Assembly: GCA_903904005.1 (NCBI GenBank)
Contig: CAIVAR010000045.1
Location: 1-35,461, forward strand
Direction: 5' to 3'
Source: an uncultured Anaeromyxobacter sp.
GTDB lineage: Bacteria > Myxococcota > Myxococcia > Myxococcales > Anaeromyxobacteraceae
DNA: 35,461 bases
Shown here: positions 1-35,461 of the stretch, piece after piece
Position numbering within the stretch: position 1 is the stretch's first letter
Layout: each line of letters starts with the position of its first letter
The notes under the pieces: model-generated
What the model saw: the letters and a program-made list of their open reading frames with translations, nothing else
What the model was told of the DNA's origin: nothing
The model's database searches: none
Program-made: the position numbers and the translations under genes

Positions 1-2
1 CC

Positions 3-995
3 GCCCCCCCGCGCCCCGCCCCCTCCGATGACTGGAGCGTCGTGGAGCCGGCCCGGGTGGAGCCGGAACCCCTCCGCTTCGTGGTCGACGTAGACCTCGG
101 CGAGTACGAGGTGATCGCCGCCGGCGAGGCGCTCGCCAGCGGGCGCGCCGAGGACATCCCCGCGCTGGTCGAGGCCCTGGCGGCGAGCCTGCGAGGCTCG
201 GACGATCGCAGGGACCTCCTCGCGCGCCTGGTGGCCGGCGGTCCGGAGGCGGCCGCGGCGCTGGTGGCGCGCCTCCCCGGCCCCGCCGAGGCGGCGTGCA
301 CGCTCGGAGGAGGGGTGCCGGTCGAGCACTGGGGCCCCATCTTCGAGGGCGTCGTCGCCGCCGGGAAGGGCGTGGAGAAGCACCTCCTCCAGGTCCTCGA
401 CGACGCAGACCCGGAGCGGCGGCGCGCGGCGGTGGCGCTGCTCTCGCGCCTCGGCGCCCCCGGATCGCTGCCGCCGATCGCGGCCCGGGTCCAGGACGAC
501 GACGAGGACGTGGCCGCCGAGGCTGCGCTCGCGATCGCCGCCGCGCACGGGTCGCCGGCGGCAGGCCCCACCGTCGCCGAGATCCGCCGGGCCCTCGCCT
601 CCGGCCGGCCCGTCAAGGCCGCCCGCGCCGCCCGCGCGCTGGCCCGGCTCGGCGACGCCGACTCGGTCCCGGTGCTCATCCAGCTGCTCGACGCGGGCGG
701 GGGCCTGGCCGCTGCGGCCTGCGACGCGCTGACGGCCATCACCCTGCAGCGGCTGGGGAGCGACTCGATCCGGTGGATCGCCTGGTGGCGGGAGTGGCGT
801 GCCGCGCCCCGGTCCAGCTGGCTCTTCCAGTCGCTGTCGAGCGACGACCCCGACCTGCGCAGGCGGGCCGCCGCCGAGCTTCGGCGGGCCGGCGAGCCCC
901 CCGAGAGCTACGATCCCGATGGCCCCCTCGCGGAGCGGCAGCGGGCCGCCAAGGTGTGGGCCTCCTGGTGGCGCGAGGAGGGGCTCGCGCTCTAG
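3..995 (+). CDS. HEAT-repeat protein, 5' end cut by window edge
   Basis: The reading frame is open from the left edge through to the TAG at 993-995. The first internal start is GTG 42, but the codons before it read as a Pro/Ala-rich linker followed by SDDWSVV, so the true start is probably outside the window and this is a C-terminal part. From about residue 90 it shows repeated paired-helix units typical of HEAT/PBS-lyase-like repeats, for example DADPERRRAAVALLSRLG, DDDEDVAAEAALAIAAAHG and SVPVLIQLLDAG. A Trp-rich C-terminus (WIAWWREWR, WASWWREEG) closes it. Such repeats form protein-binding solenoids; no catalytic motif is seen. It ends 27 bases before pccB. The partner and role are unknown. 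Confidence 0.75.
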   Translation, partial: APPRPAPSDDWSVVEPARVEPEPLRFVVDVDLGEYEVIAAGEALASGRAEDIPALVEALAASLRGSDDRRDLLARLVAGGPEAAAALVARLPGPAEAACTLGGGVPVEHWGPIFEGVVAAGKGVEKHLLQVLDDADPERRRAAVALLSRLGAPGSLPPIAARVQDDDEDVAAEAALAIAAAHGSPAAGPTVAEIRRALASGRPVKAARAARALARLGDADSVPVLIQLLDAGGGLAAAACDALTAITLQRLGSDSIRWIAWWREWRAAPRSSWLFQSLSSDDPDLRRRAAAELRRAGEPPESYDPDGPLAERQRAAKVWASWWREEGLAL

Positions 996-1007
996 CGCGG
1001 GCCTCGC

Positions 1008-1013
1008 TATCCT
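1008..1013 (+). promoter_or_regulatory. Candidate -10 box of pccB (leaderless type)
   Basis: TATCCT lies 9 nt before the pccB ATG, and no Shine-Dalgarno sequence intervenes. A start site about 7 nt past the -10 would fall within a few bases of the ATG. No good -35 is seen. Similar boxes precede the small gene at 15695 and rnhB. Confidence 0.35.
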
Positions 1014-1022
1014 CCGTTCCCC

Positions 1023-2585
1023 ATGTCGAAGCCCGTCGATCCCGATCCGCATCGCGCGTTGCTCGACGCCATGAACGAGGCCGCCGAGCGCGGCGGCGGC
1101 GAGGAGCGCATCGCCCGCCAGCACGAGGCCGGGAAGCTCACCGCGCGCGAGCGCATCGACCTCTTCCTCGACCCGGGCTCCTTCGTCGAGGTCGACAAGT
1201 TCAAGACCCACCGCAGCGCCGACTTCGGCATGGACCGCCAGAAGATCCCCGGCGACGGCGTGGTGACCGGCCACGGCCGCGTCGAGGGACGGCAGGTCTT
1301 CGTGTTCGCGCAGGACTTCACGGTCTTCGGCGGCTCGGTGTCGCGCGCCTATGCCGAGAAGATCTGCAAGGTGATGGACCTCGCCCTCCAGGTCGGCTGC
1401 CCGATCGTGGGGCTCCACGACTCGGGCGGCGCCCGCGTGCAGGAGGGGGTCGAGGCGCTGGCGGGCTACGCCGACGTCTTCCTCCGCAACACGCTGGCCT
1501 CCGGCGTCGTCCCGCAGATCTCGGTCATCCTCGGCCCCTGCGCCGGCGGGGCCGTCTACGGGCCGGCCATCACCGACTTCGTCTTCATGGTGAAGGGCGC
1601 CTCGTCGATGTTCCTCAACGGGCCCGAGGTGGTCCTCGCGGTGACGCGCGAGGAGGTCACCAAGGAGGAGCTGGGCGGCGCGCGCGCCCATGCCACGCGC
1701 TCCGGCGTCGCCCACTTCGCCTTCGACACCGAGGAGGCGACCCTGCAGGCGGTCCGGGAGCTGCTCTCCTTCCTCCCGCCCAACTCGGCAGACGCCCCGC
1801 CGACGCAGCCCTGCTCCGACGACCCCGGGCGCCAGGACGCCGCGCTCCGCACCATCGTCCCCGAGAACCTCAACCGCCCCTACGACATCCGCGAGGTGGT
1901 CCGGGCCGTGGCCGACGACCGCCACCTCTTCGAGGTGTCCCGGCGCTTCGCCGAGAACGTGGTCTGCGGCTTCGTGCGGATGGCGGGGCGCCCGGTGGGC
2001 GTGGTGGCGAACCAGCCGGCCGTGCTCGCCGGAATGCTCGACTCGGACGCCTCGGTGAAGGCGGCCCGCTTCGTGCGCTTCTGCGACGCCTTCTCCATCC
2101 CCATCGTCACCTTCGTCGACGTCCCGGGCTTCCTCCCCGGCGCCACGCAGGAGTGGGGCGGGCTCATCCGGCACGGGGCCAAGCTGCTCTACGCCTACGC
2201 CGAGGCCACCGTGCCCAAGGTGACCGTGATCACCCGGCGGGCCTGGGGCGTCGCCTACGACGTCATGGCGTCGAAGCACCTGCGTGCCGACGTGAACCTG
2301 GCCTGGCCCACCGCCGAGATCGCGGTCACGAGCCCCGAGGGGGCGGTGAACGTCATCTACCGCAAGGAGATCTCCTCCTCCGCCGACCCCGCTGCGGAGC
2401 GGGCGCGCCTCACCGCCGGGTACCGCGAGCGCTTCGCCAATCCCTACCGCGCCGCCGAGCTGGGCTACGTCGACGAGGTCCTGAAGCCGGAGGCGACCCG
2501 CCCGCGGGTCATCCAGGCGCTCGAGATGCTGCGGACCAAGCGGCAGGAGACGCCGCCCCGGAAGCACGGGAACCTGCCGCTGTAG
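1023..2585 (+). CDS. pccB: Propionyl-CoA carboxylase carboxyltransferase (beta) subunit
   Basis: The 520-residue protein is the usual size for PccB and resembles it from end to end, including the N-terminal KLTARERIDLFLDPGSF stretch and the C-terminal RKHGNLPL. It would transfer CO2 from carboxybiotin to propionyl-CoA, giving methylmalonyl-CoA, in the cytoplasm. The first oxyanion hole is intact (SGGARVQEG, G135-G136), as is the CAGGAVYGPA block. At the second site the family sequence YGGAYD reads WGVAYD (residues 408-413). Asp413 matches the residue that marks propionyl-CoA preference in PccB, but V410 replaces the glycine of the second oxyanion hole. Just downstream, the usual AVMG reads AVTS. 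The biotin carboxylase partner lies 6.5 kb away at 9068. There is no Shine-Dalgarno; a -10-like box sits 9 nt before the ATG. The family assignment is certain; full activity is not. Confidence 0.95.
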   Translation: MSKPVDPDPHRALLDAMNEAAERGGGEERIARQHEAGKLTARERIDLFLDPGSFVEVDKFKTHRSADFGMDRQKIPGDGVVTGHGRVEGRQVFVFAQDFTVFGGSVSRAYAEKICKVMDLALQVGCPIVGLHDSGGARVQEGVEALAGYADVFLRNTLASGVVPQISVILGPCAGGAVYGPAITDFVFMVKGASSMFLNGPEVVLAVTREEVTKEELGGARAHATRSGVAHFAFDTEEATLQAVRELLSFLPPNSADAPPTQPCSDDPGRQDAALRTIVPENLNRPYDIREVVRAVADDRHLFEVSRRFAENVVCGFVRMAGRPVGVVANQPAVLAGMLDSDASVKAARFVRFCDAFSIPIVTFVDVPGFLPGATQEWGGLIRHGAKLLYAYAEATVPKVTVITRRAWGVAYDVMASKHLRADVNLAWPTAEIAVTSPEGAVNVIYRKEISSSADPAAERARLTAGYRERFANPYRAAELGYVDEVLKPEATRPRVIQALEMLRTKRQETPPRKHGNLPL

Positions 2586-2604
2586 CGTTCCCGGGAGAAT
2601 GAAG

Positions 2605-3915
2605 ATGAGGCTTCCCGCCCTGGGCGCGGTCGTCGGCCTGCTCCTCGCCGTGCCCGGGCCCGGAACGCCACTCGCGGACGACGCCCCGTCGAGCTCCGCC
2701 TCGGACACCTATCGCGCCGACATCCGCCGGTGCCCGCGCCCCGCAGATCCCCTGTGGAACCACATGGAATGCCGGCTCACCTGGTTCGACGCGGCGGTCG
2801 ATACGTTGACCGCGTTCTGGTCGGATGCGCGGAACGACATGAAGCAGATCGGGGTGGTCCCCCGCGCGTCCCTCTACGGCAACTTCTTCGCGAGCGCCGG
2901 CATGCCCGGCGGAGGCACGCTGTGGGGAGGGACCGCCTCCCTCTCCGTCACCCTCGACATGGAACGGCTCGCGGGCGCCCGGGGGCTCAGCTTCTACGTC
3001 GCCGGCCTGGGCGCGCTCTCGGAGACGCCGTGGCCGTACCCGGTCAGCGTCAACTACGTGAAATCGGGCGCCTGGCTGACCGAGCTCTACGTCCAGCAGA
3101 AGGTGCTCGACGACGGGCTCACCCTCACGGTCGGAAGGCTCCAGCCGGCCATGACCTTCGCCTTCCTCCCGGTCATGCTCAACTACCTGAGCAACCTGGT
3201 GTACACGGGCTGGCTCTCGTTCGACGAGCCGCCCTATCCGCCGCAGTTCCGGTCGCAGTGGGGCGCGCAGGCGGTCTGGTCGATCGACCCGGAGTGGCAG
3301 GCGGCGGCGGGTGTGTTCAACAACAACCCGTACGCCGCGTCCGGTGCCGCCCACGGATTCGACTGGCAGTTCCAGGAGGGCAACGTCGGGGTCCTGGTGA
3401 TGGCCCAGGGCGCCTGGCTGCCCGGCGCCCGCAAGGGGAGCGGCGCGCTGCCCGGCATCTACGGGGTGGGGGGCTGGTACGACGGCAACGCCTTCGCCGA
3501 CCTCGGCACCGGCGAGACGTCGCGGAGCAACTACGGCCTCTACGCCATGGCCCAGCAGGTGGTGCTCCGCCACGGGGACCCGGGGAGCGGCCGCGGGCTC
3601 ACGCTCTGGGCCCTCTTCACCTGGACCCCGCGCGTCGACGTGAACCTCGCCCCGATCGGGCTGGAGGGCGGGGCGAGCTGGCACGGCTTCGTCGACGCCC
3701 GCCCTCGCGACACGGTGGCGCTGGCCGCCTACGCGGGCAGGTACTCGCCGGCGCTCCCGGGGGACCGGAAGATCCTCGGGCTGGAGGGCACCTACGACCT
3801 CTCGGTGACCCGGGCGATCTCGGTCATCGCCGACTTCCAGGGGATCTTCGGCGTGAACGGGGTCCCCGGCACCAACGCCTTCGTCTTCGGCCTGCAGCTC
3901 GGGCTCACACTCTGA
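2605..3915 (+). CDS. OprB-like carbohydrate porin
   Basis: A 436-residue outer-membrane beta-barrel protein with an N-terminal signal peptide (MRLPALGAVVGLLLAVPG, cleavage probably near ADD). The pattern fits the OprB/carbohydrate-selective porin family: a WNHMECRLTWFDA stretch after the signal, many alternating-hydrophobic strands, aromatic girdles, LTVGRLQPAM and WSIDPEWQAAAGVFNNNPY. It would let sugars or similar small solutes cross the outer membrane. Two ATGs are possible; 2605 is preferred over 2599 because GGAG at 2594-2597 is 7 nt from it but only 1 nt from 2599. It starts 19 bases after pccB and is followed after 23 bases by an exported sulfatase, so porin and sulfatase probably serve the same substrate. 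The substrate cannot be read from the sequence. Confidence 0.8.
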   Translation: MRLPALGAVVGLLLAVPGPGTPLADDAPSSSASDTYRADIRRCPRPADPLWNHMECRLTWFDAAVDTLTAFWSDARNDMKQIGVVPRASLYGNFFASAGMPGGGTLWGGTASLSVTLDMERLAGARGLSFYVAGLGALSETPWPYPVSVNYVKSGAWLTELYVQQKVLDDGLTLTVGRLQPAMTFAFLPVMLNYLSNLVYTGWLSFDEPPYPPQFRSQWGAQAVWSIDPEWQAAAGVFNNNPYAASGAAHGFDWQFQEGNVGVLVMAQGAWLPGARKGSGALPGIYGVGGWYDGNAFADLGTGETSRSNYGLYAMAQQVVLRHGDPGSGRGLTLWALFTWTPRVDVNLAPIGLEGGASWHGFVDARPRDTVALAAYAGRYSPALPGDRKILGLEGTYDLSVTRAISVIADFQGIFGVNGVPGTNAFVFGLQLGLTL

Positions 3916-3938
3916 GTGGTAAACGTGGAGGCCCCACC

Positions 3939-5645
3939 ATGAACCGCCTGCTTCTCGCCCTCGCCCTCCTCGCCGCACCGGCGGTCCTCTCCGCCGCGGA
4001 ACCCGCCCAGCCGCCGGCGAAGGGGAGGCGGAACATCCTCTTCATCACCTGCGACCAGCGGATGTTCCGGGCCGTCCAGGCGCGGGGGTTCCGGCAGCCG
4101 GCGCTCGACCGGCTGGCCTCCCGGGGCGTGACCTTCGCCAGCCACTACATGTCGTCGGCGGTCTGCACCCCGTCCCGCGGCGTGCTCTACAGCGGCCTCG
4201 CGCCCCAGGTGACCGGGATCCAGGAGGAGATGATGTTCGGCTGGACGCCGAGCCTGTCGACCTCCGCCGTCTCCATCGGCACCGCCATGAAGCGGCTCGG
4301 CTACGCCACCGCCTACTTCGGCAAGTTCGAGCTGGATCGGGACCTCGTCTACCCGCAGCCGGCGGTGAACTACTCCGACGCGCTCAGGAAGTACGGGTTC
4401 GACACCTGGCAACCCTACGGCGAGGTCACCGGCGGCCAGAACCAGGGCTACCAGGTGGACGGCGTGATCGGGAGCGAGGGGGTGCAGTGGCTGCGCACCC
4501 ACGCGGACCCGCTCCGGAAGGCGGGCGAGCCGTGGTTCATGGTGGTCTCCTTCATCAACCCGCACGACATCTTCTTTGCCGACGTGAACCGCCCCGGGGA
4601 GGCCGTGCAGAAGGGGCTCAAGCCCGGGCAGATCGCGGCCATCCCCGCGGATGCGCAGTACCGCAGGAAGTGGGACTTCCCGCTCTGGAGCACGCTCGAG
4701 GAGCCGCTCCGGGCTCCGGGGCGCCCGGAGGCCCACTGGGAATTCTACCAGGGGACCGCCAACGTCATGGGCGAGATCCCGGTGGGGCGCCGGGACATGT
4801 GGCGCGCCTACAACGACTACTACCTGAACCTGCTCCAGGAGGGAGACCGGCACGTCGGCCAGCTGCTCGCGGCGCTCGACGACCTCGACCTGTGGAAGGA
4901 CACCGTGGTGGTCTTCACGGCCGACCATGGCGAGCTCGCCGGCGCCCACGGTGGGCTCCGGAACAAGGGGCCGGTGTCCTACGAGCAGAACGTGCACGTC
5001 CCGATGATCGTGGTCGACCCGGGCGTCGGGGGTGGCCGCACCACCCGGGCGCTGACGAGCCACATCGACGTCCTCCCCACCCTGGTGAGCCTGACCGGCG
5101 TGCCGGCCGACACCGCGCGGGAGATCACGAACGGGCTGCCGGGGCGCGACTTCTCCACGGTCCTCCGCGATCCGGCGGGCGCCCGCCCCGACGCGGTCCG
5201 ACCCGGGATCCTCTTCAACTACGTGGGGCTCTCCACCGTGGACGCCCGCTTCTTCACCAGCCTCTTCCAGGCCGGGGGCGGCAAGGGGAAGTTCGCCATG
5301 ACCCCCGCCGACCTGGCGACGAACCACCCCGACCTGGCCAGGCGGGGCTTCGTCGCCATGACCTTCGACGGCCGCTACAAGTTCGCGCGCTACTACGCCC
5401 CCAGCCAGTTCAACACGCCTCGGACGCTGGAGGAGATCCTGGCCTACAACGACGTCGAGCTCTTCGACCTGAAGGCCGACCCGGAGGAGCGGCGCAACCT
5501 GGCCACCGACACGAAGGGCAACGCCGTGCTCCTCCTCCGGATGAACGAGCTCCTGAACCAGCTCATCGCCCGCGAGGTCGGCGCGAACGACGGACAGTTC
5601 CTGCCGGAGCCGGTCCGGCCGAAGGGAAGCGTGTGCTGCCAGTGA
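3939..5645 (+). CDS. Exported type I sulfatase (alkaline phosphatase superfamily)
   Basis: A 568-residue protein with a signal peptide (MNRLLLALALLAAPAVLSAA), so periplasmic or exported. The sulfatase signature CTPSRGVLYSG has Cys76 at the position that maturation enzymes turn into formylglycine (C-x-P-S-R). Metal-binding segments are also visible: an N-terminal CDQ in place of the commoner DD, as in the phosphonate monoester hydrolase/choline-sulfatase side of the family, and TADHGELAGAHGG further on. It would cleave sulfate (or phosphate/phosphonate) esters. The start is fixed by GGAG at 3927-3930, 8 nt from the ATG. It follows the porin and overlaps the next gene, so the three are probably one transcript. 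No formylglycine-generating enzyme or radical-SAM maturase is in the window. The protein ends in the odd sequence SVCCQ. Confidence 0.9.
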   Translation: MNRLLLALALLAAPAVLSAAEPAQPPAKGRRNILFITCDQRMFRAVQARGFRQPALDRLASRGVTFASHYMSSAVCTPSRGVLYSGLAPQVTGIQEEMMFGWTPSLSTSAVSIGTAMKRLGYATAYFGKFELDRDLVYPQPAVNYSDALRKYGFDTWQPYGEVTGGQNQGYQVDGVIGSEGVQWLRTHADPLRKAGEPWFMVVSFINPHDIFFADVNRPGEAVQKGLKPGQIAAIPADAQYRRKWDFPLWSTLEEPLRAPGRPEAHWEFYQGTANVMGEIPVGRRDMWRAYNDYYLNLLQEGDRHVGQLLAALDDLDLWKDTVVVFTADHGELAGAHGGLRNKGPVSYEQNVHVPMIVVDPGVGGGRTTRALTSHIDVLPTLVSLTGVPADTAREITNGLPGRDFSTVLRDPAGARPDAVRPGILFNYVGLSTVDARFFTSLFQAGGGKGKFAMTPADLATNHPDLARRGFVAMTFDGRYKFARYYAPSQFNTPRTLEEILAYNDVELFDLKADPEERRNLATDTKGNAVLLLRMNELLNQLIAREVGANDGQFLPEPVRPKGSVCCQ

Positions 5646-6934
5646 AACCGCTCGTCGTCGCAGTCGACATGGGCTACGGCCATCTTCGGGCCGCCCGCCC
5701 CATCGCCCGTGCCCTGGGCGTCGAGATCACCCAGGTGGACCGGCCGCCGCTCGTCGGTCCGGCGGAGCAGAAGGTCTGGGACCGGGTCCGATCGGCCTAC
5801 GAGTGGACCAGCCGGGCGTCCCAGCTCCCCTTCCTGGGGCGCCCGTTCCGCTGGGCGCTCGAGTCGATCACCGACATCCCCCACCTGCACCCGTACCGGG
5901 ACCTCTCGGCGCCCACCCGCGGCGTCGCCACCGTGGAGCGGCTGGTGCGGACCCGCGACCTGGGCAAGGGGCTGGTGACCCGGATGAAGGAGACCGGCGA
6001 GCCGCTGGTGGCCACCTTCTACTCCCCGGCCATCGCCGCCGACGCGGCCGGCCTGAAGAACGTCTGGTGCGTCGTCACCGACAGTGACATAAACCGGGTC
6101 TGGGCGCCGCGCGACACGGTCCACACCGGCATCCGCTACCTCGTCCCCAGCCCGCGGGCGGGGCGGAGGCTCCGGAGCTACGGGGTCCCGGAGAACCGCA
6201 TCTCCTTCACGGGCTTCCCGCTCCCGCACGAGCTGGTCGGCGGCCGGGACCTGGCCATCCTGAGAAGGAACCTGGCCGCGCGGCTGGTGCGGCTCGATCC
6301 GGCCGGGTCGTTCCGGCGCGACTACCGGGAGGAGCTCGCCCACTTCCTGGGGCCCCTCCCCGAGGCCGAGGAGGGGCGCCCGCCCACGCTCACCTTCGCC
6401 GTGGGGGGCGCGGGCGCCCAGGCCGAGATGGCGAACCGGTTCCTGCCCGGGATGCGCGGCCCCATCGAGGAAGGCAAGCTGGCGCTGGTGCTGGTGGCCG
6501 GGGTGCGGGGCGCCGTGGAGGCCCGCTTCCGGGAGGAGGTCCGGCTGGCCGGCCTGGAGGGGGCTCTGGGGCACGGCCTCGAGATCCTGCGCGCCGACTC
6601 CCTGGAGGAGTACTTCGACCGCTTCGACGCGACCATGGCCCGGACCGACGCGCTCTGGACCAAGCCCTCCGAGCTCTCCTTCTACGCGGCGCTCGGGCTG
6701 CCGCTGGTCTTCGCCCCGCCGGTCGGGGTTCACGAGAGGTACAACCGGCGCTGGGTGCGCGAGAGCGGGGCCGGCCTGGTCCAGCGCGATCCGGCGGCGG
6801 CCTGGCAGTGGTTCTCCGACTGGCTGGAGGACGGATCGCTGGCGGGCGCGGCCTGGTCGGGCTTCACCCGGCTGCCCAAGCACGGCCTCTACCGGATCCT
6901 CGACGAGGTGGCCCGCGGCGCCGGGGAAGGATAG
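5633..6934 (+). CDS. GT-B-like protein, putative glycosyltransferase
   Basis: A 433-residue soluble protein without signal or membrane segments. The N-terminus (VVAVDMGYGHLRAARPIARAL) resembles the first strand and Gly loop of GT-B glycosyltransferases such as MurG and MGDG synthase. The C-terminal part (TKPSELSFYAALGLPLVFAPPVGVHERYNRR) resembles the donor-binding lobe, with a tail naming a neighbour-free region typical of this fold. A sugar-transfer role is inferred from fold-like patterns only; donor and acceptor are unknown. GTG 5633 is preferred because AGGGA at 5623-5627 is 5 nt upstream; the alternative GTG 5642 forms a GTGA overlap with the sulfatase stop. Either way it is translationally coupled to the sulfatase and abuts the thioesterase gene. 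Confidence 0.55.
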   Translation: MLPVKPLVVAVDMGYGHLRAARPIARALGVEITQVDRPPLVGPAEQKVWDRVRSAYEWTSRASQLPFLGRPFRWALESITDIPHLHPYRDLSAPTRGVATVERLVRTRDLGKGLVTRMKETGEPLVATFYSPAIAADAAGLKNVWCVVTDSDINRVWAPRDTVHTGIRYLVPSPRAGRRLRSYGVPENRISFTGFPLPHELVGGRDLAILRRNLAARLVRLDPAGSFRRDYREELAHFLGPLPEAEEGRPPTLTFAVGGAGAQAEMANRFLPGMRGPIEEGKLALVLVAGVRGAVEARFREEVRLAGLEGALGHGLEILRADSLEEYFDRFDATMARTDALWTKPSELSFYAALGLPLVFAPPVGVHERYNRRWVRESGAGLVQRDPAAAWQWFSDWLEDGSLAGAAWSGFTRLPKHGLYRILDEVARGAGEG

Positions 6935-7714
6935 ATGGACGCGGCCTTCTACGAGCCGCTCGGCGAGGGGCGCTACCGGGCCACGCCGGCCACGATCGGC
7001 CCCTGGGCGCCCACCCTGCAGCACGCCGGCCCGCCCGCCGCGCTCCTCGCCCACGTGATGGAGCGGCTCGACCCGCGCCCCGGCGCGCGCATCTCCCGGC
7101 TCTCGGTGGAGATCCTCGGCCCGGTCCCGGTGGGCGAGATGAAGGTCACCGCCACCGTGCAGCGCCCCGGAAAGCGCGTGCAGCTCCTCTCGGCGCGCGC
7201 CGAGGTGAACGGCCGGGAGGCGCTCCGGGCGGTGGCCTGGCAGCTCCAGGCCGAGCCCGGGCGGAGCCCCGCCGCCGGCCCGCGCGAGGCCGCGCCCCCG
7301 CTCCCCCCGCCGCAGCCCCAGCGGTTCTTCCCGGGCATGGCCTCCTTCCCCTACGGCGAGGCGCTGGAGTGGCGCTTCACGGAAGGTCACTTCGCCGAGC
7401 CCGGGCCGGCGACGGTCTGGACCCGCTGCCGGATCCCCATCGTGGAAGGCGAGCCGCTCACCGGGCTCACCCGGCTCGCGGCCATGGTCGACTCGGCCAA
7501 CGGCATCAGCTGGGAGCTTCCCCTGGGGCGCTTCACCTTCGTGCCGGTGGACCTGAACCTGGTGCTGCGCCGTTCTCCGGTGGGGGAGTGGGTGGGCATG
7601 GCCGCGACCACGGAGATCGAGGACGACGGGCTCGGGCTCGTGCGGACGCGCCTCTTCGACGCCGGCGGCGTGCTGGGCGGAAGCCTGCACACGCTCTTCG
7701 TCGCGCCGATGTGA
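6935..7714 (+). CDS. Acyl-CoA thioesterase-like double hotdog protein
   Basis: A 259-residue protein matching the thioesterase-like superfamily (4HBT_3/TesB-like, two hotdog halves). The first half has LQHAGPPAALLAHVMERL, where the conserved Gly-Pro sits before the long hotdog helix, then RLSVEILGPVPVGEMKVTATV. The second half has LAAMVDSANGISW and FVPVDLNLVLRRSPVGEW. It probably hydrolyses an acyl-CoA or other acyl thioester in the cytoplasm; the substrate is unknown. The ATG directly abuts the TAG of the preceding gene, and GGGGAAGG just upstream serves as ribosome binding site, so it is the last member of the porin-sulfatase-GT operon. It converges on serA with only 14 bases between them and no clear terminator. 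Confidence 0.75.
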   Translation: MDAAFYEPLGEGRYRATPATIGPWAPTLQHAGPPAALLAHVMERLDPRPGARISRLSVEILGPVPVGEMKVTATVQRPGKRVQLLSARAEVNGREALRAVAWQLQAEPGRSPAAGPREAAPPLPPPQPQRFFPGMASFPYGEALEWRFTEGHFAEPGPATVWTRCRIPIVEGEPLTGLTRLAAMVDSANGISWELPLGRFTFVPVDLNLVLRRSPVGEWVGMAATTEIEDDGLGLVRTRLFDAGGVLGGSLHTLFVAPM

Positions 7715-7728
7715 TCGGGGCGCCGCCG

Positions 7729-8928
7729 CTACAGCTCCACCTTGTCCACGAAGAGGATCTCGTCCCTCCGCGATCGGATGCGCTCGAGCAGCTCCGGCGG
7801 CGGCGCCTCGTCGAGGTCGATGGCGCAGGAGGCGGCCTGCGCCTCCTCGAAGATGGTGTTCTGGACCTCCTCCACGTTGATGCCGGCCTCGCGGATGAGC
7901 CCGAGCACGTTGGCGAGCACGCCCACCCGGTCGAGGTGACGGATGACGAGCCGCGCCTTCGCCGGGGTCTTGCGGGCCACGTTCACGCAGCCGGGGACGC
8001 GCCCGGTGCGCAGGAACGCCTCGACGATGCGCACCGTCTCCCGGGCGATGGCGTCCTGGGCCTGCGCGGTGGAGGCGCCGATGTGGTGGGTGCCGTAGAC
8101 GTTGGGCAGCTGGCCGAGCTCGGTCTGGAAGTCGGCCTGTCCCTTCTCCGGCTCGCCGGCGAAGACGTCGGTCCCCACCCGGATGCGGCCGGCCCGCGCC
8201 AGCGCGAGGAGCGCCTCCTGGTCGACCACCTCGGCCCGGGCCGTGTTGAGGAACATGGCGCCGGGGCGCAGCGCCTCGAGCACCTCCCGCGTGACGGCGC
8301 CCCGGGTCTCCCGGGAGAGCGGAAGGTGGATCGAGAGCGCGTCGGCACGACGGGCCAGCGACAGGAGGTCCGGCGCACGCTCCACGCCGAGCTCCTTCGC
8401 CCCCGCCTCGTCGAGCGATCGAGACCAGGCCACCACCCGCATGCCCAGCGCCCGGGCCCGTCGGATCACCTCGCGCCCGATCGATCCGACGCCGGCCACG
8501 GCGAGCGTCCGTCCGTACAGGCCATCCGCCTCCGAGAAGCCCTTCTTGTCCCACTTGCCGGCGCGCAGGAGCGCCACGTTGTCCGGGATGCGTCGGTCGA
8601 GGGCGACGAGCAGCCCGATGGCGAGCTCGGCCACCGCGATGGAGTTCTGCCCGGGGCAGTTGGCGACGTAGACGCCTCGGCGCGAGGCCGCGCCGACGTC
8701 GATGGTGTTCACGCCCGCCCCGGCCCGGACCACGAGCGACAGGGCGGGGGCCCCGGCGAAGACCTCCGCCGTCACCTGCTTGCCCCGGACCACGAGGATC
8801 CGGGCCTCCCGGGCGGCGGCGGGGAGGTCGGCCACGGAGACCGCCGGCTGGTGATCGACCGTGAGCCCCAGGGCCCGGAGGTCCTCCAGCCGCTCCTTCG
8901 GGAACGCGTCGGCGACGAGGATGCGCAT
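7729..8928 (-). CDS. serA: D-3-phosphoglycerate dehydrogenase-like 2-hydroxyacid dehydrogenase with ACT domain
   Basis: 399 residues, close to E. coli SerA. It oxidises 3-phosphoglycerate to 3-phosphohydroxypyruvate, the first step of serine synthesis. A substrate/NAD(P) two-domain core is followed by a C-terminal ACT domain (about 326-395) with the typical DRVGVLANVLGLIREAGINV, which suggests serine feedback. Catalytic residues are in place: R231 (NTARAEV), E259 (FAGEPE) and H282 (HHIGAST). The Rossmann loop GVGSIG is at 146-151. After strand beta-2, where NAD enzymes carry an Asp, the sequence is WSRS (168-171), like the NADPH-using GhrA, so the cofactor may be NADP(H). The ATG at 8928 is chosen because upstream residues are of low-complexity, non-family type and the longer frame would run into the divergent accC. 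Confidence 0.88.
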   Translation of the reverse strand: MRILVADAFPKERLEDLRALGLTVDHQPAVSVADLPAAAREARILVVRGKQVTAEVFAGAPALSLVVRAGAGVNTIDVGAASRRGVYVANCPGQNSIAVAELAIGLLVALDRRIPDNVALLRAGKWDKKGFSEADGLYGRTLAVAGVGSIGREVIRRARALGMRVVAWSRSLDEAGAKELGVERAPDLLSLARRADALSIHLPLSRETRGAVTREVLEALRPGAMFLNTARAEVVDQEALLALARAGRIRVGTDVFAGEPEKGQADFQTELGQLPNVYGTHHIGASTAQAQDAIARETVRIVEAFLRTGRVPGCVNVARKTPAKARLVIRHLDRVGVLANVLGLIREAGINVEEVQNTIFEEAQAASCAIDLDEAPPPELLERIRSRRDEILFVDKVEL

Positions 8929-9009
8929 CCGACCCCGGTACCACGGCTCCCGGGGGGCGTGGAAGGGGAAGGCGGGGGCGTGATGACGCGTGGCGTCGCG
9001 CCATGATCG

Positions 9010-9038
9010 TGGACCCCGGGGGACCCTGTCGGTATCCT
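9010..9038 (+). promoter_or_regulatory. Candidate promoter of biotin carboxylase gene
   Basis: TGGACC (9010-9015), a 17-nt spacer and TATCCT (9033-9038) lie 29 nt before the accC ATG, in the 139-base gap that separates it from divergent serA. The match to the housekeeping consensus is moderate, and no Shine-Dalgarno precedes the ATG. Confidence 0.35.
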
Positions 9039-9067
9039 GACGGGCCCTTCTCCGCGCGCCCATCCCG

Positions 9068-10594
9068 ATGACCGAACGCCGGCCGATCCAGAAGATCCTC
9101 GTGGCGAATCGCGGAGAGATCGCGGTCCGCATCCTCCGCACGTGCCGGGAGATGGGGATCCGGACGGTGGCGGTCTTCTCCGAGTCCGACCGAGGGTCGC
9201 TCCACGTCCGCCTCGCCGACGAGGCGGTCCACGTCGGGCCGGGCCCGGCCCGGGAGAGCTACCTCGTCCCGGAGCGCATCCTCGACGCCGCCGCCCGGAC
9301 CGGCGCCGACGCCATCCACCCCGGGTACGGCTTCCTCTCCGAGCGGGCCGACTTCAACCGCGCCTGCCGCGCCGCCGGCCTCACCTTCATCGGCCCGCTC
9401 CCCGAGAGCCAGGAGGCGATGGGCGTGAAGACCAGCGCCCGGAGGCGGATGCAGGCCGCCGGCGTCCCGGTCGTCCCCGGGAGCGAGGGGCCCATCGACG
9501 ACGAGGGCGTGGCCGCGGCCGAGGCGGAGCGCATCGGCTTCCCGTTGATGCTGAAGGCGGCGGCGGGGGGCGGCGGCAAGGGGATGAAGCGCTGCGACCG
9601 GGCCGCCGACTTCCCGAAGCTCTGGCAGGCCGCGAAGCGGGAGTCGGCCTCGGCCTTCGGCGACGACCGGATCTACCTCGAGAAGTTCCTCGACGGGCCC
9701 CGCCACGTCGAGGTGCAGGTCTTCGCCGACGAGCACGGCAACGTCGTGCACATGGGCGAGCGCGAGTGCTCGGTGCAGCGCCGCCACCAGAAGATCGTCG
9801 AGGAGAGCCCCAGCCCGGTGGTCGACGCGGCCATGCGCGCCGCCATGGGGAAGGTGGCCGTGGAGGCCGCCCGTGCGGTGGGCTACGTGGGCGCCGGCAC
9901 GGTGGAGTTCCTCGTCGACGCCTCCCGGAACTTCCACTTCCTGGAGATGAACACCCGGCTCCAGGTCGAGCACCCGGTCACCGAGATGGTCACCGGCATC
10001 GACCTGGTGCGGCTGCAGATCGAGGTGGCCCGGGGCGGCCGCGTGCCCGCCCAGGGCGAGATCGTCCGGCGCGGCCACGCCATCGAGGTCCGGATCTACG
10101 CCGAGGACCCGGCCCGCGGCTTCCTCCCCTCTCCGGGCAAGATCACCTACCTGCGCGTCCCCGGCGGGCCCGGGCTGCGTGACGACTCCGGCGTCTACGG
10201 CGGCTGGGTCGTGCCGCCCCACTACGACCCGATGATCTCGAAGCTCGTGGCCTGGGCGCCGACCCGCCCGCAGGCCATCGGCCGGATGCTGGGGGCGCTC
10301 GCCGACTACCACGTGCACGGGATCGCCACGAACGTCCACTACCTCCGGGCCGTGCTCGACCACCCCGCCTTCCGGTCCGGCGCGTACGACACCGGGTTCT
10401 GCTCCGCCTTCGCGAAGGAACTGGTGAAGCCCCCCGACCCCGCGCTCGAGCCCGTGGCCCTCATCGCCGCGGCGGTGGCGGCCCACCGGCGAGACCACGA
10501 CCGTGCCGACGCGTTCGCCACCCGGGCCCACGGCCCCGGCTCGGCCTGGGCCAGCGCCGGCCGGGCACGGGCGACGCGGGGAGGCGATCGGTGA
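9068..10594 (+). CDS. accC: Biotin carboxylase subunit of acyl-CoA carboxylase
   Basis: A 508-residue ATP-grasp enzyme that carboxylates biotin on a carrier protein using ATP and bicarbonate. The N-terminal [15 protein letters not shown], the HPGYGFLSE block, Lys163, the GGGGKGM ATP loop (167-173) and the [14 protein letters not shown] active site (E293, N295, R297, E301) are all intact. One small departure is MGVK (118-121) where the family has MGDK. The core fills about 450 residues; the last 50 are an Ala/Arg-rich tail. The next gene, a carrier-like protein, starts with a GTGA overlap, so the two are coupled. With pccB at 1023 it probably forms propionyl-CoA carboxylase, so pccA would be an equally fair name. 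It could also serve a general acetyl-CoA carboxylase. Confidence 0.92.
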
Positions 10595-11109
10595 CCGCCA
10601 CCACCTACGTGGCCCTCCTCGACGGCGGGAAGCGCGAGGAGACCCTGCGCGTGAAGCGGATCGCGCCCGGCGTCTACGGGGTGACGCTGCGGGGCGTCAC
10701 CCGCCGGGTAGACGCCTTCCCCCACGACCACGGGACCATCTCGCTCCTGGTGGACGCCGAGAGCTACTCCGTCCAGCTCGACGAGCGGGGAAACGGCGTG
10801 CGCGTGCACCTGCGCGACTCCGTCTTCCCGATCGAGATCCTCGACGAGCGCCGGGCCCGCATGCGCCGGCCGCCCGGGAAGCTCACCGCCGAGGGGCGCC
10901 TCGAGCTGTCGGCGCGGGTGTCGGGCCGGGTGGCCGCGATCCTGCGCGCGCCCGGCGAGGCCGTGCGCGAGGGCGACGGCGTGCTGGTGGTCGAGGCGAT
11001 GGGAATGGAGAACGAGGTTCGCAGCCCAAAGGATGGCAAGGTGGTGGAGGTTGCCGTCTCCGTCGGGCATTCGGTAGAGGGCGGCGCCGTGCTGGCGATC
11101 GTGGACTGA
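10591..11109 (+). CDS. Biotinyl/lipoyl-domain carrier-like protein lacking the biotinylated lysine
   Basis: 172 residues. The N-terminal 90 or so resemble the region that links carboxylase and carrier domains in propionyl-CoA carboxylase alpha subunits. The C-terminal 75 form a biotinyl/lipoyl domain ([28 protein letters not shown] then [16 protein letters not shown]). In every working biotin carrier the turn reads A/V-M-K-M with biotin on Lys. Here codons 136-139 are gcg atg gga atg, A-M-G-M, so Gly138 replaces the acceptor lysine; there is no DKA lipoyl motif either. The GTG start overlaps the accC stop, with GGGGAGG 6 nt upstream. As read, it could not carry biotin. It may be a regulatory or structural pseudo-carrier, like plant BADC proteins, or the sequence may hold an error. 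Confidence 0.9.
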
Positions 11110-11128
11110 CAGCAAGGCTTCACAGCAA

Positions 11129-11145
11129 GGCCGACGACGTCGGCC
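11129..11145. promoter_or_regulatory. 17-nt inverted repeat before mutase gene
   Basis: Arms of 8 nt (GGCCGACG / CGTCGGCC) around a single A lie just upstream of the GGAGAGGA ribosome binding site of the mutase gene. Two copies of ACAGCAAGGC (11109-11118 and 11122-11131) overlap its left side. It could be an operator or an mRNA stem controlling the mutase. Confidence 0.4.
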
Positions 11146-11163
11146 GCGCAGGAGAGGAATCCA

Positions 11164-12957
11164 ATGGCGAAGGCCAAGGCAGCGAAGGCGAAGAAGAAGA
11201 CGGCCGTGAAGCCCGCACGCAAGCCCGCGAGGAAGGCGCCCGCGCGGAAGCCTCCGGCGAAGAAGGCGGCCGCGCCGAAGAAGGCGGCCGCGCCGGCGAA
11301 GGTCGCCCCGCGGGAGAACCCCGCCGCCGCCTGGCGCTCCGGCCCCTACGCGAAGGCCGTCGCCAAGGCCCCCGAGCGCAAGAAGGCCTTCCGCACCACG
11401 AGCGGCGGCACGATCCAGCCCGTCTACTCCGCGTCCGACGTCGCGCCGGCCCTCGACGCCCGCCTGGGCTTCCCCGGGGACTACCCGTTCACCCGCGGTG
11501 TGCAGCCCACCATGTACCGGGGCCGCTTCTGGACCATGCGCCAGTACGCCGGCTTCGGCACCGCCGAGGAGTCGAACAAGCGCTACCGTTACCTCCTGCA
11601 GTCCGGTCAGACCGGCCTGTCGGTGGCCTTCGACCTCCCCACGCAGATGGGTCGTGACTCCGACCACGTCCGCGCGCTCGGCGAGGTCGGGAAGGTGGGC
11701 GTCGCCATCGACTCGATCGACGACATGTCGACGCTCTTCGACCAGATCCCGCTCGGCAAGGTCTCCACGTCGATGACCATCAACTCGACGGCGTCGATCC
11801 TGCTCGCCCTCTACCAGGCGGTGGCCGAGAAGCAGGGTGTGGCCCCCTCCGAGCTGCAGGGGACCATCCAGAACGACATCCTGAAGGAGTACGCGGCGCG
11901 CGGGACCTACATCTATCCCCCGCGCCCGTCGGTCCGCGTCATCACCGACATCTTCGCCTACACCGCGAAGGTCATGCCCAAGTGGAACCCCATCTCCATC
12001 TCCGGCTACCACATCCGCGAGGCCGGCTCGACCGCGGTGCAGGAGGTGGCCTTCACGCTGGCCGACGGCATCAGCTACGTGGAGGCGGCCAAGGTGGCAG
12101 GCCTCGACGTCGACGCGTTCGCCGGGCGCCTCTCCTTCTTCTTCAACGCCCACAACAACGTGCTCGAGGAGGTGGCCAAGTTCCGCGCCGCCCGGCGGCT
12201 GTGGGCGCGCATCATGAAGGAGCGGTTCAAGGCGAAGGACCCGCGCTCCTGGATGCTCCGGTTCCACACCCAGACGGCGGGCTCCATGCTCACCGCACAG
12301 CAGCCCGAGAACAACGTGGTCCGGGTCACCCTGCAGGCCCTCTCCGCGGTGCTGGGCGGGACCCAGTCGCTCCACACCAACTCGCGCGACGAGGCGCTCG
12401 GCCTCCCCACCGAGTCCTCGGCGCTGCTCGCGCTGCGCACCCAGCAGATCATCGCCAACGAGTCGGGCATCGCCGACGTCATCGATCCGCTCGGCGGCTC
12501 GTGGGCCATCGAGGCCATGACCGACGAGATCGAGGGCAAGGCCTCCGAGTACATCGAGAAGATCGACGCCATGGGCGGCATGGTCGAGGCCATCGACAAG
12601 GGGTTCGTGCAGCGCGAGATCCAGGACGCCGCCTATGCCTGGCAGCGGCAGGTCGAGGAGAACGAGCACGTGGTGGTGGGCGTGAATGCCTACAAGACGG
12701 TCGATCCGCCGGTGACGGTCATGCGGGTCGACCCGGCGCTCGAGGCCGCGCAGGTGGCCCGGTTGAAGGCGTTCCGCGCCGCCCGCGACAGCACCGCGGC
12801 GAAGGCCGCGGTGGACGCGGTACGGGCGGGGGCGAAGGGGACCGACAACCTCATGCCCCTCATCCTCACCGCGGTGAAGGCGCACGCCACGATGGGCGAG
12901 ATCTCCGACGCCATGCGGGACGTCTTCGGCGAGTACCGGGAGACGGTGGTAGTCTAG
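11164..12957 (+). CDS. Methylmalonyl-CoA mutase, catalytic subunit of split type, with Lys-rich N-terminal tail
   Basis: A 597-residue catalytic (alpha) chain of B12-dependent methylmalonyl-CoA mutase, which interconverts methylmalonyl-CoA and succinyl-CoA. The barrel domain starts near residue 75 ([20 protein letters not shown]) and runs to about 555. Residues at the sites that separate methylmalonyl- from isobutyryl-CoA mutases are of methylmalonyl type: Tyr128 in RQYAGFG and Arg246 in [13 protein letters not shown]. There is no C-terminal cobalamin-binding domain, so a separate B12 subunit is needed; neither it, an epimerase nor MeaB is in the window. The first 50 or so residues are a Lys/Ala/Pro-rich histone H1-like tail ([27 protein letters not shown]). 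The tail is supported as translated by GGAGAGGA 5-9 nt before the ATG. It follows the carrier gene after 54 bases. Confidence 0.93.
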
Positions 12958-12964
12958 CCGCAGG

Positions 12965-14563
12965 GTGAGCGGAGACACGAAGACGCCGGGAGCGAGCCAC
13001 GGCCTCGCAGCGCCCGAGGTCACGGCCGCGTCGGCCATCGCCGCCGGCCTCCCGTTCCACGGGGCCCTCCAGGACCGGAGCGCGCTGCACCTCCACTACC
13101 TGGCCGCGGCCACGCAGGCCTCGGGCCGGCTGGCGATCGAGAGCGGCGGGGTCGCCTGGTCGCTCGTCTACCGGCGCGGCGTCGTCGAGCACGTCACCGG
13201 CAGCCAGGAAGCCGACGACCTGGCCGCCTTCCTGGCGGAGCGCGGGCTGATCGCCGCCGAGGCCGCCGCCGACGCCCGGCAGATCGCCGCCGGGCTCGGG
13301 GGCGACGTGCTGGGCGCCCTCATCGACCTGCGCCTCCTCGATCCCGCGGCCCGCTTCCAGGACCTGAAGGAGCACGGGGCGGGCCTGGTCTGGCGGGCGC
13401 TGGCCTGTGACGACGGCTCCTGGAGCTGGGAGCCGGGTGTCGCTCCCCCGCCCTCCGGGTTCCCCCTCGGGAGCCGGTGGGGACTGCTCGCCGACGCCGT
13501 TCGCCGGATCGAGCCATCGGTCGTGCGGGCCAGGCTCGGCGTCCGGGGCGCGCTCTCGGTGGTCCGCGCGGGCGGTCGGGTCGAGGTTGCGGACCTGATG
13601 CTCCATCCCCAGGAGGCCCGGGCCGTCGCCCGCCTCGACGGTTCCCGGAGCGTCGACGAGCTGTGCGCCGCCAGTCCCGCCGACGCCGACGCACTGCGCC
13701 GGGTGGTCCTGCTCCTCGCCGAGACCGAGCTCGTCACCTTCGGCGCGCCGCGCCTCACCGCGCCCCCCCCTCCGGCTCCCCCTCCGGCCGCGAAGCCGAA
13801 GCCTCCCCCGCCGCCACCCGCGCCGGCGAAGCCCGCCCCGCGCCCCGCCGCGAAGCCGGCCACCGTGCAGAAGGGCGGAGCACCGGCCGGGCCCACGCTG
13901 GAGGCGCTCCAGGCCGTCGCGAAGAAGTTCGAGAACGCGGACCACTTCCAGGTCCTGGGCGTGGGGCGCGACGCCGACGCGGCCCGGCTCAAGGCCGCCT
14001 ACTTCCAGCTGGCGAGGACCTACCACCCCGACGCGGCCCGCGAAGGGGACCTGGCGGAGGCCCGGGAGCTTCGCGCCGAGATCTTCGCCCGGGTCGCCTC
14101 GGCCTGGTCCGCGCTCGAGACCGACGCCGGGCGGCTGGCTTACCTCGAGGAACTGAAGGCGGGGGGTGCGGCCCAGGTCGACATCGGGCGCATCTACCAG
14201 GCCGAGCAGGCCTTCGAGAAGGTGGCGGGGCTCGCCGCCGGGAGGGCCTACGCCGATGCACTCGTCCGGGTGAACGAGGCCATCGCGCTCTACGCCGACG
14301 AGCCCGAGTACCACGTCTGGAAGGCGTGGCTCGAGTTCCTCGTCGCGCCCGAGCCGCAGCGGAGGTCGCAGCGGAGCGCCGCGGAGCGGGCCATCGAGGC
14401 GGCCCTCCTGAAGAGCCCGCTGTGCGTTCCCGGATGGCTCTTCCTCGGGCGCATGGCCAAGGTCACCGGTGACCTCGCAGCCGCCGAGCGCGCCTGGAAG
14501 CGCGGACTCGAACAGGTGAAGGACCCCGAGCTGGAGCGCGAGCTCCGGTTCCTCAAGAGGTGA
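12965..14563 (+). CDS. DUF4388-like / J-domain / TPR-like fusion protein
   Basis: A 532-residue soluble protein in four parts. Residues 25-170 resemble the DUF4388 (PATAN-like) module common in delta-proteobacterial signalling proteins (GRLAIESGGVAWSLVYRRGVVEHV). Residues 170-255 form a further alpha/beta region (VADLMLHPQEARAVARLDGSRSV). Residues 262-305 are a Pro/Lys/Ala linker. A J domain follows at about 325-385 with the essential HPD at 354-356, so it should stimulate a DnaK-type ATPase. The C-terminus (400-532) looks like TPR helices (AYADALVRVNEAIALYADEPEYHVWKAWL cut short here). The start is GTG 12965, 7 bases after the mutase stop, with only a weak AGGG before it. The client or signal is unknown; similar proteins are usually called DnaJ-domain or molecular chaperone proteins. 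Confidence 0.8.
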   Translation: MSGDTKTPGASHGLAAPEVTAASAIAAGLPFHGALQDRSALHLHYLAAATQASGRLAIESGGVAWSLVYRRGVVEHVTGSQEADDLAAFLAERGLIAAEAAADARQIAAGLGGDVLGALIDLRLLDPAARFQDLKEHGAGLVWRALACDDGSWSWEPGVAPPPSGFPLGSRWGLLADAVRRIEPSVVRARLGVRGALSVVRAGGRVEVADLMLHPQEARAVARLDGSRSVDELCAASPADADALRRVVLLLAETELVTFGAPRLTAPPPPAPPPAAKPKPPPPPPAPAKPAPRPAAKPATVQKGGAPAGPTLEALQAVAKKFENADHFQVLGVGRDADAARLKAAYFQLARTYHPDAAREGDLAEARELRAEIFARVASAWSALETDAGRLAYLEELKAGGAAQVDIGRIYQAEQAFEKVAGLAAGRAYADALVRVNEAIALYADEPEYHVWKAWLEFLVAPEPQRRSQRSAAERAIEAALLKSPLCVPGWLFLGRMAKVTGDLAAAERAWKRGLEQVKDPELERELRFLKR

Positions 14564-14601
14564 ACGTGCCCGACCCGACGAACCCCAGGAAGCGATCCCT
14601 C

Positions 14602-15378
14602 ATGCCGTCCTCCCCGCTTCGCCGGCAGCTCCGCGCGGCGGGGCACCACCTCTCCCCGGTGGTCCAGGTCGGGAAGGAGGGGGTGACCGAGGCCGTGCTG
14701 CGGCAGCTCGATCGCGCCCTCCTCGACCACGAGCTCGTCAAGGTGAAGATGGGGACCGAGACGCCCGAGGACCGCTTCGCGTCCGCCGAGGCCCTGGTGG
14801 CCGGCGCGGAGGGGGCGCACCTCGCCCAGATCCTGGGACGGACGCTGCTCGTCTACCGGCGCCACCCGCTGAAGCCGAGATACGAGCCGCTGCCGGTCGT
14901 TCGCGCGGTCCGGTCCCGGACCACCTCCCGGGCGCCGGTCCGCACGGCCCGGTCCGAGGAGCCGCCGCCGCGATCCACCCGGGCGCAGCGCACCGGCCGT
15001 GCCGGGCGCCCCGAGCGCACGGGTAGTCCCGAACGTACCGGGCGCACCGAGCGGACCGGGCGGTTCGGGCGCCCCGTCGGGCGGGAGTGGAGCGGCCGCC
15101 CCGAACGGAGCAGCAGGCCGGACCGCAGCAGCCGCCCGGAACGCCGCGGCGGCCGCCCCGAGAGGACGGGCCGCCCGGAGCGGACCGGCAGGCCGGAACG
15201 GAGCGGCAGGCCGGAGAGGAGCGGCCGGCCGGAGCGGAGCGGCGGCCGCCCGGAGAAGACCGGCCGCCCGGAGAGGACCGGCAGGCCGGAGCGGAGCGGC
15301 GGCCGCCCGGAGAGGACCGGCCGCCCGGAGAGGACCGGCAGGCCCGAGCGCGGCGGCAAGCCACCTCGCCGCCGGTAG
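14602..15378 (+). CDS. yhbY: YhbY/CRS1-type RNA-binding protein with long GRPER-repeat tail
   Basis: 258 residues. The first 95 are a CRM (YhbY) domain (RRQLRAAGHHLSPVVQVGKEG, then LVKVKMG and LGRTLLVYRRHP). E. coli YhbY binds pre-50S particles, and the domain is about 97 residues long. Here it is followed by some 160 residues of low-complexity, Arg/Gly/Pro/Glu-rich chain made largely of hexapeptides G-R-P-E-R-T/S, which must be disordered and strongly basic. The ATG at 14602 is chosen over GTG 14560 because AGGAAG at 14587-14592 is 9 nt upstream and the domain starts directly after it. It lies 38 bases behind the J-domain gene. The role is presumably ribosome assembly, with the tail adding RNA or protein contacts (inference). 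Confidence 0.85.
   Translation: MPSSPLRRQLRAAGHHLSPVVQVGKEGVTEAVLRQLDRALLDHELVKVKMGTETPEDRFASAEALVAGAEGAHLAQILGRTLLVYRRHPLKPRYEPLPVVRAVRSRTTSRAPVRTARSEEPPPRSTRAQRTGRAGRPERTGSPERTGRTERTGRFGRPVGREWSGRPERSSRPDRSSRPERRGGRPERTGRPERTGRPERSGRPERSGRPERSGGRPEKTGRPERTGRPERSGGRPERTGRPERTGRPERGGKPPRRR
15007..15357 (+). repeat. In-frame minisatellite coding (RPER-T/S-G)n
   Basis: About 17 imperfect units of 18 nt (sometimes 21 nt, adding a Gly) lie head to tail in the 3' part of yhbY. They encode RPERTG, RPERSG, RPERSGG, RPEKTG and similar. Units are most alike from about 15160 to 15350; the first few, and a 12-residue stretch near 15061-15096, are degenerate. The lengths keep the frame, so copy number can change without breaking the gene. 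Confidence 0.9.
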
Positions 15379-15389
15379 CGAGGCACCGG

Positions 15390-15695
15390 CTAATGCAGGC
15401 TGCCGTCCCGCTCCCGGTCGTAGCGGGGCGCGTGGTTGGTCTCGAAGTAGCGGCGCGCCTCCTCGAGGTCCTCCTCGTCGGCGACGCCCTTCTCGAGGAG
15501 CACCGTCTCGGCCACGTCGATGCGGATCGCGCTGCGGGAGGCCTCGGTCTCCACGGCCTCGAGCCGCGCCGCCACGCCCTGGACCTGCGCGGCAAGCCCG
15601 GCGGCCTCGGCCGAGCGCAGCCGCCAGGAGCGCAGCGCCACCACCGCCAGGGTCACCGGGACCGCGAAGAGGACGCCGAGGGCGAAGGGGAGCAT
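15390..15695 (-). CDS. Small single-span membrane protein with coiled coil, unknown function
   Basis: 101 residues. An N-terminal hydrophobic segment (residues 2-21, LPFALGVLFAVPVTLAVVAL) would anchor it in the inner membrane. A helical stretch with coiled-coil spacing follows (AAGLAAQVQGVAARLEAVETEA), then an acidic helix and a short tail ending SLH. I do not recognise a family. Codon use and third-position GC bias favour this frame, and it fills the gap between convergent yhbY and a divergent HExxH gene. A TAGGAT box lies 9 nt upstream of the ATG and there is no Shine-Dalgarno, as at pccB and rnhB. Confidence 0.6.
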   Translation of the reverse strand: MLPFALGVLFAVPVTLAVVALRSWRLRSAEAAGLAAQVQGVAARLEAVETEASRSAIRIDVAETVLLEKGVADEEDLEEARRYFETNHAPRYDRERDGSLH

Positions 15696-15704
15696 GTGCG
15701 GCGC

Positions 15705-15710
15705 ATCCTA
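15705..15710 (-). promoter_or_regulatory. Candidate -10 box of the small membrane protein gene
   Basis: Reading leftward, TAGGAT lies 9 nt before the ATG at 15695 with no ribosome binding site between, which fits a leaderless or near-leaderless transcript. Confidence 0.3.
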
Positions 15711-15812
15711 GATCTCCCCTTCCGGGGCGACAAGCACCCTGGAGACACGACAGGGGTCCTTGTCGGGGCGCCCCCGGGGAGCTATCGATGTCGGGTGGCC
15801 CTCCGCCCCCAG

Positions 15813-16427
15813 ATGACACTCGCCGTGAAGCGGCTGATCCGGGACATGGTCGCCCGGCTGCCCGAGCTCGGCCACGTGAAGCCGGCCCGCATCCTGGTGG
15901 TGGCCGGGGAGGCGCGCCGGGCGTCGCGGGCCACCATCCGGCCGGCCCACTTCGGCGAGACCCGCGCCCGCGGTGGACGGGGCGGCCTCCGCAAGCCGCT
16001 CATCCGGATCGGCGGGAGGAAGATCCTCTACGTGATCACGCTCCGACCCCTCTGGTTCCGGGCCTCCACCCCCGAGCAGCGGATCACGACCGTCCTCCAC
16101 GAGCTCTGGCACACCAGCGAGCGCTTCGACGGGACCCTCCACCGGGGCCGGGTCCACAGCCGCCTGCCCCGGGCCCGCTACGAGCGGCGCATCCGGGTGC
16201 TGCGCGACCGCTACCTGGCCCTCGCCCCCCCGGGGATCCTCGCGCCATTCACGTACAGTGGAGTGGCCCTGGCGCGCATGTGGCTGGAGCGACCGTCCGG
16301 CTTCTACCGGGTGGGCGAGTACGGTGGCCGGCGCACCTACACGGAGAAGCAGCTCTTCCTGGGGCTCGTGCGCATGAAGACGCCCGTGCCGGGGCGGTCG
16401 CTTGCCCGGCGGCGCTCCGGGCGATAG
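15813..16427 (+). CDS. Putative HExxH zinc metallopeptidase-like protein
   Basis: 204 residues. The central TTVLHELWHTSERFDG contains H96-E97-L-W-H100, the zinc-binding and catalytic motif of gluzincin/minimal metallopeptidases; the following FDGTLHRGRVH could supply the third ligand. The surrounding layout (RPAHFGETRARGG, GGRKILYVITL, then the HExxH helix) resembles small bacterial and phage-type putative metallopeptidases, but I cannot name a characterised member. There is no signal peptide, so it is cytoplasmic. The C-terminus is Arg-rich. The start is uncertain: ATG 15813 or in-frame GTG 15795; the nearest GGGGAG (15776-15781) is 13 nt before the GTG. It is followed by the phosphofructokinase gene after 34 bases. 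Confidence 0.65.
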   Translation: MTLAVKRLIRDMVARLPELGHVKPARILVVAGEARRASRATIRPAHFGETRARGGRGGLRKPLIRIGGRKILYVITLRPLWFRASTPEQRITTVLHELWHTSERFDGTLHRGRVHSRLPRARYERRIRVLRDRYLALAPPGILAPFTYSGVALARMWLERPSGFYRVGEYGGRRTYTEKQLFLGLVRMKTPVPGRSLARRRSGR

Positions 16428-16461
16428 AGGTCGGGGAGCACCACAGACGGAGGTCGTCCAC

Positions 16462-17487
16462 GTGAAGGTCGCCATCCTCACCGGGGGAGGAGATTGCCCC
16501 GGGCTGAACGCCGTCATCCGCGCCGTGGTCCGCCGCGGCGAGCAGCACGGTTTCGAGTTCACCGGAGTGCGCGACGGCTGGAAGGGTCTCCTCGAGGACG
16601 ACCACTTCCGCGTCACCCGCCAGAACACCTCCGGCATCCTGCAGCTCGGCGGGACGATCCTCGGCACCTCCCGCACCAACCCCTTCAAGCGCCCGGACGG
16701 GCCGAAGATCGTCCTCGACGCGCTGGCCCGCCACCACATCGGTGCGGTGGTGGCCGTCGGCGGCGAGGACACGCTGGGCGTGGCGTCCCGCTTCCACGAG
16801 CTGGGGATGAACGTGGTGGGGGTCCCGAAGACCATCGACAACGACCTCTCCGGGACCGACTACACCTTCGGCTTCGACACCGCGGTCACCATCGCCACCG
16901 AGGCCATCGACCGGCTCCACTCCACCGCCGAGGCCCACAGCCGGGTCATCGTCTGCGAGGTGATGGGGCGGCACGCCGGCCACATCGCGCTCCACTCCGG
17001 GATCGCGGGGGGCGCCGACGTGATCCTCGTCCCCGAGCGCCCCATCGACCTGCAGGACGTGGTGCGCCACATCCGGGCCCGCCAGCGGCGCGGCCGCCAC
17101 TTCTCCATCGTGGTGGTGGCGGAGGGGGCCAAGATGGAGCGGAGCAAGGAGGCCACCGTCTCCGACACGCTCGACGAGTTCGGCCACGTCCGCCTGGGCG
17201 GCATCGGGGCCTACCTGGCCAAGGAGATCGAGCGGGAGACCGGCTTCGAGGCCCGGGTCACCGTGCTCGGCCACATCCAGCGGGGAGGAACCCCCACCGC
17301 CCGGGACCGGGTGCTCGCCACCCGCTACGGCGTCTTCGCCTGCGACCTGGTGAAGGAGGGGCGCTTCGGCCTCATGGCGGCGCTGCGCGGCGACGACATC
17401 GTGGCCGTTCCCCTCGCCGACGCCACCAACCACCTGCACCTCATCGACCCGGCCCTCTTCGACATCGCCTCGGTCTTCTTCGGCTAG
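16462..17487 (+). CDS. pfp: 6-phosphofructokinase, residues of the PPi-dependent type
   Basis: A 341-residue group of PFK-A fold (GGGDCPGLNAVIRAVV at the N-terminus) that phosphorylates fructose 6-phosphate to the 1,6-bisphosphate. The catalytic TIDND is present (D126). At the phosphoryl-donor site the sequence is GGEDT with D103, and KTIDND with K123. In the E. coli ATP enzyme the matching residues are Gly104 and Gly124, whereas Asp plus Lys marks pyrophosphate-dependent enzymes such as that of Amycolatopsis methanolica. So reversible PPi use is likely, though inferred. GTG 16462 is the start: GGAGG at 16449-16453 lies 8 nt upstream and the protein begins right at the first beta strand (VKVAILTGGG). 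It stands in line with the HExxH and RluA genes. Confidence 0.9.
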   Translation: MKVAILTGGGDCPGLNAVIRAVVRRGEQHGFEFTGVRDGWKGLLEDDHFRVTRQNTSGILQLGGTILGTSRTNPFKRPDGPKIVLDALARHHIGAVVAVGGEDTLGVASRFHELGMNVVGVPKTIDNDLSGTDYTFGFDTAVTIATEAIDRLHSTAEAHSRVIVCEVMGRHAGHIALHSGIAGGADVILVPERPIDLQDVVRHIRARQRRGRHFSIVVVAEGAKMERSKEATVSDTLDEFGHVRLGGIGAYLAKEIERETGFEARVTVLGHIQRGGTPTARDRVLATRYGVFACDLVKEGRFGLMAALRGDDIVAVPLADATNHLHLIDPALFDIASVFFG

Positions 17488-17492
17488 GCGCG

Positions 17493-18428
17493 TTGGCCAC
17501 GCGACGCGAGGTGCGCCTCCCCGAGGGCGCCGAAGGACGGCTCGACAGGGCCGTCGCCGACGCGCTCGGCGTGGGCCGGGCGGCCGTGAAGCGGGCCTTC
17601 CAGCTCGGCACGGTGCGGGTGGGCGGGCGCCGGGTCCGGGCCAGCGACCCGGCCGCGCCCGGGCTCGCCGTGGTCCTCGAGGTCGAGGAACCGGCCGGGG
17701 CCCCCGAGCCGGACGCCGGCGATCCCCTCCGCGTCCTGGCGGGCACGGACCGCTGGATCGTGGCCGACAAGCCGGCGGGGATGGCCACCCACCCGCTGCG
17801 GGCGGGCGAGCGCGGCACGCTCGCCAACGCGGTGGCCGCCGAGTACCCCGGGTGCGCTGCCGCCTCGATCGACCCGCGCGAGGGCGGTGCCGTCCACCGG
17901 CTCGACGCCGACACCAGCGGGTGCGTCCTCTTCGCGCGGGACCGCGAGGCCTGGACGGCGCTCCGGCGGCAGCTCACCGACCGCACCGTCGAGAAGGTCT
18001 ACCTGGCGCTGGTGGCCGGGCGGGTCTCCTCCGGCGGGGTCTGCTCCGTGCCCCTCGCGCAGCGGGGGGGGCGCTCGGTTCCGGTGCCCGACGACGGCAG
18101 CGGCCACCGGCTTCCGGCCCGCGCCGGCGCGCCCCGGCCCGCCGAGACTCGCTACACGGTGGCCCGGACCTTCCCGCGCCACACCCTGCTCGAGGTGCGC
18201 ATCCCCACCGGCGCCATGCACCAGATCCGGGCCCACCTGGCCTTCCTCGGCCACCCGGTGGCGGGCGACGTCGACTACGGGGGAGCGGCCTCGGCCCTTC
18301 CCGGGCTCACCCGCCACTTCCTGCACGCCTGGAAGCTCTCGTTCGAGCGTCCGGAGGGTGGGCGCGTCGAGGTGGTGAGCCCGCTGCCGCCCGAGCTGGC
18401 CGGGGCGCTCGCCGCGCTCGCAGGCTGA
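17493..18428 (+). CDS. RluA-family 23S rRNA/tRNA pseudouridine synthase
   Basis: 311 residues. An N-terminal S4 RNA-binding domain (GRLDRAVADALGVGRAAVKRAFQLGTVRVGG cut short here) is followed by the pseudouridine synthase core. The signature HRLDADTSG contains the catalytic Asp138; the core continues with KVYLALVAG and the MHQIRAHLAFLGHPVAGDVDYG block. It converts chosen uridines in rRNA or tRNA to pseudouridine; which of the RluA/C/D targets applies cannot be told. The start is probably TTG 17493, 5 bases after the PFK stop, or GTG 17511; neither has a strong ribosome binding site, so coupling to PFK is likely. It converges on the exbD gene with 14 bases between and no visible terminator. 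Confidence 0.88.
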   Translation: MATRREVRLPEGAEGRLDRAVADALGVGRAAVKRAFQLGTVRVGGRRVRASDPAAPGLAVVLEVEEPAGAPEPDAGDPLRVLAGTDRWIVADKPAGMATHPLRAGERGTLANAVAAEYPGCAAASIDPREGGAVHRLDADTSGCVLFARDREAWTALRRQLTDRTVEKVYLALVAGRVSSGGVCSVPLAQRGGRSVPVPDDGSGHRLPARAGAPRPAETRYTVARTFPRHTLLEVRIPTGAMHQIRAHLAFLGHPVAGDVDYGGAASALPGLTRHFLHAWKLSFERPEGGRVEVVSPLPPELAGALAALAG

Positions 18429-18442
18429 CCGACGACCGCGGA

Positions 18443-18901
18443 CTACTGCGGTGCAGCCGGCGCGTCGCCGGCTTCCACGATCATCGGCGGGTCGGTCATC
18501 ATGCCGATGGTGTTCACGCCGGCCTTGTGGGCCTCGTCGAGCACCTTGACCGCGAACTCGTAGCGCGTGCCGTCCTGGGCGTTGAAGAAGAGCACCTTGG
18601 AGAGGTGCCCCTCGTAGACGGGCTTGAGCTTCACCGCCGCCTCCTCGACCGTCATCTCCGTCCTGTTGAGGAGGACCCGGCCGTTCTTGAGCGCCGTGAG
18701 GATGATCTGGTCGGGCGGGACGGCGTCGGGGGGCACGATCTGGGTGTCGGGCGGCTCGAACTCCGGCACGCGCATGTACATCTGCTTCTCGGCGAGCGGG
18801 GTGAGCACCATGAAGATGATGAGCATCACCAGCACCACGTCGATGAGCGGCGTGACGTTGATGTCGGTCATCGGGGACTTCGACCCAAGCGCCATCGACA
18901 T
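18443..18901 (-). CDS. exbD: ExbD/TolR-family protein 2
   Basis: 152 residues. A short cytoplasmic start (DINVTPLID) leads into one membrane helix with the proton-channel Asp21 (PLIDVVLVMLIIFMVLTP), then a periplasmic domain ending in a Pro/Ala-rich tail. With ExbB it forms the proton-driven motor that energises TonB. It is the last gene of the leftward tonB-exbB-exbD-exbD operon, only 2 bases after the other exbD. The periplasmic part differs clearly from its neighbour, with an insertion rich in Pro/Asp after the helix (FEPPDTQIVPPDAVPPDQI), so the two are diverged paralogues and may form a mixed dimer. Confidence 0.92.
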   Translation of the reverse strand: MSMALGSKSPMTDINVTPLIDVVLVMLIIFMVLTPLAEKQMYMRVPEFEPPDTQIVPPDAVPPDQIILTALKNGRVLLNRTEMTVEEAAVKLKPVYEGHLSKVLFFNAQDGTRYEFAVKVLDEAHKAGVNTIGMMTDPPMIVEAGDAPAAPQ

Positions 18902-18903
18902 GG

Positions 18904-19338
18904 CTACTTGCCCCCCTTCACGTCGGTCTCGTCCTTGAGCTGGCTGGCCGCCAGCGAGACGCCCATCACCTTGGTCTTCGTCACCTCGAGGATGGCCTCG
19001 CGGATGACCTTGTAGTCGGCGTCACGGTCGCCCTTGAACATGATGGGGGCGCCCGGCTGCTTCTGCATGGCGGCCTCGAGCGCGGGGGCGAGGTCGGCCT
19101 TCTTGACCTCCTCCTTCTCGATGTACGTCTTCCCGTCGCGCGTCACCGAGAGGATGATCGGGTCGCCGCCGCTCTTCAGCTCGCTCACCAGCTTGGCGTC
19201 GGGCAGGGTCACCGCCTTGCCGCGCTGGAGCATGGGCGTGATCACCATGAAGATGATGAGGAGCACCAGCACCACGTCGACGAGCGGCGTGACGTTGATG
19301 TCGCTCTTGACGCCCTTGCTGCCTACGTCCATCGACAT
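18904..19338 (-). CDS. exbD: ExbD/TolR-family protein 1
   Basis: 144 residues. DINVTPLVD leads into the single membrane helix with channel residue Asp21 (PLVDVVLVLLIIFMVITP). The periplasmic domain follows (LPDAKLVSELKSGGDPIILSVTRDGKTYIEKEEV cut short here), with the usual strand-helix pattern. It starts 30 bases after the exbB stop and overlaps nothing. Pairs of ExbD proteins behind one ExbB are seen in several Gram-negative groups; in the known motor an ExbB pentamer encloses two ExbD chains, so both gene products could share one complex. It lacks the Pro-rich insertion of the second copy. Confidence 0.93.
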   Translation of the reverse strand: MSMDVGSKGVKSDINVTPLVDVVLVLLIIFMVITPMLQRGKAVTLPDAKLVSELKSGGDPIILSVTRDGKTYIEKEEVKKADLAPALEAAMQKQPGAPIMFKGDRDADYKVIREAILEVTKTKVMGVSLAASQLKDETDVKGGK

Positions 19339-19368
19339 GGCGGGGTTCCCCGGGCCGGCCGGACGGGC

Positions 19369-20121
19369 CTAGCGCCCTTCCTTGATCATGAAGTCGACGA
19401 GCTCCGTGGTGGAGTCGTTGACGTCGACCTGGATCTCCTCGACCCGGTTCGTGAAGTAGTTGAAGAACATGACCGCCGGGATGGCCACGAGGAGGCCGAA
19501 GGCGGTGGTCACGAGGGCCTCGGCGATGCCGGCCGAGACCGAACCCAGGCCGCCGGAGCCGGTGGCGGCCATGGCCTGGAAGGCCGTGATGATGCCGGCC
19601 ACGGTGCCGAGCAGCCCGACGAACGGGGCGGTCGAGCCGATGGTGGCGAGCGAGCCGAGGCCGCGGCGCAGGTCGGTGACGGTGCGCAGCGTGCTGCGGT
19701 CGATGGCGCGGTTGACCGCCTCCACCACGTCGAACTCGCCGATCTCGAGGGTCCCGCCGTGGGTCTTCCTGGACTCGAGGCCGAGCCGGTACTCCTCGAT
19801 GGCCAGGCCGAGCACCTTGGGAAGGTAGCCCTTCTGGTACTCCTTGGCGTGGGACAGCTCGACGGCCTCCTTGAACTTCTTGGCCGGGAGCAGCGTGGCG
19901 ATCTCGGCCACGTACTTCCGCGAGGCGGTGCCGGCGCGGGAGTAGGTGAGGATGCGCTCCACCGCCACCGCCAGCGACCACACGCTCATGACCGCGAGCA
20001 CGATGGCGATGAACTTCGCGAACGGGCCCATGGAGCGCCACATGTTCAGGAGGTCGAAGGACATCACGGGCTCGGCGGCGAGCACCATCTGGTTGACGAC
20101 GTCGATCACGGGAAGGGACAT
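19369..20121 (-). CDS. exbB: ExbB (MotA/TolQ/ExbB proton channel family)
   Basis: 250 residues with three membrane spans: about 30-55 (FAKFIAIVLAVMSVWSLAVAVE), 160-185 (LATIGSTAPFVGLLGTVAGIITAF) and 200-225 (GIAEALVTTAFGLLVAIPAVMFFNYF, cut short here). The conserved TAPFVGLLGTV block and the polar Thr residues of the third helix, which line the proton path, are present. It forms the channel that drives TonB with the ExbD pair. AGGAGA lies 8 nt before the ATG. It follows tonB after 39 bases in the same leftward operon. Confidence 0.93.
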   Translation of the reverse strand: MSLPVIDVVNQMVLAAEPVMSFDLLNMWRSMGPFAKFIAIVLAVMSVWSLAVAVERILTYSRAGTASRKYVAEIATLLPAKKFKEAVELSHAKEYQKGYLPKVLGLAIEEYRLGLESRKTHGGTLEIGEFDVVEAVNRAIDRSTLRTVTDLRRGLGSLATIGSTAPFVGLLGTVAGIITAFQAMAATGSGGLGSVSAGIAEALVTTAFGLLVAIPAVMFFNYFTNRVEEIQVDVNDSTTELVDFMIKEGR

Positions 20122-20160
20122 CGGGCAGTTCTCCTCGGGTGTGGCGGAAGCGGTGGCGCC

Positions 20161-20886
20161 CTACTGCAGGCGGACGGGCATGATCACGTAGATGGGGGTG
20201 GGCTTCCCCTGCGCGTCGGCGCCGGGAACCCAGGTGCAGTTCGACAGGGCGTTGCGGATGGCGTCGGCGATTCGCTGATCGGGAACCTGCCCCATCACCG
20301 AGAAGGCCCCCACCGAGCCGTTCGTGTAGACGGCGAACTTGACGGTCACCGAGGTGACGAAGCCGGAGAGCGCCGGCGGGATGCGGAAGTTCTCCCGGAA
20401 GCAGTTCTTGTCGGCCATGGACGGGGCCTTGAAGCCGGCGCCCATGTACTGGGGGGCGTCCTCGTAGCCGCCGGGCCTGGAGACCTGCCCTCCGACCACG
20501 CCTCCCACCACGCCTCCCTCGACGCCGTCGTCCGAACCCTCGTCGTCGTCGACCTCGTTCGGGTCCGGCGGCTTGATCTGATCCTCGACCGACTTCGGCT
20601 GGATCATCGCCATGGCCGGGGCCTTCTTCATCTCCACCTTGGGCCGGTCGCTGGGCGGCTTCTTCTTGGCCGGGGCCGGGGGAGGCGGGGGGGGCGGCTT
20701 GGGGGCCGCGGCCCGGACGAACTTCACGTCCACCGCCGGCTCGGTCTTGACGGCCGCCCGGATCCGCTCGCCCGCCACGATCAGGAAGGCGACGAAGAGG
20801 ATCTGGACCAACGTGGAGCCGGCCAGGAACGCGCTTCGTCGGGCGACGCGCTTGCCGCCTTCTGTCTTGGTGACTTCGTCGAACAC
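20161..20886 (-). CDS. tonB: TonB energy-transducing protein
   Basis: 241 residues. An N-terminal membrane anchor (AFLAGSTLVQILFVAFLIVAG) is followed by a Pro/Lys-rich periplasmic spacer (PKPPPPPPPAPAKKKPP), an acidic and Gly/Val-rich stretch (VEGGVVGGVVGGQV), and a C-terminal TonB domain (about 155-241, with VTVKFAVYTNGSVGAFSVMG). It would carry energy from the ExbB/ExbD motor to outer-membrane receptors. The membrane helix lacks the exact S-H pattern of E. coli TonB. GTG 20886 is the start, with AGAGG 7 nt upstream. It is the first gene of its operon, with its own strong promoter, and faces away from the Oar-like receptor gene, its likely partner. Confidence 0.88.
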   Translation of the reverse strand: MFDEVTKTEGGKRVARRSAFLAGSTLVQILFVAFLIVAGERIRAAVKTEPAVDVKFVRAAAPKPPPPPPPAPAKKKPPSDRPKVEMKKAPAMAMIQPKSVEDQIKPPDPNEVDDDEGSDDGVEGGVVGGVVGGQVSRPGGYEDAPQYMGAGFKAPSMADKNCFRENFRIPPALSGFVTSVTVKFAVYTNGSVGAFSVMGQVPDQRIADAIRNALSNCTWVPGADAQGKPTPIYVIMPVRLQ

Positions 20887-20947
20887 GCCGGGGCCTCTTT
20901 GATGACGTGAGAATCAGCCCGGAAAGGGAAGGCTCAAGGACCGGCGG

Positions 20948-20976
20948 CTTTTAGCGGCCCAAGGATTTCTTGTCAA
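20948..20976 (-). promoter_or_regulatory. Promoter of tonB-exbB-exbD-exbD operon
   Basis: On the minus strand TTGACA (20976-20971), a 17-nt spacer and TAAAAG (20953-20948) make a near-consensus housekeeping promoter. Transcription would start near 20941, leaving about 55 nt of leader before the GTG at 20886. Confidence 0.7.
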
Positions 20977-21186
20977 CCGATACCCCGCCCCGTTCTCTCG
21001 GCTCCGATCGAGAGGGGATCAGAGGATGGCGGCGCGTCGCCGGCTCCCCCCATCGACGGATGGCGCACGGCGTCGTGAGCCGGATCGGCAGCGAGGCGGC
21101 CCGTTCGAAGCGCCGGAACCGGGAGGGGCGCACCGCCCGGGCCGCAAGCGGCCGGAAGCGACATGGAAGAAACAAGCGCAAGGTCG
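20977..21186. other. Core of tonB/receptor divergent intergenic region
   Basis: 210 bases between the two -35 boxes with no convincing gene. Two inverted repeats stand out: CTCTCG/CGAGAG (20995-21014, 8-nt loop) and CCGGCTC/GAGCCGG (21040-21083, 30 nt apart). A TTG-started frame across 20970-21212 gives a basic 80-residue peptide of no known type and is taken as chance. The region is long enough for regulator binding that acts on both promoters. Confidence 0.4.
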
Positions 21187-21215
21187 TTGACATTCCCCAA
21201 CCCTGTGCGTAGAAA
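21187..21215 (+). promoter_or_regulatory. Promoter of the Oar-like receptor gene
   Basis: TTGACA (21187-21192), a 17-nt spacer and TAGAAA (21210-21215) form a near-consensus housekeeping promoter. Transcription would start near 21222, giving a leader of about 115 nt before the ATG at 21338. Confidence 0.75.
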
Positions 21216-21222
21216 TCGCACA
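21204..21222. promoter_or_regulatory. Inverted repeat over the receptor -10 box (candidate operator)
   Basis: TGTGCG and CGCACA, 6-nt arms 7 nt apart, exactly enclose the -10 box TAGAAA. A protein bound here would block RNA polymerase. No regulator gene is nearby. Confidence 0.5.
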
Positions 21223-21235
21223 CTTCGGCCATCCC

Positions 21236-21250
21236 GCAACACCGTGTTGC
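21236..21250. promoter_or_regulatory. 15-nt palindrome in receptor leader
   Basis: GCAACAC and GTGTTGC flank a single C, about 14-28 nt past the predicted transcription start. It could be a second operator or a short stem near the mRNA 5' end. Confidence 0.4.
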
Positions 21251-21337
21251 AGGATCGTTTCAGGGCGGCCTCAAAGGGTTTCAAGCTGGCTCCACCGTCT
21301 GGCTTCAGCTTCTCGCATCTCTCCTAGGGAGGAAGTC

Positions 21338-24300
21338 ATGAGGAAGAAGTTGCTGCGCCTCTTGTGGGTGGCCCCCGTCGCGATGCTTCTCTTCGCCGGA
21401 TCGGCCGCTGCACAGTCCACCGGTACCATCGTCGGCGTGGTGAACGACGCAGCCACGGGCAAGCCCGTCGCCGGCGCGCTCGTCATCGCCACCAGTAAGG
21501 CCCTCCAGGGCGAGCAGACCGCGGTGACGGATTCGCGCGGTCAGTACACCATCTCGGCGTTGCCTCCCGGCGCCTACAAGCTGTCGGCCCAGCTCCAGGG
21601 CTACAAGCCCGCCGAGCGCGGCGACATCAACCTCCGCGTGGACTTCACCCTGCGTGCCAACCTCGCGATGGTTCCCGAGTCGGTGCAGATGGACGAGCAG
21701 GTCGTGAAGACCGGCACGGCACCCGCGGTGAACATCGGATCGGCCGAGGCCGGAACGATCGTCTCCAAGGAGTACCTGGCCAGCGTGCCCCTGGCGAGCC
21801 GCTCCTACGAGCAGGCCGCCGTCATCGCCCCCACCGCCCAGCGAGACGCCTACGGCGTCAGCTTCGCCGGCGCGACCTCGCCCGAGAACAACTACATCAT
21901 CGACGGCCTCCGCGTCTCCGACCCGGGCTTCGGCACCCTCGGAACGAACCTGCTCACCAACTTCGTCGATCAGCTCGACGTCAAGGTCGGCTCGTTCATG
22001 CCCGAGTACGGCTACTCCTCGGCCGGCATCATCAACACCGTCACCAAGTCGGGCGGCAACGAGTTCCACGGCTCGATCTGGGGCAACCTGACCCCCGGCT
22101 TCTTCTCGCCGTCGACCCCGGCCGTCTCCACGAACGGGCAGGCGATCGTCGCCCAGTCCACGCCGTACAAGGGCTCCTACGCGGCCGACTTCGGCCTCGA
22201 GCTCGGCGGCCCCATCATCAAGGACAAGCTCTGGTTCTACGCCGGCTTCGCGCCGCAGATGAACTACAACGTCCGGAGCAAGTACCTCCAGACCCGCGTG
22301 CCTTGCCCCGCCGGCTCCACGACCTGCGTCGACGCCTCCGGGCGCCCGGCGAACAACCCGGCCCACGGCCCGCTCATCTGGGCCGGCGACCAGTACGGCC
22401 AGTTCGTCATGAGCCCGCTCGGCAGCCAGACCGAGACCCTCGCCACGGGCTTCAACCGGTACTTCGCGATCGCCAAGCTCACCTGGCTCATCAACGAGAA
22501 CCACAACGTCTTCGCCTCGTTCAACACCCAGCCGGGAAACACCTACGGCGTGTTCGGGAACAACGGCTACAACAGCTCGTCGGCCGCGAACGTGGATGAC
22601 AACAGCACCAACGTCACCCTGAACTACACCGGCAAGTTCCTCGACAAGCACCTCCTCGTCGAGGCCCGCGGCGGCTGGTACGGCTCCTTCGCCAAGGAGA
22701 ACGCGGTCACCGACAACGGGGTCAACAACCTCCTGACCCCCGCGGTCCAGTGGCGCAGCACCCAGGCCGTCACGAACTTCATCGACCTTCCGGCCGGCAC
22801 GACCTGCGCCACCGGCGCCTGCGTCGTCAGCAACTACATCACCGGCGGTGGCGGCTACGTCGAGAATCCCAAGAACAACCGCTTCGCCGGAAACGTCTCG
22901 GCGACGGGGCTCTTCGACCTGGCCGGCCAGCACCAGCTGAAGGCGGGCATCCAGCTCGACTACTCCACCTACGACAAGACCGCCTACTACTCCGGTGGCG
23001 CGTACACCCGCACCATCGGCAGCACCACCGGCACCAGCACGGGCGGGACCACCGGCAGCAACTCGGTCCAGCTCTACCGCGGCTACGGCGTGATCACCGA
23101 TGGCGGGACCAACTGGTGCACCGCGATCGACGCCAACGGCAACTGCGTGAACAAGGGCTACCAGACGGCGAACGAGCCTGGCCAGTCGGTCCAGAACACC
23201 AACACCTGGGCGAACGGCTACTACCTCCAGGACAGCTGGACGATCGCCAACGTCCTCACGCTGAACTTCGGCGTCCGGCTCGACACCCAGAACGTGAAGA
23301 ACAACACCCCCGGCAACTCGTCCTTCGCGAACTCCATCAACCTCAACAACGAGTGGGCTCCCCGCGTCCAGGCCATCTGGGACTTCACCGGCACCGGCCG
23401 CGGCAAGATCCAGGCGAACTGGGGCATGTACTACGAGGCCATCCCGCTCGACATCGCCGCCCGCGCCTTCGGCTTCGAGGGACAGGTCCAGGGCTACTAC
23501 CAGCTCGGAACCTGCGTGAACAAGGACCCCAAGGTCAACCCGAACTGGAACCCGCTCACGAGCTGCCCCAACGTCTTCGGCAACGCCGTCGGCGAGGGCC
23601 CGGGCAACAACAACACCGGCAACGTGATCGCCCTCTCCGGCCCCGGCTTCACGCCCAACTCCACCGGATTCTCGGCGGTGGCCCCTGACCTCAAGGGCGC
23701 CTACACGCAGCAGTTCGGCGGCGGCGTGCAGTACGAGATCCTCCAGGACCTCACCGTCGGCGTCGACTACCTCGGCCGCCGGATCGGCAACGTCATCGAG
23801 GACCTTTCCTCCGACGACGGCGCCACCTACTTCATCGCCAACCCGAGCGTGTCGAAGCCCTGGACGGTCAGCGGCGGCCCGCTCGACGGTCAGACCTACA
23901 ACCCGCAGAGCGCCGCGGGCTGGAGCCTCGGGACCGGCACCGTTTACACGGTGGCCTGGCCCAAGCCGGAGCGGTCCTACGACTCGGTCTCGTTCACGGT
24001 GAACAAGCTCTTCTCCAAGAAGTGGCTCGCCCAGGGCAGCTACACCTGGTCGTCGCTGCGCGGCAACTACCCGGGCCTCTTCCGCCCGGAGAACGGCCAG
24101 CTCGACCCGAACCTCACGTCCGAGTACGACCTGGTGTCGCTGCTCGGCAACAAGACCGGTCCGCTGGTCGGAAACCGGACCAACCAGATCAAGCTGGCCG
24201 GCTCCTACAACGCCACGCTCTCCCCGGACGTCACGCTGGTTCCCAGCGTGAACTTCTCGGCCCTGTCGGGCCTGCCGGTGAGCGCCACGGCGGTGCACCC

Positions 24301-24727
24301 CTACTACGGCCCGGGTGAGTCGTACATCCTCCCCCGCGGCATGGTCGGCAACCTCGACTGGACCATCCAGCTCGACGCCGGCGCCAAGGTGCTCTGGGCC
24401 ATCTCCGGTCCCTACACCCTGCAGTTCAGCCTCGACATCTTCAACCTGCTGAACATGCAGACCGTCCAGTGGGTCGACATGAACTACACCCTGCTCGACT
24501 CCATGACCCCCATGCAGAACGCGCAGTGCAACACCAAGACCTCCATCAGCTCGAAGGACCCGCTGGCGGCGCTCGCTGCAAACTGCCCTGACCTGCCCTA
24601 TGCCCGGACCGTCGATGGCCGTCGGCCCACCGTGAACCTCAACTACGGGCGTCCCGCTGCCGGAGCAGGAGTTGGGGCGCACCAGTCGCCCATCTCCGCG
24701 CGGTTCGGCGTGGCGCTGAGCTTCTAA
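21338..24727 (+). CDS. Oar-like TonB-dependent receptor with carboxypeptidase-regulatory-like domain
   Basis: 1129 residues. A signal peptide (1-25, ending AAAQ) is followed by a carboxypeptidase-regulatory-like Ig fold (about 27-110, TGTIVGVVNDAATGKPVAGA then GQYTISALPPGAYKL), a plug domain (about 120-240, NNYIIDGLRVSD) and a long beta-barrel ending ISARFGVALSF with C-terminal Phe. This is the architecture of Oar of Myxococcus xanthus, a TonB-dependent transporter needed for secretion of the PopC protease, and of other large-cargo receptors. All ten cysteines lie in five close pairs (323/330, 490/495, 594/603, 726/743, 1064/1083), probably extracellular loop disulfides. GGGAGG stands before the ATG. 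Asn- and Thr-rich loops and codon use differ from neighbouring cytoplasmic genes. Cargo and direction of transport are unknown. A lipoprotein gene follows after 37 bases. Confidence 0.9.
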   Translation: MRKKLLRLLWVAPVAMLLFAGSAAAQSTGTIVGVVNDAATGKPVAGALVIATSKALQGEQTAVTDSRGQYTISALPPGAYKLSAQLQGYKPAERGDINLRVDFTLRANLAMVPESVQMDEQVVKTGTAPAVNIGSAEAGTIVSKEYLASVPLASRSYEQAAVIAPTAQRDAYGVSFAGATSPENNYIIDGLRVSDPGFGTLGTNLLTNFVDQLDVKVGSFMPEYGYSSAGIINTVTKSGGNEFHGSIWGNLTPGFFSPSTPAVSTNGQAIVAQSTPYKGSYAADFGLELGGPIIKDKLWFYAGFAPQMNYNVRSKYLQTRVPCPAGSTTCVDASGRPANNPAHGPLIWAGDQYGQFVMSPLGSQTETLATGFNRYFAIAKLTWLINENHNVFASFNTQPGNTYGVFGNNGYNSSSAANVDDNSTNVTLNYTGKFLDKHLLVEARGGWYGSFAKENAVTDNGVNNLLTPAVQWRSTQAVTNFIDLPAGTTCATGACVVSNYITGGGGYVENPKNNRFAGNVSATGLFDLAGQHQLKAGIQLDYSTYDKTAYYSGGAYTRTIGSTTGTSTGGTTGSNSVQLYRGYGVITDGGTNWCTAIDANGNCVNKGYQTANEPGQSVQNTNTWANGYYLQDSWTIANVLTLNFGVRLDTQNVKNNTPGNSSFANSINLNNEWAPRVQAIWDFTGTGRGKIQANWGMYYEAIPLDIAARAFGFEGQVQGYYQLGTCVNKDPKVNPNWNPLTSCPNVFGNAVGEGPGNNNTGNVIALSGPGFTPNSTGFSAVAPDLKGAYTQQFGGGVQYEILQDLTVGVDYLGRRIGNVIEDLSSDDGATYFIANPSVSKPWTVSGGPLDGQTYNPQSAAGWSLGTGTVYTVAWPKPERSYDSVSFTVNKLFSKKWLAQGSYTWSSLRGNYPGLFRPENGQLDPNLTSEYDLVSLLGNKTGPLVGNRTNQIKLAGSYNATLSPDVTLVPSVNFSALSGLPVSATAVHPYYGPGESYILPRGMVGNLDWTIQLDAGAKVLWAISGPYTLQFSLDIFNLLNMQTVQWVDMNYTLLDSMTPMQNAQCNTKTSISSKDPLAALAANCPDLPYARTVDGRRPTVNLNYGRPAAGAGVGAHQSPISARFGVALSF

Positions 24728-24764
24728 CCGGGCACGATTCCCGAGAAAGACAAGGAGACCTCTA

Positions 24765-25574
24765 ATGAGCACGCGCAACTGGAACCGGGGGGGAATCGGA
24801 CTCGCGGTGGCCGCACTGGCCGCGATGTCGGTGACCGCCTGTGACCCATACCTCAAGGGCAACACGGACGCGCCGGTGGTTCTCGGCGTGACCATGGTGG
24901 ACCTGAACTACAACACCTGGTTCAGCGGGATCCTGCCCCCAGACACCAGCGATCAGGAGTGCACCGCGCCCTACGCCCAGCCGGACCAGGCGTGGGCGGA
25001 TGCGAACTTCCCGGGCCTCTGTGTCGAGGGCGGCCCCACCACCGTCTGCCCGGTTCTCTGCTTCCCGAGCCGGACCGGCCCAGGGTACGCCCCGTTCTAC
25101 CAGGGCAACCTGGGCGGCACGTACAAGAAGGCCGACGGGCTGAACTACACGTACACGGTGCTGTCCGCGTACTCGCTGAGCGACGTCCCGCCTGCCTACC
25201 GCGACGTGGACGACAACACGTTCTGGTACTCGCAGATCCTGGTCCTCTTCAACAAGACCATGGATCCGGCGACCATCCAGCCCGATCCGAACGTTGCTCG
25301 GCCGCCCTCCACTCTCACCGTCACCCTCGACGGTGTCGACGTCACGGAAGACTTCGCGTTCGAGTACAACCCGGACTCCGACACGACCTACTGGGGCGCG
25401 AGCATGCTCGTCACGGCGGACTTCCTGTTCGAGGACAGCACCTACCGCATCGTGGGTACGGTGAAGGACCAGCAGGGCAACTCGCTCGCCATCGACGTCA
25501 CGGTGAACACGGGCCTCGTCATCGACGAGGGGCCGGCCGCCCTCCGGAAGCCGATCGCTCTCCGGAAGAAGTAG
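24765..25574 (+). CDS. Lipoprotein with bacterial Ig-like domain, partner of the receptor
   Basis: 269 residues. A type II signal peptide ends in the lipobox VTAC with lipid-bearing Cys26, followed by Asp27. A Cys-rich part holds C66, C86, C95 and C99, likely two disulfides. The second half resembles SbsA/Big_5 Ig-like domains (ILVLFNKTMDPATIQ, a common opening of such domains, then STLTVTLDGVDVT). The C-terminus is basic (RKPIALRKK). No enzyme motif is seen. AAGGAGA precedes the ATG. It shares the receptor's promoter and ends at a strong terminator, so receptor and lipoprotein form a two-gene unit; a surface or periplasmic accessory role is inferred. It is not SusD-like. Whether Asp at +2 keeps it at the inner membrane, as in E. 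coli, is uncertain in this group. Confidence 0.8.
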   Translation: MSTRNWNRGGIGLAVAALAAMSVTACDPYLKGNTDAPVVLGVTMVDLNYNTWFSGILPPDTSDQECTAPYAQPDQAWADANFPGLCVEGGPTTVCPVLCFPSRTGPGYAPFYQGNLGGTYKKADGLNYTYTVLSAYSLSDVPPAYRDVDDNTFWYSQILVLFNKTMDPATIQPDPNVARPPSTLTVTLDGVDVTEDFAFEYNPDSDTTYWGASMLVTADFLFEDSTYRIVGTVKDQQGNSLAIDVTVNTGLVIDEGPAALRKPIALRKK

Positions 25575-25620
25575 CCTTCGCCCGGGTCGGGCCTCCGGGC
25601 CCGGCCTCGGCAGCACATCG

Positions 25621-25649
25621 GGAGCCGGCCTTCGGGCCGGCTCCTTTTT
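25621..25649 (+). terminator. Rho-independent terminator of receptor-lipoprotein operon
   Basis: A perfect 10-bp stem (GGAGCCGGCC / GGCCGGCTCC) with the very stable TTCG loop is followed by TTTTT. It lies 46 bases past the lipoprotein stop. Confidence 0.92.
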
Positions 25650-25699
25650 CATTGGCGCGTGAGCGCTGCGGCCGTCGCCCGGGGTGAGTCCGCGTCGCA

Positions 25700-25739
25700 G
25701 GCAAGAGAAGGCCCCGGGCCGCTCGCGCGGGCCGGGGCC
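25700..25739 (-). terminator. Terminator of rpsB-tsf operon
   Basis: On the minus strand a stem of 8 bp, one mismatch and 4 bp closes on a GCGA tetraloop (25739-25710) and is followed by TTCTCTTGC. It lies 28 bases past the tsf stop and faces the lipoprotein terminator. Confidence 0.75.
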
Positions 25740-25767
25740 TCGGTGCATCCGGTACGGAGGCGGGCGG

Positions 25768-26424
25768 CTACTTCAGGCCGGCCACCTTGGCGACCTCTGC
25801 GGCGTAATCCTCGGTCTTCTTCTCGAGACCCTCGCCGAGGACGAAGCGGGCGAAGCGGCGAACCTGGATGTTCTCGCCGATCTTCGCCACCTGGTCGTTG
25901 ATCATCTCCTGGACCGACTTCTTGTCGTCCTTCACGAAGGGCTGCTCGAGCAGGCAGGTCTCCTTGAAGAACTTGTCGACCTTGCCCTGGGCGATCTTCT
26001 CGATGATGGCCTCGGGCTTCTTCTGCTCCACCATCTGGGCCTTCGCGATCTCGAGCTCCTTCGCCACCACCTCGGCGGGGACCTCCTCGCGACGCACCCA
26101 CTGGGGAGCGGCGGCGGCGATGTGCATCGCCACGTCCTTCACGAGCGTCTGGAAGGCCTCGTTGCGGGCCGCGAAGTCGGTCTCGCAGTTCACCTCGACG
26201 AGGACGCCGATCTTGCCGCCCATGTGGACGTAGCTGCCCACGGCCCCCTCGGTGGCCGCCCGTCCGGCCTTCTTGGCGGCCGAGGCGAGCCCCTTCTTGC
26301 GGAGGAACTCCTCCGCCTTGGCGAAGTCGCCCCCCGTCTCGGCGAGGGCCTTCTTGCAGTCCATCATCCCGGCCCCGGTCTTCTCCCGGAGCTCCTTCAC
26401 TGCACCTGCGGTGATCTCTGCCAC
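25768..26424 (-). CDS. tsf: Elongation factor Ts
   Basis: 218 residues, the short form of EF-Ts, which exchanges GDP for GTP on EF-Tu. The N-terminal UBA-like part ([19 protein letters not shown]) and the core motif [10 protein letters not shown] are standard. The middle carries the usual [18 protein letters not shown] block, and the C-terminal coiled-coil found in E. coli is shortened. GTG 26424 is the start, with AGAGG about 7 nt upstream. It lies 24 bases behind rpsB, the usual pair. In many bacteria pyrH and frr follow; here tsf is instead followed by a terminator, and pyrH-frr are 7 kb away on the other strand. Confidence 0.97.
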
Positions 26425-26448
26425 GTGCGTTCCTCTCTTTCGGGGCGC

Positions 26449-27459
26449 TTAGCTGGCAGCCGGCTCGTCGGCGGGCGGGGCGACGACGACCTCGCCCTTG
26501 CGGAGCACCTCGACGTTCGCGCTGGCCGCCCCGCGGTCGTCGCGGGGGGTGCGCCGCTCACGGCGGGGGCCGCGCCGGTCGCCGCGCTTGTCGCCGCGCT
26601 CGCTGGCGGCGTCCCGCTCGTTCTGCTCGGCCTGCTCGTCGCGGCCGCCGTGCTCGGCGACCCAGGCGCCGTAGCGCGCCTTGCCCTCGATGCAGGCCTC
26701 GGCCACCTTCGAGGTGAAGAGCCGGATGGAGCGGATGGCGTCGTCGTTGCCGGGGATGGTGAAGTCGATGCCCTCGGGGTCGCAGTTGGTGTCGACCACC
26801 GCGACGACCGGGATGCCGAGGCGGTTCGCCTCGTGGATGGCGATGTACTCCTTCTTCGTGTCGATGACGAAGAGGACGCCAGGGAGGCGGGCCAGATCCT
26901 TGATGCCGCCCAGGTTCTTCTCGAGCTTCTCGCGCTCCCGCTCGAGCGAGGCGACCTCCTTCTTGGGGAGGCGGTCGTAGGTGTCGTCGGCCTTCATCTT
27001 CTCGATGGTCTTCAGCCGGTCGATGCCGGTCTTGACGGTCTTGAAGTTGGTGAGCGTGCCGCCCAGCCAGCGGTTGGTCACGTAGAACATCCCGCAGCGG
27101 CTGGCCTCCTCGCGGATGGCATCCTGCGCCTGCTTCTTCGTGCCCACGAAGAGGACGGTGCCGCCCTTCGCCACCACGTCGTTCACGAAGCGGAACGCGC
27201 TGCGGGCGAGGCCGACCGTCTTCTGGAGGTCGATGATGTAGATGCCGTTGCGGGCGCCGAAGATGTACGGCTTCATCTTCGGGTTCCAGCGCTTGGTCTG
27301 GTGGCCGAAGTGGACGCCCGCCTCGAGCAGCTGCTTCATCGTGATGGCCGAGCCGCTCGACTGGAGCGCTCCGGCCATGGAATCGGCGGCGGGGGGGGCG
27401 ACGGCGGCGGGGGGGGCGACGGGCTCGACGGACGGGTCCTGCGGAACCTGCGTTTCCAT
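26449..27459 (-). CDS. rpsB: 30S ribosomal protein S2 with N- and C-terminal extensions
   Basis: 336 residues, about 80-90 longer than usual. The S2 core begins near residue 38 ([22 protein letters not shown]) and ends near 270; motifs [21 protein letters not shown] and [12 protein letters not shown] are typical. Before it stand 37 residues rich in Pro/Ala/Val ([16 protein letters not shown]). The extension is probably translated, since GGAG lies 6 nt before the ATG at 27459, whereas inner Met codons lack such a site. After the core comes a charged, Arg-rich tail ([17 protein letters not shown]) ending [15 protein letters not shown]2 assembles late into the 30S head. The extensions should be disordered; a role in extra rRNA contact is inference. 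Confidence 0.96.
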
Positions 27460-27681
27460 GTGCGTCTCCGGTTATGGCCTCCACCTCGCCGTTTCACGAC
27501 GGCTGCCCTCGCGCGGAGATGCGCGACCGGTGGAGCCGTCCGGGAGGTGTGTGAATTTACGACGGGCAGGTACCTAACACGGCGCGCCGTGGACCGCAAC
27601 ACCGCGAAACGGCATGAGGAATCCCGAACCGGGGCGTTGCCCCGGGCCATCGGTGCGTGTATCTCCACCACGGGAGGCAAC
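27460..27681. other. rpsB/bcp divergent intergenic region with palindromes
   Basis: 222 bases with no gene. Leftward toward rpsB, TTGCGG (27599-27594), 17 nt and TAGGTA (27576-27571) are a weak promoter candidate whose spacer holds the perfect 14-bp palindrome CACGGCGCGCCGTG (27578-27591). Nearer rpsB is a small stem GCCGT/ACGGC (27488-27503), possibly part of an S2-type leader. Rightward toward bcp, TTGCCC (27637-27642), 17 nt and TATCTC (27660-27665) are a weak candidate, overlapped by a CCGGGGC-GTT-GCCCCGG hairpin (27629-27645). Confidence 0.4.
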
Positions 27682-28137
27682 ATGGCACTCGAGATCGGAC
27701 GGAAGGCCCCGGACTTCACGCTCCTCGACCAGGACGGGAACAAGGTCAAGCTTTCGGACTTCAAGGGGAAATCCGTCGTGGTCTTCTTCTACCCCAAGGC
27801 GATGACCCCGGGCTGCACCCGGGAGGCCTGCGACTTCCGGGACGAGGTCGCGACCTTCAAGAAGAAGAAGGCCGTCGTGCTGGGCATCTCGAAGGACACG
27901 CCCGCGGGCCAGAAGAAGTTCCAGGAGAAGTACGAACTGCCGTTCCCGTTGCTCTCCGACGCCGATCTGGAGGTCCAGAAGGGCTGGGGCGTCTGGGGCG
28001 AGAAGACCATGTACGGGAAGAAGGTCTTCGGGACGATCCGGACGACGGTGGTGGTCGGCCGCGATGGCAAGGTCGAGCAGGTCTTCGCCAAGGTGAAGGT
28101 CGACGGGCACGTCGCGTCGGTTCTGGAGGCCCTGTAG
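27682..28137 (+). CDS. bcp: Peroxiredoxin of the BCP/PrxQ family
   Basis: 151 residues, a thiol peroxidase that reduces hydrogen peroxide and organic peroxides. The peroxidatic Cys45 (MTPGCTREACDF) and the resolving Cys50 stand at the same positions as in E. coli BCP, so an intramolecular disulfide is expected during turnover. The thioredoxin-fold motifs KAPDFTLLDQDG, VVVFFYPKA and FPLLSDADLEVQKGWGVWGEK are complete. The ATG at 27682 has GGGAGG 4 nt upstream. It is transcribed away from rpsB and is followed directly by rsmB. The reductant is probably thioredoxin (family knowledge). Confidence 0.96.
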   Translation: MALEIGRKAPDFTLLDQDGNKVKLSDFKGKSVVVFFYPKAMTPGCTREACDFRDEVATFKKKKAVVLGISKDTPAGQKKFQEKYELPFPLLSDADLEVQKGWGVWGEKTMYGKKVFGTIRTTVVVGRDGKVEQVFAKVKVDGHVASVLEAL

Positions 28138-28226
28138 CCCGCGATCACCACCGCGGCGCCGGGTCGCCCCGCGCCTTCGCGCGCCGCCCGCTCCGGGACG
28201 ACCTCGTCGACGCGGCGGTCCTCGAG

Positions 28227-29480
28227 GTGCTCGGGCTGGTGCGGGAGCAGGGCTGGCTCGCCGACCGCGCCCTGGAGGCCGTCCTGCGTCGCCAGAAGCG
28301 GCTCTACTCGGTCGAGCGGCGTGCCGCCGCCGAGGCCCTCTACGGCATCCTGCGTGCCCAGGGGCGCATCGAGTGGCTGCTGGGGCACCGCGCCGGCCCG
28401 GCGGAGCTCTACGCCGCCTCCCTGGCCAGCTCCGGGGCCCTCCCGGCCAATGCTGCGGAGCGCCGGCTCGGTCTGGAGCGGGGAAGCCTGGCACCGCTCG
28501 CCGGGGCCGAGGCCCGCATCGCCGCCATCGCCGACCCGGTCCAGCGGCTCGGCGTGGAGGGCTCGCTCCCGGCCTGGCTCGCCGAGCGGCTGGCCGCCGA
28601 GATGGGGCTCGACGAGGCCCGCGCCTTCTCCGCCGCGGTGAACGTCCGCGCCCCCCTCACCGTGCGGGCAAACCTCCTCAAGGCCACGCGCGACGACCTG
28701 GCCCGGCAGCTCCTGGAGGAGGGGGTCGAGGCGAAGGAGACCCCGTTCTCGCCCTGGGGGCTCGTCCTCGACGGTCACGCCAACGCCTTCGGGCTCGCCG
28801 CCTTCAAGGGTGGCCTCTTCGAGATCCAGGACGAGGGCAGCCAGCTCATCGCGCTCGCCTGCGGCGCACGCTCCGGCATGAAGGTGGTGGACGCCTGCGC
28901 CGGCGCGGGGGGAAAGACCCTGGCACTCGCCGCCGAGATGCGGAACCGGGGGGTGCTGCTCGCCCTCGACGTGGACGGCGACCGGCTCGAGGAGGCGCGG
29001 CGACGGGCGCGGCGCGACGGCGTGGACAACCTGCGCACGAAGCCCCTCCCGGCGGACGACGCCGAGGCCGATCTGGCGCTGCGGGACGAGGAGGGGAAGG
29101 CCGACGTGGTCCTCATCGACGCCCCCTGCAGCGGCCTGGGCACGCTGCGGCGCAAGCCCGACGCCCGCTGGCGGCTCGGCCCCGCCGATCCGGAGCGGTT
29201 CGCGCGGATCCAGAAGGTGCTCGTCCAGCGCTTCTCGCGGCTCGTGAAGCCCGGCGGTCGGCTCGTCTACGCCACCTGCTCGGTGGCCCGGGCCGAGAAC
29301 GAGGAGGTGGCGGCCATGGCGGCTGCGCTGCCCGGCTTCTCGCCCCTGCCGCTCGAGCGGACCCTCGGTGCCGTCCTGGCCGGGAAGGTCGGCGCGGTCG
29401 GGAACGAGCTGCGCCTCTGGCCCCACCGCCACGGGACCGACGGCTTCTTCGTCGCCGCTTTCGAGCGGCGCAAGGGCTGA
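28227..29480 (+). CDS. rsmB: RsmB/NOP-family rRNA cytosine-C5 methyltransferase
   Basis: 417 residues from GTG 28227. A NusB-like N-terminal RNA-binding part (LADRALEAVLRRQKRLYSVERRAAAEALYGILR cut short here) precedes a SAM-dependent methyltransferase core: motif I DACAGAGGKT (from 222), motif IV DAPCSGLGTLRRKPD with Cys301, and motif VI YATCSVARAENEEV with the nucleophile Cys351. Both cysteines needed for 5-methylcytosine formation are there. The start is a puzzle. Family-like sequence (DDLVDAAVLE) already begins near 28197, but no ATG, GTG or TTG occurs in frame between GTG 27657, inside the bcp region, and GTG 28227. So either the first helix is shortened or an unusual start codon is used. 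The target may be C967 of 16S rRNA or another site. Confidence 0.88.
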   Translation: MLGLVREQGWLADRALEAVLRRQKRLYSVERRAAAEALYGILRAQGRIEWLLGHRAGPAELYAASLASSGALPANAAERRLGLERGSLAPLAGAEARIAAIADPVQRLGVEGSLPAWLAERLAAEMGLDEARAFSAAVNVRAPLTVRANLLKATRDDLARQLLEEGVEAKETPFSPWGLVLDGHANAFGLAAFKGGLFEIQDEGSQLIALACGARSGMKVVDACAGAGGKTLALAAEMRNRGVLLALDVDGDRLEEARRRARRDGVDNLRTKPLPADDAEADLALRDEEGKADVVLIDAPCSGLGTLRRKPDARWRLGPADPERFARIQKVLVQRFSRLVKPGGRLVYATCSVARAENEEVAAMAAALPGFSPLPLERTLGAVLAGKVGAVGNELRLWPHRHGTDGFFVAAFERRKG

Positions 29481-29487
29481 GCAGGCC

Positions 29488-30342
29488 GTGCCCGAGCTTC
29501 CCGAGGTCGAGATCGCGGCCCGCAACCTCCGGCGGTGGGCCGAGGGGCGGCGGATCGCGCGCGTCTCCACCGACCCCCGGGCGGCGCGCATCTTCCGCCC
29601 CGGCGACCGGGCCTCCTTCGCGCGGGCCCTCTCGGGATCGACGCTCGTCGGCGTGGACCGGCGCGGCAAGCACCTCCTCGTCACGCTCTCCGATCGGCGC
29701 GGGCGCCCCGTGGGGCTCTGGTCCCACCTCGGCATGACCGGGAAGTGGGTGCTGCGGGAGGGCTCCGGGGCCGAGCCGCCGCACGCGCGCGTCCGGCTCG
29801 AGCTCGACGACGGGCGGGTGCTCCTCTACCTCGACCCGCGCCTCTTCGGGCGGCAGCGGGTCGTCCCGGGCGCCGACTTCGCGGCCCTGCCCGAGGTGGC
29901 CGCGCTCGGGCCCGACCCGGTGCACGACGGCATCGACCCGGCCCGGCTCGGGGAGCGGCTCCGAGCCACCCGGCGCGCCGTGAAGGTGGCGCTGCTCGAC
30001 CAGGCGGTGCTCGCCGGCGTCGGGAACATCCATGCGAGCGAGTCGCTCTTCGCCGCCCGGATCGACCCGCGCCGACGCGGCGGCGGGCTCACCGTCGCCG
30101 AGGTCCGGGGGCTCTGCCGGGCCATTTCGGCCTCGCTCCGGCGTGGGATCGAGATGCAGGACGGACCGGAGATCGCCTACGTCGAGGAGCCGGGGGCGCC
30201 AAACCCGTTCCGCGTCTACGCCCGGGCCGGGGAACGCTGCCCGCGCTGCAGGAAGGCGGAGATCCGCCGGATCGTCCAGGCCCAGCGCTCGACGTTCTTC
30301 TGCCCGGCCTGCCAGGAAACGGGCGCCGGCCGCCGGGCGTGA
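29488..30342 (+). CDS. mutM: Formamidopyrimidine-DNA glycosylase
   Basis: 284 residues, removing oxidised purines such as 8-oxoguanine and nicking the strand. The start is fixed by chemistry: the N-terminal Pro must be residue 2, and GTG 29488 is followed by PELPEVE, with Glu3 also catalytic. Lys61 (RRGKHLL) matches the conserved lysine of the lesion-binding loop. The helix-two-turn-helix region (VGNIHASESLFAARIDP) and the C-terminal zinc finger (C251, C254, C272, C275, with the DNA-binding Arg in QRSTFFCPAC) are complete. It starts 7 bases after rsmB without a clear ribosome binding site, so translation is probably coupled. Its stop overlaps an 18-bp palindrome. Confidence 0.96.
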   Translation: MPELPEVEIAARNLRRWAEGRRIARVSTDPRAARIFRPGDRASFARALSGSTLVGVDRRGKHLLVTLSDRRGRPVGLWSHLGMTGKWVLREGSGAEPPHARVRLELDDGRVLLYLDPRLFGRQRVVPGADFAALPEVAALGPDPVHDGIDPARLGERLRATRRAVKVALLDQAVLAGVGNIHASESLFAARIDPRRRGGGLTVAEVRGLCRAISASLRRGIEMQDGPEIAYVEEPGAPNPFRVYARAGERCPRCRKAEIRRIVQAQRSTFFCPACQETGAGRRA

Positions 30343-30358
30343 CGGGGCGCGCCCCGTC
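30341..30358. promoter_or_regulatory. 18-bp perfect palindrome at mutM/rnhB junction
   Basis: GACGGGGCGCGCCCCGTC is fully self-complementary. It overlaps the mutM stop and the region where the -35 and spacer of an rnhB promoter would lie. It could be an operator, or an mRNA 3' stem of mutM; there is no T-run for a terminator. Confidence 0.45.
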
Positions 30359-30362
30359 GGGC

Positions 30363-30368
30363 TACCAT
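30363..30368 (+). promoter_or_regulatory. Candidate -10 box of rnhB (leaderless type)
   Basis: TACCAT lies 10 nt before the rnhB ATG with no Shine-Dalgarno between. TGACGG (30340-30345), 17 nt upstream, is a possible -35 and lies partly in the palindrome. Confidence 0.35.
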
Positions 30369-30378
30369 CCTGGCCCCG

Positions 30379-31206
30379 ATGCGCCCCGAAGAACTGGCCG
30401 CCGCTTCCCTCTCCGAGCTCCGGGCCCGCTACCTGGACGAGGGGCGGCCGCTTCCCGCCGCCGCCGAGGCCGCGCTCGCCGCCGATCCCCGCGCCGGGGC
30501 CCGGTCCGTCCTCGCGGCGGTCCGACGCCGCCGCAAGGCCAACCGGGCCGAGGGGCAGCGGCTGCGGAATCTCCTCCGGTACGAGACCCGGCTCTGGGAG
30601 CGGGGGGTGACGCTCGTCGCCGGAGTGGACGAGGCCGGCATGGCGCCGCTGGCCGGGCCCGTCGTGGCGGCGGCCTGCATCCTGCCGCGCGACTACCGCC
30701 CCCGCGGCGTCGACGACTCGAAGCAACTCGACCCGGCCGAGCGGGAGCGCCTTGCCGAGGACATCAAGAAGAACGCCGTCTGCTGGGCGGTGGGGCGCGC
30801 CGAGGTGGGGGAGATCGACCGGCTCAACATCTACTGGGCGGGCATCCTCTCCCTTCGCCGCGCCGTGCTCCGGCTCGACCGGCGCCCCGAGCACCTGCTC
30901 ATCGACGCGCGGCGCATCCGGGACCTCGACATCCCCCAGGACGGCATCGTCCACGGCGATGCCCTCTCGCTCACCATCGCCGCGGCGAGCATCCTCGCGA
31001 AGACGACCCGCGACGCCCTCATGGCCCGGATGGACGAGGAGTACCCGGGGTACGGCTTCGCCCGGCACAAGGGGTACCCCACCGCGGACCACGTTGCGGC
31101 CCTCCGGGAGCGGGGCGCCTGCCCCATCCACCGGCGTTCCTTCGGGCCGGTCCGGGAGGTGCTCGGCCTCGAGGCGGAGCAGGTGGAGATGTTCCAGGAA
31201 CGTTGA
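30379..31206 (+). CDS. rnhB: Ribonuclease HII with N-terminal extension and altered GRG motif
   Basis: 275 residues, cutting RNA in RNA:DNA hybrids and at single ribonucleotides in DNA. The catalytic set is whole: D84 and E85 (AGVDEAG), D176 (LLIDARR) and D212 (TTRDALM). About 75 extra N-terminal residues resemble the extension of Bacillus RNase HII ([11 protein letters not shown]). The G-R-G motif that follows the first acidic pair in RNase HII, and reads the ribonucleotide at an RNA-DNA junction, is G87-M88-A89 here. This may weaken or change junction recognition while leaving catalysis possible. The other blocks ([33 protein letters not shown]) are normal. It follows mutM after 36 bases. 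Confidence 0.94.
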
Positions 31207-31231
31207 CGCGGCGCGTATCCCGGCATAAGTA
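31203..31231 (+). promoter_or_regulatory. Candidate promoter of pcnB
   Basis: TTGACG (31203-31208) overlaps the rnhB stop. After 17 nt comes TAAGTA, or after 15 nt the better-looking CATAAG. This is the most AT-rich stretch for several kb. The leader before pcnB would be about 85-90 nt. Confidence 0.4.
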
Positions 31232-31324
31232 CTCGTTACAAAGGAAATGCCCGACGGCGAAGGTGCGTCTCGCGGGCCCGGTGGATGAGCCCCGGGCGAG
31301 GCGCCCCCCGACTCCGGCGAACAA

Positions 31325-33130
31325 ATGGAAGAAATCCAGAACCGAGACCCCCAGCAGCAGCAGGCGCAGGACCCCCGACACGAACAGAGCCACGGCGACG
31401 CGAAGCCCGACGGCGGCGCGACGGGTACCCGTCCGCCCGGGAAGCGCAGGCGCCGGGCCCGCCGTGGACGTGGCCGTGGTGGAGCGCCCGGCGAGACCCG
31501 CGAGGGGGGCGAAAAGCCCGCCATCCGGGAGGTTTCCGCGATCCGGGAGATCTCCGCGGTGCGCGAGATCCCCGCAACTCGCGAGGCCCCGGCCGCGCGC
31601 CAGGCACCGCGCGCCCCCCGGGGCGAACCACGCGGCGAGTCCCGCCCGCCCCGGGAGCACCGGCGCCGGGATCGGCACGAGCCAGAGGGGGAGCGGCGCC
31701 CGCCCGTGCCCCGAGGGCTCACCCTCGACCCGGAGATGCCGAGCCCGGACCGGGAGCAGGAGATCCCGCTCGACCGGCTCGACCGGGACGCGGTGAAGGT
31801 GATCGCGCGGCTCCGCTCCGTGGGGCACAAGGCCTACTTCGTGGGCGGCTGCGTCCGCGACGCGCTGCTCGGCCGCACCCCCAAGGACTTCGACCTCGCC
31901 ACCGACGCCCACCCCGGCGAGGTCCGCGCCATCTTCCGCAACTGCCGGCTCATCGGGCGCCGCTTCCGGCTGGCCCACGTCTTCTTCCGCGACGGGAAGA
32001 TCATCGAGGTCGCCACCTTCCGGCAGAACCCGGTCGACGTGGGCGACGACGTCCCCTCCGACGCCGACCTGCTCATCACCCGCGACAACGTCTTCGGCAC
32101 CGCCGAGGAGGACGCGCGGCGGCGCGACTTCACGGTGAACGGCCTCTTCTACGACCCGTTCCTCGGCGAGGTCATCGACTACGTCGGCGGCCGCGCCGAC
32201 CTCGACGCCCGCCGCATGTCCACCATCGGAGACCCCGAGGTGCGCATGCGGGAGGACCCCGTCCGCGCGCTCCGCGCCATCCGCTTCGCGGCCCGGCTCG
32301 GCTTCACCATCGAGCCCGAGGTCTTCGAGGCGATGCGCCGCCACGCCGGCGAGCTGGCCCGCTGCGCCCCGCCCCGCGTGCTCGAGGAGACCTTCAAGAT
32401 CCTGCGCTGCACGGGATCGGGCCGGGCCTTCGAGCTGCTGCGGTCGGCGGGGCTCCTCCAGGTCACCCTGCCTGCCCTCTCCCAGGCGCTCGACGCCGGG
32501 GGCATCGAGGCGCGGACCCGCTTCCAGGCCCACCTCTCCGCGCTCGACGGGCTGGTGCGCGAGGGGGACGAGGTCTCCGACGCGGTGCTGCTCGGTGCGC
32601 TCCTCGTCCACCTCCGGGCCGGACCGGGCGGCGAGCCGGCCGCCGACCTCCTGCTCGCCGAGCTGGTCCAGACCGCGCGGCTGCCCCGCCGGATGGCCGA
32701 GCGGGCCCGCATGGCCCTGCAGGCGCAGCGCCTCTTCCGCGGTCCTCCGCGCCGGAGGCGACGCGGCGGGCTGGCCGGACAGGCCTACTTCCACGACGCC
32801 CTGCAACTCCTCCGGGTGACGGTGAAGGCCACCGGCGAGGGTGCAGACGCGCTCGCCCGCTGGGAGGACGAGGAGCAGGGCGGCCGCGGGGAGGGCGCCG
32901 AGGAGATCGAGCCCTCGATGCTCGCCGAGGCCGCGTCCGACGACGTCGCCGGTTCCCCCTCCGCGCCGGGCGTGCCCGCCCGGGCCGGGGAAGCTCCCGA
33001 AGGACCGGACGATGCGGGAACGGATGACGGACGCCGCCGCCGACGGGGCGGACGCCGCCGCCGACGCCGCGGAAAGGGAGCCAGCGGAGCGCCGCAGGCC
33101 GGCCCTTCCGCCCCACCTGCGGCGCCGTAG
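31325..33130 (+). CDS. pcnB: Poly(A) polymerase I with Arg-rich N- and C-terminal extensions
   Basis: 601 residues. The nucleotidyltransferase core begins near 150. [10 protein letters not shown] (174-183) and the metal-binding D188/D190 (KDFDLAT) are present, as is [13 protein letters not shown]. The element [11 protein letters not shown] (209-219) matches the signature that separates bacterial poly(A) polymerases from CCA-adding enzymes, so 3' polyadenylation of RNA is the likely role. The C-terminal helical part follows (FETFK-like [19 protein letters not shown], cut short). About 140 residues precede the core, with [13 protein letters not shown] and five hexapeptide repeats; the last 100 residues are acidic then Arg-rich ([16 protein letters not shown]). 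The ATG 31325 has no clear ribosome binding site; an in-frame stop at 31286 rules out a much longer product. Confidence 0.92.
31520..31609 (+). repeat. Five 18-nt repeats in pcnB
   Basis: Residues 66-95 of PcnB read [30 protein letters not shown]: five hexapeptides in a row, decaying toward the 3' side. The period of 18 nt is the same as that of the yhbY minisatellite, though the sequences differ. Confidence 0.75.
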
Positions 33131-33148
33131 CCGGCCGCCCATTTCGAG

Positions 33149-33154
33149 TACAAT
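33149..33154 (+). promoter_or_regulatory. Candidate -10 box of pyrH
   Basis: TACAAT matches the -10 consensus at five of six positions and lies 22 nt before ATG 33177, just past the pcnB stop. No good -35 is seen at the matching distance. Confidence 0.35.
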
Positions 33155-33176
33155 GCGCCAGCCCGAGCGACCCCCC

Positions 33177-33941
33177 ATGAAGACCCCGACCCAGAGCGGA
33201 AGCGACAAGCCGAAGGCCCGTTACCGGCGCGTCCTCATCAAGCTGTCGGGCGAGGCGCTCATGGGCGACGGCAAGTACGGCATCTCGCCGAAGACCCTCA
33301 TCGCCATCGCCCAGGACGTGAAGGAGGCGGTCGAACTCGGCGTGCAGGTGGCGCTGACCATCGGCGGCGGGAACATCTTCCGCGGCGTCTCCGGCGCCAC
33401 CGAGGGGATGGACCGCTCCAGCGCCGACTACATGGGCATGCTCGCCACGGTGATCAACGGCATGGCCCTCCAGGACGCCTTCGAGAAGCTGGGCGTCCAG
33501 ACGCGGGTCCAGTCGGCCATCGAGATGCACCAGATCGCCGAGCCCTACATCCGCCGCCGCGCCATCCGCCACCTCGAGAAGGGGCGGGTGGTCATCTTCG
33601 CGGCCGGCACCGGCAATCCGTACTTCACCACCGACACGGCGGCGAGCCTCCGGGCCATGGAGGTCCACGCCGACGTGCTGCTCAAGGCCACCAAGGTCGA
33701 CGGCGTCTACAGCGACGACCCCAAGAAGAACCCGGCCGCGACCAAGTTCAAGCAGCTGTCCTACCTGGACGTGCTGAAGAAGAACCTCAAGGTGATGGAC
33801 TCCACGGCCATCAGCCTCTGCATGGACAACGACCTGCCCATCGTGGTGTTCGATCTCACCGAGCGCGGCAACATCCGCCGCGCGGTGCTCGGCGAGGAGA
33901 TCGGGACCACCGTCGGGAAGATCCCCACGCGCGCGGCCTAG
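33177..33941 (+). CDS. pyrH: Uridylate kinase (UMP kinase)
   Basis: 254 residues of the amino-acid-kinase fold, converting UMP to UDP with ATP. Typical blocks are [53 protein letters not shown] and [15 protein letters not shown] 33177 is preferred over in-frame ATG 33153, because TACAAT overlaps the latter and the added eight residues (MRQPERPP) are not family-like; neither has a strong ribosome binding site. Even so, about 18 residues before the first strand are Lys/Ser-rich. It is followed by frr after 31 bases, the normal order, but rpsB-tsf, which usually stand just upstream, are 5.7 kb away on the opposite strand. Confidence 0.96.
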
Positions 33942-33972
33942 CCCGCCGCGCCGCCCCGCCGCCGGAGGGAAC

Positions 33973-34536
33973 ATGAGCGTCGCCGACGACATCCTGAAGG
34001 ACCTCACCGACCGGATCGCCAAGACCATCGATTCGTTCAAGGCCGACCTGCAGGCCATCCGCACCGGCCGCGCCAACCTGCACGTCCTCGACTCGGTGCG
34101 GGTCGACTACTACGGCCAGATGACCCCGCTTCACCAGGTGGGGACGCTGGCGGTGGCCGACGCACGGCTGATCACGGTGAAGCCCTGGGAGAAGAACCTC
34201 ATCCCGCTCATCGAGAAGGCCATCCGGGACGCCAACCTGGGTCTCAATCCCGGCTCCGACAAGGACATCGTCCGCATCCCCATCCCCCCGCTCACCGAGG
34301 AGCGGCGCCGCGAGATCGTGAAGCAGGTGAAGCACAAGGGGGAGGAGTTCAAGGTGGCGGTGCGCAACGAGCGGCGCGACGCCAAGGAGTTCGTCGAGGC
34401 GGCGGAGAAGGACGGCGACATCTCCCAGGACGAGGCCAAGAAGGCGCTCGAGAAGGTCCAGAAGGCCACCGACGAGGGCGTGAAGAAGATCGACGAGGTG
34501 GTGGCTACGAAGGAGAAGGATGTGATGCAGGTGTGA
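33973..34536 (+). CDS. frr: Ribosome recycling factor
   Basis: 187 residues, the usual length. With EF-G it splits post-termination ribosomes. Family blocks are in order: the N-terminal helix with AIRTGRANLHVLDSVRVDYYG, MTPLHQVGTLAV, the IREAL-equivalent LIEKAIRDANLGLNP, the RIPIPPLTEERRREIVK hinge, and the C-terminal helix (AEKDGDISQDEAKKALEKVQ cut to its core). GGAGGGAAC stands just before the ATG. It ends the pyrH-frr pair; no clear terminator follows in the 176 bases before the next, convergent gene. Confidence 0.97.
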   Translation: MSVADDILKDLTDRIAKTIDSFKADLQAIRTGRANLHVLDSVRVDYYGQMTPLHQVGTLAVADARLITVKPWEKNLIPLIEKAIRDANLGLNPGSDKDIVRIPIPPLTEERRREIVKQVKHKGEEFKVAVRNERRDAKEFVEAAEKDGDISQDEAKKALEKVQKATDEGVKKIDEVVATKEKDVMQV

Positions 34537-34712
34537 GCGGGCCTGCGGCGTGGCGGCGGTGCCCCTTGCGTGGTGCCGGCGCCCCGGGGCCGTACTCGTC
34601 GATGGGGGCGCCCACTCAGACGCGCCCCGCGCCGAGTCCGCCCCGGGCGCCTGGACTCGAAGGGCGAAGCCGCGCCGAGGCCGGCTCGCCGTAGGGCGCG
34701 CGACGGCGCCCG

Positions 34713-35461
34713 TTACTGGAACTGGGCAAGCGCGCGGATCCGCTCCAGCGCGTCGCCGGGGGCGTCGGACGGGAAGGGCGCCGAGGACCGGGCCAGCCGC
34801 GCCAGCCAGCGCGCGTCGAGCGGCCGGGCCGGGAGGGCCGGTGGGAGGGCTGCCGCCGTGGTCTCCTGCTTGGGGCCGGAGGCGTCGCCCTGCCCGACCA
34901 CGAAGCCGGCGAGCAGCAGCGCGGCCCGGACGGAGGTGGCGGTCGAGTAGGTGAAGAGCGTGGTCCCCGGGGCGCAGCGGGCGGCGAGGCGCGCGAAGGC
35001 GCCGGCGGTCCAGAGCGGACCGTTCACCTTGGGTGAGAAGGGATCCCAGTAGACCACGTCGGCGCGGAGCGGCTCGGCGTCGAGCCGGTCGAGGGCCTCG
35101 CCGAGCCGCAGTTCCCAGGTGATCCCGGGTTCCTCGTGGCGCCCGTTCCGCAGCAGGGACCGGGCTGCCGCGGTCTCCTCGACGGACCAGCCGAGCCGGC
35201 GCGCCCCGTCGTCGGAGCAGGCCAGGGTGAGCGCGCCCAGCTCCCGCTCGAAGCTGACGAGGGCCAGCGGACGTCGCCCCGCAGGTGCGGCCCGGGCGGC
35301 CCGGAGGGCGGCGAGCGCGTTGCCGGCGGCGCCGAGGCCGACGTCGAAGAGGACCAGGGCGGGGCCCGGCTCGAGGAGCCGCTCCACGAGGCGCGACTGG
35401 GCCACGTAGAGCCGTTCCGACTCGACCGCCGCGCCGATCACCGGGTGCATCACCTCGCCCG
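34713..35461 (-). CDS. MnmC-like SAM-dependent methyltransferase (DUF752 type), 5' end cut by window edge
   Basis: At least 248 residues visible. The codons before GTG 35453 read Gly-Glu, giving GEVMHPV, a stretch typical of the interior of this family, so the gene starts outside the window. SAM-binding elements follow: LVLFDVGLGAAGNALAAL (motif I), then VVYWDPFSPKVNGPLWTAGAFARLA, which parallels the DGFAPxxNPxMW block of the MnmC methyltransferase domain, and TLFTYSTATSVRAALLLAGF. MnmC methylates 5-aminomethyl-2-thiouridine at the tRNA wobble base; the stand-alone form lacks the FAD oxidase half. The C-terminus ends ALAQFQ. A weak stem (GGGCGC/GCGCCC, 34694-34711) lies just past the stop. 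The tRNA role is inferred from family likeness. Confidence 0.75.
   Translation of the reverse strand, partial: GEVMHPVIGAAVESERLYVAQSRLVERLLEPGPALVLFDVGLGAAGNALAALRAARAAPAGRRPLALVSFERELGALTLACSDDGARRLGWSVEETAAARSLLRNGRHEEPGITWELRLGEALDRLDAEPLRADVVYWDPFSPKVNGPLWTAGAFARLAARCAPGTTLFTYSTATSVRAALLLAGFVVGQGDASGPKQETTAAALPPALPARPLDARWLARLARSSAPFPSDAPGDALERIRALAQFQ

Follow-up and report, generated by a model that had tools for sequence, protein, structure and literature searches.

What normally defines a biotin carrier is a single lysine, and the carrier-type subunit of a putative propionyl-CoA carboxylase from an uncultured Anaeromyxobacter sp. lacks it. This raises the question of what such a subunit is retained for and how the enzyme encoded around it could still obtain biotin. 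The analysis was based on the window, i.e. the whole stretch of 35,461 nucleotides, on the genome to which it belongs (G000) and on the genomes of its relatives (G001 onwards). The following features make up the locus:

1023–2585, + strand: carboxyltransferase (CT) subunit of the PccB type; PF01039, E 1.5e-187; syntenic with the biotin carboxylase, carrier and mutase genes across the family
9068–10594, + strand: biotin carboxylase (BC) subunit, 508 aa, catalytic motifs intact by motif alignment; PF00289, PF02786 and PF02785; omega 0.05 against G002
10591–11109, + strand: carrier-type subunit, 172 aa, an open reading frame with a BT domain and a biotinyl domain without the lysine; PF00364 and BT-BCCP fold matches
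10591–10881, + strand: N-terminal BT-like (BC-CT bridging) domain, residues 1–97; AF2 model and Foldseek search with the stand-alone version of G005
10882–11106, + strand: biotinyl (BCCP) domain, residues 98–172; PF00364 on residues 112–170 and hmmsearch matches to solved biotinyl domains
11002–11004, + strand: GGA, encoding Gly138 at the position of the biotinyl lysine, by direct reading; GGG in G002
11164–12957, + strand: large subunit of methylmalonyl-CoA mutase, 597 aa, with a basic N-terminal tail; PF01642, E 5e-229

The gene order of CT, intervening genes, BC, carrier and mutase is kept across the family. Judged by this synteny and by protein family, the locus is a split propionyl-CoA carboxylase, and carboxylation of propionyl-CoA is predicted from the type of the CT together with the adjoining methylmalonyl-CoA mutase. 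CT and BC, two of the three components of such an enzyme, are present, and the third, a biotinylated carrier, is represented by a protein that is not biotinylatable. The open reading frame of the carrier begins inside the 3' end of the BC frame, overlapping its stop codon. In the window and in every lysine-less genome examined the BC motifs are complete, counting those residues that we take to be catalytic from general knowledge of biotin carboxylase. The coupling to an intact biotin carboxylase proposed by the initial annotation is therefore borne out by both the overlap and the motifs, and a loss of BC activity appears unsupported, since the predicted catalytic motifs are all there. A His-to-Gln change in one of the BC motifs occurs in genomes with and without the carrier lysine alike and is thus unrelated to its loss.

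Direct reading of positions 10996–11007 (gcg atg gga atg) gives A136-M137-G138-M139, so that codons 136–139 indeed specify AMGM in place of AMKM. In the window carrier the tip of the hairpin lacks lysine, the (A/S)MKM motif having Gly at residue 138. The surrounding domain is otherwise a normal biotinyl domain in sequence and in its structure matches, as had been stated from the sequence (PF00364 Biotin_lipoyl, E 4.2e-14, 52.6 bits against a cut-off of 22.1). The sister species G002, represented by a different assembly, likewise has AMGM with the codon GGG, in a carrier 80% identical to that of the window (BC 90%, mutase 93%). Gly138 is thus no read error, which the initial annotation had already thought unlikely, and the change from Lys to Gly is real and not an oddity of one genome. 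As had been claimed, the subunit is predicted to be unable to hold biotin at the usual site.

The fate of the lysine was followed in a family set of 24 genomes from six genera (Anaeromyxobacter relatives), four of them in the genus of the window. Lysine is found at position 138 in nine genomes (G006, G007, G012, G015, G017 and G019–G022) and is replaced by Gly in G000 and G002, by Arg in G008 and G014, and by Gln in G011. The genome of G011 is a single contig, as is that of G005, in which the carrier protein breaks off at residue 99, just ahead of the biotinyl domain, with BC and mutase intact. Within the window's genus, both members that keep the carrier gene have Gly; a change in this strain alone, with lysine in its orthologues, is therefore not what was found. 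Its third member, G003 (99% complete), is without BC and carrier beside the mutase, with CT and mutase 91% and 93% identical to those of the window, and in G001 (74% complete) neither BC nor carrier was seen. BC and carrier are similarly absent, with CT and mutase retained, in G009 and G013. In the latter, an in-frame remnant of 64 aa (L107:12832–13026), CREM joined to RMENELRSP, consists of about 29 residues from the start of BC and about 36 from the end of the carrier, CT and mutase being intact; this remnant is a snapshot of the loss of the BC–carrier pair.

In the order as a whole, EAMKMEN[EQ] occurs in 121 of 145 genomes, and a non-Lys form within a genuine biotinyl domain in five, all of them in the window's family; a sixth pattern match (EAVHMENQ) lay in an unrelated sequence and was rejected. 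In the other families of the order the motif occurs in 112 genomes, always with the lysine. The locus thus shares with the split propionyl-CoA carboxylase of other Myxococcales the three subunits (CT, BC and BT-BCCP carrier), the BT-biotinyl architecture and, within the window's family, the synteny with the mutase, at a carrier identity of 40–60%, but differs by Gly in place of the biotin lysine. A search with EA[M/L/V][G/D/E/R/H/Q]MEN[E/Q] gave 79 matches in 84,980 species genomes, a set that may leave out the window's own; only three lay in a biotinyl domain, all from Anaeromyxobacter or Myxococcales MAGs. Carriers with Gly, Arg or Gln were not found in other phyla with EA-xx-MEN[EQ] patterns, outside of which other flanking residues or replacements would fall. 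Parsimony on a tree of BC and mutase gave three losses of the lysine. A tree constrained to unite G011 with the Gly and Arg genomes in a single clade was rejected (AU p 0.010), and one uniting G005 and G010 with them was not (p 0.233); the Gly and Arg genomes may go back to one common loss (support 69/87). The hairpin residues around the missing lysine, EA[ML]xMEN[EQ], are retained in the lysine-less proteins, with M137 changed to L in three of the five.

Pairwise codon models gave an omega of 0.059 for the lysine-less biotinyl domain between G000 and G002 (LRT against 1, 38.5) and of 0.080 between G008 and G014 (36.4), and of 0.051 and 0.107, respectively, for BC. Both domain values lie far from neutrality, and purifying selection is seen on the lysine-less domains and on BC alike; with dS around 0.8 to 2.5 in these pairs, the values are rough. 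For the whole carrier gene, omega was 0.057 (LRT against 1, 96.9), the frame is open in two species, and neither frameshifts nor stop codons were seen in lysine-less carriers or BC in the pairs compared. The window carrier accordingly shows neither the neutral evolution nor the frame damage of a pseudogene. The ratio of changes in the biotinyl domain to those in the BT domain was 42:30 in lysine-less pairs versus 35:49 in pairs with lysine (Fisher p 0.054). Taken together, the lysine-less biotinyl domain is constrained yet probably partly relaxed.

In the AlphaFold model of the window carrier (mean pLDDT 77.7), eight strands followed by a helix precede the biotinyl domain, and Foldseek aligned the full-length model to the BT-BCCP segments of ACC1, PCC alpha and MCC alpha (E about 1e-8). 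The 99-aa protein of G005, modelled alone with moderate confidence (pLDDT 63.8), had only BT-bearing carboxylase chains among its 32 best Foldseek matches (PCC, MCC, glycolyl-CoA carboxylase and ACC), with TM up to 0.75 and no E-value below 0.001. By these models, the part ahead of the biotinyl domain forms a BT (BC-CT bridging) domain of the propionyl-/methylcrotonyl-CoA carboxylase alpha type; this barrel sits in the carrier polypeptide because the enzyme is split. In propionyl-CoA carboxylase, BT is the domain of interaction between BC and CT (PMC3199775). The likeness to BT of the PCC, MCC and ACC alpha chains lies in the eight-stranded fold and the best structural matches; the domain differs in being a separate 99-aa protein in G005 and in being fused to a lysine-less biotinyl domain in the window. 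From the truncation in G005 it follows that the BT part can be kept without the biotinyl part. The idea of a scaffold put forward in the initial annotation is plausible and partly supported by these two points, the bridging type of the domain and its retention alone in G005.

The supposition that a working carrier exists elsewhere agrees with the gene content of G000, which encodes five other biotinyl domains bearing the lysine: AccB, pyruvate carboxylase, a fused methylcrotonyl-type alpha subunit, a fused protein of 963 aa and a carrier of 70 aa. Two of these need to be located:

L045:11941–12153 (contig C18 of G000), − strand: orphan 70-aa carrier with ESMKM, adjoining an enoyl-CoA hydratase gene
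L235:6678–8684 (contig C5 of G000), − strand: fused methylcrotonyl-type carboxylase alpha subunit

A second BT-BCCP carrier with AMKM was sought in this genome and not found; the search proposed earlier thus yielded carriers of other types only, the 70-aa ESMKM protein included. The 70-aa stand-alone carriers resemble PRK05889 by size and motif alone, are encoded outside the window and have no BT domain in contrast to the window carrier; with ESMKM intact, they are the proposed partner in trans. In G005 and G011, both single-contig genomes, the only free-standing biotinylatable carriers are AccB and the 70-aa protein, the others being fused multidomain enzymes. The 70-aa carrier was present in all five near-complete genomes with a lysine-less or truncated carrier and an intact BC. 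The exception is G014 (81% complete), in which a lysine-less carrier and BC are found and a 70-aa carrier was not; G004 has the 70-aa carrier and no orthologous BC. Since few genomes are involved and the association ignores phylogeny, the co-occurrence of 70-aa carrier and BC is suggestive only.

Across the family, the 70-aa carrier occurs in 15 genomes and the fused methylcrotonyl-type alpha in 11; together they cover all 24, with both in only two, one of which is the window's own genome. The fused alpha was rejected as a universal replacement carrier, being absent from G002, G005, G008 and G011, whose carriers are lysine-less or truncated. The methylcrotonyl-type CT operons of G002, G005, G006, G008 and G011 contain neither a BC nor a carrier gene, so that the window-type BC or AccC is probably already at work on a carrier in trans. 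A shared BC and a small carrier used in trans are thus likely within this family, the specific pairing being our inference. Two side observations concern other carriers. In the window's genus, the small carriers read ESP(M/L/V)DG after the hairpin, resembling SPKDG of the propionyl-CoA carboxylase carrier, and most other family members have EA-xx-G. In G004, which is without the BC–carrier pair, a cassette of OAD_gamma, a carrier with AMKM and OAD_beta lies behind a CT (L106:10630–14171); by its gene content this is an operon like that of a sodium-pumping methylmalonyl-CoA decarboxylase.

The reading that we favour, and to which we give an even chance, makes the subunit a BT piece retained for the assembly of a split propionyl-CoA carboxylase that would receive its biotin in trans, probably from the 70-aa carrier. 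On this view, what was once the biotin carrier of a three-part enzyme (CT, BC and carrier) would have given up biotin and would still be produced for its part in assembly. The BT barrel at its N-terminus would bridge BC and CT, and its lysine-less biotinyl domain would be kept folded and partly relaxed. Carboxybiotin would be shuttled by another carrier, the orphan 70-aa ESMKM protein being the best candidate; BC would charge it for PccB and, where present, for the orphan methylcrotonyl-type CT. The account draws on the Gly codon and the recurrent loss of the lysine, the purifying selection, the BT fold, the BT-only protein of G005 and the accompanying small carrier, all of which are shown; the bridging role and the supply of biotin in trans are inferred. 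Besides the exceptions G014 and G004 and the small association described above, two results count against this account. The loss of BC and carrier in G003, G009 and G013 with CT and mutase in place means that CT does not strictly depend on them, and the faster change of the biotinyl domain relative to BT in lysine-less pairs fits decay. In such a decay, the locus would be losing its BC–carrier pair in stages, biotinylation first, after another system had taken over, and the residual constraint would be recent or would reflect only folding or co-translation. The clean absence of both genes in G003, a member of the same genus whose CT and mutase match those of the window at the identities given above, their absence in G009, the fusion remnant of G013 and the relaxed biotinyl domain all speak for it; the omega values (0.05–0.11 on BC, 0.06–0.08 on the lysine-less domain, at the dS given above), the undamaged frames and the complete BC motifs speak against it. 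We consider decay unlikely, though it is the main rival; the assembly-subunit account is the most economical, and both can hold along the tree.

A regulatory role like that of BADC, in which the lysine-less domain would fill the carrier sites on BC and CT, compete with a biotinylated carrier and so tune activity, seems improbable. It would agree with the retained hairpin, with selection on the domain and with a free biotinylatable carrier in trans, but M137 has become L in three of the five lysine-less proteins, and because G005 dropped the whole biotinyl domain and keeps BC and mutase, regulation of this type is unlikely to be general. That biotin is attached to another residue of the window carrier, or that AccB takes the place of the 70-aa carrier as supplier, is very doubtful: G005 and G011 do have AccB as their other free carrier, but the window protein has no lysine at its hairpin tip, and it is the 70-aa carrier that has neither a BC nor a CT of its own next to it. 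Error in assembly or sequencing might come to mind, both Gly genomes being fragmented multi-contig assemblies; its probability is negligible, and as a cause it was ruled out by the same residue with different codons (GGA and GGG) in two species and by the Gln replacement and the truncation in single-contig genomes.

Plant BADC proteins of the plastid heteromeric ACCase, to which the subunit had been likened, are also carrier-like, lack the biotinylation motif and accompany an intact biotin carboxylase. They have been described as BCCP-like proteins that act as assembly glue and are unique to the plant enzyme (PMC11926652). The likeness stands as regards the missing motif. It fails in that BADCs are extra paralogues that accompany a functional BCCP within one complex, whereas the locus here has no carrier-type subunit other than the lysine-less protein and no second BT-BCCP carrier exists in the genome. 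The window carrier further differs by its BT domain, by belonging to an enzyme of the PCC type and by a family in which the lysine position disappeared by several routes (Gly, Arg, Gln, truncation). A BADC would moreover be expected to bind both BC and BCCP and to promote assembly or tune activity. As homology, the comparison is weak. AccE (epsilon) subunits offer a functional analogy only: these small, non-catalytic proteins enable the assembly of acyl-CoA carboxylases that have no BT helix (PMC3199775). A literature search gave no report of bacterial lysine-less carriers, a bacterial BADC equivalent or an Anaeromyxobacter propionyl-CoA carboxylase, an absence that is not proof.

We put forward more tentatively, at somewhat less than an even chance, that a dedicated carrier has repeatedly turned into a non-biotinylated assembly subunit (once into a free-standing BT domain), with biotin in trans from a small carrier shared by two carboxyltransferases, as a convergent bacterial counterpart of plant BADC. 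The natural series of Lys, Gln, Arg, Gly, loss of the domain and loss of BC and carrier probes the essential job of a carrier subunit, i.e. whether this is to swing biotin or to hold the complex together. It predicts a shared, promiscuous small carrier and provides a bacterial case to set beside the plant proteins.

Apart from the carboxylase, the methylmalonyl-CoA mutase of the window's genus carries a Lys/Ala/Pro-rich, histone-H1-like N-terminal tail of roughly 50–75 residues, recognized by composition, which mutases from the remaining genera examined lack. The tail or tailed mutase is found at 11164–11335 in the window, at L039:6569–8437 in G002 and at L108:2733–4529 (− strand) in G003; its composition is kept and its sequence is variable between species.

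Follow-up and report, generated by a model that had tools for sequence, protein, structure and literature searches.

YhbY is a small and widely conserved ribosome assembly factor, and the locus described here raises the question of why such a protein should end in a long tail encoded by a tandem repeat, and whether this repeat matters as protein, as nucleic acid, or hardly at all. The DNA analysed (the window) is a whole contig of 35,461 bases from a 4.56-Mb genome in 186 contigs, labelled G000 below. The gene and its parts, all on the plus strand, are as follows.

12965 to 14563, plus strand: gene for a DUF4388/DnaJ-domain protein, upstream of yhbY (Pfam; synteny)
14602 to 15378, plus strand: yhbY-like coding sequence of 258 amino acids, ATG at 14602 (PF01985, E 5.5e-20)
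14602 to 14883, plus strand: CRM domain, residues 1-94 (Pfam match to residues 7-86; matches 1ln4)
14884 to 15006, plus strand: linker rich in Arg, Pro, Ala, Thr and Ser, without regular repeat (translation; not conserved in the alignment)
15007 to 15096, plus strand: decayed hexapeptide units RPERTG, SPERTG, RTERTG, RFG ... (codon listing; TRF)
15097 to 15339, plus strand: 13 clean 18-nt units RP(E/D)(R/K)(T/S/R)(G/S), with an extra Gly codon in three (TRF, codon reading)
15084 to 15305, plus strand: higher-order period of 93 nt (TRF, 2.4 copies, 84% matches, no indels)
15340 to 15375, plus strand: last partial unit and protein end, RPERGGKPPRRR (alignment)

The start codon gives a protein of 258 residues, the length originally predicted, and family members begin at the same Met in the alignment. 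The CRS1/YhbY (CRM) domain, PF01985, is found with 71.9 bits, above the Pfam gathering score of 27. Against TIGR00253, the NCBIfam YhbY equivalog, the protein scores 76.2 bits (E 2.2e-21) and narrowly misses the cut-off of 78.5, and I therefore file it as CRM/YhbY-like by domain and fold rather than as a curated YhbY equivalog. The domain matches the PDB entries 1ln4, 1jo0 and 1rq8, and its fold is predicted by AF2 with pLDDT block means of 81-92 over residues 21 to 90. Residues G24 and G27 are invariant across 21 aligned sequences, so that the Gly-x-x-Gly loop, which I take to be the conserved RNA loop of the CRM domain, is present. E. coli YhbY (PF01985, TIGR00253, PDB 1ln4) has the domain, the GKEG loop and the single-domain core in common with the window protein; however, the 1ln4 chain counts 104 amino acids without such a tail, whereas the window protein has 164 extra residues, mostly tandem repeats. 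The accessible part of PMC12457515 assigns YhbY a role in ribosome assembly. Each of the 16 loci compared has a DUF4388/DnaJ-domain gene close to yhbY, in the opposite orientation in L063. Within the genus the gene order DnaJ/DUF4388, yhbY, a small minus-strand ORF, a further ORF and phosphofructokinase is kept, and in the synteny comparison DnaJ is still near yhbY beyond the genus.

Is the regularity of the tail a matter of its amino acids, or of the DNA? Tandem Repeats Finder (TRF) reports a period of 18 at 14988-15062 (68% matches) and again at 15150-15339 (10.2 copies, 80% matches). By codon reading, the spacings of the 13 clean units are 18 nt in ten cases and 21 nt in three, the latter owing to the additional Gly codon, and both values had been foreseen in the original prediction. 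Its count of about 17 units from 15007 onwards is fair when the 13 clean units are taken together with some 4-5 decayed ones, although the first 90 nt (15007 to 15096) are decayed. With protein and codon supply held fixed, none of 1000 synonymous-codon shuffles reaches the 57 repeated 18-mers observed (mean 6.5), which shows that the duplication happened in the DNA itself; an exact repeat of 30 nt, the longest present, is reached by 18 of the 1000. At the protein level, the period-6 match is reached by none of 1000 residue shuffles, and 14 RPE[RK] motifs are present in the tail. The 93-nt period at 15084-15305 indicates that blocks of units were duplicated together. With head-to-tail DNA repeats whose unit is a multiple of three, the array is a coding minisatellite, and TRF, codon reading, Pfam and AF2 agree with the initial view of an in-frame minisatellite encoding a basic, predicted disordered tail on a YhbY/CRM protein. 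Collapse or invention of the array by the assembler was considered and is unlikely, as the longest exact repeat is so short; related arrays also stand at the same locus in two other assemblies from the genus.

The differences among the units tell in which frame the array is read. Compared pairwise, the 13 units give a pN/pS of 0.36 in the YhbY frame vs about 0.75 to 8 in the other five frames. A looser count gives frame-0 values of 0.43 in G000, 0.70 in G014, 0.42 in G016 and 0.33 in G004, in each case below both other forward frames; in G001 there is hardly a difference between frames 0 and 2, and this count detects no frame-0 constraint in G002, G006 and G008. The GC content by codon position in the window tail, 0.74/0.83/0.92, is coding-like. 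As the duplication took place at the DNA level and it is solely in the YhbY frame that most unit differences leave the amino acid unchanged, it is almost certain that the tail is translated and under constraint. That the array should instead matter as DNA or RNA, or code on the other strand, with the YhbY frame being incidental, seems to me hardly credible. On the antisense strand there are open frames (177 aa at 14853-15386) that match the tail, but this match arises because the reverse complement of the unit reads to a similar peptide, silent differences accumulate in the YhbY frame alone, and a search for a terminator-like site and for an Rfam match found neither. I also rejected antisense coding as such, since reverse-complement reading explains the minus-strand tail matches and the reverse frames are without comparable constraint.

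The translated tail comprises 164 residues with a net charge of +30, and consists of 30% Arg, 15% Gly and 15% Pro. Its fraction of charged residues (FCR) is 0.44, its net charge per residue (NCPR) +0.18, and its charges are better mixed than in all of 500 shuffles. The description of the tail as RGG-like in the original prediction had to be abandoned in view of this mixing and of a count of 2 RGG, 2 RG, 18 GR and 2 aromatics in 164 residues; the clustered RGG or RG motifs of an RGG/RG-motif protein are not there. The tail is a polyampholyte of Arg and Glu in which positive charges prevail, rather than an RGG domain. In the AF2 model it is structureless, with pLDDT block means of 44-65, mostly 44-54, and neither helix nor strand after residue 86. 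By FCR, NCPR and pLDDT it thus qualifies as a disordered region with mixed charge, of the type known from the Rho protein of Bacteroides (BtRho).

According to the accessible part of PMC13269538, the mixed-charge disordered region of BtRho is needed for RNA-dependent condensation. BtRho, with its KE-rich subdomain, resembles the window protein in being conserved, in acting on RNA and in having a disordered region of mixed charge that is specific to its lineage; in the same part of that source, however, the region has three subdomains and condensation was shown, whereas in the window YhbY the predicted disordered region is a C-terminal Arg/Glu/Pro/Gly hexapeptide array. By analogy, the tail might drive RNA-dependent condensates that gather assembly intermediates. 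I regard this as highly doubtful, because the tail has only two aromatics, two RGG and low charge segregation; for the same reasons, self-association without RNA looks unlikely.

How widespread are such tails? A YhbY match was obtained in 21 of 24 genomes of the family and is absent in G020, G021 and G023. Leaving out G018, in which the gene is incomplete at a contig end, the 20 complete family tails measure 12-164 aa with net charges of 0 to +30, and 19 of them are net positive; the window tail is the longest in the family and has the highest net charge among the 115 tails read. In the order outside the family, where 83 YhbYs were read of 109 matches, 56 end at most 10 residues past the domain; tails of 11-30 residues occur in 12, tails of 31-100 in 14, and a single tail reaches 223 (L077, without a stop in the available sequence, was entered as 25 residues). 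Outside the order, the 12 YhbYs read of 23 matches have tails of 0-20 residues. The tail of 223 residues belongs to L068 (G085), a distant member of the order, and is first acidic and then histone-H1-like (AKKTGATKKASS...).

The GRPER repeat itself is limited to three sister species, G000, G014 and G016. The RPE[RKM] motifs (one genome per species) number 14 in G000, 9 in G016, 6 in G014 and 0 in G015, with the frame kept, and a Pro-Pro-(Pro)-Arg-Arg-Arg terminus is common to the window YhbY, G014 and G016. G015, one of the four members of the genus, has a tail of 26 residues without the repeat. In a tree of the CRM and pseudouridine-synthase domains from 18 genomes, in which deep branches are weak, G000, G014 and G016 form a clade that has G015 as its neighbour (support 98/91). 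The simplest reading of this pattern would be one gain of the repeat on the G000/G014/G016 branch; the repeat may instead have been lost in G015. In the neighbouring sister genus other significant, likewise basic repeats occur at the same place, KRGGAP in G004 and RAPAKGQ-like in G001 and G002. Relatives with no tail had initially been named as the observation that would count against the tail, and this is half what was found: most of the order outside the family stops within 10 residues and G015 lacks the repeat, but all 20 family tails have at least 12 aa. The short-tailed relatives in the order and the repeat-less G015 make the tail a lineage trait, and the roughly 14-fold variation of tail length in the family, together with G015, indicates that the repeat is dispensable.

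At E<=0.001, the tail matches only the YhbY locus (on both strands) in the window's own genome. I also considered a wider GRPER family. The tail-only matches in contigs of other genomes (L033, L036, L038, L041, L043 and L047) are short or doubtful frames, and L033 has stops. Two actinobacterial proteins, L037 and L048, have similar C-terminal halves and Arg-rich N-terminal regions of the GRPER type. Judging by these doubtful frames and N-terminal regions, the GRPER motif elsewhere looks like convergent low complexity and not homology.

Basic tails are also found on the TIGR00093 pseudouridine synthase of the family, presumably a protein of the RluB/RsuA type. They are present in all 18 genomes with a readable end (in the other four of the 22 the end lies beyond the available sequence), with lengths of 50-264 aa and net charges of +7 to +25. 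In L198 (G009) and L199 (G005) these tails reach 199 and 264 aa, with Arg/Asp/Glu repeats after a common ARRHGHGPP motif that are missing or different in other species; the tail in the window genome has 70 aa and is not of the GRPER kind.

Some further proteins of the window have comparable stretches. Ribosomal protein S2 (26449-27459, minus strand) has an Arg-rich C-terminal extension past the Pfam domain, a protein of the poly(A) polymerase/tRNA nucleotidyltransferase type (31325-33130) has Arg-rich low-complexity stretches near both ends, and a methylmalonyl-CoA mutase subunit has an N-terminal extension (11164-11340) of about 60 residues rich in Lys, Arg, Ala and Pro. An L-PSP/RidA-like protein in a sampled contig has a K/R/A/P-rich tail. 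The basic ends on the mutase subunit and the L-PSP/RidA-like protein suggest that genomes of this sort tend in general to extend their proteins with basic low-complexity sequence.

The main rival to a function in RNA contact is near-neutral growth, in which slippage during replication and unequal exchange, in DNA of very high GC content, extend a tolerated C-terminus, the translated tail does little, and selection only purges stops, frameshifts and sticky residues. I consider this possible, if rather unlikely. It fits the fast turnover of tail length and sequence, the duplications at the DNA level, the basic low-complexity extensions on other proteins, metabolic ones included, and the fact that most of the order manages without a tail. 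However, it does not readily account for the excess of silent differences specific to the YhbY frame, for the net positive charge of all family tails except one, or for charge mixing beyond every shuffle. Nor does it sit well with the finding that a C-terminus of 60 residues with >=25% R+K and <10% hydrophobic residues occurs in 0 of 216 gene calls, made by a rough gene caller that did not pick up YhbY.

I lean, with caution, towards the explanation that in-frame duplication of an 18-nt unit gave a CRM protein a disordered tail acting as a mainly electrostatic RNA-contact arm. The 18-nt unit, as well as larger blocks of units, duplicated in tandem and in frame, and in the resulting tail, predicted to be disordered, Arg, Glu, Pro and Gly abound. 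While the CRM domain docks on rRNA, the flexible tail, with two Arg per unit, would add many weak RNA contacts, and these may make YhbY bind more tightly to, or stay longer on, rRNA or pre-ribosomal particles. Overall charge and the disordered state would be maintained with the exact sequence left free, and the repetitive DNA would let the length drift by whole units with the frame intact. In favour of such an arm are the constraint specific to the YhbY frame, the predicted lack of structure, the high net charge, the mostly positive extensions on all readable YhbYs of the family, the clade-bound GRPER repeats with other repeats in the sister genus, and the occurrence of basic tails on a second rRNA-acting protein, the TIGR00093 synthase, throughout the family. 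Against it count the dispensability of the repeat, the lack of frame-0 constraint in G002, G006 and G008, the similar K/R/A/P-rich extensions on proteins without an obvious rRNA role (the mutase subunit and the L-PSP/RidA-like protein), the Glu in each unit, which halves the gain in charge, and the fact that GC-rich DNA alone codes for much Arg. A bolder proposal, that YhbY and the TIGR00093 synthase of the Anaeromyxobacteraceae are both tuned by fast-evolving, independently arising Arg-rich repeat tails, so that evolution could adjust rRNA affinity or condensation during ribosome assembly through minisatellite copy number, is in my opinion doubtful.

Similar themes have been described. In prokaryotes, K/R-rich low-complexity regions mark RNA- or DNA-binding proteins, and they are likewise Arg-rich or C-terminal and found on RNA-binding and ribosomal proteins, as far as the accessible part of PMC6821194 goes; unlike these regions, the window tail is encoded by a minisatellite and has Glu in almost all of its units, and Anaeromyxobacter is not mentioned in that paper. 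In Myxococcus xanthus, of the same phylum, a C-terminal extension of 66 aa on InfC (IF3) is required for development, whereas translation does not depend on it (PMC2129111, accessible part). InfC is likewise a protein of the translation machinery with a lineage-specific C-terminal extension, but it is a different protein, and the same part of that source makes no mention of a GRPER repeat. Among the papers listed in literature searches on YhbY and on disorder, extensions and repeats, none was seen to describe a YhbY with a repeat tail. Searches on RluB C-terminal tails (judged by titles), RGG/DEAD-box proteins and disordered tails of ribosome assembly factors returned off-subject or general papers, and one on RhlE returned none.

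The GRPER-repeat tail is thus a conspicuous variation on something already known, and not a new kind of system. With relatives that carry from 0 to 14 RPE[RKM] motifs on one core, these species offer a natural series in which the contribution of a basic, disordered tail to ribosome assembly can be tested. That unlike repeats have arisen in one and the same position suggests that any selection there may be acts on charge and disorder rather than on sequence.
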